Origin: Flavobacteriaceae bacterium
Lineage (GTDB): Bacteria > Bacteroidota > Bacteroidia > Flavobacteriales > Flavobacteriaceae
Assembly: GCA_017852395.1 (NCBI GenBank)
Contig: JAFMLE010000010.1
Span: forward strand, 1 to 64,000
Length of the DNA: 64,000 bases
Direction of reading: 5' to 3'
The stretch's first letter is position 1; each line of letters opens with the position of its first letter. Below the pieces are notes generated by a model. The model did not search any database and was not told the DNA's origin. It was given only the letters and a program-made list of their open reading frames with translations. Made by a program: the position numbers and the translations under genes. This document shows positions 1 through 64,000 of this stretch, piece after piece.

Positions 1-53
1 AGAGCATCTCCCTTTTAAGGAGAGGGTCCTGGGTTCGAGCCCCAGCCAAGTCA
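1..53 (+). tRNA. tRNA-Lys (TTT), 5' end cut by the window
   Basis: The visible part begins near the 3' side of the D arm. It has an anticodon stem TCTCC/GGAGA around a CTTTTAA loop, which gives anticodon TTT, then a T arm with the TTCGAGC loop and the 3' acceptor strand ending with discriminator A at 53. CCA is not encoded. It lies 13 bases before tRNA-Leu on the same strand, so the two are probably one transcript. Confidence 0.93.
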
Positions 54-66
54 CTACTGCCTTTAG

Positions 67-152
67 GCGCACGTGGCGGAATTGGTAGACGCGCTAGGTT
101 GAGGGCCTAGTGGGAGTTAAATCCCGTGGAAGTTCGAGTCTTCTCGTGCGCA
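67..152 (+). tRNA. tRNA-Leu (GAG)
   Basis: The acceptor strands GCGCACG (67-73) and CGTGCGC (145-151) pair perfectly, with discriminator A at 152. The anticodon stem CTAGG/CCTAG encloses TTGAGGG, so the anticodon is GAG at 101-103. The long variable arm is that of a class II tRNA. CCA is not encoded. It follows tRNA-Lys closely. Confidence 0.97.
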
Positions 153-169
153 CTTTCTTTTCTTTTTTA

Positions 170-240
170 GTTTAAGCTTTTGCTTTATTATATTTTTTTT
201 TAACTATATTTGTTTAAGCTTTTATATAGAGTGTTTAGAC
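170..240 (+). repeat. Repeated GTTTAAGCTTTT / TGTTTA elements, possible CarH operator
   Basis: GTTTAAGCTTTT occurs at 170-181 and again at 212-223, exactly 42 bp apart, which is four helical turns. A third related element, TGTTTAGAC, lies at 232-240 just before the start codon. The two full copies overlap the -33 and -7 boxes, so a bound protein would cover the promoter. Related TGTTTA elements recur at 1159-1216 before crtB. That these are operators for the adjacent MerR-type regulator is inference. Confidence 0.45.
179..212 (+). promoter_or_regulatory. Candidate promoter of the carH-crtB-crtZ operon
   Basis: A TTTG at 179-182 and a perfect TATATTTG at 205-212 match the Bacteroidetes -33 and -7 boxes with 22 bp between them, near the upper end of the usual range. 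The predicted start of transcription is near 219, leaving a leader of about 20 bases before the ATG at 242. Copies of the repeat GTTTAAGCTTTT overlap both boxes. Confidence 0.55.
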
Positions 241-241
241 A

Positions 242-1165
242 ATGAAAAGGATTAAAAGCACTTTTTCCATTAAAAACCTTGAGAATATCTCAGGTATCAA
301 ATCCCACACTATAAGGATATGGGAAAAGCGCTATAATTTATTGCAACCTGAACGAACGGATACTAATATTAGACGTTACAGTCTTTCTAGTCTCCAAAAA
401 TTACTCAACGTTACCTTACTCTACAATCACGGGCTCAAAATTTCTAAAATTGCAAAATTAGATGAGGCAGAAATACCGATGCTGGTAAGAGAAATTGCGC
501 TTAAGTCGTCTTCTGAGCAAGTTTCTATCAATGCTTTCAAATTGTCCATGGTCAATTTCGACAGCGTGTTGTTTGATGTAACTTTCGATGAAATCATTGC
601 GCGTACGGACTTTCATTATGCCTTTACCCGAATTTTTCTTCCATTGATGTCCGAATTGGGGATTTTATGGCAAACAGGTGCTATCAGTCCTGCTCACGAG
701 CATTTTATCACCAACCTGGTGAAGCAAAAAATTCATACGCAAACGGAAATTCTTCAACGAAAGCAAAATCCTAAAGACAATAAAAATATTTTTGTTTTGT
801 TTTTACCAGAAGACGAAATTCATGAATTGGCCATCCTTTTTCTTAACTATTTTATTTTGAACAAAGGGTATAAAACCATTTTCTTAGGACAGTCGATAAC
901 TACAGATAGTTTAGAAACGATATTGACCTACAGTACCAATATGAAATTTGTCACCTATCTCACCGTAGAGCCCAATAAGGAAGTGATTGATGACTATTTT
1001 AAAAACTTTCACAAATTGATTCTTGAAAATAGCGATGCAGAGCTTGCCATTCTTGGCCCCCAACAAATCCAACTCGATTTGAGCAAGCTATCACCACAAA
1101 TCAAGACCTTTAGAACCATAGAAGCTTTTGAAGAAACCTACTTCTCCTCCCGCGTTTTTGTTTAA
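242..1165 (+). CDS. CarH/LitR-like MerR-family regulator with B12-binding domain
   Basis: This 307-residue protein has a MerR-type winged helix at about residues 6-75 (IRIWEKRY recognition region) and a C-terminal domain resembling cobalamin-binding sensors. It carries the Wx9EH signature of CarH photoreceptors (W143, E153, H154), which shapes the upper face of adenosylcobalamin, and an ExHxxA version of the DxHxxG motif (E192, H194) that would supply the lower axial histidine. In CarH, light breaks the cobalt-carbon bond, the tetramer falls apart and carotenoid genes are derepressed. The gene precedes crtB and crtZ on the same strand, which fits that role. B12 binding and light response are inferred from motifs only; a B12-independent CarA-like repressor is the alternative. 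Confidence 0.82.
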   Translation: MKRIKSTFSIKNLENISGIKSHTIRIWEKRYNLLQPERTDTNIRRYSLSSLQKLLNVTLLYNHGLKISKIAKLDEAEIPMLVREIALKSSSEQVSINAFKLSMVNFDSVLFDVTFDEIIARTDFHYAFTRIFLPLMSELGILWQTGAISPAHEHFITNLVKQKIHTQTEILQRKQNPKDNKNIFVLFLPEDEIHELAILFLNYFILNKGYKTIFLGQSITTDSLETILTYSTNMKFVTYLTVEPNKEVIDDYFKNFHKLILENSDAELAILGPQQIQLDLSKLSPQIKTFRTIEAFEETYFSSRVFV

Positions 1166-1216
1166 TACTTCTTCTGTTTGTCTAATTTTTTATTACTTTT
1201 ATTAAACTTCTGTTTA
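1159..1216 (+). promoter_or_regulatory. TGTTTA cluster between carH-like gene and crtB
   Basis: Three TGTTTA/TGTTTG elements lie at 1159-1164, 1175-1180 and 1211-1216. The first overlaps the end of the regulator gene and the last ends 14 bases before the crtB ATG. They resemble the elements in the promoter at 170-240, suggesting a second control point for crtB. I see no clear -7 box here, so the genes may also be read from the upstream promoter. Confidence 0.35.
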
Positions 1217-1230
1217 AGTAAAGATTGTGT

Positions 1231-2070
1231 ATGAAAATTTTATTCGACAACGTATCGGAAGCGTTTAGCAAAATGGTGACTCAGAGATATAGCACTTCTT
1301 TTTCTATGGCTACAAATCTTTTGGGCAGTACCATTCGTGCTGATATTTATAACATTTATGGTTTTGTTCGCTTTGCAGATGAGATTGTCGATACGTTTCA
1401 CGACTATCCCAAGCGGGCGTTATTGGATCGGTTTGAACAGGACCTCAACCATGCATTGGAGGACAAAATCAGTCTTAATCCAATTTTGAATGCGTTTCAA
1501 AAAACGGTTCATAAAAATCAAATTGATCGGGATCTAATCGATGCTTTTTTGAAAAGCATGCGATGGGATCTGGACAAGAAAATATACGATACACAAGAAG
1601 ATTATTTGACGTATATCTATGGTTCAGCTGATGTTGTGGGACTTATGTGCCTTAAGGTGTTTGTTCATGGCGATCAAAAACAATACGAAGCATTAAAGCC
1701 GGCAGCCATGGCCCTTGGATCGGCCTTTCAGAAAGTCAATTTTTTGAGGGACCTCAATGCGGATCATGACTTGCTAAACAGAAGTTACTTTCCCGATACG
1801 GACTTAACGCATTTTAACGAAGCCTCAAAAGCCCGAATTATTGAAGAAATTGAACGGGATTTTGAAAAGGCGCTTCCTGGTATTTTTAACCTGCCCAGCG
1901 AAGCAAAGTTTGGCGTTTATACAGCCTATAAATACTATCATAAGCTTTTGACCAAACTCAAAAACACACCTTCTAAAAACATCAAAAGTACCCGAATACG
2001 CGTGCCAAATTATCAAAAAATGGGCGTGTTGGCGCGTTCTTACGTGAAATACCGATTGAACTTATTATAA
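1231..2070 (+). CDS. crtB: Phytoene/squalene synthase family protein (CrtB)
   Basis: This 279-residue protein should join two geranylgeranyl diphosphates to phytoene, the first committed step to carotenoids. Both Asp-rich substrate and Mg-binding motifs are present: DEIVD at residues 50-54 and RDLNAD around D174 and D178. The length is normal. I chose the ATG at 1231 over an in-frame TTG two codons upstream. It is followed after two bases by crtZ. The usual partner phytoene desaturase (crtI), often found between the regulator and crtB in flavobacteria, is absent here and must lie elsewhere if the pathway works. Squalene synthase activity is a less likely alternative given the crtZ neighbour. 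Confidence 0.9.
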   Translation: MKILFDNVSEAFSKMVTQRYSTSFSMATNLLGSTIRADIYNIYGFVRFADEIVDTFHDYPKRALLDRFEQDLNHALEDKISLNPILNAFQKTVHKNQIDRDLIDAFLKSMRWDLDKKIYDTQEDYLTYIYGSADVVGLMCLKVFVHGDQKQYEALKPAAMALGSAFQKVNFLRDLNADHDLLNRSYFPDTDLTHFNEASKARIIEEIERDFEKALPGIFNLPSEAKFGVYTAYKYYHKLLTKLKNTPSKNIKSTRIRVPNYQKMGVLARSYVKYRLNLL

Positions 2071-2072
2071 CT

Positions 2073-2519
2073 ATGTTATCTACTGCCTTATTAATCTTAA
2101 TTTTCTTAGCCACTTTTATCTTTATGGAGGGGGCGGCTTGGTTTAGTCACAAATATATTATGCACGGTTTTTTATGGTCCTTACACAAAGACCATCACAA
2201 AAAAGACCACAAATCGTGGTTTGAACGCAACGATTTCTTTTTTGTCTTTTATGCGTTAATAAGTGCTCTATTTGTTATACTCTGGGGACAAGGCTTCTGG
2301 CCAGGCTTGGCCATAGCGCTTGGTATTTTTGCTTATGGATTTACCTATTTTATGGTGCATGATATTTTTATCCATCAACGTTTTAAACTCTTCAGAAACG
2401 CGGATAGTAAATACGCACGCGGCATCCGAAGAGCGCATAAAATGCATCATAAGAATATTGACAAAGAAGACGGAGAGTGCTTTGGAATGCTATGGGTTCC
2501 GAGAAAGTATTTTAAGTAA
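2073..2519 (+). CDS. crtZ: Beta-carotene hydroxylase (CrtZ-type)
   Basis: This 148-residue membrane di-iron enzyme adds 3-hydroxyl groups to beta-carotene to make zeaxanthin. The four histidine clusters of the fatty acid hydroxylase superfamily are all visible: H26/H31 (HKYIMH), H38/H41/H42 (HKDHH), H96/H101 and H122/H125/H126 (HKMHH). They lie between hydrophobic segments at about residues 3-22, 55-72 and 77-95. The gene begins two bases after crtB, so translation is probably coupled. Its stop lies five bases from the convergent surA stop, leaving no room for a separate terminator. Confidence 0.92.
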   Translation: MLSTALLILIFLATFIFMEGAAWFSHKYIMHGFLWSLHKDHHKKDHKSWFERNDFFFVFYALISALFVILWGQGFWPGLAIALGIFAYGFTYFMVHDIFIHQRFKLFRNADSKYARGIRRAHKMHHKNIDKEDGECFGMLWVPRKYFK

Positions 2520-2524
2520 GCTAC

Positions 2525-3916
2525 CTAATCGTTGTTCTTTAGCCAATTGTTTGTAAAAGTACAATAGCGAGAGTCTTTATTGACATTGACATAGGTTTCT
2601 TCAATCTTTTGAGTAATCCACTTTTGGATCATCTTTAGTTTCTTATCCTTAAGAGCCAACTCTTTTATTTTAATATAGTCTTTCAAAAAATCTGCTGTGT
2701 GCTCTTCAAAGCGGTTGGTCACTTTTAGAATTTTATATTTTTGAGCGCCGGACTGTTCTTCTTCTAAAAGAGGCTTTGAGATTTCATTATCCTCAAGGTA
2801 TCGGATCTGATTGTATAAGACCGGATCGATTTTGGTGAGCTCAAAACGCGTATCTCCCGTCGCAGGATTGATTAGTACCCCTCCGTTGAGTCGGGTTTCT
2901 TTTTCTGTTGAAAATTGAAATGCGGCTTCTTCAAAACTAATTTCATTGTCCACAATACGCTGACGTAATTGCTCTAAAAGTTCTTTGGATTCGCGCAGTT
3001 GCTGCTCATCTATTTTAGGTGTCAGCAAAATATGACGTATGTCAATCTCCTGACCCCTGATTTTTTCTACTTGAAGAATGTGCCAACCAAAGTCGGTTTT
3101 AAAAGGTTCAGAAATCTCTCCTTCTTGAAGGCTAAAGGCTACATCACGAAATTCTTTGGCCATACGAGGGCGCTTGCGATATAGTGTATATTTGCCCCCC
3201 TTGGATCGCGAACCTGGATCTTGAGAATATAAGATGGCTTTGGATGAAAAGCTCAGACCTTTTTCTAAAACATCGGACCGCATGTTTTTCAGCTGATTAA
3301 TAATACGTTCCTCCTCGTCCTTGGAAACTTTTGGTGCCAGAACAATTTGAGCAATTTCCAATTCGGTTCCAAAAACAGGCAAGTCGTATTTGGGAATACT
3401 TTCAAAAAACAAACGCACTTCTTCGGGGGTAACCTCAACATTGCTGACAACCTCTTCTTGCATCATCGATGCCAATTTTTGTGTTTTATTGATCTCGAAT
3501 AATTCTTCTCTGAAACTCATCTGATCGGGCTTGTTGTAGAATTCCAAAACCTTCTCCATGCTTCCGAGTTGTTCTATAAAGTATTCGATGCTTTGATCCA
3601 CATAATCATAGATTTCTTGATCGCTTACCTCCAAACTGTCTTGGATCGCGTGATGTGCATAAAGCTTATCTTCCATCAATTTCCCCAACAATTCACAACG
3701 GCTGATACTTTTGGTAGAAATTCCTTGAGACTCCATTTCCATGATGGTCTTATCAATGTCCGAGTCCAAAATGACAAAATCACCAACTACAGAGGCAACG
3801 CCATCAATTTTTACACGATTGGATTGCTGTCCATAGACTCCTAATCCTTGGAAAAACAAAAGAAAAAGGAACAATGTCTTACTGATAAAATTCAACTTTT
3901 TTGGTCTTAATAGCAT
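2525..3916 (-). CDS. surA: SurA-like periplasmic peptidyl-prolyl isomerase with two parvulin domains
   Basis: This 463-residue secreted protein probably escorts outer-membrane proteins through the periplasm. A signal peptide (hydrophobic stretch at about 13-27) ends near GVYGQ. A SurA N-terminal chaperone region follows to about residue 175. Two parvulin-type domains come next, at roughly 180-290 (GWHILQVEKI) and 292-395 (IDIRHILL). This layout matches SurA. The start overlaps the upstream gene by 38 bases and there is no other Met for about 60 residues, so I keep the ATG at 3916; the signal peptide supports it. Confidence 0.86.
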   Translation of the reverse strand: MLLRPKKLNFISKTLFLFLLFFQGLGVYGQQSNRVKIDGVASVVGDFVILDSDIDKTIMEMESQGISTKSISRCELLGKLMEDKLYAHHAIQDSLEVSDQEIYDYVDQSIEYFIEQLGSMEKVLEFYNKPDQMSFREELFEINKTQKLASMMQEEVVSNVEVTPEEVRLFFESIPKYDLPVFGTELEIAQIVLAPKVSKDEEERIINQLKNMRSDVLEKGLSFSSKAILYSQDPGSRSKGGKYTLYRKRPRMAKEFRDVAFSLQEGEISEPFKTDFGWHILQVEKIRGQEIDIRHILLTPKIDEQQLRESKELLEQLRQRIVDNEISFEEAAFQFSTEKETRLNGGVLINPATGDTRFELTKIDPVLYNQIRYLEDNEISKPLLEEEQSGAQKYKILKVTNRFEEHTADFLKDYIKIKELALKDKKLKMIQKWITQKIEETYVNVNKDSRYCTFTNNWLKNND

Positions 3917-4763
3917 CTTGAATTATTTCGTTATCAAACTGGCGCAAAAAGGCCAATTTTCGTTGATTGAGAATGATATTTTTAATGGTAGTCGCAACAT
4001 ACGGATAAGGAGCGGTGGCTCCGGGCTCTAATAGGTCTTTTACGAAGAGCAAATATACCTCTAAACTGTCCTGAATTTCAAAAAATTGTGATTTTTTTAA
4101 AAATCTCGTAAAGTTGTTTGCATCGTCTAATGCTAGCTGTTTACGTAGATTGTCTTGGGGTTGCCAAAGTGTATCATTGAGTTGAAATGAAGAAAATTGG
4201 AAGGATAGTGAATCCAAATTTACCTGATCTAAAGAATCAAATCTTCGGATGCTTCTTCTCAGCTGGTTGAGCTCAACATTTTCGATTGGTACCTTTATAT
4301 AACGATATTGACAAATCGGCTCTTTAAGTCGGAATATTACCGGATTTTGTTCATAAAAATCTTGCATTTGTTCCGTATCGACAAGCGTATCTAAGCGATT
4401 CGAAATGATGTTTTCTTTATAGGTCTGGGCATACAAATCTATTCGATATTGATCGATTAGGGTTTCGAGTTGTTGCTTTTTAGTAACTGTTGTATTGATT
4501 TGAGATAATTCATATAAAAGTTTTTTTCGTGCCCAATTACTGATGTAAGCTTGCGCCTTAATGGAACTATCTTGAGGCGTACTGTATCCCTCAATCGCTT
4601 TAGAAAGCTCTGAACTGTATAAAAAAGAATTTTCTACTCTTGCTATTGGCCGATCGGCTCCAGTTTGCAACTGATCACAACGATACACAGCTCCCAATAG
4701 AAAACTTCCAATCACTATAAATTGTATCAGAATTTTATAATTTATTTTAAATAAGTTTTGCAA
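3879..4763 (-). CDS. SurA-associated periplasmic protein, parvulin-like chaperone without PPIase domain
   Basis: The 294-residue product has an N-terminal hydrophobic helix (about 10-27) ending in VYRC, which is not a good lipobox, so it may be membrane anchored or secreted. The rest is charged and helical and resembles the N-terminal chaperone segment of SurA-type proteins (TEQMQDFYEQNP), without a recognisable parvulin core. It overlaps surA by 38 bases, which suggests coupled translation and a shared job in envelope protein folding. The only plausible start is TTG at 4763. I do not recognise a named family and the function is inferred from context. Confidence 0.7.
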   Translation of the reverse strand: MQNLFKINYKILIQFIVIGSFLLGAVYRCDQLQTGADRPIARVENSFLYSSELSKAIEGYSTPQDSSIKAQAYISNWARKKLLYELSQINTTVTKKQQLETLIDQYRIDLYAQTYKENIISNRLDTLVDTEQMQDFYEQNPVIFRLKEPICQYRYIKVPIENVELNQLRRSIRRFDSLDQVNLDSLSFQFSSFQLNDTLWQPQDNLRKQLALDDANNFTRFLKKSQFFEIQDSLEVYLLFVKDLLEPGATAPYPYVATTIKNIILNQRKLAFLRQFDNEIIQDAIKTKKVEFYQ

Positions 4764-4917
4764 CGTAAAATTTTTAAAATATTGTTTAAAATGTTAACAA
4801 CCGTTTAATAAAATATTTTTTAAATATTTAATATACTGATTTTCAATGCATTAAATTGTTAATAAAGTTTTCGTTTTATTAAAAAATACCCTAACTTGCA
4901 CATGTAAATACATCGTT

Positions 4918-5253
4918 TTGAAATCGTTTATTTGCCTTTTATGTATCTTCTTAATGAATTCTCCCATCATGGGGGCTTGGGTTCTACCGACTAAAAATAA
5001 TCAAAATTTAACTTTTGAGATACTTGACAAACCGCAAATTGTCTATCAAAACAATGTGTTGTTTATTTATGGTCTCAACGGAATTGGATCGGTTGAAGTT
5101 TTTTCACTGATTGGAAATAAAGTCGGTCACTTTAACAACGTGAACCTTCGAGAAGCTGCTTTAGAGCTTTCATTGGTCAAAAACAATCTCTATATCATCC
5201 GAATCGTAATGGACGACGGAAGTGTCAAAACCTTTAAGATTAGAGCCTCCTAA
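4918..5253 (+). CDS. Small secreted protein resembling a lone T9SS C-terminal sorting domain
   Basis: This 111-residue protein has a signal peptide (cleavage near IMGAW) followed by about 85 residues. Their tail resembles the Por-secretion (type A) C-terminal domain: VEVFSLIGNKVG, then a Leu-rich turn, NLYIIRIVMDDG, and a final strand with KTFKIRAS. In such domains a YxxxGK strand, a GxYxxR/K strand and a terminal basic motif are typical. Here there is almost no cargo in front. The start is TTG at 4918; no in-frame ATG lies upstream. It is divergent from the SurA-associated gene and convergent with guaB, six bases away. It could be a decoy, a self-anchored surface peptide or a decayed T9SS substrate. 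Confidence 0.65.
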   Translation: MKSFICLLCIFLMNSPIMGAWVLPTKNNQNLTFEILDKPQIVYQNNVLFIYGLNGIGSVEVFSLIGNKVGHFNNVNLREAALELSLVKNNLYIIRIVMDDGSVKTFKIRAS

Positions 5254-5259
5254 CTTCGA

Positions 5260-6758
<1,499 letters not shown>

Positions 6759-6783
6759 CGCAATTAAATCCGATTATAAACCG

Positions 6784-7281
6784 CTATTTGCGCCACCAAA
6801 TTTCATAGCAAACAACCGCAACGCCCAAAACATAGGCGAGTGTCATCAAAACTCCAGAAAGGGCGACCACGTAAGTCCAGAATAAACTTCCAAGCCAAAC
6901 ACCCAATAAGCCCCCAAAGGTCAATAAAATCGAAACAAAAGGTTCTATTGTCAAAACGGCCTTTAACCATATGGGTGCCTGGGTTTGCCAAATCAAGAGT
7001 CCTAACAGGAAAAAAATAAAACCAATCGACAATACATGGGTATGAATGATGGTAAGCATTTCACGACTGCTTTTTTCAAATTTTAAAACCGTTGCATTAG
7101 GATCATTTTCGTTGCCTTGGTAATTTTCGGCAATCCCCTTGGGGGATGTACTATCGGTTTGAGCCACAAAAGCCAGACCTGTAAAATAACCAACACTTAG
7201 AATGAGCAAAAAAGCAGTTAGAAATATCTTTATCTCCTTGCTTAATGTTGACAAAAAGAGGTTTTTAATCAGACGACTCAT
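6784..7281 (-). CDS. Membrane protein with four helices, partner of FMN-binding protein
   Basis: The 165-residue product has hydrophobic segments at about 18-38, 76-97, 103-128 and 131-160, with a soluble loop of about 35 residues after the first. The second helix begins with HTHVLSIGF, and two closely spaced histidines at a membrane face could be haem or quinone-site ligands. The start overlaps the end of the FMN-binding gene by 17 bases, so the two are translationally coupled. I do not recognise the family. The context suggests a membrane redox partner that passes electrons to or from the flavin protein. Confidence 0.72.
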   Translation of the reverse strand: MSRLIKNLFLSTLSKEIKIFLTAFLLILSVGYFTGLAFVAQTDSTSPKGIAENYQGNENDPNATVLKFEKSSREMLTIIHTHVLSIGFIFFLLGLLIWQTQAPIWLKAVLTIEPFVSILLTFGGLLGVWLGSLFWTYVVALSGVLMTLAYVLGVAVVCYEIWWRK

Positions 7282-7816
7282 GAAGTATATTTTGGTTTTT
7301 TAAAAACGAAAATACCACATTGACTGATTGGGTCATCGAGCGGACAGAGATTGTTGCACCAGAAATTCCGCTAACACTTTCTCCAACTTGAAACTGCGTA
7401 TTTAGAGGCTTTTCATAAAATTGAGACAGCCAACGTTTGCTAGAAATTTCTCCCCCATAATCTTCGCGGTAAATCAAGATTTTGGCTTTTATCAAGACAA
7501 AATTTTGATCCAGTATCAAGAGATAATCAAACGTATCTGTTCGACTAGGGGCCACCCCATAAAAAGCATACCCCAAAGACTTTGAGTTGTCCATGATCTC
7601 AAATAAACGCCCTTGTACCAAAAATGGGGATTTGATTTGAGTTTCGGGGGCGTCTATCCGTGTTTCTAAAACAAAATCTGAGGAATCATAAAATTTTGAG
7701 ACTTCTTTTTCTATTTTTTTAATGATATGTGCTGGCAAATCGGACGCATTTTCATCAACACCAAAACGCTCCTTTAAGGGTAACATAAATAAGATCAACC
7801 ATACAATCCGCATCAT
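7265..7816 (-). CDS. FMN-binding domain protein with SGAT flavinylation motif
   Basis: This 183-residue protein begins with a short hydrophobic segment and contains an FMN_bind domain ending in SGAT at residues 152-155. In NqrC- and RnfG-like proteins this motif carries covalently bound FMN added by ApbE. No ApbE is in the window. It sits between a porin gene (18 bases upstream) and a four-helix membrane protein that overlaps its end. Flavinylated proteins of this kind take part in electron transfer outside the cytoplasm. The substrate or acceptor is unknown. Confidence 0.82.
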   Translation of the reverse strand: MMRIVWLILFMLPLKERFGVDENASDLPAHIIKKIEKEVSKFYDSSDFVLETRIDAPETQIKSPFLVQGRLFEIMDNSKSLGYAFYGVAPSRTDTFDYLLILDQNFVLIKAKILIYREDYGGEISSKRWLSQFYEKPLNTQFQVGESVSGISGATISVRSMTQSVNVVFSFLKNQNILHESSD

Positions 7817-7834
7817 TTTGTTGTTTTTAAAAAT

Positions 7835-9007
7835 TTAGAACCATACTCCAAGTCCTACATTAAACTGATTTTGTTTTTGATTTCCTGCAGTTGCTTTGTT
7901 TTGATAATCTACTTTAAAAACCGTCCCTTGTGAGAGGTGATAGCTCCAACCGAAGGTCCATTCTTTCCGATGAAAATTTGGATTTGGAGACAATGCTCCT
8001 GCCACAGCGTCATGCGTGTTGAAATTTTCATACCTAAGAAAAGTCACTAAACGCTGGCGATTGACCAGTGGCAATACGTTATAGGCAATTTCTGTGTAAT
8101 ACCCTTTTAGCGCACTTCCCAAATCACTGCCTGTTTGTTGGTTATACACTGCAGTATCGGAAAGGTTCGCATAAATCCATTGACCACGAGCAGCCCATTT
8201 ACGATGATTGTACCTAAAATCGGCACCGATCATAGAAACACCGATTATTGTTCCCAATTCTGGTGCTTCTTCTACCGCTTGGGTCTTACCAAAATATCCC
8301 GATAGCCCCAATCGAAGTCCGGGGACCCCATAGTAATCAAATTTGGCAGAATAATTTATGTGATCCAAAGTAGATTGGGCGCCTTTTTGTCGTCCGCCTC
8401 GCAATCCACTGCTACCGCTCAAAGTACCCTTTGAACCATCATAGGACAAAAAACCATTGAAAAGATATGCTTGGTAGCGCATCGACCACGCATCAATACG
8501 ACCAGCGACCCCCAATCCCATTTCTCTCCATGTGGTCGGTACCAGCTTATTGTCCAAACTTGGACGCTCTACACCGTTGAAGGTGGTGGGTTCATGATAT
8601 TCATTGATAATCCCCATGGGAACCAGCATCAAACCACCGCGGATATTTAAACCGTTGGACACCGCATAATTGACAAATGCTTGCTCCACATAGACTTCTT
8701 TGACATGTTCGTACTCAATTTCTGTAACAAATTGAACACGTTCATCAAACTTATACCCAAATAATAATACCAAACGCTGAATGTCCATCTCACCATCTTC
8801 CTTCGTTGGCTGATTGTAGGTGGCCTCTGCATAGCCACCCAAAGTAACCCCGGCAGGGATGCCTTGTAGGTTTTGTAAAATTCTTTGATAACCGTTGATT
8901 TGCAATTGTATGCTATCTGATAAGGTGGTGTAGGGCGTATTAGAAGTTTGTGCATTTAGGTTAAAAGTGAGAAATAACAGTGCGATTGCAGGGGCTAATT
9001 TTTGCAT
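7835..9007 (-). CDS. Porin-like outer-membrane protein (phosphate-selective porin O/P type)
   Basis: The 390-residue product has a signal peptide (MQKLAPAIALLFLTFNLNAQ) and a run of alternating amphipathic strands rich in Tyr, Trp and Gly. It ends in the aromatic NVGLGVWF, a typical last barrel strand. A short region after the signal could form a coiled coil (IQLQINGYQRI). It resembles the OprO/OprP-like porins of Bacteroidetes. It is the first gene of an operon with the FMN-binding and four-helix membrane proteins and has a strong promoter at 9037-9067. The transported solute is unknown. Confidence 0.82.
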   Translation of the reverse strand: MQKLAPAIALLFLTFNLNAQTSNTPYTTLSDSIQLQINGYQRILQNLQGIPAGVTLGGYAEATYNQPTKEDGEMDIQRLVLLFGYKFDERVQFVTEIEYEHVKEVYVEQAFVNYAVSNGLNIRGGLMLVPMGIINEYHEPTTFNGVERPSLDNKLVPTTWREMGLGVAGRIDAWSMRYQAYLFNGFLSYDGSKGTLSGSSGLRGGRQKGAQSTLDHINYSAKFDYYGVPGLRLGLSGYFGKTQAVEEAPELGTIIGVSMIGADFRYNHRKWAARGQWIYANLSDTAVYNQQTGSDLGSALKGYYTEIAYNVLPLVNRQRLVTFLRYENFNTHDAVAGALSPNPNFHRKEWTFGWSYHLSQGTVFKVDYQNKATAGNQKQNQFNVGLGVWF

Positions 9008-9036
9008 TTATTTAGATTTAATAAAAATTATATTTG

Positions 9037-9067
9037 CAAATATATGTCGCCTAATTATTTTACCAAA
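9037..9067 (-). promoter_or_regulatory. Promoter of the porin-FMN-membrane operon
   Basis: Reading the minus strand, TTTG at 9064-9067 is followed after 19 bp by TATATTTG at 9037-9044, the textbook Bacteroidetes arrangement. Transcription should start near 9030, giving a leader of about 23 bases. The -7 box is half of a 16-bp perfect palindrome, TATATTTGCAAATATA, at 9029-9044. Confidence 0.7.
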
Positions 9068-9084
9068 AATTATTTAGATTTATT

Positions 9085-9939
9085 TTAAATAAAGATTTTA
9101 TGGGATTGATTATATGCAATTTCAAAATGCAAGGGATGGATTCCTGTAGTGCGTTTTTGGGCTAAAAAATAAGAAATCAACTTTTCTGTGGGCATATTGC
9201 CAACCAACTCATCTTTGGCCATTGGACATCCACCATGCCCTTTGATAGCACCATCAAAACGAGTACAACCAGCGATAAAAGCAGCATTTACCTTATCATA
9301 CCATGCGTCATAGAGCGTGTGAAAATGTGCGCCAAACACAATGTCAGGATATCGTGAAATAAGTTTTGAAAAAACCGCTCCAATAGCTTCTGGAGTAGCA
9401 CTACCAATGGTGTCTGAAAGAGAGATGACTGCCAAATTTAATTTGGACAAACGATCGACCCATTCTTCTACAATTTCGGGGCTCCACGGATCTCCATATG
9501 GATTGCCAAAACCCATAGACAAATAGACAATCAATTTTTTGTTATTTGAAATTGCATGGTCATGAATTTGTTCTAGCACTTCAAAAGACGTAGCTATGGT
9601 CTTGTGCGTATTACGCATTTGAAAATTTTCTGAAATCGAAAATGGAAACCCCAAATAATCGACCTTAGAAAAGGTACATGCTTCTTCTGCCCCTCTAAGG
9701 TTGGCTACAATAACCGAAATTTTGGTCGAAGTCTCCCCGAGGTCCAAACCCTCAATTACTTTGGCCGTATCAGCCATTTGAGGGATTGCCTTAGGCGAAA
9801 CAAAACTGCCACAATCAAGCGTATGAAAACCTACTTTTAATAATTGTTGCAAATAATTGATTTTGTCGGCTGTAGGAATCCATTTTTTGATGCCTTGCAT
9901 GGCATCTCTGGGGCACTCGATAATTTGTATGGGCTTCAC
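9085..9939 (-). CDS. Hydroxymethylglutaryl-CoA lyase
   Basis: This enzyme cleaves HMG-CoA to acetyl-CoA and acetoacetate at the end of leucine breakdown. The 284-residue TIM-barrel protein has the N-terminal ECPRDAMQG segment with the catalytic Asp, the metal-binding GAHFHT pair of histidines, and GGCPMA near residue 238, where Cys is the active-site residue of the GGCPxA signature. The length is typical. The start appears to be GTG at 9939, since no ATG gives a full N terminus. It follows the LysE-type gene by nine bases. Confidence 0.88.
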   Translation of the reverse strand: MKPIQIIECPRDAMQGIKKWIPTADKINYLQQLLKVGFHTLDCGSFVSPKAIPQMADTAKVIEGLDLGETSTKISVIVANLRGAEEACTFSKVDYLGFPFSISENFQMRNTHKTIATSFEVLEQIHDHAISNNKKLIVYLSMGFGNPYGDPWSPEIVEEWVDRLSKLNLAVISLSDTIGSATPEAIGAVFSKLISRYPDIVFGAHFHTLYDAWYDKVNAAFIAGCTRFDGAIKGHGGCPMAKDELVGNMPTEKLISYFLAQKRTTGIHPLHFEIAYNQSHKIFI

Positions 9940-9948
9940 AAATTAAAT

Positions 9949-10575
9949 TTACAAATTTGAACTCAAAAGAAGATAAATTGCAATTAAGAATAAAACCGTT
10001 GGTGTAAAATAGCGCATGAGTGGTAGCCGACTATTATTAGCTTTAAGATAATTTCCCATACGAGCGCCAACAATTGCAACGGTCGAAAAAACCAAAAGAG
10101 AAACCAGCATAAAAAGCATCCCCATAATGCCAAACTGCAGTTGGACGGACCACGTCTGGTGAAATAAAAAACCAGGGAAAAAAGCTAAAAAAAACAAACT
10201 CACTTTGGGGTTTAACAAGTTCATTGTTACCCCACGCCAATAATACCTTTGGGTACGCTCTTTGACTTCGAGCAATTGCTCTGAAGATTGATTTTTGCGC
10301 AAAAAACCCGATATCGATAGATAAAAAAGATACCCTGCTCCTAAATAAATCAAAACGCTTTTGATTTCAGGAAAACGCACTAGCAACGCTGCTAGGCCAA
10401 AAACAATCAAAAAGGTATGTACCACCAAACCACTGACCAAGCCCAAAGCCGTAATAATAGCAGTCTTAACCCCTTTTGAAATCGATAGGGCTAGAACATA
10501 GAGCAAATCAGGTCCTGGAGCAAGTGCCAAGAGAAATATGGCGATCAAAAAACGAGTCAGCGTTTCGGTATCCAT
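9949..10575 (-). CDS. LysE/RhtB-family amino-acid exporter
   Basis: This 208-residue protein has about six hydrophobic segments and the N-terminal family signature around ALAPGPDLLYVLALS, with GLVSGLVVHT following. LysE and RhtB proteins export amino acids or related small molecules through the inner membrane. The gene lies nine bases upstream of the HMG-CoA lyase gene and is divergent from the DUF3050 gene. The substrate cannot be told from the sequence. Confidence 0.88.
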   Translation of the reverse strand: MDTETLTRFLIAIFLLALAPGPDLLYVLALSISKGVKTAIITALGLVSGLVVHTFLIVFGLAALLVRFPEIKSVLIYLGAGYLFYLSISGFLRKNQSSEQLLEVKERTQRYYWRGVTMNLLNPKVSLFFLAFFPGFLFHQTWSVQLQFGIMGMLFMLVSLLVFSTVAIVGARMGNYLKANNSRLPLMRYFTPTVLFLIAIYLLLSSNL

Positions 10576-10611
10576 AGGCTAATTTTGCATTTAGTACTTG
10601 CAATAATACTG

Positions 10612-10619
10612 TATATTTG
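10612..10619 (+). promoter_or_regulatory. -7 box of the DUF3050 gene
   Basis: A perfect TATATTTG lies here with TTTG at 10584-10587, 24 bp upstream, slightly too far. Transcription would start near 10626, which argues for the ATG at 10642 as the real start rather than the in-frame ATG at 10627. Confidence 0.45.
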
Positions 10620-10641
10620 TGTGCTAATGAAAGAGATACCC

Positions 10642-11415
10642 ATGATAGAACGACTCGAAAAAGAAATTTTTCCCCTCAAGCAACAATTAATCAATCATCC
10701 ACTTTACCAACAGATGCAATCGGTAGCAGATTTAAGACATTTTACCGAAATGCATGTTTATGCGGTTTGGGATTTTATGTCCTTGGTAAAAAAACTGCAA
10801 TTAGAACTCACCACCACATCAATTCCATGGGTGCCCAGCCCCTATCCTGAAGCTGGAAGGTTGATCAACGAAATTGTCTGGGGAGAAGAAACAGATCTCA
10901 ACCAATCTCAGCAAGCAATGAGTCATTTTGAGATGTACCTCCAAGCGATGGAGGCTCTTGGAGCTGACACAGTCACGATAAAACAACACATCAAGCATTG
11001 GGCAGAAACACCCGATATTTTAGAAGCCATTAACGCCACAGAACTACCCGATGCGGTCAGAGCTTTTTTAGTGTTTACTTTTTCGACCATAGCAACCCAT
11101 CAACCCCATGTCATTGCAGCGGTTTTTACCTTTGGACGCGAGGACTTGATTCCTGATATGTTTATCGAAATCATCAAAGGCATAAAAGAAGCACCTAAAG
11201 GTTCACTAGCGCCTCTTATTTACTACTTCGAGAGGCATATTGAGGTAGATGGTGATCAACACGGACCTATGGCCCTTCGGATGATACAAGAACTATGCGG
11301 TGCGGATCCTCAAAAATGGGAAGCTGCTATTAGTGCTTCCAAAGAAGCACTTCAGAAGCGCATTGATCTTTGGGATGCCATCCATGCGCAGATTGCAAAT
11401 CCCGTATTCAATTAA
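10642..11415 (+). CDS. DUF3050 haem-oxygenase-like protein
   Basis: This 257-residue, mainly helical protein belongs to DUF3050, which I place in the haem-oxygenase-like fold. It has clustered putative metal ligands: E36 and H38 (TEMHVYAVWDF), H95, H153/H156, and a striking ERHIEVDGDQHG segment (H199, E201, D203, D205, H207). Similar E/H...DxxH patterns bind two irons in haem-oxygenase-like di-iron oxidases. No substrate is known for this family as far as I know. It stands alone, with its own -7 box, divergent from a LysE exporter. The start is set by that promoter. Confidence 0.8.
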   Translation: MIERLEKEIFPLKQQLINHPLYQQMQSVADLRHFTEMHVYAVWDFMSLVKKLQLELTTTSIPWVPSPYPEAGRLINEIVWGEETDLNQSQQAMSHFEMYLQAMEALGADTVTIKQHIKHWAETPDILEAINATELPDAVRAFLVFTFSTIATHQPHVIAAVFTFGREDLIPDMFIEIIKGIKEAPKGSLAPLIYYFERHIEVDGDQHGPMALRMIQELCGADPQKWEAAISASKEALQKRIDLWDAIHAQIANPVFN

Positions 11416-11466
11416 TTATGGATTCGGAGGAATGACTATATTAGTACTCATTCAAATTTTTTAGTT

Positions 11467-12444
11467 ATGAAAAAATCCTTTTTATGGCTCGGTTTGTCCT
11501 TGTTCTGCATCAGTTCGTATGGTCAGGACCGTGCGAGTATCTATGCAGCTACCATTCAAGAAAACGAATTGATGGAATTGCTCTACGTGTATGCATCCGA
11601 CTATTTTTCTGGCAGAGAAACCGGAACTCAGGGTCAGAAGATCGCCGTAGATTTTCTTAAAACCTACTATATAAGACAAGGCATTGCTGCTGCGGAAGGA
11701 ACCGAGGACTATTTTCAAAAAATGAGTCTCGATATCAAAGGTAAAACCATTGATACAGAAAATGTGGTTGCCATCATTCCCGGTACCGAAAAACCGGAAG
11801 AATACATTATTATATCGTCCCACCTCGACCATGTTGGCACCCGAGATGGAAAAATCTATAACGGTGCAGATGATGATGGTTCTGGTACTGTAGCATTACT
11901 CGAAATTGCCGAAGCCTTTAACAGAGCCTCACAAGAAGGGTATGGACCTAAAAGGTCGGTGGTTTTTATCCACCTTACAGGGGAAGAAAAAGGATTGTTG
12001 GGGTCCAAATACTATTCGGACAATCCCCTCTACCCTATTGCCAATACGGTAGCCAATCTCAACATCGATATGGTTGGTCGTCTGGATCCAAAAAGGGAAA
12101 ATCCAAACCCAAACTACATTTACCTTATCGGAAGCGACCGTTTGAGTCAAGAGCTTCATGAGGTCTCGGAGGCCATAAATACGAAGTATACCCAACTGGA
12201 GTTGGATTATACATTTAATGCAGAAGATGATCCCAATCGTTTTTATTTCAGAAGCGACCATTATAATTTTGCTAAAAAAAATATTCCAATCATTTTTTAT
12301 TTTAACGGGACCCACGAGGACTATCACAAGCACACAGATACGCCAGACAAAATCAACTATCCCATTTTGGCCAAACGTACCAAGCTGATTTTCCATACCG
12401 CATGGGAACTTGCCAATCGTCCGGAGCGTATTAAGTTAAAATAA
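11467..12444 (+). CDS. Secreted M28-family zinc peptidase
   Basis: This 325-residue protein has a signal peptide ending near SSYGQ and an M28 aminopeptidase fold. The zinc ligands are visible: SSHLDHVG (His), GADDDGSG (bridging Asp), TGEEKGLLGS (catalytic and ligand Glu), NIDMVGR (Asp) and a final His near YHKHTDTPDK. It probably trims peptides in the periplasm or outside the cell. The next gene begins six bases later, so the two form an operon. Confidence 0.9.
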   Translation: MKKSFLWLGLSLFCISSYGQDRASIYAATIQENELMELLYVYASDYFSGRETGTQGQKIAVDFLKTYYIRQGIAAAEGTEDYFQKMSLDIKGKTIDTENVVAIIPGTEKPEEYIIISSHLDHVGTRDGKIYNGADDDGSGTVALLEIAEAFNRASQEGYGPKRSVVFIHLTGEEKGLLGSKYYSDNPLYPIANTVANLNIDMVGRLDPKRENPNPNYIYLIGSDRLSQELHEVSEAINTKYTQLELDYTFNAEDDPNRFYFRSDHYNFAKKNIPIIFYFNGTHEDYHKHTDTPDKINYPILAKRTKLIFHTAWELANRPERIKLK

Positions 12445-12450
12445 CCCTAT

Positions 12451-13104
12451 ATGAAGCAAAAGATCGTCACCGGTTTTTTTCTGTTTTTTTGTCTCATTTT
12501 AAAAGCACAATCTGAAAATGCTACGGCAAAATTTCAGCAAGAAGAGCAAATCACAGACAGTATACTTGTAGATACCAAACACATTCGATTGGGGGTCAAA
12601 TTGGGCGTTCCAAATATTGCAAGTGGTAGTTTAGAAATTGTATTACCTTTTTTAAACAACCATTGGGCACTCTATGGTGACTACAGCAAGTTTAAAATAA
12701 AACCAGAAGATGACGTTCAAACCCGTATCAATTATTGGGAATATGGAGTCAATTATTACGTCAAGGATCGGGCTAATGGGTTTTATTTTTCTGCTGGTCA
12801 ATCCAATCTAGACACCCAATTGGATTTTGAAAACCGTACCCTTAATAACGGCCAGAAAGGATCAGGAACAGCAAGGATCACCCTCGCCACCCAAAACCTA
12901 AAGCTTGGAATTAAATCCAAAGGGGCCCTCTATTTTCGATTCGAAATCGGATATGGTTTTGGCACGTTTCCCGACGAGGTGACTTTTGTAGCAACAACTT
13001 CGAATGGTCAACAAGAATCCATTACAGAGCCAATTCCTGATCTTCCTGGAGTAGGAGACCAAGGTATTTTAATCGGAAACTTTGGTTTTGGGATTTCGTT
13101 CTAA
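12451..13104 (+). CDS. Putative outer-membrane beta-barrel protein
   Basis: The 217-residue product has a signal peptide (about 1-20, ending KAQ) and then alternating beta-strand-like segments such as YGVNYYVKDR and ALYFRFEIGYGFG. It ends with IGNFGFGISF, a terminal aromatic strand. It looks like a small barrel. I do not recognise a family. It follows the M28 peptidase by six bases and is followed by a strong hairpin terminator. Confidence 0.72.
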   Translation: MKQKIVTGFFLFFCLILKAQSENATAKFQQEEQITDSILVDTKHIRLGVKLGVPNIASGSLEIVLPFLNNHWALYGDYSKFKIKPEDDVQTRINYWEYGVNYYVKDRANGFYFSAGQSNLDTQLDFENRTLNNGQKGSGTARITLATQNLKLGIKSKGALYFRFEIGYGFGTFPDEVTFVATTSNGQQESITEPIPDLPGVGDQGILIGNFGFGISF

Positions 13105-13117
13105 ATTCATCAAAAAG

Positions 13118-13149
13118 AAAAAGCCTTTCAAAACGAAAGGCTTTTTTTA
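13118..13149. terminator. Rho-independent terminator, probably bidirectional
   Basis: A 12-bp stem, AAAAAGCCTTTC with GAAAGGCTTTTT, closes a 5-base loop and is flanked by an A tract and a T tract. It ends the M28-barrel operon on the plus strand and can stop transcription of tRNA-His from the minus strand. Confidence 0.88.
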
Positions 13150-13226
13150 TGGGGTGGAAGACCGGTTTCGAACCGGCGACCTCTAGAACCACAATCTAGC
13201 GCTCTAACCAGCTGAGCTACAACCAC
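13150..13226 (-). tRNA. tRNA-His (GTG)
   Basis: The anticodon stem CTAGA/TCTAG encloses TTGTGGT, giving GTG. The base before the acceptor stem (13227) is G, the -1 guanosine that marks tRNA-His, opposite discriminator C. CCA is encoded, unlike the Lys, Leu and Glu genes here. The acceptor stem GTGGTTG/CTTCCAC has two adjacent U-U oppositions in its middle. A promoter lies at 13239-13269. Confidence 0.95.
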
Positions 13227-13238
13227 CATTTAGGAAGG

Positions 13239-13269
13239 CAAAATTAAGCGTTTTAATTTTTGATGCAAA
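13239..13269 (-). promoter_or_regulatory. Promoter of tRNA-His
   Basis: On the minus strand, TTTG at 13266-13269 is followed after 19 bp by TAATTTTG at 13239-13246, a perfect match to the Bacteroidetes consensus. The mature 5' end of the tRNA is about 13 bases downstream. Confidence 0.72.
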
Positions 13270-13302
13270 ACTTTCTTAAGGAATTTATTGTCCCAAAATT
13301 CG

Positions 13303-14025
13303 CTACAACCAATCGGTCAACATCCCGATGCCCAAAGGTTGTCTTGTCGTAAAACCCTCGCCAGCTTCACGTCCAATAAGTCGTCCCAAGTTTTCAGCTC
13401 GATAGCCGACACTATCGATAAAATTTTTACTGCTTATCGGCGTGTTTGCATCGGTAGAATCGGGATCATAAAATTGACTGGAATATGCTTTAACTGCAGC
13501 CAATTTTGTGTCGAGAAATCCGCTTATATCAACAATAAAATGTGGGGTGATATCATACCATTGAATATAGTGAAACACATATCTCGGACGCCAGGGAAGT
13601 TGGTTTTGGCCAGAGGAATCTATAGTTTCAATTTTTTCCAAACCACTCAAAAAACAAGCGTCATGTACCAGATCGCTTGCCCGACCGTGGTCGATATGCC
13701 GATCGGTCTGTGCATTACACAAAACGACATCCGGACGATAGGTTCTAATTTTTTGAATCAAAGCTTTTTGATGGGCTTCATCATTTTGAAAAAAACCATC
13801 TCGGAAACCCATATTTTCGCGTGTTTCGATTCCCAAGAGCGATGCAGCTGCTGCTGCCTCCTCTAATCGTAGGGCTGCCGAACCGCGCGTGCCTAACTCG
13901 CCCTGTGTCAAATCAATGGCCACTACTTTTTTGCCAGCACTGATTGCCTTAGCCAGTGTGCCCGCACAGCCAAGTTCGATATCGTCGGGGTGCGCACCAA
14001 TGGCCAATATATCTGTGGTCTTCAT
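13303..14025 (-). CDS. bshB1: Bacillithiol biosynthesis deacetylase BshB1
   Basis: This LmbE/PIG-L-family zinc hydrolase removes the acetyl group from GlcNAc-malate in bacillithiol synthesis. The 240-residue protein has the AHPDDIELG zinc-binding motif near residue 11 and the DRHIDHGRA motif with two further histidines, in the sequence context typical of BshB1. It overlaps the trans-sulfuration gene by four bases, downstream of a glutathione-peroxidase-type gene. That thiol-related context supports the assignment. A YfiT-type bacillithiol transferase occurs at 34701. Confidence 0.92.
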   Translation of the reverse strand: MKTTDILAIGAHPDDIELGCAGTLAKAISAGKKVVAIDLTQGELGTRGSAALRLEEAAAAASLLGIETRENMGFRDGFFQNDEAHQKALIQKIRTYRPDVVLCNAQTDRHIDHGRASDLVHDACFLSGLEKIETIDSSGQNQLPWRPRYVFHYIQWYDITPHFIVDISGFLDTKLAAVKAYSSQFYDPDSTDANTPISSKNFIDSVGYRAENLGRLIGREAGEGFTTRQPLGIGMLTDWL

Positions 14026-15167
14026 GAAGCAGTATAAATTGCGTGTTCTAAATCAGAAATCAAATCTGATACAGCCTCAATCCCCGTTGAAAAACGGATT
14101 AGCTGCGGTGAAATTCCTTGTGACAGTCGTTCTTCTTCGGTCAATAGCGCATGCGATGTCAGTCGTGGGGACAGCGCCGTACTTTCTACACCTGCTAAAC
14201 TCATCACGGGTTTGATCAATTGTAGGTTTTCTAGAAAGCATTCGACTGATTTTTCTTTTTTTAAAGTAAAAGAAAGCATGCCTCCAAAACCTTTCATTTG
14301 CTGTGTGGCCAAATGATGATCGGGATGGTTCTTTAGACCTGGATAATACACAGCGTCAATATCTTGGTGGGCCTCAAGCCATTGGGCAATTTGTTGGGCA
14401 TTTGCGTTTTGGGCTGTCACACGAAGTGCAAGGGTCTTGATGCTGCGTTCCAACATCCATGCAGCGAATTCGCTCATATTTCCGCCCAAATTTTTCGCAC
14501 TATCAAACACACGTTCAATATTGGCTTTGCTGCTTACTACAATTCCTCCACTGATGTCAGAATGTCCTCCAAGGTACTTGGTCGCAGAATGCAAAACGAT
14601 ATCAATGCCAAAAGCCGTTGGATTTTGATTGACCGGACTGGCAAAGGTGTTGTCAATCATGGTCCATAACCCGTTTGCTTGTGCTAGTGATGCGATGGCT
14701 TTTAGATCCACTAATTTGAGTAGCGGGTTGCTTGGTGTTTCGATGTAAATCCCTTTGGTATTGGGTTGAATGGCTTTTTCAAAATCACCCATTGATAGGC
14801 CTTCGGTAAACGTAAATGCAATGCCGTATTTTGGAAATTCTGTCTTGACAAAGTTTCGAGTTCCGCCATACAGGTCGTTTTGAAGCACGACATGGTCGCC
14901 TTGAGACAAAAAGCTCATCAAAGCAGTACTGATTGCAGCCATGCCCGAGCTAAAAACAAGTCCAGATTCTGCCAACTCAAGAGCCGCTACTTTTTGAGCC
15001 ACAGCTTCGAGGTTGGGGGTGTTAAAGTAGCGGGGATATCTTTTTTTTTCGACACCCTCAAATGCATAGTTGGTAGCCATATACAATGGCGAGACGCCAC
15101 TTTCGTATTGGGTGTCCTCAAGCTGCCCTTCGTGCACACATTGGGTGTTGAAATGTTTTTTAGCCAT
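14022..15167 (-). CDS. Cystathionine gamma-synthase/lyase-type PLP enzyme
   Basis: This 381-residue PLP enzyme of the Cys/Met metabolism family makes or breaks cystathionine or a related thioether. The PLP lysine is in SATKYLGGHSD near residue 198; YNxN-like phosphate contacts, FSSGMAAIS and the C-terminal FSTGIE are present. I use the ATG at 15167 (MAKKHF) rather than a TTG six codons earlier. Its start overlaps the gpx stop by one base and its stop overlaps the bshB1 start by four. Since bacillithiol needs cysteine, a role in cysteine supply is plausible. Sequence alone does not separate synthase from lyase. Confidence 0.88.
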   Translation of the reverse strand: MAKKHFNTQCVHEGQLEDTQYESGVSPLYMATNYAFEGVEKKRYPRYFNTPNLEAVAQKVAALELAESGLVFSSGMAAISTALMSFLSQGDHVVLQNDLYGGTRNFVKTEFPKYGIAFTFTEGLSMGDFEKAIQPNTKGIYIETPSNPLLKLVDLKAIASLAQANGLWTMIDNTFASPVNQNPTAFGIDIVLHSATKYLGGHSDISGGIVVSSKANIERVFDSAKNLGGNMSEFAAWMLERSIKTLALRVTAQNANAQQIAQWLEAHQDIDAVYYPGLKNHPDHHLATQQMKGFGGMLSFTLKKEKSVECFLENLQLIKPVMSLAGVESTALSPRLTSHALLTEEERLSQGISPQLIRFSTGIEAVSDLISDLEHAIYTAS

Positions 15168-15718
15168 TATTTTTCGGTAATCCAATTGATAATTTCGTCG
15201 TCATCAGGAGCGGTTCTTGGTGCGATTACTTTCTCGAGTTTTCCGGATGGGCCAATTAGGTATTTTTGAAAATTCCAGGTCACCTTAGAGTCAATTACGC
15301 CGTTTTGAGCTGCAGTGGTTAAAAATTTATAAACCGGATGCATGCCCTTGCCCTTCACCGTGATTTTGGACATCATAGGAAAGGTAACGCCATAATTTTT
15401 TTCACAAAAGGCGGCAATTTCTTCATTGGTTCCAGGTTCTTGACTCAAAAAATCATTTGCAGGAAAGCCTATGATTACAAAATCATCACTTCCATAGGTG
15501 TCATAAATTGCCTGAAGCTCTTTGTATTGGGGTGTAAGCCCACACTTAGACGCTGTGTTTACAATCATGATTTTTTTTCCTTGTAGGGTATTGAAGTCAA
15601 AAATATTGCCTTCTATGTCTTCGACTTTAAATTGGTAAATGGTTTGTTCCATAGCATTGTTTTGTGCTCCCAGCTGTAATGATAACAACAGAATAAGAGC
15701 CATTAATAATCTTTTCAT
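15167..15718 (-). CDS. Glutathione-peroxidase-family thiol peroxidase, secreted
   Basis: This 183-residue peroxidase reduces hydroperoxides. It has a signal peptide (about 1-18, ending LGAQ). The peroxidatic Cys is C59 in NTASKCG, and the tetrad Trp and Asn are present in W148-N149. The usual catalytic Gln of FPCNQF is replaced by Asp (FPANDF, D89), a variant of some bacterial forms. No selenocysteine is used. In an organism with bacillithiol genes it probably uses thioredoxin or another thiol. It is the first of three tightly overlapping genes leading to bshB1, and lies 51 bases after clpS. Confidence 0.88.
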   Translation of the reverse strand: MKRLLMALILLLSLQLGAQNNAMEQTIYQFKVEDIEGNIFDFNTLQGKKIMIVNTASKCGLTPQYKELQAIYDTYGSDDFVIIGFPANDFLSQEPGTNEEIAAFCEKNYGVTFPMMSKITVKGKGMHPVYKFLTTAAQNGVIDSKVTWNFQKYLIGPSGKLEKVIAPRTAPDDDEIINWITEK

Positions 15719-15769
15719 TTTTCACATTTTTTGATGTTGCAAAATACGACTTTTCGATCAAAAACCCTC

Positions 15770-16078
15770 TTATTCGATTGTAGCGGATAAGCCGGCTTCG
15801 TGAAGCAATATACATCGGGGTTCCAAGTAGGCATAGCTGCCCGACTTGACCGTACATTTGCCCTTGAAATGTACCAAATAAGCGCATTGCTCGGCTTGCT
15901 CTGCGGTATGATCACAAACGGCAATTAGCGTCCGAATCACATGGTCAAAAGTATTGACATCATCGTTGTATAAAATCAGTTCGTGCTCCTTGTCTGAGAG
16001 AACTGCTTCTCGTATTTCGGGGGTTTCTTCCGTAGAAACTTCTTCTAGGGTTGGTATAAAAATTTGGCTGCGACCCAT
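15770..16078 (-). CDS. clpS: ClpS adaptor of the ClpAP protease
   Basis: This 102-residue adaptor delivers N-degron proteins to ClpA. It has an acidic N-terminal extension, then the ClpS core with LILYNDDVNTFDHV at about 35-48 and EQCAYLVHFKGK. Asn-Asp in the YNDD segment and the His in the VHFKGK helix line the N-degron pocket. Its start overlaps the 3' end of prmA by 34 bases in another frame. Confidence 0.93.
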   Translation of the reverse strand: MGRSQIFIPTLEEVSTEETPEIREAVLSDKEHELILYNDDVNTFDHVIRTLIAVCDHTAEQAEQCAYLVHFKGKCTVKSGSYAYLEPRCILLHEAGLSATIE

Positions 16079-16881
16079 TTGTTGTTTTCTTTATAATTAT
16101 CAAAAACTAAACCATTTTCAGAAGCCACCTTTTGGATCAGCGGTAAATCTTCTTGATAAAAACCACTTAAAAAAAGTTGTCCGTCAACGGCCATAGATTG
16201 GACATATTTTGGAAGGTCTTCAACCAAAATATTTCGATTGATGTTGGCCAAAATAATATCATACCGGCCTGAGATATCAACCGCTGTCCCTTGATGAGCA
16301 GTGATCTTGGTGCAGGCGTTGAGAAGGGTGTTTTCTTGACAATTTTCATAGCACCAAGGATCGATATCAATTGCATCAATTTTGACAGCCCCTCTTTTTT
16401 CGGCAAGAATTGCCAAAACCCCTGTTCCAGAACCCATATCCAAAACGTTTAGCGCTTCGCAATTGGTTTCCATAAGATACGCGAGCATCATAGAAGTGGT
16501 TTCGTGGTGCCCGGTCCCAAAACTCATTTTTGGGTTGATGACGATCTCGTATGCTTTGTGTTCACTTTTATGAAATGGGGCTCGCACAAGGCAATCTGTT
16601 CCAACATAGACTTTTTGGAAATCGCGTTCCCAGATGGCATTCCAATTTTCGGGTTCAATACGATTATAGGTATAACGAATCTCAAAATCGGGATGATTAA
16701 GGATGGATACATCCTCAAGGATGGGTGGATCATTTGAAGTAATGGGGATGTAGGCTTGAAGACCGGCTTCTGTTTCTTCAAAACTTTCAAAACCAAGTGT
16801 TGCCAACTCTGCAATCAAAATTTCACGAGCAGGCTCCAAGGGTGTGATTTCAAAAATAAAAGCGTGATATGGAAGTGCCAT
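16045..16881 (-). CDS. prmA: Ribosomal protein L11 methyltransferase
   Basis: This SAM-dependent enzyme trimethylates ribosomal protein L11. The 278-residue protein has an N-terminal substrate-recognition part and a Rossmann methyltransferase domain. The SAM-binding VLDMGSGTGVLAI motif is near residue 145, followed by the acidic AIDIDPW and the NINRN motif of PrmA. The GTGHHETT signature is also there. I choose the ATG at 16881; it overlaps the tpiA stop by one base, while the in-frame extension upstream lies inside tpiA. Its end overlaps clpS by 34 bases. Confidence 0.94.
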   Translation of the reverse strand: MALPYHAFIFEITPLEPAREILIAELATLGFESFEETEAGLQAYIPITSNDPPILEDVSILNHPDFEIRYTYNRIEPENWNAIWERDFQKVYVGTDCLVRAPFHKSEHKAYEIVINPKMSFGTGHHETTSMMLAYLMETNCEALNVLDMGSGTGVLAILAEKRGAVKIDAIDIDPWCYENCQENTLLNACTKITAHQGTAVDISGRYDIILANINRNILVEDLPKYVQSMAVDGQLFLSGFYQEDLPLIQKVASENGLVFDNYKENNKWVAAKFLYQP

Positions 16882-17630
16882 TATATTGCTTTTGCAATGG
16901 CCAAAAAGTCTTCTGCTTTGAGTGCAGCACCGCCAATAAGCCCGCCATCTACATCTTTTTGTTGAAAAATATCTGCGGCATTTGAAGGTTTGACACTGCC
17001 TCCGTATAAAATAGAAACGGTGTTTGCGACTTGTGCACCGTATTTGGACGCAATTACTTGGCGGATATAAGCGTGCATTTCTTGGGCTTGCTCGGGGGAT
17101 GCTGTTTCTCCAGTCCCAATGGCCCAAACAGGTTCATAGGCCAATATAATTTTTTTCCATGCAGCAGCTTCTAAGCCAAAAAGAGCTTCTTCTAATTGTT
17201 GTTTTACGGTCTCGAAATGTTTGCCCTCTTTACGCTCACTAAGAACCTCGCCAAAACAAAAGATCACGTCCATGTCATAGTCCAGAGCGGTTTGCACTTT
17301 TTCGGCTAGCGCATGGTTGGTTTCATTAAAATAGGTGCGGCGCTCAGAGTGACCCAAAATTACGGTACGTACATTGATACTCTGCAACATAGGCGCTGCG
17401 ATTTCTCCTGTAAAAGCTCCTGATATTGCTTGATGCATGTTTTGAGCAGCGACTTCGAGCTTAGAGCCTTTGGTCAAGGCCACACTCTGTTCCAAATGGG
17501 TAAAAGGTGGCGCAATAATTAAGCGACCGTTGGTGTTTTGCAAGTTTTCTTCGAGTTGCTCAATTAAAATGGCGGTAGCCTTTTTATCGTTATTCATTTT
17601 CCAGTTGCCTGCAATGATCTTGGTTCTCAT
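16881..17630 (-). CDS. tpiA: Triosephosphate isomerase
   Basis: This glycolytic enzyme interconverts dihydroxyacetone phosphate and glyceraldehyde 3-phosphate. The 249-residue barrel has GNWKMN (catalytic Lys and Asn), LGHSERR (catalytic His), AYEPVWAIGTG (catalytic Glu and start of the flexible loop) and YGGSVKP (phosphate site). It sits 13 bases after the permease gene and overlaps prmA by one base. Confidence 0.98.
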   Translation of the reverse strand: MRTKIIAGNWKMNNDKKATAILIEQLEENLQNTNGRLIIAPPFTHLEQSVALTKGSKLEVAAQNMHQAISGAFTGEIAAPMLQSINVRTVILGHSERRTYFNETNHALAEKVQTALDYDMDVIFCFGEVLSERKEGKHFETVKQQLEEALFGLEAAAWKKIILAYEPVWAIGTGETASPEQAQEMHAYIRQVIASKYGAQVANTVSILYGGSVKPSNAADIFQQKDVDGGLIGGAALKAEDFLAIAKAI

Positions 17631-17643
17631 AAGGTATTTTAAA

Positions 17644-18708
17644 TTATTTTATTTGTGGATCTAAAAGGGTGTAAAGATAGTCTACAAAAATGTTTATTGC
17701 TATAAATAATGAGGCGATCGTCGTGACTGCGCCCATGATAACAGGAATGTCTAAGGTGTTGAGGGCATCTACAATTTCTTTGCCCAAACCCTTCCAACCA
17801 AAAATATATTCTACAAAAACAGCACCCGCCAGCAAGGATGCAAACCAACCAGAAACAGCAGTCACTACTGGATTTAATGCATTTTTGAGTGCGTGCCGCG
17901 AAATAATCGCTGCCATAGAAAGACCCTTTGCTTTGGCCGTACGAATATAATCTTGCGACAACACCTCCAACAAACTACTTCGCATGAGTTGAATAATAAT
18001 TGCCAAGGGTCGGATTCCTAAAACAAAAGCAGGGAGTATTAGATTTTTAAGGTTTAGTGCGCGGTATTCGCCAAAGTCATCTACTTCATAAAGGCTGCCT
18101 GTCATGTTGAGGCCCGTGTACTGATGCCATACATAACCAAAAAGCCAAGAAAATAATATGGCACTAAAAAAAGAAGGAACGCTCATTCCCAATGTGCTAA
18201 AAAATTGGAGCAACCGATCCTGCCACCGATCTTTGTAAAGTGTCGCAACAATACCCAATCCGATTCCCAGAGCTATCGCGATACAAATGGAGGCTAGCGC
18301 CAACACAAACGTATTGGGCAGCGCCTCACCGATGATTGTTCCAACGGTTTTTCCTCGTTTTTGATAGGAGGTTCTCAAATAAGGTTTTTTTATCACCAAT
18401 TGATAGGCGGTAGTCGAAAACAGGACAATACCCCCATACTTTTCTTTGGAGTAGTACGAAAAATCTTCGCCCTGTGAGCTGTGAATCGATACGGGAGATA
18501 AGTCGTTGAGGTAAAGGGCATATTGTTTTGCTATGGGCAAATCAAATCCAAACTTTTTTTTTAGCGCATTAAGCTGGACCGAATTTTCTTGTTGATCCAT
18601 CATCATTTGAGCAGGATCGCCCGGTAACACAGTGAAGAGAAAAAAAATGACGGTTACGACTCCAAAAAGTGTCCAAAAAGCATTGATCAATTTTGGGAGT
18701 ACCCTCAT
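17644..18708 (-). CDS. DppB/OppB-type ABC transporter permease
   Basis: This 354-residue inner-membrane protein has about six hydrophobic segments. It carries the BPD_transp_1 domain with an EAA-like loop (RTAKAKGLSMAAI) and the GAVFVEYIFGWKGLG segment typical of dipeptide permeases. A periplasmic insert of about 90 residues follows the first helix. No ATPase, second permease or binding protein is nearby, so partners must be elsewhere. It overlaps the DUF1599 gene by four bases and precedes tpiA. Confidence 0.87.
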   Translation of the reverse strand: MRVLPKLINAFWTLFGVVTVIFFLFTVLPGDPAQMMMDQQENSVQLNALKKKFGFDLPIAKQYALYLNDLSPVSIHSSQGEDFSYYSKEKYGGIVLFSTTAYQLVIKKPYLRTSYQKRGKTVGTIIGEALPNTFVLALASICIAIALGIGLGIVATLYKDRWQDRLLQFFSTLGMSVPSFFSAILFSWLFGYVWHQYTGLNMTGSLYEVDDFGEYRALNLKNLILPAFVLGIRPLAIIIQLMRSSLLEVLSQDYIRTAKAKGLSMAAIISRHALKNALNPVVTAVSGWFASLLAGAVFVEYIFGWKGLGKEIVDALNTLDIPVIMGAVTTIASLFIAINIFVDYLYTLLDPQIK

Positions 18709-19253
18709 TTAGAATTTTCGGTATTTAAATGAATCAAAGCAAAAACCGCATAATTGATCATGTCTTGATAATTGGCAGCAATCCCCTCACTAACCAAAGT
18801 TTTACCTTGATTATCTTCGATTTGCTTAACCCGCAAAAGTTTTTGAAGTATCAGATCCGTTAAAGAACTCACACGCATCTCCCGCCATGCCTCTCCATAA
18901 TCATGGTTTTTGTCTTGCATCAGTTGAAAGGTAATGTCTACCTGCTTTTGATAGAGTGCAACAGCGGATGCTGCATCAAGATCAGGTTGGTCAGCAATTC
19001 CTTTTTCTATCTGTATCAACGCCATAACACAATAGTTTATGATGCCCATAAATTCGGGTACTTGACCTTCGTCTATACGATGCTCTTTGTTGGTTTGCAA
19101 GCCTCTTATTCGTTGTGCTTTGATAAAAATTTGATCGGTAAGCGATGGTAATCTCAGTATCCTCCATGCACAACCATAATCATGCATTTTTTTGGAAAAA
19201 AGGGCCTTACATTGATCGATAATCAGATGGTATGCTTCGGCGGTGTTTTCCAT
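18705..19253 (-). CDS. DUF1599 protein with internal duplication
   Basis: The 182-residue protein contains two copies of a domain of about 75 residues. The match is clear in DYGCAWRILRLPSLTDQI versus DYGEAWREMRVSSLTDLI, each followed by a helix with INYCVMALI or INYAVFALI. This is the DUF1599 family, common in Bacteroidetes and of unknown function. I use the ATG at 19253 (MENTAEAYH), not the longer reading frame, because the extension has no coding character and runs toward folP. It is first in the run leading to the permease and tpiA. Confidence 0.85.
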   Translation of the reverse strand: MENTAEAYHLIIDQCKALFSKKMHDYGCAWRILRLPSLTDQIFIKAQRIRGLQTNKEHRIDEGQVPEFMGIINYCVMALIQIEKGIADQPDLDAASAVALYQKQVDITFQLMQDKNHDYGEAWREMRVSSLTDLILQKLLRVKQIEDNQGKTLVSEGIAANYQDMINYAVFALIHLNTENSK

Positions 19254-19333
19254 AAATAAGTATATTTTAGCGTAAATTTCGGTAATTTTTTTGTTGATCC
19301 CCAAGCCGCCCGATATAAATCTGTACAATAGTT

Positions 19334-20155
19334 ATGAAGATCCGTTGCAAAGACCAACTTGTTGACCTGAGTATCCCAAAAATAGTTGGAATTCTAAACC
19401 TCACCCCAGATTCGTTTTATGACGGAGGGCGATACAATTCTCATGATCGTGCTTTGAAGCACGTTGAGAAGATGTTACTGGAAGGTGCAGATTTTATCGA
19501 TGTTGGTGCCACCAGCACACGGCCTGGAGCAGCAATCAATGACGCCAAAACTGAAGAAGACAATCTTTTTCCTTTTTTAGAGTTGTTGACAAAACATTTT
19601 CCGGAGGCCAAATTTAGTATAGACACCTATCACAGCAGTGTCGCCGAAGGATGCATTTTACGTGGTGCCGTCCTGATCAATGACATTTCTGGGGGACGGA
19701 TGGACCCATTGATGTTTGAAACCGTGGGTAAATATAAAGTCCCTTATGTGCTCACACACATTCAAGGTACTCCAGCAGATATGCAATCCAACCCTTCGTA
19801 CAATCATGCTACTGAAGAAGTACAGTTCTATTTTTCTAAAAAAATTAACGATGCATCCGAGGCGGGAATAGACGACATCATCATAGACCCCGGTTTTGGT
19901 TTTGGAAAAACACTCGAACACAATTATGAACTGCTCCAAAATCTAGCACTATTTCACACCCATTCTTGTCCCGTTATGGTTGGTGTTTCACGGAAGTCGA
20001 TGATCTATAAATTATTGGGCAATACACCCTTAGAAGCACTCAACGGAAGTACCGTTCTTCATACGGTAGCCCTTCTCAAAGGCGCACATTTTCTTCGTGT
20101 ACACGATGTCAAAATGGCTAAAGAATGCGTCTTGTTGTTGCAAGCACTGCAATAG
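19334..20155 (+). CDS. folP: Dihydropteroate synthase
   Basis: This folate enzyme joins 6-hydroxymethyl-dihydropterin diphosphate and p-aminobenzoate; it is the target of sulfonamides. The 273-residue barrel shows GILNLTPDSFYDGG near the N terminus, DVGATSTRPGA, the DPGFGFGK loop and GVSRKSMI. It is divergent from DUF1599, with about 80 bases between, and is followed by cdaA. Confidence 0.96.
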   Translation: MKIRCKDQLVDLSIPKIVGILNLTPDSFYDGGRYNSHDRALKHVEKMLLEGADFIDVGATSTRPGAAINDAKTEEDNLFPFLELLTKHFPEAKFSIDTYHSSVAEGCILRGAVLINDISGGRMDPLMFETVGKYKVPYVLTHIQGTPADMQSNPSYNHATEEVQFYFSKKINDASEAGIDDIIIDPGFGFGKTLEHNYELLQNLALFHTHSCPVMVGVSRKSMIYKLLGNTPLEALNGSTVLHTVALLKGAHFLRVHDVKMAKECVLLLQALQ

Positions 20156-20183
20156 TTTGTTATTTTTAACAAAAAATCAACCC

Positions 20184-20972
20184 TTGGAGGCTTTAGATTT
20201 TCTCAATGTTTCTTTCGTAGATGTTATTGACATTGTATTGGTTGCACTCTTGCTTTACTCACTCTACCGCCTGGTTCGTGGTACTGTTGCAATCAATATT
20301 TTTATCGGTATCGTTATCATTTACTTGATTTGGAAACTTACAGATGCCCTCAAAATGGATGTGTTGAGCAACATTTTGGGCAAATTTATCAGTGTTGGAT
20401 TTTTTGCTTTGATTGTGGTTTTTCAACAAGAAATTAGAAAATTTTTGTTGTTAATTGGCTCCACCAATTTTACTAACAGACGAAACGTGATTCGCTATTT
20501 TAAGTTTCTTAACCTAAAAAAGGACGCAACTCAAATCGATATTGTAAATCTCCTAGACTCCTGCGAGCGTATGGCAAAATCAAAGACGGGAGCTATTATC
20601 GTTATTGAGCGTTCTAACAGTTTAGACTTTTTACACCATACGGGACAAAAAACCCGCATTCTGCTCGACAACACCATTTTAGAAACCATTTTCTTTAAAA
20701 ACAGCCCCCTTCATGACGGTGCCGTGGTGATCAAAGAAAATAATATTGTAGCAACGCGTGTAATTCTTCCGGTGTCAGAAAACAAAAAAATTCCTGCACA
20801 ATTTGGGCTGCGTCATCGAGCGGCATTGGGTATCAGCGAAAAAACCGACGCATTGGTATTGGTGATTTCTGAACAAAGCGGCGAAATCTCACTGGTCAAA
20901 GACGGTGCGTTTGTACCCTACAAAAACTTGGATGATCTAAGGCATCTATTGACAGAAGATCTTTCTGCTTAA
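20184..20972 (+). CDS. cdaA: Diadenylate cyclase CdaA
   Basis: This membrane enzyme makes cyclic di-AMP from two ATP. The 262-residue form has hydrophobic helices at about 12-35, 38-52 and 63-80, then the DAC domain with LHDGAVVI (DGA motif) and GLRHRAALG (RHR motif), both needed for catalysis. The reading frame is open into folP, with GTG at 20097 and ATG at 20106. That extension is Cys-rich and lies inside folP, so I favour TTG at 20184, which gives a CdaA-like N terminus. It ends convergently, overlapping the ABC transporter stop by four bases. Confidence 0.9.
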   Translation: MEALDFLNVSFVDVIDIVLVALLLYSLYRLVRGTVAINIFIGIVIIYLIWKLTDALKMDVLSNILGKFISVGFFALIVVFQQEIRKFLLLIGSTNFTNRRNVIRYFKFLNLKKDATQIDIVNLLDSCERMAKSKTGAIIVIERSNSLDFLHHTGQKTRILLDNTILETIFFKNSPLHDGAVVIKENNIVATRVILPVSENKKIPAQFGLRHRAALGISEKTDALVLVISEQSGEISLVKDGAFVPYKNLDDLRHLLTEDLSA

Positions 20973-22750
20973 AGCGCCTGTTTGGTAAGCTGCTCTTGTT
21001 CTAAAAACTGTACTTGATGCAGTTTTGCATACACCCCATTTTTTATTTTAAGAAGGGATTTATGATCTCCCATTTCTACAACATTACCTTGATCCATGAC
21101 AAGGATGCGGTCGGCATTTTTGATCGTTGCCAAACGATGGGCAATGATGAGTGAGGTTTTGCCTTTGGTGATTTTTTCAGTCGCTTTTTGAATCAATTCT
21201 TCAGAATACGAATCGATCGATGAAGTGGCCTCGTCCAGTACTAAAATGCTCGGATTGGAAATGTAGGCTCTTAAAAAAGCAATGAGTTGGCGTTGTCCCG
21301 CAGAAAGCATCACACCGCGTTCTTTTACGTTATAGTGATAGCCTTCGGGCAGGGAACTTATAAACTCATGAACCCCAATGGCTTTTGCAGCCTCAATGAC
21401 TGTTGCTTCTGAAATTGCATCATTGTTGAGGGTTATGTTATTTAGTATCGTATCGGCAAAAAGAAATACGTCTTGTAAAACCACGCCCACATGCTTGCGC
21501 AATTCTTGCAGTTTGAGCGCTCTAAGGTCGTAATCGTCTATCTTGATGTTCCCTTTTTCCCATTCATAAAATCGGGACAGCAGATTGATTATGGTCGATT
21601 TTCCGGCGCCTGTAGCTCCTACAATGGCGACGGTCTCACCTGGCTGAATGGTAAAAGAGATGCCGTGCAAAATTTCTTGGTCTGGCAAGTATGAAAAGTG
21701 AACGTGATCAAAGGTGATGGTACCTTTGATGGTTAGATTGGTTAAGGTCCCTTGGTCCTCAATTTGTGCTTCGGTTTCTAAAATTCCAAAGATGCGCTCT
21801 GCAGCTACCATACCCATCTGCAGGGTGTTGAATTTATCCGCAATTTGTCGCAACGGTCGGTAAAGCATTTGTGCCATTTGAATGAACAAGAAAATTTCAC
21901 CCAATGTAATGCTGCCATCACTAATGACACGTAATCCGCCATACCAAACCAACAATCCAATGGTTACTGAAGAGGTGATTTCTGCAACTGGAAAAAATAT
22001 TGAGTTATACCATACCGTTTTGAGCCAGGCTTTTTCATGCTTTTTATTGATGGCTACAAAAGCCTCGTACTCGGTTTTTTCACGATGAAAAAGCTGTACA
22101 ATTTTGATCCCACTAATGCGCTCTTGGACAAAACTATTGAGGTTAGCCACCTGCAACCGTACTTCTTCAAAGGCATGTTTCATTGACTTTTGAAACAAGC
22201 GCGTTGCATATACGATAACCGGTAAAATAGAAAATACAATCAGTGACAATTGCCAATTGATCACCAACATGACCACTACGACCAATCCCATTTTGAGCAA
22301 ATCTGCAATAATCATAAAAAGTCCTTGTGAGAAAATGCTCGCAATTGTTTCTATGTCATTGACTGCTCGTGTTACCAAACGCCCAACAGCAGCTTTATCA
22401 AAGTAAGCCATTTTGAAACGGATGATTTTTTGGTACAAAACCACCCGAAGATCTTTAATGACTTTTTGACCCAACCAATTGGCATAATAGACAAATAAAA
22501 ACTGAAAGATTACTTCAAAGACCAAAGCACCCAACATCAGGCCTGTAAAAAAAACAATCCCTTCATAATCTTTTAATCGGATATAGTCATCTACGACTAC
22601 CTTCAAAAGATAGGGTGTTAGGGTTGAAAAACCTGATAAAAGAATGGCGGCCACGATTACAAAATAATACGTGGTTTTATAGGGAGTTACAAACCCCAAT
22701 AGCTTTTTATATAGGGTTCTGTCAAATATTTTGCCGCTTACTTTAGCCAT
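20969..22750 (-). CDS. MsbA-like ABC exporter, fused permease and ATPase
   Basis: This 593-residue half-transporter has six transmembrane helices (about 20-320) and an ATPase domain. Walker A is GATGAGKST near residue 378, the signature is LSAGQRQL, Walker B is ILVLDEATS, and the switch His is in IAHRLAT. It acts as a homodimer or heterodimer exporting a lipid or hydrophobic compound. It starts eight bases inside truA. The cargo is not evident; lipid A export is one possibility. Confidence 0.92.
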   Translation of the reverse strand: MAKVSGKIFDRTLYKKLLGFVTPYKTTYYFVIVAAILLSGFSTLTPYLLKVVVDDYIRLKDYEGIVFFTGLMLGALVFEVIFQFLFVYYANWLGQKVIKDLRVVLYQKIIRFKMAYFDKAAVGRLVTRAVNDIETIASIFSQGLFMIIADLLKMGLVVVVMLVINWQLSLIVFSILPVIVYATRLFQKSMKHAFEEVRLQVANLNSFVQERISGIKIVQLFHREKTEYEAFVAINKKHEKAWLKTVWYNSIFFPVAEITSSVTIGLLVWYGGLRVISDGSITLGEIFLFIQMAQMLYRPLRQIADKFNTLQMGMVAAERIFGILETEAQIEDQGTLTNLTIKGTITFDHVHFSYLPDQEILHGISFTIQPGETVAIVGATGAGKSTIINLLSRFYEWEKGNIKIDDYDLRALKLQELRKHVGVVLQDVFLFADTILNNITLNNDAISEATVIEAAKAIGVHEFISSLPEGYHYNVKERGVMLSAGQRQLIAFLRAYISNPSILVLDEATSSIDSYSEELIQKATEKITKGKTSLIIAHRLATIKNADRILVMDQGNVVEMGDHKSLLKIKNGVYAKLHQVQFLEQEQLTKQAL

Positions 22751-23495
22751 CTACAAATATCTTTTGTGGGTAGGTTATTTCTGTTAGGTATAATCCTTGA
22801 GCAGGAACCGAGTACCCAGCTTCACTTCGGTTTTTTGAGGCTATAATTGCTTCCAATTGCTCAACGGTTTTTTTTCCTTGTCCAATTTCTAAAAGGGTGC
22901 CCACTATGGCTCGTACCATGTTTCTAAGAAAGCGATTGGCAGATATCGTAAAAACCAATCCCCGTTCGGTAGGCTTCCAATGTGCAGCTGTTATTTCACA
23001 AATATAGGTTTTGACATCGGTTTTGCTTTTAGAAAAACATTCAAAATCACGATGCTTCATCAATACATCGCAGGCCATATGCATACGATCCAAATCGAGC
23101 GCTGCGCCAAATTTGTAACTGCCGTGGGCATCAAAAGGATCTTTTTCAAAACTTATATGGTACTCATAGGTGCGTTGCAACGCATCAAAACGCGCATGTG
23201 CGCTATCGATGACCAAACGAATGGAACGAATGGCTATGGTGTTGGGCAAAAACTGATTGAGCTGATAGCACAATTGTTCACAATCTTCAATTTTTGTATC
23301 CCAATCAAAGTGTGCAAACATTTTTTGAGCATGAACCCCAGTGTCTGTCCTTCCAGCTCCTACAACATCAATTGGTGTTCGCATAAGAGTTGACAAAGCT
23401 TCTTCTAGGGTTTGTTGGACACTCGGCGCATTGGGCTGTCTTTGCCAACCGTTAAAATCTTTTCCATTATAGGCCAATTCTATAAAATAGCGCAC
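22743..23495 (-). CDS. truA: tRNA pseudouridine synthase A
   Basis: This enzyme makes pseudouridine at positions 38-40 in tRNA anticodon arms. The 250-residue protein has the catalytic Asp in GAGRTDTGVHA near residue 52 and the conserved NRFLRNMVRAIVGTL segment. The start is GTG at 23495, which gives the usual MRYFIELAYNG N terminus. It overlaps the ABC transporter by eight bases. Confidence 0.95.
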   Translation of the reverse strand: MRYFIELAYNGKDFNGWQRQPNAPSVQQTLEEALSTLMRTPIDVVGAGRTDTGVHAQKMFAHFDWDTKIEDCEQLCYQLNQFLPNTIAIRSIRLVIDSAHARFDALQRTYEYHISFEKDPFDAHGSYKFGAALDLDRMHMACDVLMKHRDFECFSKSKTDVKTYICEITAAHWKPTERGLVFTISANRFLRNMVRAIVGTLLEIGQGKKTVEQLEAIIASKNRSEAGYSVPAQGLYLTEITYPQKIFVDG

Positions 23496-23521
23496 TCCAA
23501 ATTTTTTGTCAAATATATTGT

Positions 23522-23947
23522 TTATTCTACGATTTGACGCCGTTGATTGTTTAGTGTGTTCACCAACAAGTGGGCTTCTCGCTTATTTTCTGTAAAAAAA
23601 ATCAGATGGGGTTCTTCTTTCATTTTGACCCCTACTGCATAGGGCCTTCGCAGCATGAACAGTAATAGCAATAGTGCAAAAACCGAAAGTGTTAAAAAGC
23701 CATGCCCCAAAGACAATACTCCTATTAGAAAGAGAAACAAAAAGTTAGTGGTAAGCATAACGACCAACAAAATAAACTTAAACCCAAAATAACGTTTTAA
23801 AAAAACGCTGTGGATATCTTCATAGTATATTTTAACAGAGGGATTGCTTGATGACACTTGATACGAAAGATAAAGACGGTGTAAAGCTACTTCCGAAGTC
23901 GTTTTGTACGTAGATTGAAAAAGTGTTTGAACTGAGTTGGACACCAT
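23522..23947 (-). CDS. Hypothetical protein with two membrane segments
   Basis: I do not recognise this 141-residue protein. It has an N-terminal soluble part of about 50 residues, two adjacent hydrophobic segments at about 53-75 and 78-97, and a C-terminal part (KREAHLLVNTLNNQ) that could be a small beta/alpha domain. The arrangement, with a hairpin of helices inside a small soluble domain, resembles membrane-anchored PH-like proteins, but that is a guess. It is on the same strand as truA, 26 bases upstream. Confidence 0.68.
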   Translation of the reverse strand: MVSNSVQTLFQSTYKTTSEVALHRLYLSYQVSSSNPSVKIYYEDIHSVFLKRYFGFKFILLVVMLTTNFLFLFLIGVLSLGHGFLTLSVFALLLLLFMLRRPYAVGVKMKEEPHLIFFTENKREAHLLVNTLNNQRRQIVE

Positions 23948-23989
23948 TGGAGGTTAATTAGGTAAATTTGGTCTTACAAAGATATAAAA

Positions 23990-24493
23990 TTGAAAAAAAT
24001 CGTACTTCTCTCAGACTCGCACGGTTATTTGGACCAAGCGATAGAAAACCATTTGGCATGGGCAGACGAAGTTTGGCATGCTGGAGATATAGGCTCCACA
24101 ACGGTAAGTGATCGGATCAAAGCCCTTAAGCCCCTAAGGGCGGTCTGCGGCAATATAGACGGCCACCAACTGCGTGTAGAATTTAGTGAAAATGAGATTT
24201 TTGAATGTGAAGGGGTCCATGTACTAATGACGCATATCGGAGGCTATCCAAAAAAATACAACGCACGTGTTCGTGAATTGATTCGCAAACACCGGCCTCA
24301 ACTCTACATATGTGGGCACTCACATATTTTGAAAGTAATTTATGATAAGGACCTCGACTTGTTGCACCTCAACCCCGGTGCCGTTGGCAGATCGGGTTTT
24401 CACAAAATCAGAACCCTGCTACGCTTTTGCCTAACAGCGGGTAAAATAGAAAATTTGGAAGTTGTAGAATTAGGGCCTAGAAGCTCAACCTAG
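23990..24493 (+). CDS. YfcE/MJ0936-type metallophosphoesterase
   Basis: This 167-residue calcineurin-like phosphodiesterase has all the metal-binding blocks: LSDSHG, HAGDIG, GNID, TH in LMTHIGGYP, and GHSH. The in vivo substrate of this family is not settled. No ATG fits; TTG at 23990 gives MKKIVLLSDSHG and follows a TAAATTTG -7 box at 23963-23970. It is divergent from the two-helix hypothetical gene. It ends overlapping DUF4293 by four bases. Confidence 0.9.
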   Translation: MKKIVLLSDSHGYLDQAIENHLAWADEVWHAGDIGSTTVSDRIKALKPLRAVCGNIDGHQLRVEFSENEIFECEGVHVLMTHIGGYPKKYNARVRELIRKHRPQLYICGHSHILKVIYDKDLDLLHLNPGAVGRSGFHKIRTLLRFCLTAGKIENLEVVELGPRSST

Positions 24494-24888
24494 CGAATCC
24501 GATCCACCGATCGAATCAGCGCCTCATCTTTTTGGATCCCCCTTTGAGCAGCAAAAGACAATCCAAATCCTAGTATGGGAAGCACCAATAATGGATAATG
24601 CAAGTCCATACGCATTTGACCATAAAAAATTTCTAACAACACATAAACGGCCCACAAAAGTTTGAGGCCCAAATGGAAATGGTTGAGTTTCAATTGCAGG
24701 ATTCTTCTTTTGAATAAGAAGATCAAAACAACGTCAAAAAACAGCCCCACACCCAACAGGGTATCAAAGAAAAGGGAGGGCGCTACTTGAATCCATTGAA
24801 ATTGCTCCGGCGTCGAAACTGTAAAAAAAGTAAGGCCTAATAAAAAAAAGTCAATGAACCAGTATAAGGTTTGTTTTCGTTGTATCAT
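24490..24888 (-). CDS. DUF4293 membrane protein
   Basis: The 132-residue protein has four hydrophobic segments (about 10-25, 36-58, 71-88 and 94-112) and begins with MIQRKQTLYW, typical of DUF4293. This family is found in Bacteroidetes, commonly next to rho, as here, where it is divergent from rho. Its function is unknown. Confidence 0.82.
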   Translation of the reverse strand: MIQRKQTLYWFIDFFLLGLTFFTVSTPEQFQWIQVAPSLFFDTLLGVGLFFDVVLIFLFKRRILQLKLNHFHLGLKLLWAVYVLLEIFYGQMRMDLHYPLLVLPILGFGLSFAAQRGIQKDEALIRSVDRIR

Positions 24889-24960
24889 ATTTTCACAAAA
24901 ATAAACGATTTAAAAGATAGCATTATTAAAAAAAGTTGTATAATTGCTTGAAACTACTTC

Positions 24961-24985
24961 AAACAGCGGCCGCAGCCGCACAAAT
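24961..24985 (+). promoter_or_regulatory. GC-rich hairpin in the rho leader
   Basis: GCGGC-CGCA-GCCGC at 24966-24979 forms a five-pair GC hairpin in an otherwise very AT-rich leader, about 37 bases before the rho ATG. Just upstream, TTGAA and TTCAA form a second small inverted repeat (24949-24963). Since Rho often regulates its own leader, this could be a control structure. That is inference from position. Confidence 0.35.
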
Positions 24986-25015
24986 AAGCCCACTTTATTT
25001 TTTTACAAATACATT

Positions 25016-26629
<1,614 letters not shown>

Positions 26630-26649
26630 TCGGAAAATTGAGTGCAAAT

Positions 26650-26682
26650 AAAAAAGGGCTTACATCTGTAAGCCCTTTTTTA
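26650..26682. terminator. Bidirectional terminator between rho and rpsT
   Basis: AAAAAAGGGCTTAC and GTAAGCCCTTTTTT form a long stem around ATCT, with A and T tracts on the two sides. It stands between the convergent rho and rpsT genes and suits both strands. Confidence 0.9.
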
Positions 26683-26699
26683 TTTATATAAGTCAAATC

Positions 26700-26951
26700 C
26701 TACAAAGAGGCTACGTGCTTAGCTAACTTAGACTTTAGGTTAGCTGCTTTGTTTGCATGAATAATATTTCTCTTTGCAAGCTTGTCAATCAAAGACACCA
26801 CAACAGGAAAAAGTTTGGTTGCTTCTTTCTTGTTGGTCAATTCGCGGAGTTTACGAATAGCATTACGAGCCGTTTTGTGTTGAAAACGATTTCTTAAACG
26901 CTTCTTTTCGTTAGAACGAATACGCTTGATTGCCGATTTATGATTTGCCAT
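26700..26951 (-). CDS. rpsT: 30S ribosomal protein S20
   Basis: This 83-residue, very basic, helical protein binds 16S rRNA early in small-subunit assembly. The N terminus [18 protein letters not shown] and the [12 protein letters not shown] segment are typical of S20. It follows tRNA-Glu on the same strand by 18 bases and probably shares its promoter. Confidence 0.96.
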
Positions 26952-26969
26952 ACTACTAATTTTTAGTTG

Positions 26970-27041
26970 TAGCCCGTAGGGGAATCGAACCCCTCTTTCC
27001 AGGATGAAAACCTGGCGTCCTAACCGATAGACGAACGGGCC
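26970..27041 (-). tRNA. tRNA-Glu (TTC)
   Basis: The anticodon stem CCAGG/CCTGG encloses TTTTCAT, giving TTC. The acceptor strands GGCCCGT and ACGGGCT pair with one G-U at the end, and the discriminator is A. CCA is not encoded. It lies directly upstream of rpsT. Confidence 0.96.
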
Positions 27042-27054
27042 AGTAAAACGTTTG

Positions 27055-27084
27055 CAAATTTACATGAAAAAAGGAATAACGCAA
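27055..27084 (-). promoter_or_regulatory. Promoter of tRNA-Glu and rpsT
   Basis: On the minus strand, TTGC at 27081-27084 is followed after 19 bp by TAAATTTG at 27055-27062, a perfect -7 box. The tRNA begins 14 bases downstream. Confidence 0.6.
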
Positions 27085-27180
27085 TTTATATTTTAATAAA
27101 AAAACATTCCTGTAGCGCTATAAATTTGCGTGGCAAAAATAAATCTTTTTTGATGGAAAACAAGCGGTGGTGAAATCTTT

Positions 27181-28659
27181 TTAATATGCCTTGGCAAACA
27201 AGACCCTTTTGTTAGACGGTTTTCCTGAAAAAACGCATTGGCCCACCTCCTCTTTTGCTTCTAGCGGGATGCATCTAATCGTCGCTTTAGTTGCTGCTTT
27301 GATAGCTTCTTCTGTGGCTTCGGTACCGTCCCAGTGGGCAGCAATAAAGCCGCCTTTATCTTCCAATACCTTTTTGAAGGTCTCAAAATCGTCCACAGAA
27401 GTTACTTTAGCTTCTCGATAGGATAATGCTTTGTCAAATAATTCTTTCTGTATGGTCGCTAATAGATCTGTAATGATTTGACACAGGTCATTTTCAGCAA
27501 CAAATTGCTTGGTCAAAGTATCTCTCCGGGCCAATTCGACCTGTCCTTTTTCGAGGTCTTTAGGCCCGATTGCTATTCGAAGTGGTACCCCCTTAAGCTC
27601 GTATTCGTTGAATTTGAATCCGGGTTTAAAGTTATCACGATTGTCAAATTTGACTCGAATATTTTTTTCTTCGAGTGTTTTTTTGATGCTTTCTGCTTTG
27701 GCAGCAACGGCAGCATGCTCTTCTTCTGAACGGTAAATGGGCACAATAACCACTTGATCGGGAGCCAAATTTGGTGGCAAAACCAAGCCATTGTCATCAC
27801 TATGGGTCATTATCAGCGCACCCATCAGTCGTGTAGAAACGCCCCAAGAAGTGGCCCATACATAGTCTAAAGTCCCTTCTTTGGTAGCGAATTTGACGTC
27901 AAAGGCTTTCGCAAAATTTTGACCTAAAAAATGGGATGTCCCGGCCTGTAACGCTTTGCCATCTTGCATCAATGCTTCGATGCAAAAAGTTTCGACTGCA
28001 CCTGCAAAACGTTCTGATGGGGATTTGAGACCTTGTATGACGGGTATGGCCATAAAATGCTCCACAAAATCTGCATATACCTGATTCATTTGTCGGGCTT
28101 CGGCCAATGCTTCTGCTTGGGTAGCATGAGCGGTATGTCCCTCTTGCCACAAAAACTCAGCAGTTCTAAGAAAAAGTCGGGTTCGCATTTCCCAACGGAC
28201 AACATTGGCCCATTGGTTGATCAAGATGGGTAAATCACGATAGGACTGAATCCAATTTTTGTAAGTACTCCAAATAATCGCTTCGCTTGTAGGTCGAACC
28301 ACAAGAGGCTCTTCTAGCTTGGCATCCGGATCGACGATCAGTTCTCCTTTTTTGTCAGGGTTGTTTTTTAGTCGGTAATGGGTTACAACAGCACATTCTT
28401 TGGCAAAGCCTTCAGCGTTTTGCTCTTCGGCCTCAAACAAACTTTTGGGAACAAAAAGCGGGAAATACGCATTTTGATGCCCCGTCGCCTTAAACATCTT
28501 ATCGAGTTCGGCTTGCATTTTTTCCCAAATCGCATACCCATAGGGTTTGATGATCATACAACCTCTTACTGCAGAACTCTCCGCAAGGTCTGCTTTTACT
28601 ACCAACTCGTTATACCATTTGGAATAATCTGCCGAACGTTTAGTTAAATTTTTTGACAT
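27181..28659 (-). CDS. proS: Prolyl-tRNA synthetase, short (archaeal/eukaryal-like) type
   Basis: This class II synthetase charges tRNA-Pro. The 492-residue protein lacks the INS editing domain of the long bacterial form and matches the shorter archaeal/eukaryal-like type. Visible blocks include [12 protein letters not shown] (motif 2 region), [14 protein letters not shown], the [16 protein letters not shown] segment and the anticodon-binding domain from about 285. I start at the ATG at 28659 (MSKNLTKR), not a GTG five codons earlier. It is divergent from the lipoprotein gene. Confidence 0.95.
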
Positions 28660-28756
28660 TTTTAGATTTGGCACAACTTTTGCCCTTATGAATATTAGTT
28701 GAACTGAATGACAAAACTACTACATTGAAGTGTTGTATTCAAAAAAAATAAAGATT

Positions 28757-29821
28757 ATGAAAAAACTTACACCTACTCCAATTTTTCCTTCAATCTTTTA
28801 TATTGGAATTGCACTACTCACCTGGAACTGTGGAAGCTATCAAGGAAGTTCATACTATGGCAGTGATGGGATTTATAATTCTTCCTACAGCCAGAGCGAA
28901 TATCGTACAGCACAGCCTGTATCTGGAGCGCAAAACTATTATAAAAACTATTTTCAAAACCTCTCGGACGATTATACCACGGACGCCGATCAAGAAACTG
29001 TTTTTACGGATGTAGATGCGTATACAAGTGTAGACAACAACCCTAATGACCAACAACCTTGGGGGGCTCAAACTCAGAAAACAGAGATTTATCTTATTGA
29101 CAATACTCGAAACTTCAATCCCAACTTTGGTTTTGATTGGTATTACAATACTTGGGGATACCCCTATTGGGGATATTATAGTCCGTTTGGATGGTGGAAC
29201 CGTCCCTATCGTTTTAACAATCCATATTGGGGCTGGAGCTTTTATAGCCCGTTTTACAATCCTTATTTTGACAACTTTTATCGTCCCTACTGGGGTTGGT
29301 CGTATTACGGAAACGGCTATTATAACTCGTTTTATCAACCCTTCAACCGATTTGATGGCTTTCAGCGAAGAAATGTATCAAGGGTGCGAACCAATCGGGG
29401 TGACAGAGGATACAAAGCACTCAATAGAGCTGAACGTAATGCCCTCAATCGTGGTGAAAAAAAATCCGTAGCGACAGTAGATGCGTCTGATATAAATACC
29501 ACAAACGTGCGGTATAATTCTGGTCGGTACATAAATGCGCCAAGTATAGACAATGTCCCTACTCGCATTGTACGCTCAGGGTCTAGCCAATCCTCAAGCA
29601 ATGCATCTCAGAGTAGTAGCAGAAGTAGAACCGGAACCCTTATAAGAAGTACACGCTCTTCCTACCCTGCGATCAAAAGACCAGCGACGAGATCCAATGC
29701 GACCAGAAGTATTCGATCTTTTAGTGCACCTAGTAGCAGTTCTAGATCAAATGCTGTTGGAAGTGGTCGAAGTTCTAGTGGAGGAAGAAGCTCCTCAAGC
29801 AGTGGCCGACGAAATAATTAG
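28757..29821 (+). CDS. Low-complexity lipoprotein with Trp/Tyr/Pro-rich repeats and Ser/Arg-rich tail
   Basis: This 354-residue product has a lipoprotein signal ending in LLTWNC. The middle part (about 105-205) is very rich in Tyr, Trp, Pro, Gly and Asn, with repeated NPYWGWSFY/RPYWGWSYY units. The tail of about 120 residues is rich in Ser, Arg and Asn. It is probably an outer-membrane or surface lipoprotein of unknown role. It precedes the FadL-like barrel gene by 23 bases, on the same strand. I use the ATG at 28757, which gives a clean signal peptide. Confidence 0.78.
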   Translation: MKKLTPTPIFPSIFYIGIALLTWNCGSYQGSSYYGSDGIYNSSYSQSEYRTAQPVSGAQNYYKNYFQNLSDDYTTDADQETVFTDVDAYTSVDNNPNDQQPWGAQTQKTEIYLIDNTRNFNPNFGFDWYYNTWGYPYWGYYSPFGWWNRPYRFNNPYWGWSFYSPFYNPYFDNFYRPYWGWSYYGNGYYNSFYQPFNRFDGFQRRNVSRVRTNRGDRGYKALNRAERNALNRGEKKSVATVDASDINTTNVRYNSGRYINAPSIDNVPTRIVRSGSSQSSSNASQSSSRSRTGTLIRSTRSSYPAIKRPATRSNATRSIRSFSAPSSSSRSNAVGSGRSSSGGRSSSSSGRRNN

Positions 29822-29844
29822 TCTTTTAATTTTACCCGAAAAAT

Positions 29845-31362
29845 ATGCGCGTTAAATCTACCTTTATCATTTTCGCACTACTTTGTAGTGCACTACTTCA
29901 AGCACAAACTGCCACTGACGCCTTTCGGTACAGTCAAGAACAATTGAGTGGTTCGGCACGATATACGGCAATGGCAGGTGCCTTTGGAGCACTAGGGGGC
30001 GATTTTTCTGCTGTTGTTGATAATCCCGCTGGGGCTGCTGTCTTTATAAATTCTGAAATTGGTTTGAGTGCCGAGTTTCTTAATGACAACCTGGAAGCAC
30101 AATATGGAGGTACTTCAAAAAAAATGGAACATACCCGTTTTGATATACAACAATTTGGAATGGTATTTCCTCTAAATGATACTCGAGAAGACTCGGATTG
30201 GCCACGTATTGCTTTTGCTTTCAATTATCAACGAAAAAATGACTTCGACAAGACGTTCAATGCTGTTGGAACTTCAAACCAAGGGATCGATCAGTATTTT
30301 CTATATTATGCCGACGGATTAGAATTATACAATCTATCGTTGGCCAATGATGAAACCGTTTCGGGTGTTTATCAATATTTGGGAGATCAGGTTGGTTATG
30401 GAGCGCAGCAAGCATTTTTGGGATACCAAGCGTATATAATTGATCCGATTTCTAATGATTTGAACGAAACACGTTATCAATCAAATGCCCAATACAATTC
30501 GGTCAACCATGATTATTTTTTTCGATCAAATGGTGCACACAAAAAATATTCATTTACAATGAGTGGTCAATTTAGAAACAAGCTCTATTTGGGGATAAGT
30601 ATCAATTCGCACCGAATCCTTTATAAGCAAAACGATGATTTGGAAGAATATGGCTATGGCAATAACTCCATTTTGGATGCTGTTCGTTTTAACAATCAAC
30701 TCAACACGATAGGAACGGGTGTCTCGGTTCAATTGGGGGGCATCGCGCGATTTGACTCTGGTCTGCGATTGGGACTAAGTTACCACAGTCCGACATGGCT
30801 CAATCTTTATGATGAAACTTCCCAATTTTTGGTTTCTGATTATTATAGTCAAAATGGGTTAATCTCCCTGACTACAGAACCCAATATCATCAATAGCTAT
30901 CCCGAATACAACCTCAGATTACCTTCAAAAATGACCTATAGTGCTGCATATACCTTTGGTGAAAACGGACTAATAAGTGTCGATTATTCTACCAGAAATT
31001 ATGGCAATGCCTCCTATCAGGAGGAAGCCAACAGCAACTATTTCAGTAATATCAATCTTCAAATCCAACAACAATATGCGGCATCAACACGATTGGCTGT
31101 TGGTGGTGAGTATCGTATAGGATCCATCAGTCTTAGAGGGGGGTATTTTAATGAGACCGATCGGATAGCGTTGACAAACAGTGGTAGCACAGGATATACT
31201 TTAGGATTAGGGTATCAATGGGGTGGCAATGCTTTTGGGGTTTCTTTGATCAATCAAGAGAACACGCTGACTCAAAAACTATACAGTGAAGGCCTAACCA
31301 ACAGCATAATACTCAACAACAACCCACTTCAAATCACGTTTTCTTATAATTTCAAGCTATAA
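29845..31362 (+). CDS. OmpP1/FadL-family outer-membrane transport protein
   Basis: This 505-residue barrel protein has a signal peptide (ending LLQAQ) and an N-terminal segment ALGGDFSAVVDNPAGAA, which matches the conserved plug region of FadL-like porins for hydrophobic compounds. Many amphipathic Tyr-rich strands follow and the protein ends in QITFSYNFKL, a typical last strand. It follows the lipoprotein by 23 bases, so the two may work together at the outer membrane. Confidence 0.86.
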   Translation: MRVKSTFIIFALLCSALLQAQTATDAFRYSQEQLSGSARYTAMAGAFGALGGDFSAVVDNPAGAAVFINSEIGLSAEFLNDNLEAQYGGTSKKMEHTRFDIQQFGMVFPLNDTREDSDWPRIAFAFNYQRKNDFDKTFNAVGTSNQGIDQYFLYYADGLELYNLSLANDETVSGVYQYLGDQVGYGAQQAFLGYQAYIIDPISNDLNETRYQSNAQYNSVNHDYFFRSNGAHKKYSFTMSGQFRNKLYLGISINSHRILYKQNDDLEEYGYGNNSILDAVRFNNQLNTIGTGVSVQLGGIARFDSGLRLGLSYHSPTWLNLYDETSQFLVSDYYSQNGLISLTTEPNIINSYPEYNLRLPSKMTYSAAYTFGENGLISVDYSTRNYGNASYQEEANSNYFSNINLQIQQQYAASTRLAVGGEYRIGSISLRGGYFNETDRIALTNSGSTGYTLGLGYQWGGNAFGVSLINQENTLTQKLYSEGLTNSIILNNNPLQITFSYNFKL

Positions 31363-31424
31363 CTCGGCACTTCTCAAAAGCGAACATCCTCACTGATATC
31401 AGAGCGGTTTTGCCAATAAATGGC

Positions 31425-31432
31425 TATCTTTG
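31425..31432 (+). promoter_or_regulatory. -7 box upstream of folE
   Basis: TATCTTTG matches TAnnTTTG and would start transcription near 31439, about 11 bases before the folE ATG. A TTTG at 31409-31412 is only 12 bp upstream, so the -33 box is uncertain. Confidence 0.35.
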
Positions 31433-31449
31433 TCTCAGTTTACAAAACC

Positions 31450-32130
31450 ATGAAAATAGACAAATTATTAGCGGAACAGCTTGGAGATCTCGATCACGAT
31501 CATCCGTTTCAAAGCACAGAAACCCCACTCCGTCCTGATGCATTTGAGCGTAGCGATGCCGAAAAAATAGAAGGTATTGAACAAAAGGTCTATGAAATAC
31601 TCGAAATATTGGGAATGGACCTTACAGACGATAGCCTAAAAGGTACGCCAAAACGGGTTGCCAAAATGTTTGTCAACGAAATTTTTGGAGGCCTGCATCC
31701 CAACCGCAAACCCAGTGCTTCAACTTTTGACAACAAATACAAATATGGTGAAATGTTGGTTGAAAAGAACATTACTGTCTACTCTACTTGCGAACACCAT
31801 CTCTTACCAATCGTTGGTAAAGCCCATGTTGCTTATATCTCAAACGGAACCGTAGTCGGACTTTCAAAAATGAATCGTATTGTTGACTATTTTGCCAAGC
31901 GACCTCAAGTTCAAGAACGGCTGACAATTCAAATTGTAGAAGAGCTCCAAAAGATTTTGAACACCCAAAACGTGGCTTGTGTTATTGATGCAAAACACCT
32001 TTGTGTCAATTCGAGAGGTATTCGAGACATCAGCAGCAGTACCGTAACTGCAGAGTTTGGTGGACTGTTCAAGAATAAAGATACCAAGCGCGAATTTTTA
32101 GACTATTTACAATTGGAGACCGAATTTTAA
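31450..32130 (+). CDS. folE: GTP cyclohydrolase I
   Basis: This enzyme converts GTP to dihydroneopterin triphosphate, the first step in folate and pterin synthesis. The 226-residue protein has the zinc ligands in STCEHHLLP and the [10 protein letters not shown] segment, and [20 protein letters not shown], which is diagnostic of the family. The ATG at 31450 gives the normal N terminus; the reading frame extends upstream over a TATCTTTG -7 box at 31425-31432. Its stop overlaps the cysS ATG by one base. Confidence 0.95.
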
Positions 32131-33602
32131 TGAGCCAAGAACTCTTTGTATATAACTCGCTAACAAAGCGCAAAGAAAAGTTTGAACCCCTATCCCCCAA
32201 TCATGTAGGGATGTACGTCTGTGGTCCAACAGTATACAGCAATGTACACCTAGGCAACTGTAGAACCTTCATCTCTTTTGACATCATCTACCGCTATTTA
32301 CAATATCTAGGGTATAAAGTTCGCTATGTAAGAAACATTACCGATGCCGGACACCTAGAAAATGATGAAGATGCTGGAGAAGACCGTATTGCCAAAAAAG
32401 CGCGATTAGAATCGATAGAACCCATGGAAGTTGTGCAGCGTTACACGGTAGATTTTCACAGGACCTTGCAACAACTCAACACCCTTCCACCGAGCATCGA
32501 ACCTACAGCTACAGGACATATTGTAGAACAAATAGAATTGATCAAAGCCATCTTGAAAGAAGGCTATGCTTATGAAGTCAATGGATCCGTTTACTTTGAC
32601 GTACTAAAATTTAATAAAGACCATCGGTATGGCAAGCTCAGTGGACGAAATATCGAAGACCTAATCCATAATACTCGAACTTTAGACGGCCAACAAGACA
32701 AAAAAAATCCACAAGATTTTGCCCTTTGGAAAAAAGCTGAGCCACAACACATAATGCGTTGGCCCTCACCTTGGAGCGATGGTTTTCCAGGGTGGCACCT
32801 CGAGTGTACTGCGATGAGCACAAAATATTTGGGACCTCAATTTGATATACATGGTGGTGGAATGGACCTTAAGTTCCCCCATCACGAGTGTGAAATCGCT
32901 CAAGCCGAGTCCGTGCATAAAGAAGCACCTGTCAAATATTGGCTCCATGCCAATATGCTGACGCTTAACGGTAAAAAGATGGCCAAATCTACAGGCAACA
33001 ATATTTTACCCCATGAAATATTTTCGGGAGAAAACACCCTTTTTTCAAAGTCATTCTCTCCTGATGTCGTACGATTCTTTATCCTACAAGCGCACTACAG
33101 AAGCATTTTGGACATCAGCGAAACCGCACTGCTTGCAGCAGAAAAAGGGTATTCGAGGATGGTAGAGGCTGTCGCTTCGTTGGACCACCTAATCACATCA
33201 GATCGTTGTGATTTTGAATACGACATTTGGTTAGAAAAATGCCACCAGGCGATGAATGATGATTTTAATACACCCATTCTAATTGCCCAATTGTTTGATG
33301 CCGTCAAATTTATCTTTACAGTAAAAAATGGTGCTGCAAAAATCAATCAAGAAACCCTAGACAAGCTCAAAAACCAACTACCGCTGTTTATTCATAATGT
33401 CTTGGGACTCCATCTCAATACAGACTCAACAAGTCAGCAGACCGATACCTTAGAAAAATCTGTAGCGCTACTGATTACGCTCCGCGATAAAGCGCGAGCC
33501 AATAAAGATTTTGAAACCTCAGACCTGATAAGAGACGCCTTGAACGCTATGAACATTCAACTGTTTGATGGCAAGGAGGGAACTACGTTCAAAGTAAACT
33601 AA
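32130..33602 (+). CDS. cysS: Cysteinyl-tRNA synthetase
   Basis: This class I synthetase charges tRNA-Cys. The 490-residue protein has the HIGH-like [11 protein letters not shown], zinc ligands in [16 protein letters not shown] and HHECEIAQ, and a KMSKS variant KMAKSTGN. The length is normal. Its start overlaps the folE stop by one base, so the two are translationally coupled. Confidence 0.96.
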
Positions 33603-33608
33603 ACGGCA

Positions 33609-33839
33609 GTGCATGTACTCAAAAAAATACTTGTTGGTCCCTTTTTATTGATCATCAAGCTGTACCAATCTCTAATCTCCCCCCTACTGCCCCCCACGTG
33701 TAGGTACCAACCAACTTGTTCACAATACAGCAAAGAAGCACTTGTCAAATACGGACTTTTCAAAGGAGGCTATTTGGCCCTTAAAAGAATCTTGAGTTGC
33801 CATCCATGGGGTGGATCTGGTTATGATCCCGTGCCGTAG
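33609..33839 (+). CDS. yidD: YidD membrane protein insertion efficiency factor
   Basis: This 76-residue protein assists YidC-dependent insertion. It has an amphipathic/hydrophobic N terminus ([18 protein letters not shown]) and the conserved Cys-containing [11 protein letters not shown] and GYDPVP motifs. The start is GTG at 33609, six bases after cysS. It precedes lgt. Confidence 0.93.
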
Positions 33840-33876
33840 CTATTTTTATTATCTTAGTTCATAAATCCGAAACCGA

Positions 33877-34698
33877 ATGTTTTTTCTTAAATCTACTTGG
33901 GCCCCTGATGAAACCCTCTTTGAGTTTTTTGGCTTTGGCATCCATATGTATAGCTTGATGTTTGTCATTGCCTTTGCATTGGGATACCGTCTGATGAAAA
34001 ACCTATTTAAAAAAGAAAATGTGTCCTTTGAATATCTCGAACCCATGTTGGTTTATATGGTATTTTCGACCCTTCTAGGTGCCCGTTTAGGGCATGTGTT
34101 ATTTTATGATTGGGCCTACTACTCCAACCATATTCTGGAGATTTTTTTACCAATAAAAGAAACCGCAGAGGGCTACAAATTCATTGGGTTTCGTGGCTTG
34201 GCAAGCCATGGAGCGGTTATCGGTATTTTAACGGGGCTGTATCTGTTTCAAAAGAAACACCCTTTCAAATCCTGGTTGTGGATTCTCGATCGACTAACCA
34301 TTCCGGTTAGTATCGGGGGTATGTTTGTCCGTATCGGTAATTTTTATAATTCAGAAATTGTGGGCAAATACACCGGAAATGATTTTGGTGTGGTCTTCGA
34401 AAATCGCGGCGAAATACTTCCGCGCCATCCTGCTCAACTCTATGAAGCATTGGGATACCTTATCTTATTTATCATTCTAAGAAAACTTTACACCAAACAC
34501 AGTGTCAAAGAAGGGTGGTTGTTGGGCGTCTTTTTTAGTGGCCTATTTACCATCCGCTTTATCGTAGAATTTGTTAAAGAAAGTCAAGGTGGTTTTGAGC
34601 GTGTGATGCCACTGTTTTCTACAGGACAATGGCTTAGCATCCCCTTAATAATCGGAGGGTTGATATTGACCTTCTATGCACAACAAAAAGCGCGCTAA
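33877..34698 (+). CDS. lgt: Prolipoprotein diacylglyceryl transferase
   Basis: This inner-membrane enzyme adds diacylglycerol to the lipobox Cys of prolipoproteins. The 273-residue protein has seven or so hydrophobic segments, GFRGLASHGAVIG (catalytic His region), the Lgt signature RIGNFYNSEIVG and HPAQLYE. Several lipoproteins in the window would be its substrates. It is followed after two bases by the YfiT-like gene. Confidence 0.95.
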   Translation: MFFLKSTWAPDETLFEFFGFGIHMYSLMFVIAFALGYRLMKNLFKKENVSFEYLEPMLVYMVFSTLLGARLGHVLFYDWAYYSNHILEIFLPIKETAEGYKFIGFRGLASHGAVIGILTGLYLFQKKHPFKSWLWILDRLTIPVSIGGMFVRIGNFYNSEIVGKYTGNDFGVVFENRGEILPRHPAQLYEALGYLILFIILRKLYTKHSVKEGWLLGVFFSGLFTIRFIVEFVKESQGGFERVMPLFSTGQWLSIPLIIGGLILTFYAQQKAR

Positions 34699-34700
34699 TT

Positions 34701-35237
34701 ATGGATCAAAATGAATTGGAGCAACAACGGTTTCCGGTAGGTAGATTCCAATGGATAGAAGAAATAAGTGCCTCTCAACGCACGGAGTTAATAGCGGTCC
34801 TTAGACAGTTCCCTGAACAGCTCAAAAAAGTGGTGGAAAACTTCGAAGCAGCTGATTTCAAAAACACCTACCGCCCAGATGGGTGGACTGCGGCTCAGGT
34901 CATTCATCATCTTGCCGATAGTCATATGCATAGCTATCTCCGTTTTAAGCACACCTATACCGAAGATACTCCCACGATCACCCCTTACGATGAAGGCGCG
35001 TGGAGTTGCCTTAGCGACGGTTCGGATCATGACGTCCAAGCAAGTTTAAAGATTTTAGAAGGTGTACACCATCGTTGGTGCCAGTTTTTAGATGCATTTA
35101 CAACCGAAGATTTTGACAGAAAATACTACCATCCACAGCTAAAAATCTATTTTTCCCTAAACCAAGCTTTAGCCCTTTATGCCTGGCATTGCAAACACCA
35201 TCTGGAGCACGTAAAAAACTGTAAAATTACTGCATAA
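34701..35237 (+). CDS. YfiT/BstA-like DinB-family protein, putative bacillithiol transferase
   Basis: This 178-residue four-helix-bundle protein of the DinB superfamily has the YfiT-type signature YRPDGWTAAQVIHHLADSH at about residues 57-75 and WHCKHHLEH near 163-171; three histidines should bind a metal. Members conjugate bacillithiol to electrophiles, and this window also encodes BshB1. It starts two bases after lgt and ends at a strong bidirectional terminator. The substrate is unknown. Confidence 0.85.
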   Translation: MDQNELEQQRFPVGRFQWIEEISASQRTELIAVLRQFPEQLKKVVENFEAADFKNTYRPDGWTAAQVIHHLADSHMHSYLRFKHTYTEDTPTITPYDEGAWSCLSDGSDHDVQASLKILEGVHHRWCQFLDAFTTEDFDRKYYHPQLKIYFSLNQALALYAWHCKHHLEHVKNCKITA

Positions 35238-35265
35238 AAAAAGCCGCCCAAGGGCGGCTTTTTTG
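35235..35265. terminator. Bidirectional terminator between yfiT-like gene and secDF
   Basis: GCCGCC and GGCGGC pair around a CAAG loop, with an A tract before and a T tract after the stem. It serves both convergent genes. Confidence 0.93.
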
Positions 35266-35278
35266 TTTGATTTATCAA

Positions 35279-38227
35279 CTAGGATTTTGCCTTAACACGA
35301 CTTTGTGTATCGTACATAACCGGAGTGGCAATAAATACTGAAGAGTACGTACCTACCAACACACCTACGATGAGGGCAAACATAAATCCGCGGATGGACT
35401 CACCTCCAAAAATAAAGATGGCCAACAAAACAATAAGAGTCGTCAATGAAGTATTAAGCGTTCTACTCAAAGTGCTGCTCAATGCCGAGTTGACTACGGT
35501 GTCAAATTCCCACTGTGTATGTTCTCCAATATATTCTCTAATGCGGTCAAAAACCACAACCGTATCGTTAAGTGAATATCCAATAACGGTCAAAATTGCA
35601 GCAATAAACGCTTGATCGATTTCCATATTAAATGGCATAAACTTATACGTCATCGAAAAAATACCTAACACTATAAGTACATCATGGAAAACCGCAGTAA
35701 CCGCTCCAAGTGAAAATTGCCATTTTCTAAATCGGAAAAGAATGTATAAAAACACAACTATAAGTGAACCTATAACGGCCAAAAATGAATTGTTCTTAAT
35801 GTCATCTGCAATGGTAGGTCCTACCTTAATAGAGGACATAATACCAACTTGTTTATCCTCAGCGCCATTTACAAAATTTTCATAGGTAAACCCATCGGGC
35901 AAGTAGGCTTGTAAACCGTTAAAAAGTTTTTCTTGAATTTCAGAATCTACTGCCACACCCTCAACATCCACTTTATATTTGGTAGTGATTTTAAGCTGGT
36001 TGCTATTTCCAAAAGTTTTGGCTTCTACACTACCAAAAACATCTGCAAGTGTCGCTTGGACCTCAGCAGGATTTACCTCTTGATCAAAACGAACCATATA
36101 CGAACGGCCTCCGACAAAATCCACTCCTTGATTGAGTCCCTGATAGGATAGCGAAAACAAACTCACCCCTACCAGTATAGTAGAAAAAGCGTAAGCAATT
36201 TTTCGTTTACTCAAAAATGCAATCGAAACGTTGGCGAATAGGTTTTTTGTTGCAGCAGTTGAGAAACTCACTTTCTTCCCTTGTTCATTTCGATTATCTA
36301 CAAAAATCCTTGTGATAAAAATTGCCGTAAACAAAGAAGTGGCAATACCAATCAACAAGGTTGTTGCAAATCCTTTGATAGGCCCTGTTCCAAAAACAAA
36401 TAAGATAAGTGCCGTTAAACCTGTGGTAATATTTGCATCCAAAATTGAGGATAACGCATTATTAAATCCGTCTGCGATGGCCTTTCGAATGCCCTTTCCT
36501 TTGATCAATTCTTCGCGAACACGCTCAAAAATAAGTACGTTGGCATCCACAGAAATACCAATGGTCAAAACAATACCTGCGATACCAGGAAGTGTTAGAA
36601 CCGCTCCTAAACTGGCCAAAACCCCAAAAATCAATAAAATATTGAGGACCAGTGCAACATCGGCAAATATACCCGAGCTACCATAATAGAATATCATCCA
36701 TAATAAAACAAAAACGAGGGCGATTGCAAAAGAATTTAATCCGCTCTCAATCGCTTCTTGTCCAAGAGATGGACCCACAATTTCGGATTGGATGATTTCT
36801 GCTGAAGCAGGTAATTTTCCTGCTCGCAAAACATTTGCAAGGTCAATGGCTTCATTGAGGGTAAAATTTCCTGAAATTTCTGAACGTCCTCCAGAAATAG
36901 CACCTTTAGAAACTCCTGGAGCCGAATAGACAATATCATCCAAAACTATTGCGATGTTTGTGGCTTCTCTAAAAGCCTTGCCCGTCATGCTTTCCCAGGT
37001 ACGTGCACCAGAGGCATTCATTTGCATAGAAACCGCAGGGTTTCCTAAAGCATCATAGGATTGCATCGCATCGACTACCACACCTCCACTTAGGGGCGGC
37101 AAATTATCACGATTGGATTCTAGTGCATAAAGTTCTACAACATCACCTGTAGCTAAGGGCTTACCCCAAGCAAATTTAATATAACGAAATTCTGGAGCTA
37201 ATAATTTTCTTACGTCAGGTCGGTTGAGATATGAGCTGATCAGTTCTTGATCACGGGCTGCAAACTGGGCCAATATGGGGCCACCCTGATAACCATAACC
37301 TACAATGCGATCCATAATTGGATTAGCAGCTGCAACATTGGTAGAATCGGCAGCGGCAACATCGGCTAACAAATCGTCAATTGTCGAATCGGCATCAGCT
37401 GAAGTTTCAGTTTTGTTGTCTATAATTTCTTGCTTAAGCAGGGCATCTGCTTGCGCTAAAAAATTGATTAGTTGATCGTTTTTAAATGTTTCCCAAAACT
37501 CCAATTGAGCGGTACTTTGTAATAAATTTTTAACACGCTCCACGTCTTTAGCGCCCGGCAACTCAACCAATATACGCCCAGAATTTCCAAGACGTTGAAT
37601 GTTGGGTTGGGTTACCCCAAATTTGTCGATACGCTTTCGCAAGACCTCAAACGCAGAAACAATCGATTCATCTACCTTTCTTCTTATGATCGGCTTGACG
37701 GCGTCATCGGTCATTTCAAAATTGATTTCATCGCTCAAGGTTCTATTGGCAAATACCTCAGGGTCGGCCAATTTTACATCTCCCTTGATCGCATCAAAAG
37801 CCGCAAAAAAGGATTCTACATAAGGCTCATCTGTGTTTTTTTGAAGGACATCTGCTTCGTCCAATGCCCGATTGAAAACGGCATTTTTGGTATTTTCTGC
37901 CAAACCTTTAAGTACATCTCGAATCGAAATTTGAAGGATAACGTTAATCCCACCCTTAAGATCCAAGCCCTTATTGAGTTCTTTTTGTTTTGCGTCGTTG
38001 TAGGTTGTAAAACCATACAACGGCAGATTACCTATAGAATCTAAATAGGCGATTTCAGCTTTATCTCTGAGTTCTGCATAGTTTTCTGTTTCTTCAGAAA
38101 TAGTCGCTTGCGCATAGGTTGCGGCCTTTTCTTCTTGTTGGCTAGCGATAAATGTAAACGATAGTTGATAGATGCTTACCAATCCAAAAAGGATTCCGAA
38201 AATGCGTATCAATGAATTATTTTGCAT
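35279..38227 (-). CDS. secDF: SecDF fusion protein, protein-export accessory
   Basis: SecD and SecF, here one 982-residue polypeptide, use the proton gradient to help pull exported proteins through SecYEG. The SecD half (about 1-640) has GLDLKGGINVILQI, a large periplasmic domain and the GTIGISVDANVLIFERV-type helix (here VLTIGISVDANVLIFERV). The SecF half follows with GVDFVGGRSY and GYSLNDTVVVFDRIRE. A fused SecDF of this length is normal in Bacteroidetes. The promoter is at 38260-38290. Confidence 0.95.
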   Translation of the reverse strand: MQNNSLIRIFGILFGLVSIYQLSFTFIASQQEEKAATYAQATISEETENYAELRDKAEIAYLDSIGNLPLYGFTTYNDAKQKELNKGLDLKGGINVILQISIRDVLKGLAENTKNAVFNRALDEADVLQKNTDEPYVESFFAAFDAIKGDVKLADPEVFANRTLSDEINFEMTDDAVKPIIRRKVDESIVSAFEVLRKRIDKFGVTQPNIQRLGNSGRILVELPGAKDVERVKNLLQSTAQLEFWETFKNDQLINFLAQADALLKQEIIDNKTETSADADSTIDDLLADVAAADSTNVAAANPIMDRIVGYGYQGGPILAQFAARDQELISSYLNRPDVRKLLAPEFRYIKFAWGKPLATGDVVELYALESNRDNLPPLSGGVVVDAMQSYDALGNPAVSMQMNASGARTWESMTGKAFREATNIAIVLDDIVYSAPGVSKGAISGGRSEISGNFTLNEAIDLANVLRAGKLPASAEIIQSEIVGPSLGQEAIESGLNSFAIALVFVLLWMIFYYGSSGIFADVALVLNILLIFGVLASLGAVLTLPGIAGIVLTIGISVDANVLIFERVREELIKGKGIRKAIADGFNNALSSILDANITTGLTALILFVFGTGPIKGFATTLLIGIATSLFTAIFITRIFVDNRNEQGKKVSFSTAATKNLFANVSIAFLSKRKIAYAFSTILVGVSLFSLSYQGLNQGVDFVGGRSYMVRFDQEVNPAEVQATLADVFGSVEAKTFGNSNQLKITTKYKVDVEGVAVDSEIQEKLFNGLQAYLPDGFTYENFVNGAEDKQVGIMSSIKVGPTIADDIKNNSFLAVIGSLIVVFLYILFRFRKWQFSLGAVTAVFHDVLIVLGIFSMTYKFMPFNMEIDQAFIAAILTVIGYSLNDTVVVFDRIREYIGEHTQWEFDTVVNSALSSTLSRTLNTSLTTLIVLLAIFIFGGESIRGFMFALIVGVLVGTYSSVFIATPVMYDTQSRVKAKS

Positions 38228-38259
38228 TGTTTTGATTTTTAGTGCTTTCTAAAAGCGAG

Positions 38260-38290
38260 CAAATATAAAATTTACTAGAGAGTTTAACAA
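38260..38290 (-). promoter_or_regulatory. Promoter of secDF
   Basis: On the minus strand, TTG at 38288-38290 is followed after 20 bp by TATATTTG at 38260-38267. Transcription would start near 38253, about 25 bases before the ATG. Confidence 0.6.
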
Positions 38291-38339
38291 CTTATATTCT
38301 AGAGATCTACTACCAAAAAAGATTCGATCCCAAAATGAA

Positions 38340-39278
38340 TTAATTATTCAAAATTTGATCTAATGCAGCGTTCATTGAACGAACGGCATTTGCACTTGCT
38401 TTGAATTTATCTTTTTCTTCGTCATTCAATTTCACATCGATGATGGCTTCTACGCCATTTCGACCGACAAGGACTGGTACACCGATGCAAATGTCCGACT
38501 CGCCATAAGCGCCATCTAACATTACTGAACAAGGAATCATGCGCTTTTGATCGTTAAGAATACTATCGACCAAATACGCTACAGACGCTCCGGGGGCATA
38601 CCAAGCAGAAGTTCCCAAAAGCTTGGTCAAAGTCGCGCCACCAACCATGGTGTCTGCGGCAACTTTTTCTAATGTTTCTTGAGAAAGAAATTGACTAACA
38701 GGAGATCCGTTATAGCTGGCCAAACGTGTTAATGGAATCATGGTGGTGTCACCATGACCGCCAATCACCATACCTTGAACATCGTTTGGGGGACAATTCA
38801 AGGCTTTTGATAGATAGGTTTTAAATCGAGAACTATCCAATGCCCCTCCCATACCAATTACTCTGTTGTTTGGCAGACCCGTAGATTTTAAGGCCAAGTA
38901 GGTCATGGTATCCATGGGGTTAGATACTACAACGATTATGGCATTTGGCGAATGTGCCAAGATGTTGTCCGAAACGGACTTTACGATCCCTGCATTGATT
39001 CCGATCAGCTCTTCTCGGGTCATCCCTGGCTTTCTAGGAATCCCCGAAGTGATCACAACGACCTGGCTTCCTGCAGTGGCAGTATAATCATTGGTCACAC
39101 CATTGATTTTGGTATTAAATCCAAGTGTGGTTGCGGTTTGGGTCAAATCGAGGGCTTTGCCTTCTGCAAAACCTTCTTTAATATCGAGAAGCACCACTTC
39201 ACTAGCGATACTTTTTTGGGCAATATATTCGGCACAAGAGGCACCAACATTTCCTGCTCCTACAACAGTAACTTTCAT
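38340..39278 (-). CDS. mdh: Malate dehydrogenase
   Basis: This NAD-dependent TCA-cycle enzyme interconverts malate and oxaloacetate. The 312-residue protein has the GAGNVGASCAEY Rossmann loop, TSGIPRKPGMTREEL (substrate-loop arginines), VVSNPMDTMTY and the catalytic IGGHGDTTMIP. This is the LDH-like (citrate-synthase-adjacent type) malate dehydrogenase of many bacteria. I start at the ATG at 39278; the frame extends further upstream across the gyrB terminator. A TACCTTTG -7 box is at 39305-39312. Confidence 0.95.
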   Translation of the reverse strand: MKVTVVGAGNVGASCAEYIAQKSIASEVVLLDIKEGFAEGKALDLTQTATTLGFNTKINGVTNDYTATAGSQVVVITSGIPRKPGMTREELIGINAGIVKSVSDNILAHSPNAIIVVVSNPMDTMTYLALKSTGLPNNRVIGMGGALDSSRFKTYLSKALNCPPNDVQGMVIGGHGDTTMIPLTRLASYNGSPVSQFLSQETLEKVAADTMVGGATLTKLLGTSAWYAPGASVAYLVDSILNDQKRMIPCSVMLDGAYGESDICIGVPVLVGRNGVEAIIDVKLNDEEKDKFKASANAVRSMNAALDQILNN

Positions 39279-39304
39279 AAGAAAACATTTAAATTCAAGA
39301 TGGT

Positions 39305-39312
39305 CAAAGGTA
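39305..39312 (-). promoter_or_regulatory. -7 box of mdh
   Basis: TACCTTTG on the minus strand lies directly after the gyrB terminator and would start transcription near 39298, about 20 bases before the mdh ATG. The -33 region would fall inside the terminator hairpin, and no good box is seen there. Confidence 0.4.
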
Positions 39313-39350
39313 AAAAAAGAATTTGGCTTGCTGGTTGCCCAGCAAGCCAA
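39312..39350 (-). terminator. Terminator of gyrB
   Basis: A 12-bp perfect stem, TTGGCTTGCTGG with CCAGCAAGCCAA, closes a 4-base loop at 39323-39350; on the minus strand it is followed by a run of seven T (39312-39318). It separates gyrB from mdh. Confidence 0.87.
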
Positions 39351-39358
39351 AAAAGGAT

Positions 39359-41372
<2,014 letters not shown>

Positions 41373-41472
41373 AAATGCTCCTAAAAGCCTTGAGTTATCA
41401 ACATTTTTATGTGAAAAAACAATTCACCAAAACGGACCGATTGATTGAATCTAGAATCGGTTCTAAAAAAGA

Positions 41473-43140
41473 CTATTTATAGGCCTCTTGATGTACTTTG
41501 GCCACAGCGCGTCCACTGGGGTCATTCATGTTCTTAAAAGCCGCATCCCACTCGAGGGCAATTGGTGTGCTACATGCTACAGAAGGTACTGAAGGAACAC
41601 TCAAAGCAGCAGCATCACTGGGAAAGTGACTTTCAAAAATGGTACGATAATAAAATTCTTCTTTGTTTTGTGGTGTTTGTATTGGAAAACGAAAATGGGC
41701 ATTTTCCATTTGAACATCGCTTACTTCCTGCGCCACTACCTCTTTGAGGGTGTCAATCCAGCTGTAGCCCACACCATCCGAAAATTGTTCTTTTTGACGC
41801 CAGGCGACACTTTCTGGTAGGTAGGATTCAAAGGCCTTACGCACCACCCATTTTTCCATACGGTCTTTAGTAATCATTTTATCCTGTGGATTAAGTCGCA
41901 TGGCTACATCCATAAATTCTTTATCCAAAAAAGGAACACGACCTTCTATGCCCCAGGCAGCAAGTGATTTATTGGCGCGCAAGCAGTCGTATTGGTGGAG
42001 TTTTTCTAATTTTCGAACGGTTTCTTCATGAAAGTCTTTTGCAGTAGGTGCCTTGTGAAAATAGAGGTAGCCGCCAAACAACTCATCGGCTCCTTCTCCA
42101 GACAAAACCATTTTAATTCCAAGTGATTTAATGGCGCGTGCCATTAAAAACATGGGTGTTGAGGCTCGTACCGTGGTTACATCATAGGTCTCCAAATGAT
42201 AAATCACGTCTTTGATGGCATCCAAGCCTTCTTGTATGGTAAATTTGATTTCATGATGCACTGTACCAATGTGCTTGGCAACTTTTTGGGCAGCAGCCAA
42301 ATCTGGAGAACCCTCCAATCCTACAGAAAAAGAATGCAACTGTGGCCACCATGCTGCCTGAGTATCCCCAGATTCTATGCGTTTGGCTGCAAATTTTTTG
42401 GCCAAAGCAGAGGTTACTGAAGAGTCGAGCCCACCAGACAACAATACACCATAAGGGACATCACTCATCAATTGACGATGAACTGCATCTGCTAATGCAT
42501 CGTGCAAATCTTCGATGCTTGTTGGATTGTTTTTGACATGTTCAAAATCCGTCCAATCTCGAACATACCATTTTACTGGCGACTTGTCTTTACTATACCA
42601 ATAGTGTCCGGGTGGAAAAAGTTCAATCTTTGTGCAAACACCCTCCAAAGCCTTGAGTTCGGATGCTACGTAAAAAGTACCCTCTGCGTCCCAACCCATA
42701 TAAAGGGGAATGATTCCCATATGATCCCTTGCTATAAGATAGGTTTGCTGTGCGGCATCGTAGAGGGCAAAAGCAAAAATACCATTGAGCTCATCCAAAA
42801 AGTGCACCCCCTTTTCTTGGTACAACGCCAGCAATACTTCGCAATCCGATTGTGTCTGAAAGTCATAGGCTTTTGTAAGCCCCTTACGGAGTTCTTGATG
42901 ATTGTATATCTCACCGTTGGCAGCCAGCACAAGGGATTTGTCCGAGCTAAATAAAGGTTGTTGACCCGAAGTGGGGTCTACTATTGCAAGTCTTTCGTGG
43001 GCCATTAGCACATTTTCGTCCGTAAAAATACCACTCCAATCTGGACCGCGATGACGAATTTTTTTAGACATTTCGAGCACTTGTGGACGAAGCTGCTCAC
43101 TACTACTTTTTATATCAAAGGCACATACAATACCACACAT
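41473..43140 (-). CDS. asnB: Asparagine synthetase B (glutamine-hydrolysing)
   Basis: This enzyme makes asparagine from aspartate using glutamine and ATP. The 555-residue protein has an N-terminal class II glutaminase domain with nucleophile Cys2 (MCGIVCAFD), and the synthetase domain with the PP-loop LSGGLDSS near residue 230 and SGEGADELFGG. The length equals that of E. coli AsnB. The gene stands alone, with a pair of 19-bp direct repeats 43-125 bases upstream. Confidence 0.96.
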   Translation of the reverse strand: MCGIVCAFDIKSSSEQLRPQVLEMSKKIRHRGPDWSGIFTDENVLMAHERLAIVDPTSGQQPLFSSDKSLVLAANGEIYNHQELRKGLTKAYDFQTQSDCEVLLALYQEKGVHFLDELNGIFAFALYDAAQQTYLIARDHMGIIPLYMGWDAEGTFYVASELKALEGVCTKIELFPPGHYWYSKDKSPVKWYVRDWTDFEHVKNNPTSIEDLHDALADAVHRQLMSDVPYGVLLSGGLDSSVTSALAKKFAAKRIESGDTQAAWWPQLHSFSVGLEGSPDLAAAQKVAKHIGTVHHEIKFTIQEGLDAIKDVIYHLETYDVTTVRASTPMFLMARAIKSLGIKMVLSGEGADELFGGYLYFHKAPTAKDFHEETVRKLEKLHQYDCLRANKSLAAWGIEGRVPFLDKEFMDVAMRLNPQDKMITKDRMEKWVVRKAFESYLPESVAWRQKEQFSDGVGYSWIDTLKEVVAQEVSDVQMENAHFRFPIQTPQNKEEFYYRTIFESHFPSDAAALSVPSVPSVACSTPIALEWDAAFKNMNDPSGRAVAKVHQEAYK

Positions 43141-43182
43141 AATTTAAATTTTGATGCTAAAATAAACTAAGTACGAATTAAT

Positions 43183-43264
43183 TTAACCCTTAAATGGATT
43201 TTTAGTTTAAAATTTAAATGAAAAAAGAATTTTTGGGTAAAAATATTAATCCTTAAATGGATTT
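43183..43264 (-). repeat. Pair of 19-bp direct repeats upstream of asnB
   Basis: TTAA(C/T)CCTTAAATGGATTT occurs at 43183-43201 and 43246-43264, matching at 18 of 19 positions. The copies are 63 bp apart, six helical turns, so a protein could bind both on one face. The core CCTTAAATGGATTT is identical. The stretch of 158 bases between asnB and the amidohydrolase holds nothing else I can name. No clear -7 box is visible. Confidence 0.6.
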
Positions 43265-43298
43265 CCCAAGCTGATGGTTAAAATTTTAAACTTATGGA

Positions 43299-44933
43299 TT
43301 ATTTACGATTGCTATAAACAATCTTACCATTGACCAAAGTTGCTACAACGCGTGCACCAGGTATCATGCGATGAGGTACATCCATAATATCACGGTCAAG
43401 GATTACAAAATCGGCAAATTTACCAACCTCAATAGACCCTTTTTGGTCTTCTTCAAAATTTGCATAGGCAGCCCAACGGGTCATTCCCAATAAAGCCTCT
43501 CCACGAGAGAGCTTATTTTCTGATTGATATCCTTTCTCTGGGTTGCCACTCAAATCCTTGCGGGCAACGGCGGCATAAAACGTATGGAACGGATTAACGG
43601 TTTCTACAGGAAAGTCCGTCCCCAAAGCCACCACTCCAGCCCAATCTAAAAGGTCTTTAAATGCATAGGCATTTTTGACACGGGTAGCCCCCAAACGATC
43701 TTCTGCCCAATACATATCACTTGTAGCGTGCAGCGGTTGAATAGAAGGGATAATTTTTTTGCTAAACTTATCAAAATCGGTGCTGTCAATCACCTGAGCA
43801 TGCTCGATGCGCCATCTAGGATCACGTAAAAAACGAACACGTTCACGATAGGCCTCCAAAACGGCAGCATTGGCCGCATCCCCAATAGCATGGGTGTTCA
43901 TTTGAAATTTGGTTTTGGAGATGCGTTCTGCCAAAACTTTTAACGAATCTAAGCCGGTGATAAAAGCCCCTTTATGATTGGGCATATCACTGTAAGGTGC
44001 AAGAAGTGCAGCTCCTCGCGATCCCAATGCACCGTCTGCATATACTTTTACAGAACGTACATTGAGGTGGTCGGTTTTATAAGGTTCTTTTGATAGAAAA
44101 TAATCCAGATTATCCTTGGTATTGGCGATCATCGCATATACTCGAATGTTTAGCTCACCCCTTTTTTGTAGACTATCGATAAGGAAAATATCCTCTTTGA
44201 GCAAGCCAGCATCATCCACGGTAGTGAGTCCATTTTCGAACGCGATCTTTTCGGCCTCCTTAAGCGCTTTGGCTTTTTCCGCATTGCTTGGTGCGGGCAA
44301 TACAGCATCAATAAGTGCCATGGGTGTGTCGATCAAAACACCTGTTGGCTTATTGTCTTTGATTACAACGGCACCACCCGCCATTGTTGTATTTTCATCT
44401 ATACCTGCTAAGTCAAGTGCTTTTTGATTGACCAAGTAGGCATGACCATCTATACGTTCGAGAACTACAGGAATGTTGGGAAAGAGTTGATCCAGTATTT
44501 CTTTTGTAGGAAATTCTTTTACCTCCCAATCATTTTGATCCCAACCCCGACCACGAATAACGGTGTTGTCATTATTTTCAGCATAATCTTTTACGCGATC
44601 GATGACTTCTTCAAAACTTGTAGTACCCTGCAATTGCACTTGACTCAAGTTGAGACCCAACCCCAAAAAATGACAGTGCGCGTCAATGAATCCTGGAAAA
44701 ACAGGCAACCCTTGGGCATCTACAACATTGGACGCATTGAACTTGTTGAGAATTTCGTCATTGGAACCAACCGCCACAAATTTACCGTCATTTACCGCAA
44801 AAGCTTCTACAATCTGCATCTGGTTATCAACGGTGTAAACAGTAGCGTTATGGACAATAAGATCTACACGTTCTGCACAAGAAGTAAGTACTGCAAATAA
44901 AAATAAAAAGACAACTTTGAGATTCCGATACAT
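43299..44933 (-). CDS. Lipoprotein amidohydrolase, YtcJ-like
   Basis: This 544-residue metal-dependent hydrolase has a lipoprotein signal ending in LLTSC-like AVLTSC, so it should be anchored on the periplasmic side or surface. The amidohydrolase blocks are visible: FPGFIDAHCHFLGLG (metal-binding HxH), DGALGSRGAALL, the His in HAIGDAAN, the IEHAQ His and the LGTDFPVE Asp. The composite TIM barrel is of the amidohydrolase family 3 type. The substrate is unknown; N-acyl or cyclic amides are possible. Confidence 0.86.
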   Translation of the reverse strand: MYRNLKVVFLFLFAVLTSCAERVDLIVHNATVYTVDNQMQIVEAFAVNDGKFVAVGSNDEILNKFNASNVVDAQGLPVFPGFIDAHCHFLGLGLNLSQVQLQGTTSFEEVIDRVKDYAENNDNTVIRGRGWDQNDWEVKEFPTKEILDQLFPNIPVVLERIDGHAYLVNQKALDLAGIDENTTMAGGAVVIKDNKPTGVLIDTPMALIDAVLPAPSNAEKAKALKEAEKIAFENGLTTVDDAGLLKEDIFLIDSLQKRGELNIRVYAMIANTKDNLDYFLSKEPYKTDHLNVRSVKVYADGALGSRGAALLAPYSDMPNHKGAFITGLDSLKVLAERISKTKFQMNTHAIGDAANAAVLEAYRERVRFLRDPRWRIEHAQVIDSTDFDKFSKKIIPSIQPLHATSDMYWAEDRLGATRVKNAYAFKDLLDWAGVVALGTDFPVETVNPFHTFYAAVARKDLSGNPEKGYQSENKLSRGEALLGMTRWAAYANFEEDQKGSIEVGKFADFVILDRDIMDVPHRMIPGARVVATLVNGKIVYSNRK

Positions 44934-45071
44934 GGGCGCAAATTAGATGGCGAAATTACTAAATTTTTGGTTCTGTTAAAATTTTTTAAGCCACTTTCAA
45001 GCCGAATAGCCCATTGCCGAGGATATTATTAAATTAGCATCGAAAAGTAATTTCTAAATAGCACCATCTGC

Positions 45072-45791
45072 ATGCACTATCTGTACTTATTTCTTCGAAG
45101 TAAAAATCCACTTTACCTGCTGTGCTTACTCTTTATTTTGGCGCAATGCGAATCATCCACAAAAACCAACAAGTCAGCGACTCCAAAACAAGAGCCTGTC
45201 AAGAAAGTGGTTCAAAAATCACGGCTAGAAGTCCCCGCCTATCCACGATTGACGGACAAAAATGCCATTCCATTTTTTAAGCAATATGCAGCAGAGAACA
45301 AAGAAAATAAAGTGCGAATCGAGACACGTTATGGAAACATTGATGTCTTACTCTATGAAGACACACCCTATCACCGCGCAAACTTTGTGTATTTGACCAA
45401 GAGAAACTATTTTGATGGGTCCATTTTTCATCGTGTGGTACCGGGATTTATCATCCAAGGAGGCAACTCAGATAGCGAAACGGTTATGCGACGAAGAACA
45501 GATATCGGTCGTTATTTGCTTCCACCCGATACCCGAAAAGGGCACAAACACCACCGCGGTGTCATATCGATGCCCAGTAGCGCCATCGATAACCCCCACA
45601 AGCTGGCTTCTCCTTATGAATTTTTTATTGTCCAACAAAGTCCAGGTGCGTATCATTTAGATGGCAATTACACCGCTTTTGGAGAGGTGATCGCCGGCAT
45701 GGAAGTTGTGGACAGTATAAATACCCAAAAAACTGATGATCGCGAAATGCCTATTTATAACATCCCCATGAAAGTGCGCTTGCTGCAATAA
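45072..45791 (+). CDS. Cyclophilin-type peptidyl-prolyl isomerase, lipoprotein
   Basis: This 239-residue protein has a signal ending in ILAQC (lipobox), a Lys-rich linker, and a cyclophilin domain from about residue 80: IETRYGNIDVLLYEDTPYH, FHRVVPGFIIQGGN (catalytic Arg, Phe, Gln) and the FFIVQQSPGAYHLDG block. It is probably a periplasmic folding helper. No promoter is obvious in the 138 bases upstream. Confidence 0.92.
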   Translation: MHYLYLFLRSKNPLYLLCLLFILAQCESSTKTNKSATPKQEPVKKVVQKSRLEVPAYPRLTDKNAIPFFKQYAAENKENKVRIETRYGNIDVLLYEDTPYHRANFVYLTKRNYFDGSIFHRVVPGFIIQGGNSDSETVMRRRTDIGRYLLPPDTRKGHKHHRGVISMPSSAIDNPHKLASPYEFFIVQQSPGAYHLDGNYTAFGEVIAGMEVVDSINTQKTDDREMPIYNIPMKVRLLQ

Positions 45792-45852
45792 GCAAAATCT
45801 ATTTCCTTTTTAAAAGCATCCTTCAAGAGACGGTCAAAACAACAAAATCCTA

Positions 45853-45889
45853 TTTGCTTTATAAGATATATTTATTATTTTTGATAATA
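45853..45889 (+). promoter_or_regulatory. oxyR promoter with overlapping inverted repeat
   Basis: TTTG at 45853-45856 and TATTTTTG at 45876-45883 are spaced 19 bp, a good Bacteroidetes promoter; transcription would start near 45890. An inverted repeat TATTAT/ATAATA with a 5-base spacer at 45873-45889 covers the -7 box, a position suited to autoregulation. The AT-rich context makes the repeat itself weak evidence. Confidence 0.55.
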
Positions 45890-45903
45890 TATAGATATCC
45901 ATT

Positions 45904-46833
45904 ATGACGCTAACTCAACTCGAATACCTTTGTGCTGTTGCAGAGCATGGGAACTTTACAATTGCTGCCGAAAAATCTTTTGTTACTCAGCCTACCTTGA
46001 GCATGCAGGTTCAAAAACTAGAAGAACAATTGGGCGTACGCATTTTTAACCGCTCTACAAAACCCATTAAACTCACTGCAGTCGGCGAAAAGATATTGGT
46101 ACAAGCCAAACAGATCATCGCCGAAGCACAGCGTATGCGCGATGTAGTAGATATGGAAAAAGGGATTGTTGGCGGACAGTTCCGCTTGGGAATCATACCA
46201 ACAGTGATGTCTTCACTCCTACCCATGTTTCTAAACAATTTTATCAAAAAACACCCCAAAGTAGATCTGAAAATTGAGGAACTAACCACCCAAAATATTG
46301 TCAAATTATTACGTGAAGGTCATATGGACGCTGGCATCGTGGCAACCCCACTACATGAAGAAAAAATAAAAGAATATCCTATTTTTTATGAACCCTTTGT
46401 AGGATATGTCCCTGAGGGTCATAAACTTCACAAAAACAATGAAATTGAAATTGAAGACCTCGAATTTGCAGACCTGCTTGTCATTGAAGACGGACATTGT
46501 TTTAGAAACCACGTCTTTAACCTTTGCAAAATCAAGCAAAAAAACACCTCTTTTGGAATAAAAAGCGGCAGTTTTGAAACCCTAATAAATCTTGCCGACG
46601 AAGGGCTAGGCATGACCCTACTACCCTATCTTACTACGGAAACCTTGTCAGAGAAAAAAAAGAAAAACCTACGACATTTTCCCCAGCCAGCACCGGCTCG
46701 AGAAATTAGCATGATATATACCCAACATCAGCTCAAACAGCCGGTCATAGAAGCCTTAAAAAAAACAATCAACGGTGTCGTTCGCGGGGCTATACAAATA
46801 GAAAACGTACAGATTATTGCACCGACCACCTAA
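45904..46833 (+). CDS. oxyR: LysR-family hydrogen peroxide sensor OxyR
   Basis: This 309-residue LysR-type regulator has a winged helix at about 2-60 and an effector domain. The two redox cysteines are at C199 (EDGHCF) and C208 (FNLC), the same numbers and spacing as in E. coli OxyR, where peroxide forms a disulfide between them. The gene has its own promoter and ends convergently with a small unknown gene, overlapping by four bases. Confidence 0.93.
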   Translation: MTLTQLEYLCAVAEHGNFTIAAEKSFVTQPTLSMQVQKLEEQLGVRIFNRSTKPIKLTAVGEKILVQAKQIIAEAQRMRDVVDMEKGIVGGQFRLGIIPTVMSSLLPMFLNNFIKKHPKVDLKIEELTTQNIVKLLREGHMDAGIVATPLHEEKIKEYPIFYEPFVGYVPEGHKLHKNNEIEIEDLEFADLLVIEDGHCFRNHVFNLCKIKQKNTSFGIKSGSFETLINLADEGLGMTLLPYLTTETLSEKKKKNLRHFPQPAPAREISMIYTQHQLKQPVIEALKKTINGVVRGAIQIENVQIIAPTT

Positions 46834-47018
46834 AGGCTTACCGGCAACAACTGTGGTTGCTTTTCGGCATAGTGAGCAGCCCAACGCGCCAGTCGTTCAG
46901 CTTCTTTAGGGGGCAAAGTCATCATTGCTTTATGGTATTCTTTGTAAAACAGCGCAGTATCAAAACTGACCTTTCGCAGAATGGATTTGTAATAAAAAAA
47001 AGAAAAAGATGCTTTCAT
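46830..47018 (-). CDS. Small conserved-looking hypothetical protein
   Basis: This 62-residue protein is basic and helical, with YKSILRKVSFDTALFYKEY and PPKEAERLARWAAHYAEK. I see no signal peptide or known domain. Codon use looks like that of its neighbours, and the stop overlaps the convergent oxyR stop by four bases. A TTTG and a TATTTTG lie upstream on the minus strand (near 47030-47062), roughly in promoter positions. It may be a small stress or DNA-associated protein, but that is a guess. Confidence 0.6.
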   Translation of the reverse strand: MKASFSFFYYKSILRKVSFDTALFYKEYHKAMMTLPPKEAERLARWAAHYAEKQPQLLPVSL

Positions 47019-47094
47019 AATTCCAAAATCACTTCAAAATACCCTCTTTTAGAATTCCAAAGTGTTGTAAAAATGTTAAAATAAATTTTTTTAG

Positions 47095-47113
47095 TACTAT
47101 GTATTGCATAGTA
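47095..47113 (+). promoter_or_regulatory. Palindromic operator of the PadR-PspC operon
   Basis: TACTATG and CATAGTA form a perfect 7-bp inverted repeat with spacer TATTG. The TTG in the spacer is 21 bp from the -7 box at 47128-47135, that is at the -33 position. A repressor dimer bound here would exclude RNA polymerase. The adjacent PadR-type regulator is the obvious candidate. Confidence 0.62.
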
Positions 47114-47127
47114 TCTTTTTTTATACA

Positions 47128-47135
47128 TATATTTG
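47128..47135 (+). promoter_or_regulatory. -7 box of the PadR-PspC operon
   Basis: A perfect TATATTTG places the transcription start near 47142, about 13 bases before the padR-like ATG at 47155. Confidence 0.6.
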
Positions 47136-47154
47136 CATTAAACATTAGCTCCTA

Positions 47155-47484
47155 ATGAATATCGAAAACACAAAAGCACAAATGCGAAAAGGGATTTTAG
47201 AATTCTGCATCCTTTCTATTTTAAACCAAAAAGACAAGTATGCAACCGAAATTTTAGACACCCTAAAAAGCTCACAAATGATCGTCGTAGAAGGCACCAT
47301 ATACCCCTTATTGACGCGACTCAAGAATGCGGCTTTATTGGATTATAGATGGGAGGAGTCCACCGCAGGTCCCCCTCGAAAATATTACGCAATAACAAAC
47401 AAAGGCAAGGACGTCTTAAACGAATTAGACGAATCTTGGAAGGCCCTAAACAGTGCCGTTAACAAAATCACTAAATCAAAATAA
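47155..47484 (+). CDS. PadR-family transcriptional regulator
   Basis: This 109-residue winged-helix protein has the PadR pattern: an N-terminal KGILEFCILSIL helix, VVEGTIYPLLTRLKNAALLDY recognition region split by the wing GPPRKYYAITNKG. It lacks a long C-terminal dimerisation domain, as in the small PadR-s2 type. It is the first gene of an operon with the PspC-domain gene, three bases downstream. The operator at 47095-47113 suggests autorepression. Confidence 0.92.
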   Translation: MNIENTKAQMRKGILEFCILSILNQKDKYATEILDTLKSSQMIVVEGTIYPLLTRLKNAALLDYRWEESTAGPPRKYYAITNKGKDVLNELDESWKALNSAVNKITKSK

Positions 47485-47487
47485 CCC

Positions 47488-49065
47488 ATGAATAAAACCA
47501 TAAATGTAAATCTCGCTGGCTATTTTTTTCACGTAGATGAAGAGGCCTACCGTTTGCTCAACGCCTACCTCAATCAACTCAAAACAGCTTTTGACAAAAC
47601 TGCAGGACGTGAAGAAATTCTCAGTGACATCGAAGCTCGAATTGCAGAACTTTTTCAAAACATCAAAAAACAGGACAACCAGGTGATCGGAACAGATGAT
47701 GTCAAAGCGATTATCGAAACTTTGGGGCAACCCGAAGATTTTGCCCCGGATATTGAAGAGGATGAAAATCAAAAAGAATTTCAAACCATTCGCAGAAAAC
47801 TCTTTAGAGATGGTGAGGATAAATATATTGGAGGGGTAGCCAGCGGATTGGCACATTATTTTAAAATTGAAACAGCATGGTTGCGGTTGATATGGTTGTT
47901 GCTCTTCTTATTTTCTGGCGGTAGCTTTCTGCTGATCTACCTACTGCTTTGGATTCTAGTCCCTGAAGCACGAACCACAGCCGAAAAGCTACAAATGCGT
48001 GGAGAACCTGTCAATATTGCTACAATTGAAAAAAAAATAAAATCCGAGTTTGAAGACCTTTCATCCCGTGTCAAAGAAGCGATCGATTATGAAAATAACG
48101 CCCAGGGATTAAAAAAAAAATCAAAAATTTTATTCACAAGCTTAGAAAGAATTTTCGTCGGACTGTTTAGCTTGATCGGAGGTGTCATCGGTTTTATTTT
48201 GGCATTTGCCGCCGGAATCGCCCTCTTAGTTACGTTGGTTATTTTTGTGGTTACAGCGCTCATCGGTGTAACCACTTTTTTGCCAGATCAGATCATCCAA
48301 TATACCACCCAGATCGATGTTCCCTATTGGGTGTTTTTTACCTTAATAGCCATCTCCCTTACTGTTCCTCTTTTATTTATTATGCTCATAGGCATTCGAT
48401 TGATCGCTCCTAAGTCACGTCTATTAAAGGGCGTCGTATTGTTAAGTCTTTTTGGTCTTTGGCTGATCGCAGTGGTAAGCGTCGGTGTCATTGCGATTCA
48501 TGAACTCAAATCACATGCCTTCAAAGTCACCACTACTACAACCCAACAATTGGATTTGCAAAAAACCGACACGCTACACCTCAACCTAGGAAGTCCAATG
48601 CAATTTAAAGACCGGCTATTAGACAACGATGATTTTGACCTGATCAGAGATAATCAAAATAACGATTGGGTCTATACCAATGAAGTCCAATTAAAATTTG
48701 AACCATCAGAAGACCAATTGCTCCGATTGAAAATTGAAAAAGAAGCCAGTGGCAAAAATTTTGCAAACGCCAAAACCCATGCACAATCCATTGTCTATGC
48801 CTTTGATATAGAAGACAATCAAATCAAACTCAACAACTATCTTATAAGTCCTGCAAAAACAAAATTTAGAGATCAAGAAATCACACTTACCCTATACCTT
48901 CCTGAGGGGCAAAACATCCGTATCGACAACGCACTCGCCAATCTCTTAGCCGCTAACATCAATAACGATCAAGATTGGTACCGTCGCAAAATTGCGGGTC
49001 ATTTTTGGCAGCAGCGCGACAACCGTTTAAACTGTTTGGATTGCAGTACCGATGAGGACAACTGA
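47488..49065 (+). CDS. PspC-domain membrane stress protein
   Basis: This 525-residue protein has an N-terminal soluble region (about 1-100) with a predicted helical pair, then a PspC domain at about 108-165 (YIGGVASGLAHYFKIETAWLR and a membrane helix). Further hydrophobic segments lie near 222-255, 270-300 and 310-335. A C-terminal soluble domain, probably periplasmic, makes up about the last 180 residues. PadR-PspC pairs are common in Bacteroidetes and are linked to envelope stress. The ligand or partner is unknown. Confidence 0.86.
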   Translation: MNKTINVNLAGYFFHVDEEAYRLLNAYLNQLKTAFDKTAGREEILSDIEARIAELFQNIKKQDNQVIGTDDVKAIIETLGQPEDFAPDIEEDENQKEFQTIRRKLFRDGEDKYIGGVASGLAHYFKIETAWLRLIWLLLFLFSGGSFLLIYLLLWILVPEARTTAEKLQMRGEPVNIATIEKKIKSEFEDLSSRVKEAIDYENNAQGLKKKSKILFTSLERIFVGLFSLIGGVIGFILAFAAGIALLVTLVIFVVTALIGVTTFLPDQIIQYTTQIDVPYWVFFTLIAISLTVPLLFIMLIGIRLIAPKSRLLKGVVLLSLFGLWLIAVVSVGVIAIHELKSHAFKVTTTTTQQLDLQKTDTLHLNLGSPMQFKDRLLDNDDFDLIRDNQNNDWVYTNEVQLKFEPSEDQLLRLKIEKEASGKNFANAKTHAQSIVYAFDIEDNQIKLNNYLISPAKTKFRDQEITLTLYLPEGQNIRIDNALANLLAANINNDQDWYRRKIAGHFWQQRDNRLNCLDCSTDEDN

Positions 49066-49116
49066 TTTTAAAAAACACATTAAATTTTGGGCAATAAAAA
49101 ACAAATGCAAAAAGCA

Positions 49117-49146
49117 TTGGTAAAATTTGATTTAATGCTATATTTG
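49117..49146 (+). promoter_or_regulatory. Promoter of the tRNA-Pro pair
   Basis: TTGG at 49117-49120 and a perfect TATATTTG at 49139-49146 are spaced 18 bp. The first tRNA begins 12 bases after the -7 box. Confidence 0.65.
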
Positions 49147-49157
49147 CCCCACAAATT

Positions 49158-49232
49158 CGGGGTGTAGCGTAGCCCGGTTATCGCGCCTGCTTTGGGAGCA
49201 GGAGGTCGCAGGTTCGAATCCTGCCACCCCGA
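49158..49232 (+). tRNA. tRNA-Pro (TGG)
   Basis: The acceptor strands CGGGGTG and CACCCCG pair fully, with discriminator A at 49232. The anticodon stem CCTGC/GCAGG encloses TTTGGGA, giving TGG. The C1-G72 pair is typical of bacterial tRNA-Pro. CCA is not encoded. Confidence 0.97.
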
Positions 49233-49254
49233 CTTTATAAAATCCAACCTCTTT

Positions 49255-49328
49255 CGGGATGTAGCGCAGCCTGGTAGCGCACACGCATGGGGTGCGTGGG
49301 GTCGCAGGTTCAAATCCTGTCATCCCGA
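49255..49328 (+). tRNA. tRNA-Pro (GGG)
   Basis: The acceptor strands CGGGATG and CATCCCG pair fully, with discriminator A. The anticodon stem CACGC/GCGTG encloses ATGGGGT, giving GGG. Bases 32 and 38 are A and T, the A32-U38 pair known in some tRNAs with GC-rich anticodons. It is 22 bases after tRNA-Pro (TGG). Confidence 0.95.
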
Positions 49329-49331
49329 CTC

Positions 49332-49360
49332 AACCATCAGCGTCGCTGATGGTTTTTTTA
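49332..49360 (+). terminator. Terminator of the tRNA-Pro pair
   Basis: AACCATCAGC and GCTGATGGTT form a 10-bp stem with a 3-base loop, followed by a run of T. It begins four bases after the second tRNA. Confidence 0.92.
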
Positions 49361-49372
49361 TACCTTTAAAAA

Positions 49373-50500
49373 ATGATCAGTTATTGGGAAAAAAAAGCCT
49401 GGACCTCATATGACTACCTCATCATTGGAGGAGGAATAGTCGGTTGTTTTGCCGCACTCGAAATCATCGAACAACAACCTAACGCCAATGTCGCCATTTT
49501 AGAACGGGGGCTATTTCCTCATGGCGCGAGTACCCGAAATGCTGGTTTCGCCTGCTTTGGATCCCTCACCGAAATTGAGTCCGATCTCAAAACTCTTTCT
49601 ACAGACGAACTGCTAGCACTCATCGACAAACGAAGAAAAGGCCTCGAAAAACTTAGAAAAACATTAGGTGATGCCGCAATAGGTTATATCCCCTCCGGTG
49701 GATACGAATTATTTTTGAAACCAGAAAAAGACTTAGACGACCGAATCGCTTCTATCAATAGACTTTTGCAACCACTTATTAAAGAAGCGGTTTTTTTAAC
49801 TGCTTCGGATCAAATCACTCAAAAAGGTTTTGACCCAAAAAAAGTAAAACACCTCATTAGCAATCCCCTAGAAGGACTCATAGACACCGGTAAAATGACC
49901 CGACAGTTGCATCGAAAAGTAGCGCAATGCGGCATCGCATATTTTGCACAAACCGAAGTGCTCGACTTCCATGCTGACCCACAATCCATTAAACTCAACG
50001 TACGGGCCGGAAACCAAGTGATCGAACTCCAAACCCAACGCTTGGGGATTTGCACCAACGCGTTTACAAAAAGGTGGTTTCCTAAAGAAGAAATCAAACC
50101 CGGAAGAGGTTGTGTATTGATCAGCAAACCGATTAAAAATCTAAATTTAGAAGCGTGCTATCACTATCAGCAAGGCTATTATTATTTTAGAACAATTGAC
50201 AACCGATTACTTATCGGGGGAGGAAGACAATTGGACTTTGAAGGCGAAAATACCACACAAATGGGTATTAATCCCAAAATCAAAACCGCACTACTCTCGG
50301 ACATCAAAAACTTCATACTGCCGCACCACCCTTTTGAAATTGACATGGAATGGTCCGGAATTATGGCATTTGGAGCGAACAAAAAACCTCTGGTTAAAAA
50401 AATCGACCAAAACATCGCCATGGGAGTACGACTCGGTGGAATGGGCGTTGCAATAGGATCGCTAATCGGAACAGAAGTCGGCCAGCTACTTACTTCCTAA
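49373..50500 (+). CDS. FAD-dependent oxidoreductase (DAO family)
   Basis: This 375-residue protein has an N-terminal FAD-binding Rossmann fold with YLIIGGGIVGCFAALE at about residues 15-30, followed by GASTRNAGFACFG, which matches the glycine/D-amino-acid oxidase family. A second FAD contact is near the C terminus (LGGMGVAIGSLIG). It probably oxidises an amine or amino acid; the substrate is not known. It stands between the tRNA terminator and the PQQ dehydrogenase gene. Confidence 0.87.
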   Translation: MISYWEKKAWTSYDYLIIGGGIVGCFAALEIIEQQPNANVAILERGLFPHGASTRNAGFACFGSLTEIESDLKTLSTDELLALIDKRRKGLEKLRKTLGDAAIGYIPSGGYELFLKPEKDLDDRIASINRLLQPLIKEAVFLTASDQITQKGFDPKKVKHLISNPLEGLIDTGKMTRQLHRKVAQCGIAYFAQTEVLDFHADPQSIKLNVRAGNQVIELQTQRLGICTNAFTKRWFPKEEIKPGRGCVLISKPIKNLNLEACYHYQQGYYYFRTIDNRLLIGGGRQLDFEGENTTQMGINPKIKTALLSDIKNFILPHHPFEIDMEWSGIMAFGANKKPLVKKIDQNIAMGVRLGGMGVAIGSLIGTEVGQLLTS

Positions 50501-50531
50501 TTGTAGAATTTTATTTTAAGGATATTTGCTT

Positions 50532-50559
50532 TATGGCGAAAGCCATACCGAGTTTTTTT
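50532..50559 (+). terminator. Possible terminator, GNRA-loop hairpin
   Basis: TATGGC-GAAA-GCCATA forms a short stem with a stable tetraloop, followed five bases later by seven T. It probably ends the FAD oxidoreductase transcript. The in-frame ATG at 50533 sits inside this stem, another reason to start the next gene later. Confidence 0.5.
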
Positions 50560-50583
50560 ATAATTTGGGGGAAAATTAGTATT

Positions 50584-51705
50584 GTGAAAAAAAGCATCCT
50601 CATCCTCAGTGCATTTTTGGGAAGTTTCACCCTAAGTTGTGCACAAGAAAATACCCCTAAAATAGAAACTCCAGAAAATCCAAACTACGACTACGTCACT
50701 GTAGTTGACGGCATAGACATCCCTTGGGGCATGGCCTTTATAAGCCCAGAAGATTTCTTGGTAACCGAAAAATCAGGCACTTTGTATCGGGTGCGCAACG
50801 GTCAGAAAACGGCTGTCAGTGGCCTGCCCGAAGCATACGTCCGTGGACAAGGTGGGCTACTCGATGTGGCGCTTCATCCGGATTTTGCCAACAACAACAA
50901 AATTTATTTTACCATAAGCATGACCCTAGAGGGTGATGAAGGCGGAAACACCGCATTGTACATAGCTACACTTCAAGAACTCTCACTGAGTGATGTGGCC
51001 CTTTTATACAAAGCAGAACCCAACACCAAAAAAGGACAACATTGGGGCTCTCGCATCGTTTTTGACGACAACAACCACCTTTATTTTTCGGTCGGTGATC
51101 GGGGCAATAGAGACGTCAACCCTCAAGACCTGACTCGCGATGGTGGAAAAATATATCGTCTCAATCTTGATGGTAGTATCCCCGATGACAATCCATTTGT
51201 TGCACTAGATGGTGCCAAAACAGCGGTGTATTCCTATGGGCATCGAAACCCTCAAGGCATTGCTATCCATCCTCAAACTGGTGCAATTTGGGAAACCGAG
51301 CATGGACCAAAAGGGGGCGATGAAATTAATATCGTTAGGGCTGGTAAAAATTATGGCTGGCCCAAGATCACCTATGGCATCAATTATAGTGGTACGACCA
51401 TCACAGATGACAAAGCACTTCCGGGTATGGAACAACCCTTTTATTATTGGATTCCCTCAATTGGACCCAGCGGTACTGCGTTTTCTTCTTCTGATATATA
51501 TGACGGGTGGAAAGGCAATCTTTTTGTTGGTTCTTTAGCTTTTGAATATTTAGAGCGGCTGGTAATTGAAAATGATCAAGTCGTAAAAAGAGAAAAAATA
51601 CTCCCCGGCATTGGTCGCCTTCGCAATGTCAAAGAAGGGCCTGATGGGTATTTATATGTCGGTGTAGAGGGCAAAGGAATTCTAAAAATAATTCCTAAAA
51701 AATGA
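50584..51705 (+). CDS. PQQ-dependent aldose sugar dehydrogenase, lipoprotein
   Basis: This 373-residue six-bladed propeller protein oxidises sugars or related alcohols with PQQ. A GTG start at 50584 gives a lipoprotein signal (MKKSILILS, ending TLSC), so it is anchored in the periplasm or outer membrane. Family blocks include GIDIPWGMAF, GQGGLLDVALHPDF, GDRGNRD, GHRNPQGIAI, TEHGPKGGDEIN and GRLRNVKEGPDG; the GxRN-type arginines and the His in the EHG block contact PQQ. A longer ATG start at 50533 lies in a hairpin. It overlaps the cytochrome c gene by four bases, which suggests direct electron transfer. Confidence 0.88.
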   Translation: MKKSILILSAFLGSFTLSCAQENTPKIETPENPNYDYVTVVDGIDIPWGMAFISPEDFLVTEKSGTLYRVRNGQKTAVSGLPEAYVRGQGGLLDVALHPDFANNNKIYFTISMTLEGDEGGNTALYIATLQELSLSDVALLYKAEPNTKKGQHWGSRIVFDDNNHLYFSVGDRGNRDVNPQDLTRDGGKIYRLNLDGSIPDDNPFVALDGAKTAVYSYGHRNPQGIAIHPQTGAIWETEHGPKGGDEINIVRAGKNYGWPKITYGINYSGTTITDDKALPGMEQPFYYWIPSIGPSGTAFSSSDIYDGWKGNLFVGSLAFEYLERLVIENDQVVKREKILPGIGRLRNVKEGPDGYLYVGVEGKGILKIIPKK

Positions 51706-52103
51706 GAATTTTTCTACTCGTATATGGGTTGCTATTTTCGAGCATGACCCTGTATTTTATACAACAAAAAACGTTGCAACAAAGCCTCGAAGACGGCGAA
51801 GCGATCTATCAAGATTTTTGTGTTCAGTGCCACATGAGTGAAGGGCAAGGTGTCCCCAATGCATTTCCACCCCTTGCAAAATCTGATTTTTTAAAAAACA
51901 ACTTGGAGCAAAGCCTCAAAGGGGTCAAATACGGTATGCGTGGGCCCATCAAAGTCAACGGAAAAAGCTATGATGGCGTCATGGTAGCACAAGGGTTGGA
52001 CGACGAGGAGGTTGCCGATGTTATGAACTATGTGCTGAGCAACTGGGGCAACAAACTTGAAGCACAAATAACTACGGCTCAAATCGCTAAACTCTCCAAA
52101 TAA
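51702..52103 (+). CDS. Class I cytochrome c
   Basis: The 133-residue product has a hydrophobic N terminus (signal or anchor, about 1-20), the haem-binding CVQCH near residues 43-47 and a distal Met, probably in YGMRGPIKVNG or NGKSYDGVMVAQG. It is a single-haem periplasmic cytochrome. Its start overlaps the sugar dehydrogenase by four bases, so it is the likely electron acceptor of that enzyme. Confidence 0.9.
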   Translation: MRIFLLVYGLLFSSMTLYFIQQKTLQQSLEDGEAIYQDFCVQCHMSEGQGVPNAFPPLAKSDFLKNNLEQSLKGVKYGMRGPIKVNGKSYDGVMVAQGLDDEEVADVMNYVLSNWGNKLEAQITTAQIAKLSK

Positions 52104-52108
52104 TATTG

Positions 52109-52432
52109 ATGAAAATTAAAATCCCAACTTGGATACGTCAAAGAACACGCACGCAGTGGACCTATGGCACAATTGCTTTGGGATTTTTGATTTGGATGTT
52201 TTTTCTGGACACCCATTCCCTGCTCATCCATCAAGAATTAAATGAAGAAATAGACGGGCTAGAAGCCCAGAAGAAAGCACTTCAAGAGGCCATCGATAAG
52301 GATCAAAATGCACTGACACAACTCGAACATATCGATAGCCTTGAACGTTTTGCTCGAGAAAACTATGGTCATAAAAAAGAAAATGAAACCATCTATATTA
52401 TCGAATATCAAGACAGCATTTCTTCAAACTAA
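52109..52432 (+). CDS. FtsB/DivIC-family septum protein
   Basis: This 107-residue protein has one membrane helix (about 18-38) followed by a coiled coil (about 45-80: EIDGLEAQKKALQEAIDKD) and a short C-terminal part with RFARENYGHKKENETIYII, the DivIC/FtsB signature. It is expected to act in the FtsQLB-type division complex. The ATG at 52109 is chosen; a TTG one codon earlier is possible. Confidence 0.88.
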   Translation: MKIKIPTWIRQRTRTQWTYGTIALGFLIWMFFLDTHSLLIHQELNEEIDGLEAQKKALQEAIDKDQNALTQLEHIDSLERFARENYGHKKENETIYIIEYQDSISSN

Positions 52433-52516
52433 TTTTGATTTTAAAAAGAAAGTTGCTTTCTTTTCCTAGCAGTCAAATAATCGTATTTTTAAACGCTAAA
52501 ACACCAATACGTTCTT

Positions 52517-53284
52517 ATGGGCAAAATCATTGCGGTAGCCAATCAAAAAGGAGGCGTGGGCAAAACCACAACCTCAGTAAACTTAGCAGCAGCACTTGGG
52601 ATTCTCGAAAAGAAAACCCTAATCATCGATGCTGACCCGCAAGCCAATGCCACATCTGGACTAGGAATTGACCCCAACCACTCCGGTGCAAGCACCTACC
52701 AATTGTTAGAGCATTCTGCAACAGCCGCAGATGCAATACAGCCAACCAGCATTGCCAATTTGAGCATCATTCCATCGCATATAGATCTTGTAGCGGCAGA
52801 AATTGAACTGGTAGACAAATCCAAAAGAGAATACATGCTTCGAGAAGCGCTGCAGGGCATCAAAAATGATTTTGAATTTATCATCATAGACTGTGCGCCA
52901 TCTCTTGGACTGATAACCCTGAACGCACTTACAGCAGCAGACGCTGTAATAATACCCATACAATGTGAATATTTTGCCCTGGAAGGGCTCGGCAAATTGC
53001 TAAACACCATAAAAAGCGTTCAAAAAATTCACAATGCAGAATTAGACATCGAAGGACTGCTTTTGACCATGTTTGATTCTCGTTTGCGATTGTCAAACCA
53101 AGTTGTGGATGAGGTGCATAAACATTTTGGGAAAATGGTATTTAAAACCATTATTCAACGAAACATCCGATTGGGCGAAGCACCAAGCTTTGGAGAAGAC
53201 ATCATTACATACGATGCAACTAGCAACGGTGCAAAAGATTATCTTGCTCTAGGAAATGAAATAATAAAAAGAAATAAAGCTTAG
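52517..53284 (+). CDS. parA: Chromosome partitioning ATPase ParA (Soj)
   Basis: This 255-residue Walker-type ATPase drives segregation of ParB-parS complexes. The deviant Walker A KGGVGKTTTS is at about residue 12-21, and the DADPQANAT and IIDCAPSLG motifs follow. It precedes parB by four bases. A short 9-bp AT hairpin lies upstream (52444-52464). No parS site was recognised nearby. Confidence 0.97.
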   Translation: MGKIIAVANQKGGVGKTTTSVNLAAALGILEKKTLIIDADPQANATSGLGIDPNHSGASTYQLLEHSATAADAIQPTSIANLSIIPSHIDLVAAEIELVDKSKREYMLREALQGIKNDFEFIIIDCAPSLGLITLNALTAADAVIIPIQCEYFALEGLGKLLNTIKSVQKIHNAELDIEGLLLTMFDSRLRLSNQVVDEVHKHFGKMVFKTIIQRNIRLGEAPSFGEDIITYDATSNGAKDYLALGNEIIKRNKA

Positions 53285-53288
53285 CGAC

Positions 53289-54185
53289 ATGGCCAAATCA
53301 TCAAAAAAGCAAGCATTGGGTAGAGGACTTTCAGCCATTCTTAATGACCCTTCAAAGGACATCAACACCGCACAAGATAAAAATGCAGATAAAGTGATTG
53401 GCTCGATGATCGAAATCCCGATCGATAGTATTTCTACCAATCCATACCAACCCCGTACCAATTTTAAAGAAGAAGGCCTCAAGGAGTTGGCCACCTCCAT
53501 CAAAGAATTGGGCATCATACAACCCATCACAGTACGTAAAACAGGTTTTAATACTTTTGAACTCGTTTCTGGCGAACGCCGTTTTCGAGCAGCAAAATCC
53601 ATCGGTTTAAAAACCCTACCCGCCTACATCAGAATTGCTAATGACCGAGAGTCTTTAGAAATGGCTTTGGTAGAAAATATTCAACGGCAAGATCTCGACC
53701 CCATCGAAATTGCCCTATCCTACCAAAGATTGATTGACGAAATTCAACTGACGCAAAACGAACTCAGTGATCGAGTTGGCAAAAAACGCTCAACGGTTAC
53801 CAACTACTTAAGATTACTCAAGTTGGACCCGATTATTCAAACCGGAATGCGCGATGGGTTTTTGTCCATGGGCCATGGACGCGCTTTGATCAATATAGAA
53901 GATCGAAATATACAACTGGCACTGTACAAAAAAATTATTGCCAAAGGGCTTTCTGTTCGAGCGACTGAAGCGCTGGTCAAAAAAGAAAAAGATCAGCATG
54001 CAAAACCGTCTTCCGAGCACAGCACCCCACAGTTTGCACTTAGCGTTGCTCAAGAAATGGAGCAGGTGCTAAAAACCAAAGTTCGGGTCAAGACCAACTC
54101 CATGGGTAAAGGATCCCTACAGATCTTTTTTGATTCTCAAGAAGCCCTCAATGCAATTAGAAATCAATTCAACAGTGAGTCTTAA
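53289..54185 (+). CDS. parB: Chromosome partitioning protein ParB
   Basis: This 298-residue CTP-dependent clamp binds parS. The N-terminal nuclease-like domain has SGERRFRAAKSIGL (about 97-110), LVENIQRQDLDPIE and a helix-turn-helix around QNELSDRVGKKRSTVTNYLR. A C-terminal dimerisation part follows. The 3' end overlaps the DUF5683 gene. Confidence 0.96.
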   Translation: MAKSSKKQALGRGLSAILNDPSKDINTAQDKNADKVIGSMIEIPIDSISTNPYQPRTNFKEEGLKELATSIKELGIIQPITVRKTGFNTFELVSGERRFRAAKSIGLKTLPAYIRIANDRESLEMALVENIQRQDLDPIEIALSYQRLIDEIQLTQNELSDRVGKKRSTVTNYLRLLKLDPIIQTGMRDGFLSMGHGRALINIEDRNIQLALYKKIIAKGLSVRATEALVKKEKDQHAKPSSEHSTPQFALSVAQEMEQVLKTKVRVKTNSMGKGSLQIFFDSQEALNAIRNQFNSES

Positions 54186-54735
54186 AAACATATTCTGGAG
54201 CTTTGGACTAGGGCTTTTGTTATCAACACCGGTTTGGAGTCAAACCCAACTAGACAGTCTGATGACCCGCAAACAACGCTTGATTGCCGACCCGCTCACC
54301 CCAGCAAAAGCAGCTTTTTACTCTGCCATAATGCCCGGTTTGGGACAGGTATATTTGGGCAAGGCCTGGAAGCTTCCTTTTGTCTATGGAGCCATCGGTG
54401 CATCGGTATATTATTATGTGTTTAACGGCGACGAGTTGCAACGCTACCGAACCGCTTACAAAAGAAGAATTGCCGGCTACACCGACGATGAATTTATAGA
54501 ACTCATCCCCGAGAATGAAAAACTTTTGGAAGGTATGCGATTTCATCAACGTTATAGAGACATCTCTTTTATATTTATTGTGGGTACCTATATGCTCAAT
54601 ATTATTGAGGCAAACGTAAGTGCGCATTTGTTGCAATTCAATGTAAATGATCAACTGAGTATCAAACCGCATTATAAACTGGATCAGTTTACCCAACAAA
54701 ACACCCTTGGCCTGACCATAAACTTAAAATTTTAG
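54151..54735 (+). CDS. DUF5683 protein with signal peptide
   Basis: The 194-residue product has a signal peptide (ending TPVWSQ) and a DUF5683 core: PAKAAFYSAIMPGLGQVYLGKAW with two hydrophobic segments (about 55-75 and 78-95 of the mature region). The family is common in Bacteroidetes next to parB and dapB; its role is unknown. The ATG at 54151 overlaps parB by 35 bases; GTG at 54175, which leaves an 11-base overlap, gives a shorter and cleaner signal peptide and is a real alternative. Confidence 0.82.
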   Translation: MQLEINSTVSLKNIFWSFGLGLLLSTPVWSQTQLDSLMTRKQRLIADPLTPAKAAFYSAIMPGLGQVYLGKAWKLPFVYGAIGASVYYYVFNGDELQRYRTAYKRRIAGYTDDEFIELIPENEKLLEGMRFHQRYRDISFIFIVGTYMLNIIEANVSAHLLQFNVNDQLSIKPHYKLDQFTQQNTLGLTINLKF

Positions 54736-54739
54736 CTGT

Positions 54740-55444
54740 ATGAAAATCGCCTTATTAGGGTATGGCAAAATGGGGAAATCCATCGAAAGCATCGCGCAAG
54801 AAAAAGGGCATCAAGTAGTCGCATGGCGCGACCGGTCTTTTGAAAAAGGTGCGCTCGCAGATGCTGATGTGGCCATCAATTTTAGCGTCCCTGATGCGGC
54901 AGTATCCAACATCAAAGAAGCATTGGATGCCAAACTTCCCGTAATTTGCGGCACTACGGGCTGGCTCAAGCATTATGATGAAATCATAAGCTATTGCAAA
55001 AATATAGACGGTGCTTTTTTATACGCTTCAAATTTTAGCATCGGTGTCAATTTGTTTTTTAAACTAAATAAACTTTTGGCACAATGGATGCAAACGCAAA
55101 AAGACTATACCGTTAGCCTAAAAGAAGAACACCATGCTCAAAAAGTAGATGCTCCATCCGGCACCGCATTGAGTCTTGTAAACACCATACTAGCGCACTC
55201 GGATCATCAAGGTTGGGAAGTCAACACACGATCCGACCAAGATAAAATTCCAATAACCGCTGTCCGACAAGGTGACGTACCAGGAACCCATACGGTACAA
55301 TATAGTAGCATAATTGATACCATATCCATAAAACATGAAGCCCATTCTAGAACAGGTTTTGTACTTGGTGCCTTGGTTGCAGCAGAATGGATCATCGGAA
55401 AAAAAGGGATTTTTGATATGGATGATGTACTAAAAATATCATAA
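54740..55444 (+). CDS. dapB: 4-hydroxy-tetrahydrodipicolinate reductase
   Basis: This enzyme of lysine and diaminopimelate synthesis reduces the dipicolinate precursor with NAD(P)H. The 234-residue protein has the dinucleotide loop LLGYGKMGKSI at the N terminus and the catalytic EEHHAQKVDAPSGTAL block (His and Lys) near residue 130. It is slightly shorter than E. coli DapB, as usual in Bacteroidetes. It lies in the parA-parB-dapB-lepB run. Confidence 0.96.
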   Translation: MKIALLGYGKMGKSIESIAQEKGHQVVAWRDRSFEKGALADADVAINFSVPDAAVSNIKEALDAKLPVICGTTGWLKHYDEIISYCKNIDGAFLYASNFSIGVNLFFKLNKLLAQWMQTQKDYTVSLKEEHHAQKVDAPSGTALSLVNTILAHSDHQGWEVNTRSDQDKIPITAVRQGDVPGTHTVQYSSIIDTISIKHEAHSRTGFVLGALVAAEWIIGKKGIFDMDDVLKIS

Positions 55445-55483
55445 ATAAAACCCATGCTGACCTTAAACTTTTAACTTCGTAAT

Positions 55484-57184
55484 ATGAATTGGATCGAGTG
55501 GTTTCTCTTTTTTATTGGGATTCAAATAATACACTTTGTAGGGACTTGGAAATTGTATAAAGCTGCAGGTCAAGCATCTTGGAAAGCAGCAGTACCTATT
55601 TACAATGCTGTAGTGCTAATGCAAATCATCAAACGACCCAAATGGTGGACTATTTTGCTTTTTGTTCCTGTTGTAAACCTAATCATGCTACTCGTTGTTT
55701 GGGTAGAAACCTTGCGTAGTTTTGGAAAAAACACCCTCAAGGACACCTTATTAGGAATTGCGACTTTGGGGCTTTATATTTTTACGGTCAACTATAGCCC
55801 ACAACCCCAATACCGGGCCGATCGAAGCCTACATCCAAAGAGTAGCTGGGGAGAAACGGTGAGTTCTTTATTGTTTGCAATTGTGGCAGCTACAATCGTA
55901 CACAATTATATTTTTCAACCCTTTATCATCCCTACAGGAAGTTTGGAAAAATCGTTATTGATCGGTGACTTCCTGATCGTTAGCAAATTTCATTATGGGG
56001 CACGCCCTCCAATGACCACAGCTGCCTTTCCGATGGTTCATGACACCCTTCCGTTATTGAACGTAAAATCATACCTCAACAAACCCCAGCTGCCATATAT
56101 GCGACTACCTGCACTTCAAAAAATTAAGCAAAATGATATTGTAGTTTTTAGTTGGCCTGCTGATACGGTGCGGCAATTTTTTGTCAAAGAAAAAGGCGTA
56201 CGAAAACCTATTGATAAAAAATCCAACTACGTCAAACGCTGTGTTGCACTACCAGGAGATACGTTAGAAATTATCGATGGGTTTGTTTACACCAACGGCA
56301 AAAAACTACAACTACCCGACCGTGCCAGAGTACAATATGGTCATAACGTATTTGCAGATGCTGGAATTTCTTCCAGAAAATTAGTAGAGCTAGGTTATAA
56401 AGATTTTACCCGTACCTATAAAATTGAAAACATTACCCAAGAGTCTTTCAACGCCCTACTCCCCTACATTATCGGGCAAAGTGGTAGCAGCGTAGATAAC
56501 TTTAGAGTATATACCAATGCAAATGGATTGCCCGTAGAGGTCATACGTCAACAACGCCTTCAAGTAAGTGAACTGTTAGAAAAACGAAAAGAACTGGTCT
56601 TGACCTTGGAAGAAGCAGAACTACTACGGGGTCAAACTTGGGTGGATAGCGTCGTTAGAAAAGTAGCAAAAATAAAAACCGCAAACACAGCATTTTTCCC
56701 CAATCGTATTCCTTATGATTGGAACGAAGATAACTTTGGGCCTATAGTACTCCCAAAAGCAGGAGCAACAGTCACGATCAATCATGAAACGTTGCCCTTG
56801 TACAAAAAAATTATTCAGGATTATGAAAACAACACCGTTGAGGTCACTGCTTCACAAATTAGCATCAATGGAAAACCAGCAACTTCATACACCTTCAAAC
56901 AAGACTATTATTGGATGATGGGAGACAACCGTCACCGCTCTGAAGACAGTCGATATTGGGGATTTGTTCCTGAAAATCACATTGTTGGCAAACCTGTATT
57001 TATCTGGTTTAGTGTCGAAAATTTTAATGATGGAATCAAAAACTGGAAAATTCGTTGGGACCGCTTGTTTACAACAGTTGGCGGCCAAGGAGAACGCACC
57101 TCATATTTTTATCCGTTTCTAGCATTTGTTGCCCTCTGGCAAGGCATTGCTTGGTATCGTAAGAAGAAAAAGGCGAGTGCATGA
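55484..57184 (+). CDS. lepB: Signal peptidase I with N-terminal membrane extension and large inserts
   Basis: This membrane protease removes signal peptides from exported proteins. At 566 residues it is far longer than typical LepB. The N terminus has several hydrophobic segments (about 5-25, 50-75, 80-100) resembling a DUF5684-type region. The catalytic Ser lies in IIPTGSLEKSLLIGD (about 150) and the Lys in YVKRCVALPGDTLEI (about 250). An insert of about 200 residues separates it from MMGDNRHRSEDSRYWGFV. Such long forms are usual in flavobacteria. It overlaps the WbqC gene by four bases. Confidence 0.93.
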   Translation: MNWIEWFLFFIGIQIIHFVGTWKLYKAAGQASWKAAVPIYNAVVLMQIIKRPKWWTILLFVPVVNLIMLLVVWVETLRSFGKNTLKDTLLGIATLGLYIFTVNYSPQPQYRADRSLHPKSSWGETVSSLLFAIVAATIVHNYIFQPFIIPTGSLEKSLLIGDFLIVSKFHYGARPPMTTAAFPMVHDTLPLLNVKSYLNKPQLPYMRLPALQKIKQNDIVVFSWPADTVRQFFVKEKGVRKPIDKKSNYVKRCVALPGDTLEIIDGFVYTNGKKLQLPDRARVQYGHNVFADAGISSRKLVELGYKDFTRTYKIENITQESFNALLPYIIGQSGSSVDNFRVYTNANGLPVEVIRQQRLQVSELLEKRKELVLTLEEAELLRGQTWVDSVVRKVAKIKTANTAFFPNRIPYDWNEDNFGPIVLPKAGATVTINHETLPLYKKIIQDYENNTVEVTASQISINGKPATSYTFKQDYYWMMGDNRHRSEDSRYWGFVPENHIVGKPVFIWFSVENFNDGIKNWKIRWDRLFTTVGGQGERTSYFYPFLAFVALWQGIAWYRKKKKASA

Positions 57185-57819
57185 AACAGCTCGTAGCGAC
57201 ACCAGGCTATTTGCCACCCATAGCCTATATGTCTGTGTGGATGGATCAGCCCGAGGTAGTTTTTTTGAATGACAGCTTTTACCAAAAACAAACGTATCGA
57301 AACCGTACCACCATATATGGCGCAAACGGAAAACTCAATCTAACAATACCCATTGCACATACGCCTACCTCGGGGAGAAGGAAAGACCTGGAGGTCAAAA
57401 TTCATAATACAACACCGTGGCAACACAATCACTGGAAATCGTTTGAAGCAGCCTACCGTTCATCCCCATTTTTTGAGTTTTATGAGGATCATATTAGACC
57501 TTTTTATCAAAAAGATTTTGAAACACTTTTTGAGTTCAACACCCAGTTGATTCAGACTTTCTTTGAACTAATTGATCACCCAAAAAAAATAGTATTAAGT
57601 GCTTTTGATCAAAACACACAGACCGATTTTAGTCACTTTTTAAATGCCAAAACAAGCCCACCTCCCACGCCAGTTTATACGCAGGTTTTTGAAAACAAAA
57701 AAGGGTTTCTCTCCAACCTGAGTTGTATTGATTTGCTTTTCAATCTTGGTCCAGAAACGGCGACCTACTTAAAAAATTTTTCTATGCATCAAATCAACGC
57801 CAGTAAATCTCTGCACTGA
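57181..57819 (+). CDS. WbqC-family protein
   Basis: This 212-residue protein matches the WbqC family (PYLPPIAYMSVWMD-like start, FLNDSFYQKQTYRNR, and HWKSFEAAYRSSPFFEFY). The family is sometimes found in surface polysaccharide loci, but its biochemistry is unclear. It overlaps lepB by four bases and its end overlaps the convergent EEP gene by 26 bases. Confidence 0.85.
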   Translation: MKQLVATPGYLPPIAYMSVWMDQPEVVFLNDSFYQKQTYRNRTTIYGANGKLNLTIPIAHTPTSGRRKDLEVKIHNTTPWQHNHWKSFEAAYRSSPFFEFYEDHIRPFYQKDFETLFEFNTQLIQTFFELIDHPKKIVLSAFDQNTQTDFSHFLNAKTSPPPTPVYTQVFENKKGFLSNLSCIDLLFNLGPETATYLKNFSMHQINASKSLH

Positions 57820-58786
57820 TGGGTCGATGGTCTGATAAGGACACGCCGTGTGTTTTGTAGTTGAGTATTTTAAAACGTGGATCTGCAAAAATATAATCAA
57901 TCCGATAGGGCAAGACACCAAAATGATACGTGGCGCCAAAACCGGTTCCTTTTTCTTCAAAACCATCCAAAAGTTCGCCTTTTAGGGTTTGATAGGCTTT
58001 AGAAAACGCGGTATTATTCAAATCTGCACAAACAATACTCGGAAGGGTATTGAGATTTTGATTTTGAGCAATACGATCCAGTTGTTCCAATTGTTTATCA
58101 AAAATACCTTGCAGGCGTTGGACCAATTTTTTCGACCCCGATGACGAAATAAGTGTATCCGCCTGATTGAGATGCAAAGATTCTAAATGTACATTATAGA
58201 CCCTAAGGGTATCCCTACGGTAGAGAATGTCGGCAAAAATGGAACTATTAGAAGATTCTTCAAAAGCGATATTGCCCGTGTTGACCAAAGGATATTTTGA
58301 AAACAAAGCCATTCCATGATTGCCACGCGCAATAGAGGTCTTTATATAGCGGTATTTATAATTGGCAAATGTCGGCGCTTGTTGTACTGCATACTCTTGA
58401 AAACAGAGGATATCCGGATCCTCCTCACGGATAAATTGCTCGATTTTTGATGGAATATCACGATCGTTTTTCCAATCATACAGATTAAAAAGACGCACAT
58501 TAAAACTCATTATTTTGAGTCCTTTGGAGACTTCGATGGTGTTACTTGGAAATTTATAAAAGCGCCGCCACTCCTTGAAACTCAATAAAAAAGTGATTAA
58601 AAATAAAATAAAAGGCCAACGCATCCGAAAAACCCAAAAAATCATAAAAGCAAGATTGGCCAACACAATTATGGGCAAAAACAGGGGCACTATTGACGTT
58701 GCCGAAAACGGAATAACGGCCCCCATAACCCAAAGTTGAAGAACCAACAATACGAGGTTCAGTGTCAGCGGAATTTTAAAGCCCAT
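57794..58786 (-). CDS. Membrane-anchored endonuclease/exonuclease/phosphatase family protein
   Basis: This 330-residue protein has three N-terminal hydrophobic segments (about 5-25, 29-50, 55-75) and a C-terminal EEP domain with KIMSFNVRLFN, the LCFQEYA Glu, CADLNNTAF and GVSLSDHRPISAEI (catalytic His). The substrate could be nucleic acid, phospholipid or inositol phosphate; these are not distinguishable. I take the ATG at 58786. It is transcribed from the same direction as the rhomboid genes. Confidence 0.87.
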   Translation of the reverse strand: MGFKIPLTLNLVLLVLQLWVMGAVIPFSATSIVPLFLPIIVLANLAFMIFWVFRMRWPFILFLITFLLSFKEWRRFYKFPSNTIEVSKGLKIMSFNVRLFNLYDWKNDRDIPSKIEQFIREEDPDILCFQEYAVQQAPTFANYKYRYIKTSIARGNHGMALFSKYPLVNTGNIAFEESSNSSIFADILYRRDTLRVYNVHLESLHLNQADTLISSSGSKKLVQRLQGIFDKQLEQLDRIAQNQNLNTLPSIVCADLNNTAFSKAYQTLKGELLDGFEEKGTGFGATYHFGVLPYRIDYIFADPRFKILNYKTHGVSLSDHRPISAEIYWR

Positions 58787-58815
58787 TTTTTTTATCAACG
58801 TTTTAGGTTTTAAGA

Positions 58816-59685
58816 TTATTGATCTTTACCGGCGCGAAACAAAAGTTCTTTTTCTTCCTTGCTCAAACTGTCATACCCAGATGCACTGATTTTGTCCAAA
58901 ATTGCATCTATTTTACGCTGCTCAGAGAAGGTTTTTTGGTATTTTCTAGAAGATTTAGTTGAGGATTTATACACGGTTTTTAAAGTGCTTGATCGTTTAA
59001 AAATTGCCAAGAACGCGGTATAAAATTTTTCAAAACCCAGTCCCAAATCCCGACCGTTTTGCAATCCACGCGCATAGAAATATCCCAAAATCGCACCGCC
59101 AATATGAGCCAGATGACCTCCTGCATTGCCATAAGGAATCTGAATGATGTCAAGAAATACATATGCCATCGCAAGATGCTTCAATTTAAGGTTCAAAAAC
59201 AACAACCGTATTTCTTGATTGGGGGTATAGGTAGCAATAAAAACAAAAACCGCCATTACTCCAGCAGAAGCACCAACCATAGGTGGCCGAATGCCGTTGA
59301 ATACTGGAAAAACAGCATAGCTTATTATAAAAACCAAACCGCCAGTTAGCACACCTAAAAAGTAGGTGTTCAAAAACGTTCGTGCAGGCAAGAGATTGAG
59401 AAAAAACATACCCGCATAATACAAAAACAGCATATTCCAAAAAAGATGGAAAAACCCCGAATGAAAAAAACTATACGTTATCAATGTCCAAGGTCGATAA
59501 AGCAAACCTGTCCAATCTGCGCTCAACTGCAACCAAAGCATCCACGTTGATGCAGGGATTTGAAATAGAAAAAATACGGTATTGAGTACAAAAGGAACAA
59601 CAAAACACACCACTTGAATCACAATCAGGCGTTCTGCTATGTTAAGCATTTCAAAACGGTATTTTAACTGCTGCCAGGTGGTCAT
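58816..59685 (-). CDS. Rhomboid intramembrane serine protease, with DUF6576-like tail
   Basis: This 289-residue membrane protein has at least six hydrophobic segments. The catalytic Ser is in GASAGVMAVF (about 140) and the catalytic His in HLAHIGGAILG (about 197). The N-terminal HPRW-like segment and the HLFWNML block (HxxxN oxyanion site) are also there. A soluble C-terminal tail (about 225-289) is rich in Lys and Ser and ends in a helix. The ATG at 59685 overlaps the stop of the upstream rhomboid by four bases. Confidence 0.9.
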   Translation of the reverse strand: MTTWQQLKYRFEMLNIAERLIVIQVVCFVVPFVLNTVFFLFQIPASTWMLWLQLSADWTGLLYRPWTLITYSFFHSGFFHLFWNMLFLYYAGMFFLNLLPARTFLNTYFLGVLTGGLVFIISYAVFPVFNGIRPPMVGASAGVMAVFVFIATYTPNQEIRLLFLNLKLKHLAMAYVFLDIIQIPYGNAGGHLAHIGGAILGYFYARGLQNGRDLGLGFEKFYTAFLAIFKRSSTLKTVYKSSTKSSRKYQKTFSEQRKIDAILDKISASGYDSLSKEEKELLFRAGKDQ

Positions 59686-60422
59686 AAATCCCAACGATTT
59701 CGATTAAATTGATTTTTTCTCCAATAGAACATCATAATCAAACCTGTTATGGCGCCTCCAACATGCGCAAAATGAGCAATAGGCCCTATGGAGTAGGCAG
59801 TAAATCCGAAAAACAAATCGGCCAATATCAAAAGTGGCACCAAATATTTTGCCCGCACGGGTATCGGAGGAAAAAGAAGCATCAACTGCGCATTAGGAAA
59901 CAACATCGCAAAGCCGACGAGCACCCCATATAAAGCTCCAGAAGCCCCCACCAATACGGCATTGTAAGAAGCATAACCGCTCTGAAGTTGATTTTGTGAT
60001 ACTTGATCAGCGATGTACATCGGTAGTTCACCGATATTAAAAAACCGATTGATGTCTGTGGCACTTCCTCCCAAAGAACGAATCAGTTCCGTAACACCAC
60101 CGACTTGCCAATAATACAAGGCCATTTGCAGAGCAGCAGCCCCAAGACCTGTAGAAAGATAAAAAAAGATAAACTTGTTACGCCCCCACATTTGTTCTAA
60201 AGGGGTACCAAACATCCACAATCCAAACATATTGAAGAAAATATGCATCAGATCCCCATGCATAAACATATGTGTTAGGGGTTGCCAGGGTTGGAATTTT
60301 TGGTTTCCAAAATAATGAAGTCCAAACCAATCATAGACCTGTTGGCCCAAAGTAAGGGTGGCTAGAAAAAAAATACCATTGATAATCAGCAGGTGTTTTA
60401 CCGTCTCAGAAATTGTGCGCAT
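59682..60422 (-). CDS. Rhomboid intramembrane serine protease
   Basis: This 246-residue membrane protease has catalytic Ser in VGASGALYGVL (about 160) and His in HFAHVGGAITG (about 222), plus the HIFFNMFGLWMFG segment with the oxyanion His and Asn. It lacks the soluble tail of the next gene. The ATG at 60422 overlaps the mutL stop by one base, and its own stop overlaps the second rhomboid, so mutL and both rhomboids form a coupled run. Confidence 0.91.
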   Translation of the reverse strand: MRTISETVKHLLIINGIFFLATLTLGQQVYDWFGLHYFGNQKFQPWQPLTHMFMHGDLMHIFFNMFGLWMFGTPLEQMWGRNKFIFFYLSTGLGAAALQMALYYWQVGGVTELIRSLGGSATDINRFFNIGELPMYIADQVSQNQLQSGYASYNAVLVGASGALYGVLVGFAMLFPNAQLMLLFPPIPVRAKYLVPLLILADLFFGFTAYSIGPIAHFAHVGGAITGLIMMFYWRKNQFNRNRWDL

Positions 60423-62206
60423 CAATTAAACTTTTGATCAAATTCTTCCTTAGTTAAAGTAATGAAAATTTGACGATTAAAGGGGGACTTTAGAGGTTCT
60501 TTGCAGGCAAAAAGATCATCAACTAATGCTTGTTGCTCCAACATGCTAAGGACTTTTCCCGTTTTTATAGAAGTGGTTTGAGCCAATACTTTTGCCAAAC
60601 GATCCGAGGCGCTAAAACTTTCGGCAACCGCTTCAAAAGTATCAATGGTCAATACGGCTTCTAGTAGTGGCGTAACCTCTTTTTGTTGACACAATACCGG
60701 TATGCCTTTTATTTCTAGAGTGTCACTTTCAAAATCAAACTCCAATTCAAAACCCATAGATGTCAAGCTGGTCTCATAATTCTCATAGACGGCTTTTTCT
60801 GAGGGATTCAATTTCATTTTTACTGGAAAAAGCAATTGTTGTGACGGATGTTGGTCTAAAGAAAGGTTTTTTAAAAACCGTTCATAGAGGATGCGCTCAT
60901 GTGCGCGCTGTTGATGGATTACCAATAAAGCCGCGTGGGTGGAGCTCACAACATATTTGTTGAGTAATTGAAAAACCTTTGGTTGCGCAATGGTTTCTAG
61001 GCCCAGATCATCACCGGGTGTTTCACTTTCGATTTGGGTGGTTTCTGTTTGGGTGTATAAGGATTCCCATTGAATGGTTTTTGGTTTGACCCCCGGAGCG
61101 CGAAAGGGGTTAAAAGAAGCATCTACTTCAATGGCCGGTATTTTTGCTGGAGTCTGTTGTTGGCTGTAAGAAACATCCATGTTGGGATCCCGGTCAAAAT
61201 CAAGAACCGGTGTCACTTGAAACATCCCAAGAGCATGTTTGATTGCTGCCTTTAGAATGGCATAGATACTTTGTTCGTCTTCAAATTTAATTTCGGTCTT
61301 GGTTGGATGGATATTGATGTCTAAGGTTTTCGGGTCGAGTTGCAAAAACAAAAAATATCCCGGATGATATCCTTGCTGCAAAAGCCCTTCAAAAGCGGCA
61401 AGAACAGCATGGTGCAAAAAAGGACTTTTGATAAAGCGGTTATTGACAAAAAAATATTGATGTCCACGCGTCTTTTTGGCAAACTCTGGTTTTACGATAA
61501 ATCCATTGATTGCCGTAACAGAAGTTTGTTCTTCAACAGGGACAAGCTTTTCTGCTGTTTTGGCGCCAAAAATCCCAGCGATTCGCCGTCTTAGGTTTTC
61601 TGGAGGCAAATCAAACAACTCGGCCCCGTTGTGCAACATCGTAAAATGAAGTTGAGGATACGCAATGGCGATGCGGTGAAATTCATCAATCACATGACGA
61701 AGCTCTACGGTATTGGATTTTAAGAAATTACGACGGGCGGGAATATTAAAAAAAAGGTTTTTGACCGCAAAGGATGTCCCTTGAGGAGCCACAACAAGGT
61801 CTTGTTGAACGACTTCACTTCCTTCAATAATGATTTGCGAAGCCATTTCGTCTTCAGACCGTCTGGTATGGGTCTCGACATGTGCAATTGCTGCGATAGA
61901 AGCCAGAGCTTCGCCACGAAACCCCTTGGTTGTAAGTGCAAATAGGTCTTCGGCCTTTGTGATTTTTGAAGTAGCATGACGTTCAAATGCCATACGGAGA
62001 TCTGTAGCGCTCATCCCTTCACCATTATCAATGACCTGAACCAGAGTTTTTCCTGCTTCTTTCAAAAGCAATTGTATATGAGTCGCTTGAGCATCAATCG
62101 CATTTTCCATCAGTTCTTTGACAACCGAAGCAGGCCGCTGAATCACTTCACCCGCTGCAATTTGGTTTGCCACATGATCGGGAAGTAATTGGATTTTATC
62201 GGACAT
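60422..62206 (-). CDS. mutL: DNA mismatch repair protein MutL
   Basis: This 594-residue protein links mismatch recognition to excision. The GHKL ATPase domain has IAAGEVIQRPASVVKEL, DNGEGM, and TKGFRGEALASI. The C-terminal domain is full length, but the DQHA(x)2E(x)4E endonuclease motif is HQQRAHERILYE (about 427-438), and the other metal-binding motifs (ACHxAxRAG and CPHGRP) are ACKEPLKSP and SPFNRQ. Metal-binding residues are missing, so it is probably not a nuclease. It overlaps the small membrane gene by 11 bases. Confidence 0.94.
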   Translation of the reverse strand: MSDKIQLLPDHVANQIAAGEVIQRPASVVKELMENAIDAQATHIQLLLKEAGKTLVQVIDNGEGMSATDLRMAFERHATSKITKAEDLFALTTKGFRGEALASIAAIAHVETHTRRSEDEMASQIIIEGSEVVQQDLVVAPQGTSFAVKNLFFNIPARRNFLKSNTVELRHVIDEFHRIAIAYPQLHFTMLHNGAELFDLPPENLRRRIAGIFGAKTAEKLVPVEEQTSVTAINGFIVKPEFAKKTRGHQYFFVNNRFIKSPFLHHAVLAAFEGLLQQGYHPGYFLFLQLDPKTLDINIHPTKTEIKFEDEQSIYAILKAAIKHALGMFQVTPVLDFDRDPNMDVSYSQQQTPAKIPAIEVDASFNPFRAPGVKPKTIQWESLYTQTETTQIESETPGDDLGLETIAQPKVFQLLNKYVVSSTHAALLVIHQQRAHERILYERFLKNLSLDQHPSQQLLFPVKMKLNPSEKAVYENYETSLTSMGFELEFDFESDTLEIKGIPVLCQQKEVTPLLEAVLTIDTFEAVAESFSASDRLAKVLAQTTSIKTGKVLSMLEQQALVDDLFACKEPLKSPFNRQIFITLTKEEFDQKFN

Positions 62207-62504
62207 CAAACGGGTTGCTAAAAAGACTCAAATCAAAATCTATAATGTATAAAAAGGCAAAAGTCAACAAGAGAATAATTATCAAAAGGGTGGGTGAGAT
62301 ACCGCGATTGCCCCGGTGTCGCATTTGCTCTCTGGCTTCTTGCCACTGCCGCCCAAAGTCGTTGCTGTTGTAGGTCTCACGGTATTTAGCGAACTTAGAG
62401 TCAAAATCATAAGGATTGCCAATGTCTTTACCTTTAAAATATCTTGGGGTATAGTTATATCTTTTGTTTTTTCTGAGCTTAAAAGGGCCGCCTATTTTGA
62501 ACAT
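62196..62504 (-). CDS. Small membrane protein upstream of mutL
   Basis: This 102-residue product has a basic N-terminal half (FKIGGPFKLRKNKRYNY) and one C-terminal membrane helix (about 70-92, LLIIILLLTFAFLYII). Flavobacterial relatives at this position are sometimes mislabelled riboflavin synthase subunit beta because ribH is next to them. It has no riboflavin-synthase features. It starts 75 bases after ribH and overlaps the mutL start by 11 bases. The function is unknown. Confidence 0.75.
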   Translation of the reverse strand: MFKIGGPFKLRKNKRYNYTPRYFKGKDIGNPYDFDSKFAKYRETYNSNDFGRQWQEAREQMRHRGNRGISPTLLIIILLLTFAFLYIIDFDLSLFSNPFDVR

Positions 62505-62579
62505 ATGATGATTTTCTCAAAGTTAAAAATAATGCTTTAAAACAGCTGTTAATTCACCGTCAAAGAACACCTAGGTCGA

Positions 62580-63056
62580 CTAAATTGATGCCATTTTGAG
62601 GGCTGCAACGGCGGCTTCTTCTCCTTTATTTCCCAAAAAACCACCACTTCGGGCTTGGGCTTGTTCTAAAGTATTATCGGTCAAAACACAAAAAATAACC
62701 GGAACATCGTATTGTACGTTAAGCATTTGTACGCCTTGCGTAACGCCTTGACAAACAAAATCGAAGTGACGGGTTTCACCCTGAATGACACTGCCAATGA
62801 CTATTACGGCGTCTACACCACTTTGTATGGCTTTTTTGGCGCCATAAACCAATTCGAAGCTTCCTGGGACTGTGGTTCTAAAAATATCATTTGCTGCCAC
62901 TCCGTTTTCCAGAAGGACTTTTTGAGCTCCTTTATAGAGGTTTTCGGTAATCTCAGGATTCCATTCGGATACCACAAGTGCAATTCGACGGTTTTTACCA
63001 GACGGGATCGCTCCTCCGTTTTCAGTATTTGACGGATAACGATGTGCAGTAGCCAT
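62580..63056 (-). CDS. ribH: 6,7-dimethyl-8-ribityllumazine synthase
   Basis: This riboflavin enzyme joins the ribityl pyrimidine with dihydroxybutanone phosphate. The 158-residue protein has VVSEWNPEIT (substrate loop), VPGSFELVYGAK, VIGSVIQGETRHFDFV (catalytic His) and the EEAAVAAL helix. The length suits the icosahedral or pentameric family. It begins three bases after the TPR gene and shares its promoter. Confidence 0.96.
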   Translation of the reverse strand: MATAHRYPSNTENGGAIPSGKNRRIALVVSEWNPEITENLYKGAQKVLLENGVAANDIFRTTVPGSFELVYGAKKAIQSGVDAVIVIGSVIQGETRHFDFVCQGVTQGVQMLNVQYDVPVIFCVLTDNTLEQAQARSGGFLGNKGEEAAVAALKMASI

Positions 63057-63059
63057 GAT

Positions 63060-63824
63060 TTAGTTTAAATGCTCTAAACGACCTATTTGCACATCTACCA
63101 ATTCTGCTTCTTTGGATTGAGCAAATTCGGTTTTGATGCGTTGCAGATACGTAAGTGCTTGTTTGTTTTTTCCCAACTCAATACCGACCAATGCCGCTTT
63201 GAAAAGGTATTTGGGCGTACTAAAACTGTTGTCGCTGGCCGCAGCGGCTTTTTGATAGTATTCGTAGGCTTCGTCATTTTGCCCAAGTTGTGCAAAAGCA
63301 TCACCAATGGCTCCTTTGGCAAGAGCACTTAACAAGACATCATCGGCATCGAAACGATCCAAATAGGTGATGGCGTTTTGATAATCTTTGATGTTCAAGT
63401 AGGCCATCCCTGCACTGTAGGTAGCAAGTTTTGCAGCTGGGGTACCTTGATAATTTTCAATAATATCCAAAAAACCATATTTGCCTTCTCCACCATTGAT
63501 GGCTCTCAAAAATAGTGAATCAGAATCGGTGCTGTTGACGGCCAAATCAAAATAATATTGGGCCTGATTGAGTTCAGAAATAGCTTCTTTGGCCTGTGGC
63601 TCTGTTATAAATTTTTGGTATCCCAAAAAAGAAAGTACAACAACGGCCACACCTCCGATTATGCCAAGGATAATATTTTGGTATTTGGAGACAAAAGCTT
63701 CTGCCTTGGAGGCGCCACTATCGAGTGACTCAAACACCTCTGCGGTTGCGCTTTCTACTTGTGGGTTCGTTTCTTGAACCGTGCTTACGGATTTTTTTTG
63801 CCCGCGTTTTTTGTATGTTGCCAT
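63060..63824 (-). CDS. Membrane-anchored TPR protein
   Basis: This 254-residue protein has a Lys-rich N terminus, one membrane helix at about 55-75 (ILGIIGGVAVVVLSFLGY) and TPR-like repeats from about 95 onward (GMAYLNIKDYQNAITYLDRF, AFAQLGQNDEAYEYYQKA, LVGIELGKNKQALTYLQRI). It resembles YfgM-type periplasmic proteins. I use the ATG at 63824; the upstream in-frame extension crosses the promoter at 63843-63872. It is followed by ribH after three bases. Confidence 0.88.
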   Translation of the reverse strand: MATYKKRGQKKSVSTVQETNPQVESATAEVFESLDSGASKAEAFVSKYQNIILGIIGGVAVVVLSFLGYQKFITEPQAKEAISELNQAQYYFDLAVNSTDSDSLFLRAINGGEGKYGFLDIIENYQGTPAAKLATYSAGMAYLNIKDYQNAITYLDRFDADDVLLSALAKGAIGDAFAQLGQNDEAYEYYQKAAAASDNSFSTPKYLFKAALVGIELGKNKQALTYLQRIKTEFAQSKEAELVDVQIGRLEHLN

Positions 63825-63842
63825 CCCTAAATTTTTGGTTTC

Positions 63843-63872
63843 CAAAATTAGACTTTTTCTCCCAAATACAAA
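63843..63872 (-). promoter_or_regulatory. Promoter of the TPR-ribH genes
   Basis: On the minus strand, TTTG at 63869-63872 and TAATTTTG at 63843-63850 are spaced 18 bp, a perfect match to the Bacteroidetes consensus. Transcription would start near 63836, about 12 bases before the ATG at 63824, which rules out the longer reading frame. Confidence 0.68.
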
Positions 63873-63955
63873 AGTCTTTACTGCTTCTTTAAATGAAAAT
63901 AACATTGGAAAAACTTATTTTGAGATGGCCTACTTCAATTTGATTATGGTTCGAT

Positions 63956-63963
63956 TATATTTG
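63956..63963 (+). promoter_or_regulatory. -7 box of recF
   Basis: TATATTTG occurs 6 bases before the recF ATG at 63969, so transcription would start almost at the start codon and the message may be leaderless. No -33 box at normal spacing is seen. Confidence 0.35.
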
Positions 63964-63968
63964 TTATC

Positions 63969-64000
63969 ATGCAACTCAAAAAAATTTCGCTTACCCATTA
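63969..64000 (+). CDS. recF: Start of a RecF-like gene, cut by the window end
   Basis: Only the first ten codons are present, MQLKKISLTH, which resemble the RecF N terminus (MxLKKLSLxNF). The position is supported by the usual flavobacterial order ribH-TPR-recF. RecF would load RecA at gaps in damaged DNA. With so few residues the call rests mainly on context. Confidence 0.6.
   Translation, partial: MQLKKISLTH

Follow-up and report, generated by a model that had tools for sequence, protein, structure and literature searches.

Three adjacent genes of a flavobacterial genome, coding for an outer-membrane porin, a protein with a flavin-binding (FMN_bind) domain and a small four-helix membrane protein (TM4), probably form an operon which Fur represses and which serves the assimilatory reduction of iron. 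They lie in a stretch of 64,000 nucleotides from a member of the Flavobacteriaceae (assembly GCA_017852395.1, contig JAFMLE010000010.1), which is called the window here. An iron role of this cassette is well supported by gene content, linkage, operators and the iron-gene neighbours found in relatives; ferric reduction, the participation of quinol and any cofactor of TM4 are what we infer beyond this. The initial annotation had proposed a module that passes electrons to "an outside acceptor or solute". As a whole this interpretation is partly supported, and its acceptor or solute can now be narrowed to iron by two features that the initial annotation had not noted, the Fur-type operators and the Feo, Fur and ferritin genes linked to the cassette in relatives.

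Architecture of the Operon

All three ORFs which the initial annotation had described as linked (a porin, a periplasmic FMN_bind protein and a membrane protein) are present in the ORF list on the minus strand, running from 9007 to 6784 of the window in the order porin, FMN_bind, TM4; the latter two share an overlap of 17 nt. Coordinates are given in Table 1. Elsewhere in the window, at 242–2519, genes resembling a MerR-type regulator, phytoene synthase and carotenoid hydroxylase were recognized by eye.

Table 1. Features of the porin-FMN_bind-TM4 operon (window positions).
Feature	Position	Strand	Remarks and basis
Fur-type operator 1	9070..9092	-	palindrome TTATTTAAAATAAATCTAAATAA; 0 mismatches; pattern scan of genome
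-33 element, putative promoter	9064..9067	-	TTTG; by eye; pattern in relatives
-7 element, putative promoter	9037..9044	-	TATATTTG (TAnnTTTG); by eye; pattern in relatives
Fur-type operator 2	9008..9030	-	2 mismatches; abuts porin start codon (9007)
Porin gene	7835..9007	-	390 aa; first gene of operon; ORF
FMN_bind gene, RnfG/NqrC type	7265..7816	-	183 aa; ORF, PF04205 and profile
SGAT motif	7352..7363	-	FMN_bind residues 152–155; T155 is the expected FMN-attachment site
TM4 gene	6784..7281	-	165 aa; four-helix inner-membrane protein without known family; model
HTH codons of TM4	7036..7044	-	H80 and H82 (HxH); close to predicted periplasmic end of helix 2

Conservation and Distribution

The window's family was represented by 120 genomes, of which 43, the window's own among them, contained TM4; in the phylum it was detected in 41 of 395. 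Neighbourhoods were compared at 40 family loci, i.e., those of the 43 positive genomes without the window itself (G000), a gene at a contig end (G062) and a reading frame broken by stops (G099). The FMN gene was adjacent at all 40 loci and the porin gene at 37, in the same order. Linkage within the family alone would not prove a coupling, since the flanking genes are conserved there too (IMPDH at 38 loci, an HMGL-like gene at 34), which is what a mere inheritance of the neighbourhood, with no functional coupling of the genes, would predict. We consider such inheritance extremely improbable, given that outside the family (loci L104–L139) the order porin-FMN-TM4 was kept at 32 of 36 loci, with different flanking genes. 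The three-gene order, whose search in other genomes the initial annotation had suggested and whose restriction to close relatives would have refuted it, thus recurs beyond the family, elsewhere in the phylum. The exceptions were L104, where DUF6607 replaces the porin, L134 and L137 with another order, and L138, a weak and lone TM4 match.

Within the family the three proteins also co-diverge, with distance correlations of 0.65–0.75 over 36 sets (values reached by none of 2000 permutations), as would be expected from shared ancestry alone too. A search of the named collection yielded 27 loci from Bacteroidetes, Ignavibacteria(les)/Melioribacteraceae, Rhodothermales, Fodinibius/Aliifodinibius and one record designated "bacterium"; the distribution may be wider, since the query was one short peptide. 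Eleven of these 27 loci duplicate contigs of L104–L142, so that 106 loci correspond to 95 distinct ones.

Two variations of the gene set were seen in passing: a decayed copy of TM4 with several stop codons (L073, G099:C2:464036-464504), and a small gene following the FMN gene in the variants with changed order (L134:6947-7342 and L137:5285-5854), which in L134 contains CxxCH.

Fur-Type Operators and Promoter

In the region 5' of the porin gene, a putative promoter of flavobacterial type, recognized by eye, is flanked by a palindrome on either side. Operator 1 was the sole site with 0 mismatches to its pattern in the genome of 1.75 Mb; when up to two mismatches were allowed, 11 sites were found genome-wide, versus 2 for a reversed control pattern. 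For Riemerella anatipestifer, a Fur box 5'-ATTTAGAATTATTCTAAAT-3' has been described, and Fur shifted four promoter fragments in EMSA (PMC5609570); compared by eye, the window operator departs from this box at 2 of its 19 positions. In a subsequent paper the E. coli consensus is quoted for R. anatipestifer instead (PMC7976709), and the flavobacterial one is used in PMC10986502. The operators fit the flavobacterial Fur box and, by their sequence, make the operon a putative member of the Fur regulon; one Fur protein is encoded in the genome (E 6.2e-25).

In the family the box (up to two mismatches) was found in all 35 porin upstream regions versus 4 of 342 upstream regions of other genes at these loci, and in 5 of 39 upstream regions of FMN genes and 0 of 40 of TM4 genes. 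The porin count covers upstream regions of at least 200 bp; shorter ones (L038, L057) and loci with no detected porin (L047, contig edge; L060, degraded; L071, DUF6607) were left out. Two boxes occurred in 32 of the 36 porin upstream regions, the window included, at a distance of 72 or 73 bp in 20 of these 32, and the -33/-7 promoter pattern stood between the boxes in 28 of the 32.

Outside the family, 21 of 33 porin upstream regions contained the box versus 15 of 342 others, several of these 15 belonging to neighbours that run divergently or to the gene which opens the cluster itself. The remaining 12 had no box by the pattern used, and in five of them (L107, L111, L117, L112, L116) a box or weak box was present at the leading gene of the operon, upstream of the porin. 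In operons that begin with a gene other than the porin, the box is usually found at this leading gene: it precedes a substrate-binding protein in L108, L111 and L117 (L108 keeping one at the porin too), fur in L107, and DUF6607 in L104 and in the family locus L071. Weak boxes with 4 mismatches were seen before apbE in L112 and L116, and with 3 mismatches before fur in L133. In L135 and L136, neither the porin nor the leading gene had a box.

The operators bear on the purpose of the electron flow. Porin and flavin could serve a respiratory extracellular electron transfer, reducing an outside acceptor, e.g., Fe(III) minerals, for energy; the logic of the parts is that of known flavin-based systems, and homologues occur in loci of Ignavibacteriales and Melioribacter. 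Repression by Fur, however, fits uptake and not respiration, feoAB stand under the same box, and no gene for a multiheme cytochrome happened to be noticed next to the cassette. Dissimilatory reduction was set back as the main reading because of the Fur-type operators and appears very unlikely to us, whereas assimilation is favoured since the operon would, by its operators, be regulated by iron.

Linkage to Iron Genes

At locus L068 the cassette continues as porin-FMN-TM4-feoA-feoB, with feoA (recognized by eye, without NCBIfam match) beginning 3 bp past TM4 and feoB matching TIGR00437 at E 1.2e-149. Locus L107 has the order fur-feoA-feoB-porin-FMN-TM4-apbE (Pfam), feoB precedes and apbE follows the cassette in L135 and L136, fur stands ahead of it with one gene between in L133, and ferritin was found within 4.1 kb in 7 loci. 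The box itself recurs ahead of the FeoB_N domain, at a distance of about 250 bp, in all but one (G113) of 8 relatives that were scanned and, with one mismatch, before the FeoB_N domain in the window's own genome.

FeoB (E < 1e-40) was present in all 43 family genomes with TM4 and in 66 of 77 without it, a difference (Fisher p 0.006) that makes a weak test, since kinship and completeness are uncontrolled; several genomes lacking FeoB are small or incomplete. Feo does not need TM4, since 77 of the 120 family genomes are without TM4 and 66 of these have FeoB.

An iron-sparing role would account for part of these results. When iron is short, a flavin carrier, derepressed by Fur, could replace heme or Fe-S carriers, with oxygen or another oxidant as acceptor; control of the Fur type would be equally expected, and it has been suggested that flavinylation is advantageous where iron is poor because it saves iron (PMC8238504). 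Such a role leaves the outer-membrane porin and the operon fusion with feoA-feoB and fur unexplained, and we consider it unlikely, though worth bearing in mind.

Genes for substrate-binding proteins (SBP) occur at L108, L111, L117, L198 and L201, the last of which, in Fodinibius sediminis DSM 21194, has the order SBP-porin-FMN-TM4-apbE. The one at L111 was scanned and matched only general families of such proteins in Pfam. An assignment as Fe(III)-binding protein was rejected; its best NCBIfam models, all below cut-off, were of the phosphonate and thiamine types.

The FMN_bind Protein

The FMN_bind protein matched Pfam PF04205 with E 1.6e-4 and 22.7 bits, narrowly above the cut-off of 22. The assignment of the domain is firm, since a profile from 25 homologues reached chains of RnfG (E 1.6e-14) and NqrC among PDB sequences. 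The SGAT motif, noted already in the initial annotation, is confirmed at residues 152–155, and its threonine is invariant in 25 of 25 homologues across the phylum as well as in all 40 sequences of the family alignment. By its hydrophobic N-terminus, recognized by eye, the protein is probably exported across the inner membrane.

ApbE, which was to be looked for in this genome and whose absence would have refuted the initial annotation, is encoded by one gene (E 1.3e-80, C2:53066), located directly behind nqrABCDEF (order by eye on translations); there are two FMN_bind genes, i.e., nqrC of that cluster and the cassette's own. An apbE gene was found in or beside the cassette at 25 of 95 distinct loci. 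Its identity was confirmed by Pfam at L113, L107 and L133, and the candidate at L048 matched the NCBIfam ApbE model at E 2e-40, yet below its cut-off. The invariant SGAT, the ApbE in the genome and the apbE genes at the cassette lend support to the earlier suggestion that the protein is flavinylated and takes part in an extracytosolic electron transfer.

The Membrane Protein TM4

The model of TM4 (pLDDT 89.9) contains helices at residues 15–42, 72–98, 104–129 and 134–163. The HTH described earlier at the start of a helix does lie there, eight to ten residues inside helix 2. H80 and H82, as well as G56, were invariant in 41 of 41 family relatives and in 33 of 33 sequences across the phylum; E113 and P114 did not vary among the family sequences and were retained in 90% or more of those from the phylum.

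Searches of Pfam returned no family above cut-off for TM4 of the window and scattered weak matches for TM4 elsewhere. Its best match was DUF2871 with 18.9 bits versus a cut-off of 27.4, and weak matches to DUF2871 were obtained for 12 of 41 members (E ≤ 10). An identification as DUF2871 was rejected, the window protein being below the cut-off; 14 control genomes yielded no DUF2871 match above it that could have served for comparison. The families of known flavinylation partners (NapH-, MsrQ- and PepSY-like, DsbD, NQR/RNF-like, DUF4405) gave no match in Pfam for TM4 of the window (E ≤ 1), none for 33 TM4 members (E ≤ 0.1), and none among the matches listed, which covered 25 of 34 families, for 41 members (E ≤ 10). 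Comparison of the model with the PDB by Foldseek found nothing at E ≤ 0.001; with VIA-align 2, Z values up to 8.6 were obtained, about 7 for cytochrome oxidase subunit I, a level that the program describes as common among helical bundles. No relevant relative emerged when PDB sequences were searched with profiles. When the TM4 profile was aligned with 26 sequences of heme-copper oxidase subunit I (hhalign), HTH came to lie opposite the HxH of helix X, and this likeness is kept as a motif resemblance only, because the hhalign probability was 0.8%.

The HxH pair contains the only conserved histidines of TM4, both of them on one helix. In MsrQ, PepSY and DUF4405 proteins a classical pair of histidine ligands is provided by two helices; since both histidines of TM4 are on the same helix, such a pair would be absent unless the protein forms a dimer.

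The Porin

No Pfam or NCBIfam family was found for the porin. Its model, with a pLDDT of only 76, has 16 strands of at least 4 residues and resembles general porins (best Foldseek E 2.2e-13). An alignment of 34 sequences showed N135, E136, H138 and E139 to be invariant in the loop after the fifth strand; conserved acidic residues are, besides E136 and E139 of this loop, E96, E98, E100, E104 and E108. It is a guess, from a model of medium quality, that these residues would suit a path for cations.

The porin is not always needed, since at L060 it is degraded to a remnant (about 5115–6011, by eye) ahead of intact FMN and TM4 genes. This remnant and the replacement of the porin by DUF6607 and TonB receptors suggest that the FMN protein and TM4 form the core, with an exchangeable part in the outer membrane. 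The latter loci raise the question whether iron could be released reductively from heme or siderophores which TonB receptors import, the porin merely draining Fe(II) or ligand. Both L071 and L104 have DUF6607 in the position of the porin and a TonB receptor nearby, and at L243 DUF6607 is followed by a paralogue of the FMN gene, a TonB receptor in divergent orientation and a box being present as well. The main form of the cassette, however, begins with the porin gene, and TonB receptors of the type used as query stood beside only 5 of 106 loci (duplicates included); a release from heme or siderophores seems quite unlikely.

Proposed Pathway

Assimilatory reduction, our preferred reading, could proceed as follows. 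When iron is scarce, Fur would leave both operators and the three genes would be expressed. TM4 would take up electrons in the cytoplasmic membrane, with quinol as the most likely donor, and on the periplasmic side these would pass to FMN, bound to T155 by the action of ApbE. The reduced flavin might then convert Fe(III) or small Fe(III) chelates, for which the porin would be the entry route (inorganic iron or small chelates), to Fe(II) in the periplasm, and Fe(II) would be imported by FeoB. The direction of electron flow, the quinol donor, the Fe(III) acceptor and iron as cargo of the porin are presumed in this scheme. Against this reading are the porin upstream regions outside the family that lack a box, including those of L135 and L136, the degraded porin of L060, the family genomes with FeoB but no TM4, and the location of the histidine pair of TM4 on a single helix.

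Cyanobacteria possess a porin-based uptake of inorganic iron, in which entry independent of TonB is combined with reduction before transport across the inner membrane, in outline as proposed here. We know of no flavinylated protein in the cyanobacterial process.

Since oxygenated water poor in iron contains little ferrous iron, it is not evident how flavobacteria living there find Fe(II) for FeoB. If the proposed pathway is true, a small envelope reductase under Fur control would explain the supply of Fe(II) for FeoB in those lineages which have the cassette. The cassette could also serve as a marker of reductive iron uptake in marine metagenomes and transcriptomes, where annotation based on Pfam leaves TM4 unnamed, and a class of membrane proteins would be added to the published partners of flavinylated proteins.

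Comparison with Known Systems

Meheust et al. (2021, eLife 10:e66878; PMC8238504) tied flavinylation to iron transporters and described clusters with PepSY-like, MsrQ-like and P19/FTR1 proteins; the partner classes given there are NapH-, MsrQ-, PepSY-, DsbD- and NQR/RNF-like. What the cassette has in common with those clusters is ApbE together with a flavinylated protein outside the cytosol and a partner in the membrane, beside iron genes; some of the clusters are Fur-repressed. It differs in that TM4 belongs by Pfam to none of the five classes and that the cassette has a built-in general porin and a link to FeoAB. The main text of that paper does not mention porin, FeoB or terms beginning with bacteroid- or flavobacter-.

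DUF4405 proteins and FezC are cytochromes associated with flavinylation and ferrosomes (mSystems 2024, PMC11334425). Like TM4, they are helical membrane proteins with conserved histidines, proposed as electron carriers to flavinylated proteins, and FezC works as a homodimer. DUF4405 has six helices and four central histidines, in contrast to the four helices and one HxH of TM4, and there was no Pfam match between the two. RnfG and NqrC share with the FMN_bind protein the domain and an SGAT-type motif, which in RnfG and NqrC carries covalent FMN on threonine; the operon of the cassette, however, is without RnfABCDE or NqrABDEF partners, and nqrABCDEF with its own NqrC is separate in the genome.

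A published description of a porin, an FMN_bind and a four-helix protein near Feo was not found in the material covered, i.e., titles and the beginnings of abstracts. Flavinylation-linked iron assimilation has been published already, whereas the TM4 class, the coupling to a porin and the linkage to Feo were not found in the accessible literature. TM4 might represent a new class of transmembrane electron carriers for flavinylated proteins, perhaps a quinol oxidase of minimal size, with four helices, in which the invariant HxH (similar to the HxH in helix X of heme-copper oxidases by motif only) would bind heme or form a quinol site. With porin and FeoB it would then constitute a ferric reductase pathway that needs no siderophores and is widely distributed among Bacteroidetes and Ignavibacteria. 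We put this forward tentatively, as a possibility that falls somewhat short of probable.

Other Fur-Type Boxes

The FMN_bind paralogue after DUF6607, with a Fur-type box between it and a divergent TonB receptor, occurs at L243:3056-4511 and L036:56-1511, with no TM4 found near the paralogue, and is possibly a second flavinylated iron system. In the window's own genome (L146, G000:C3:90359) and in G101 (L168), a Fur-type box lies between genes which by eye resemble an AraC-like regulator and a divergent glutamyl-tRNA reductase; a role of this regulator in iron and heme regulation is possible. Another box, with one mismatch, separates a gene whose product contains CxxCH from a small gene in divergent orientation (L144, G000:C3:131010).
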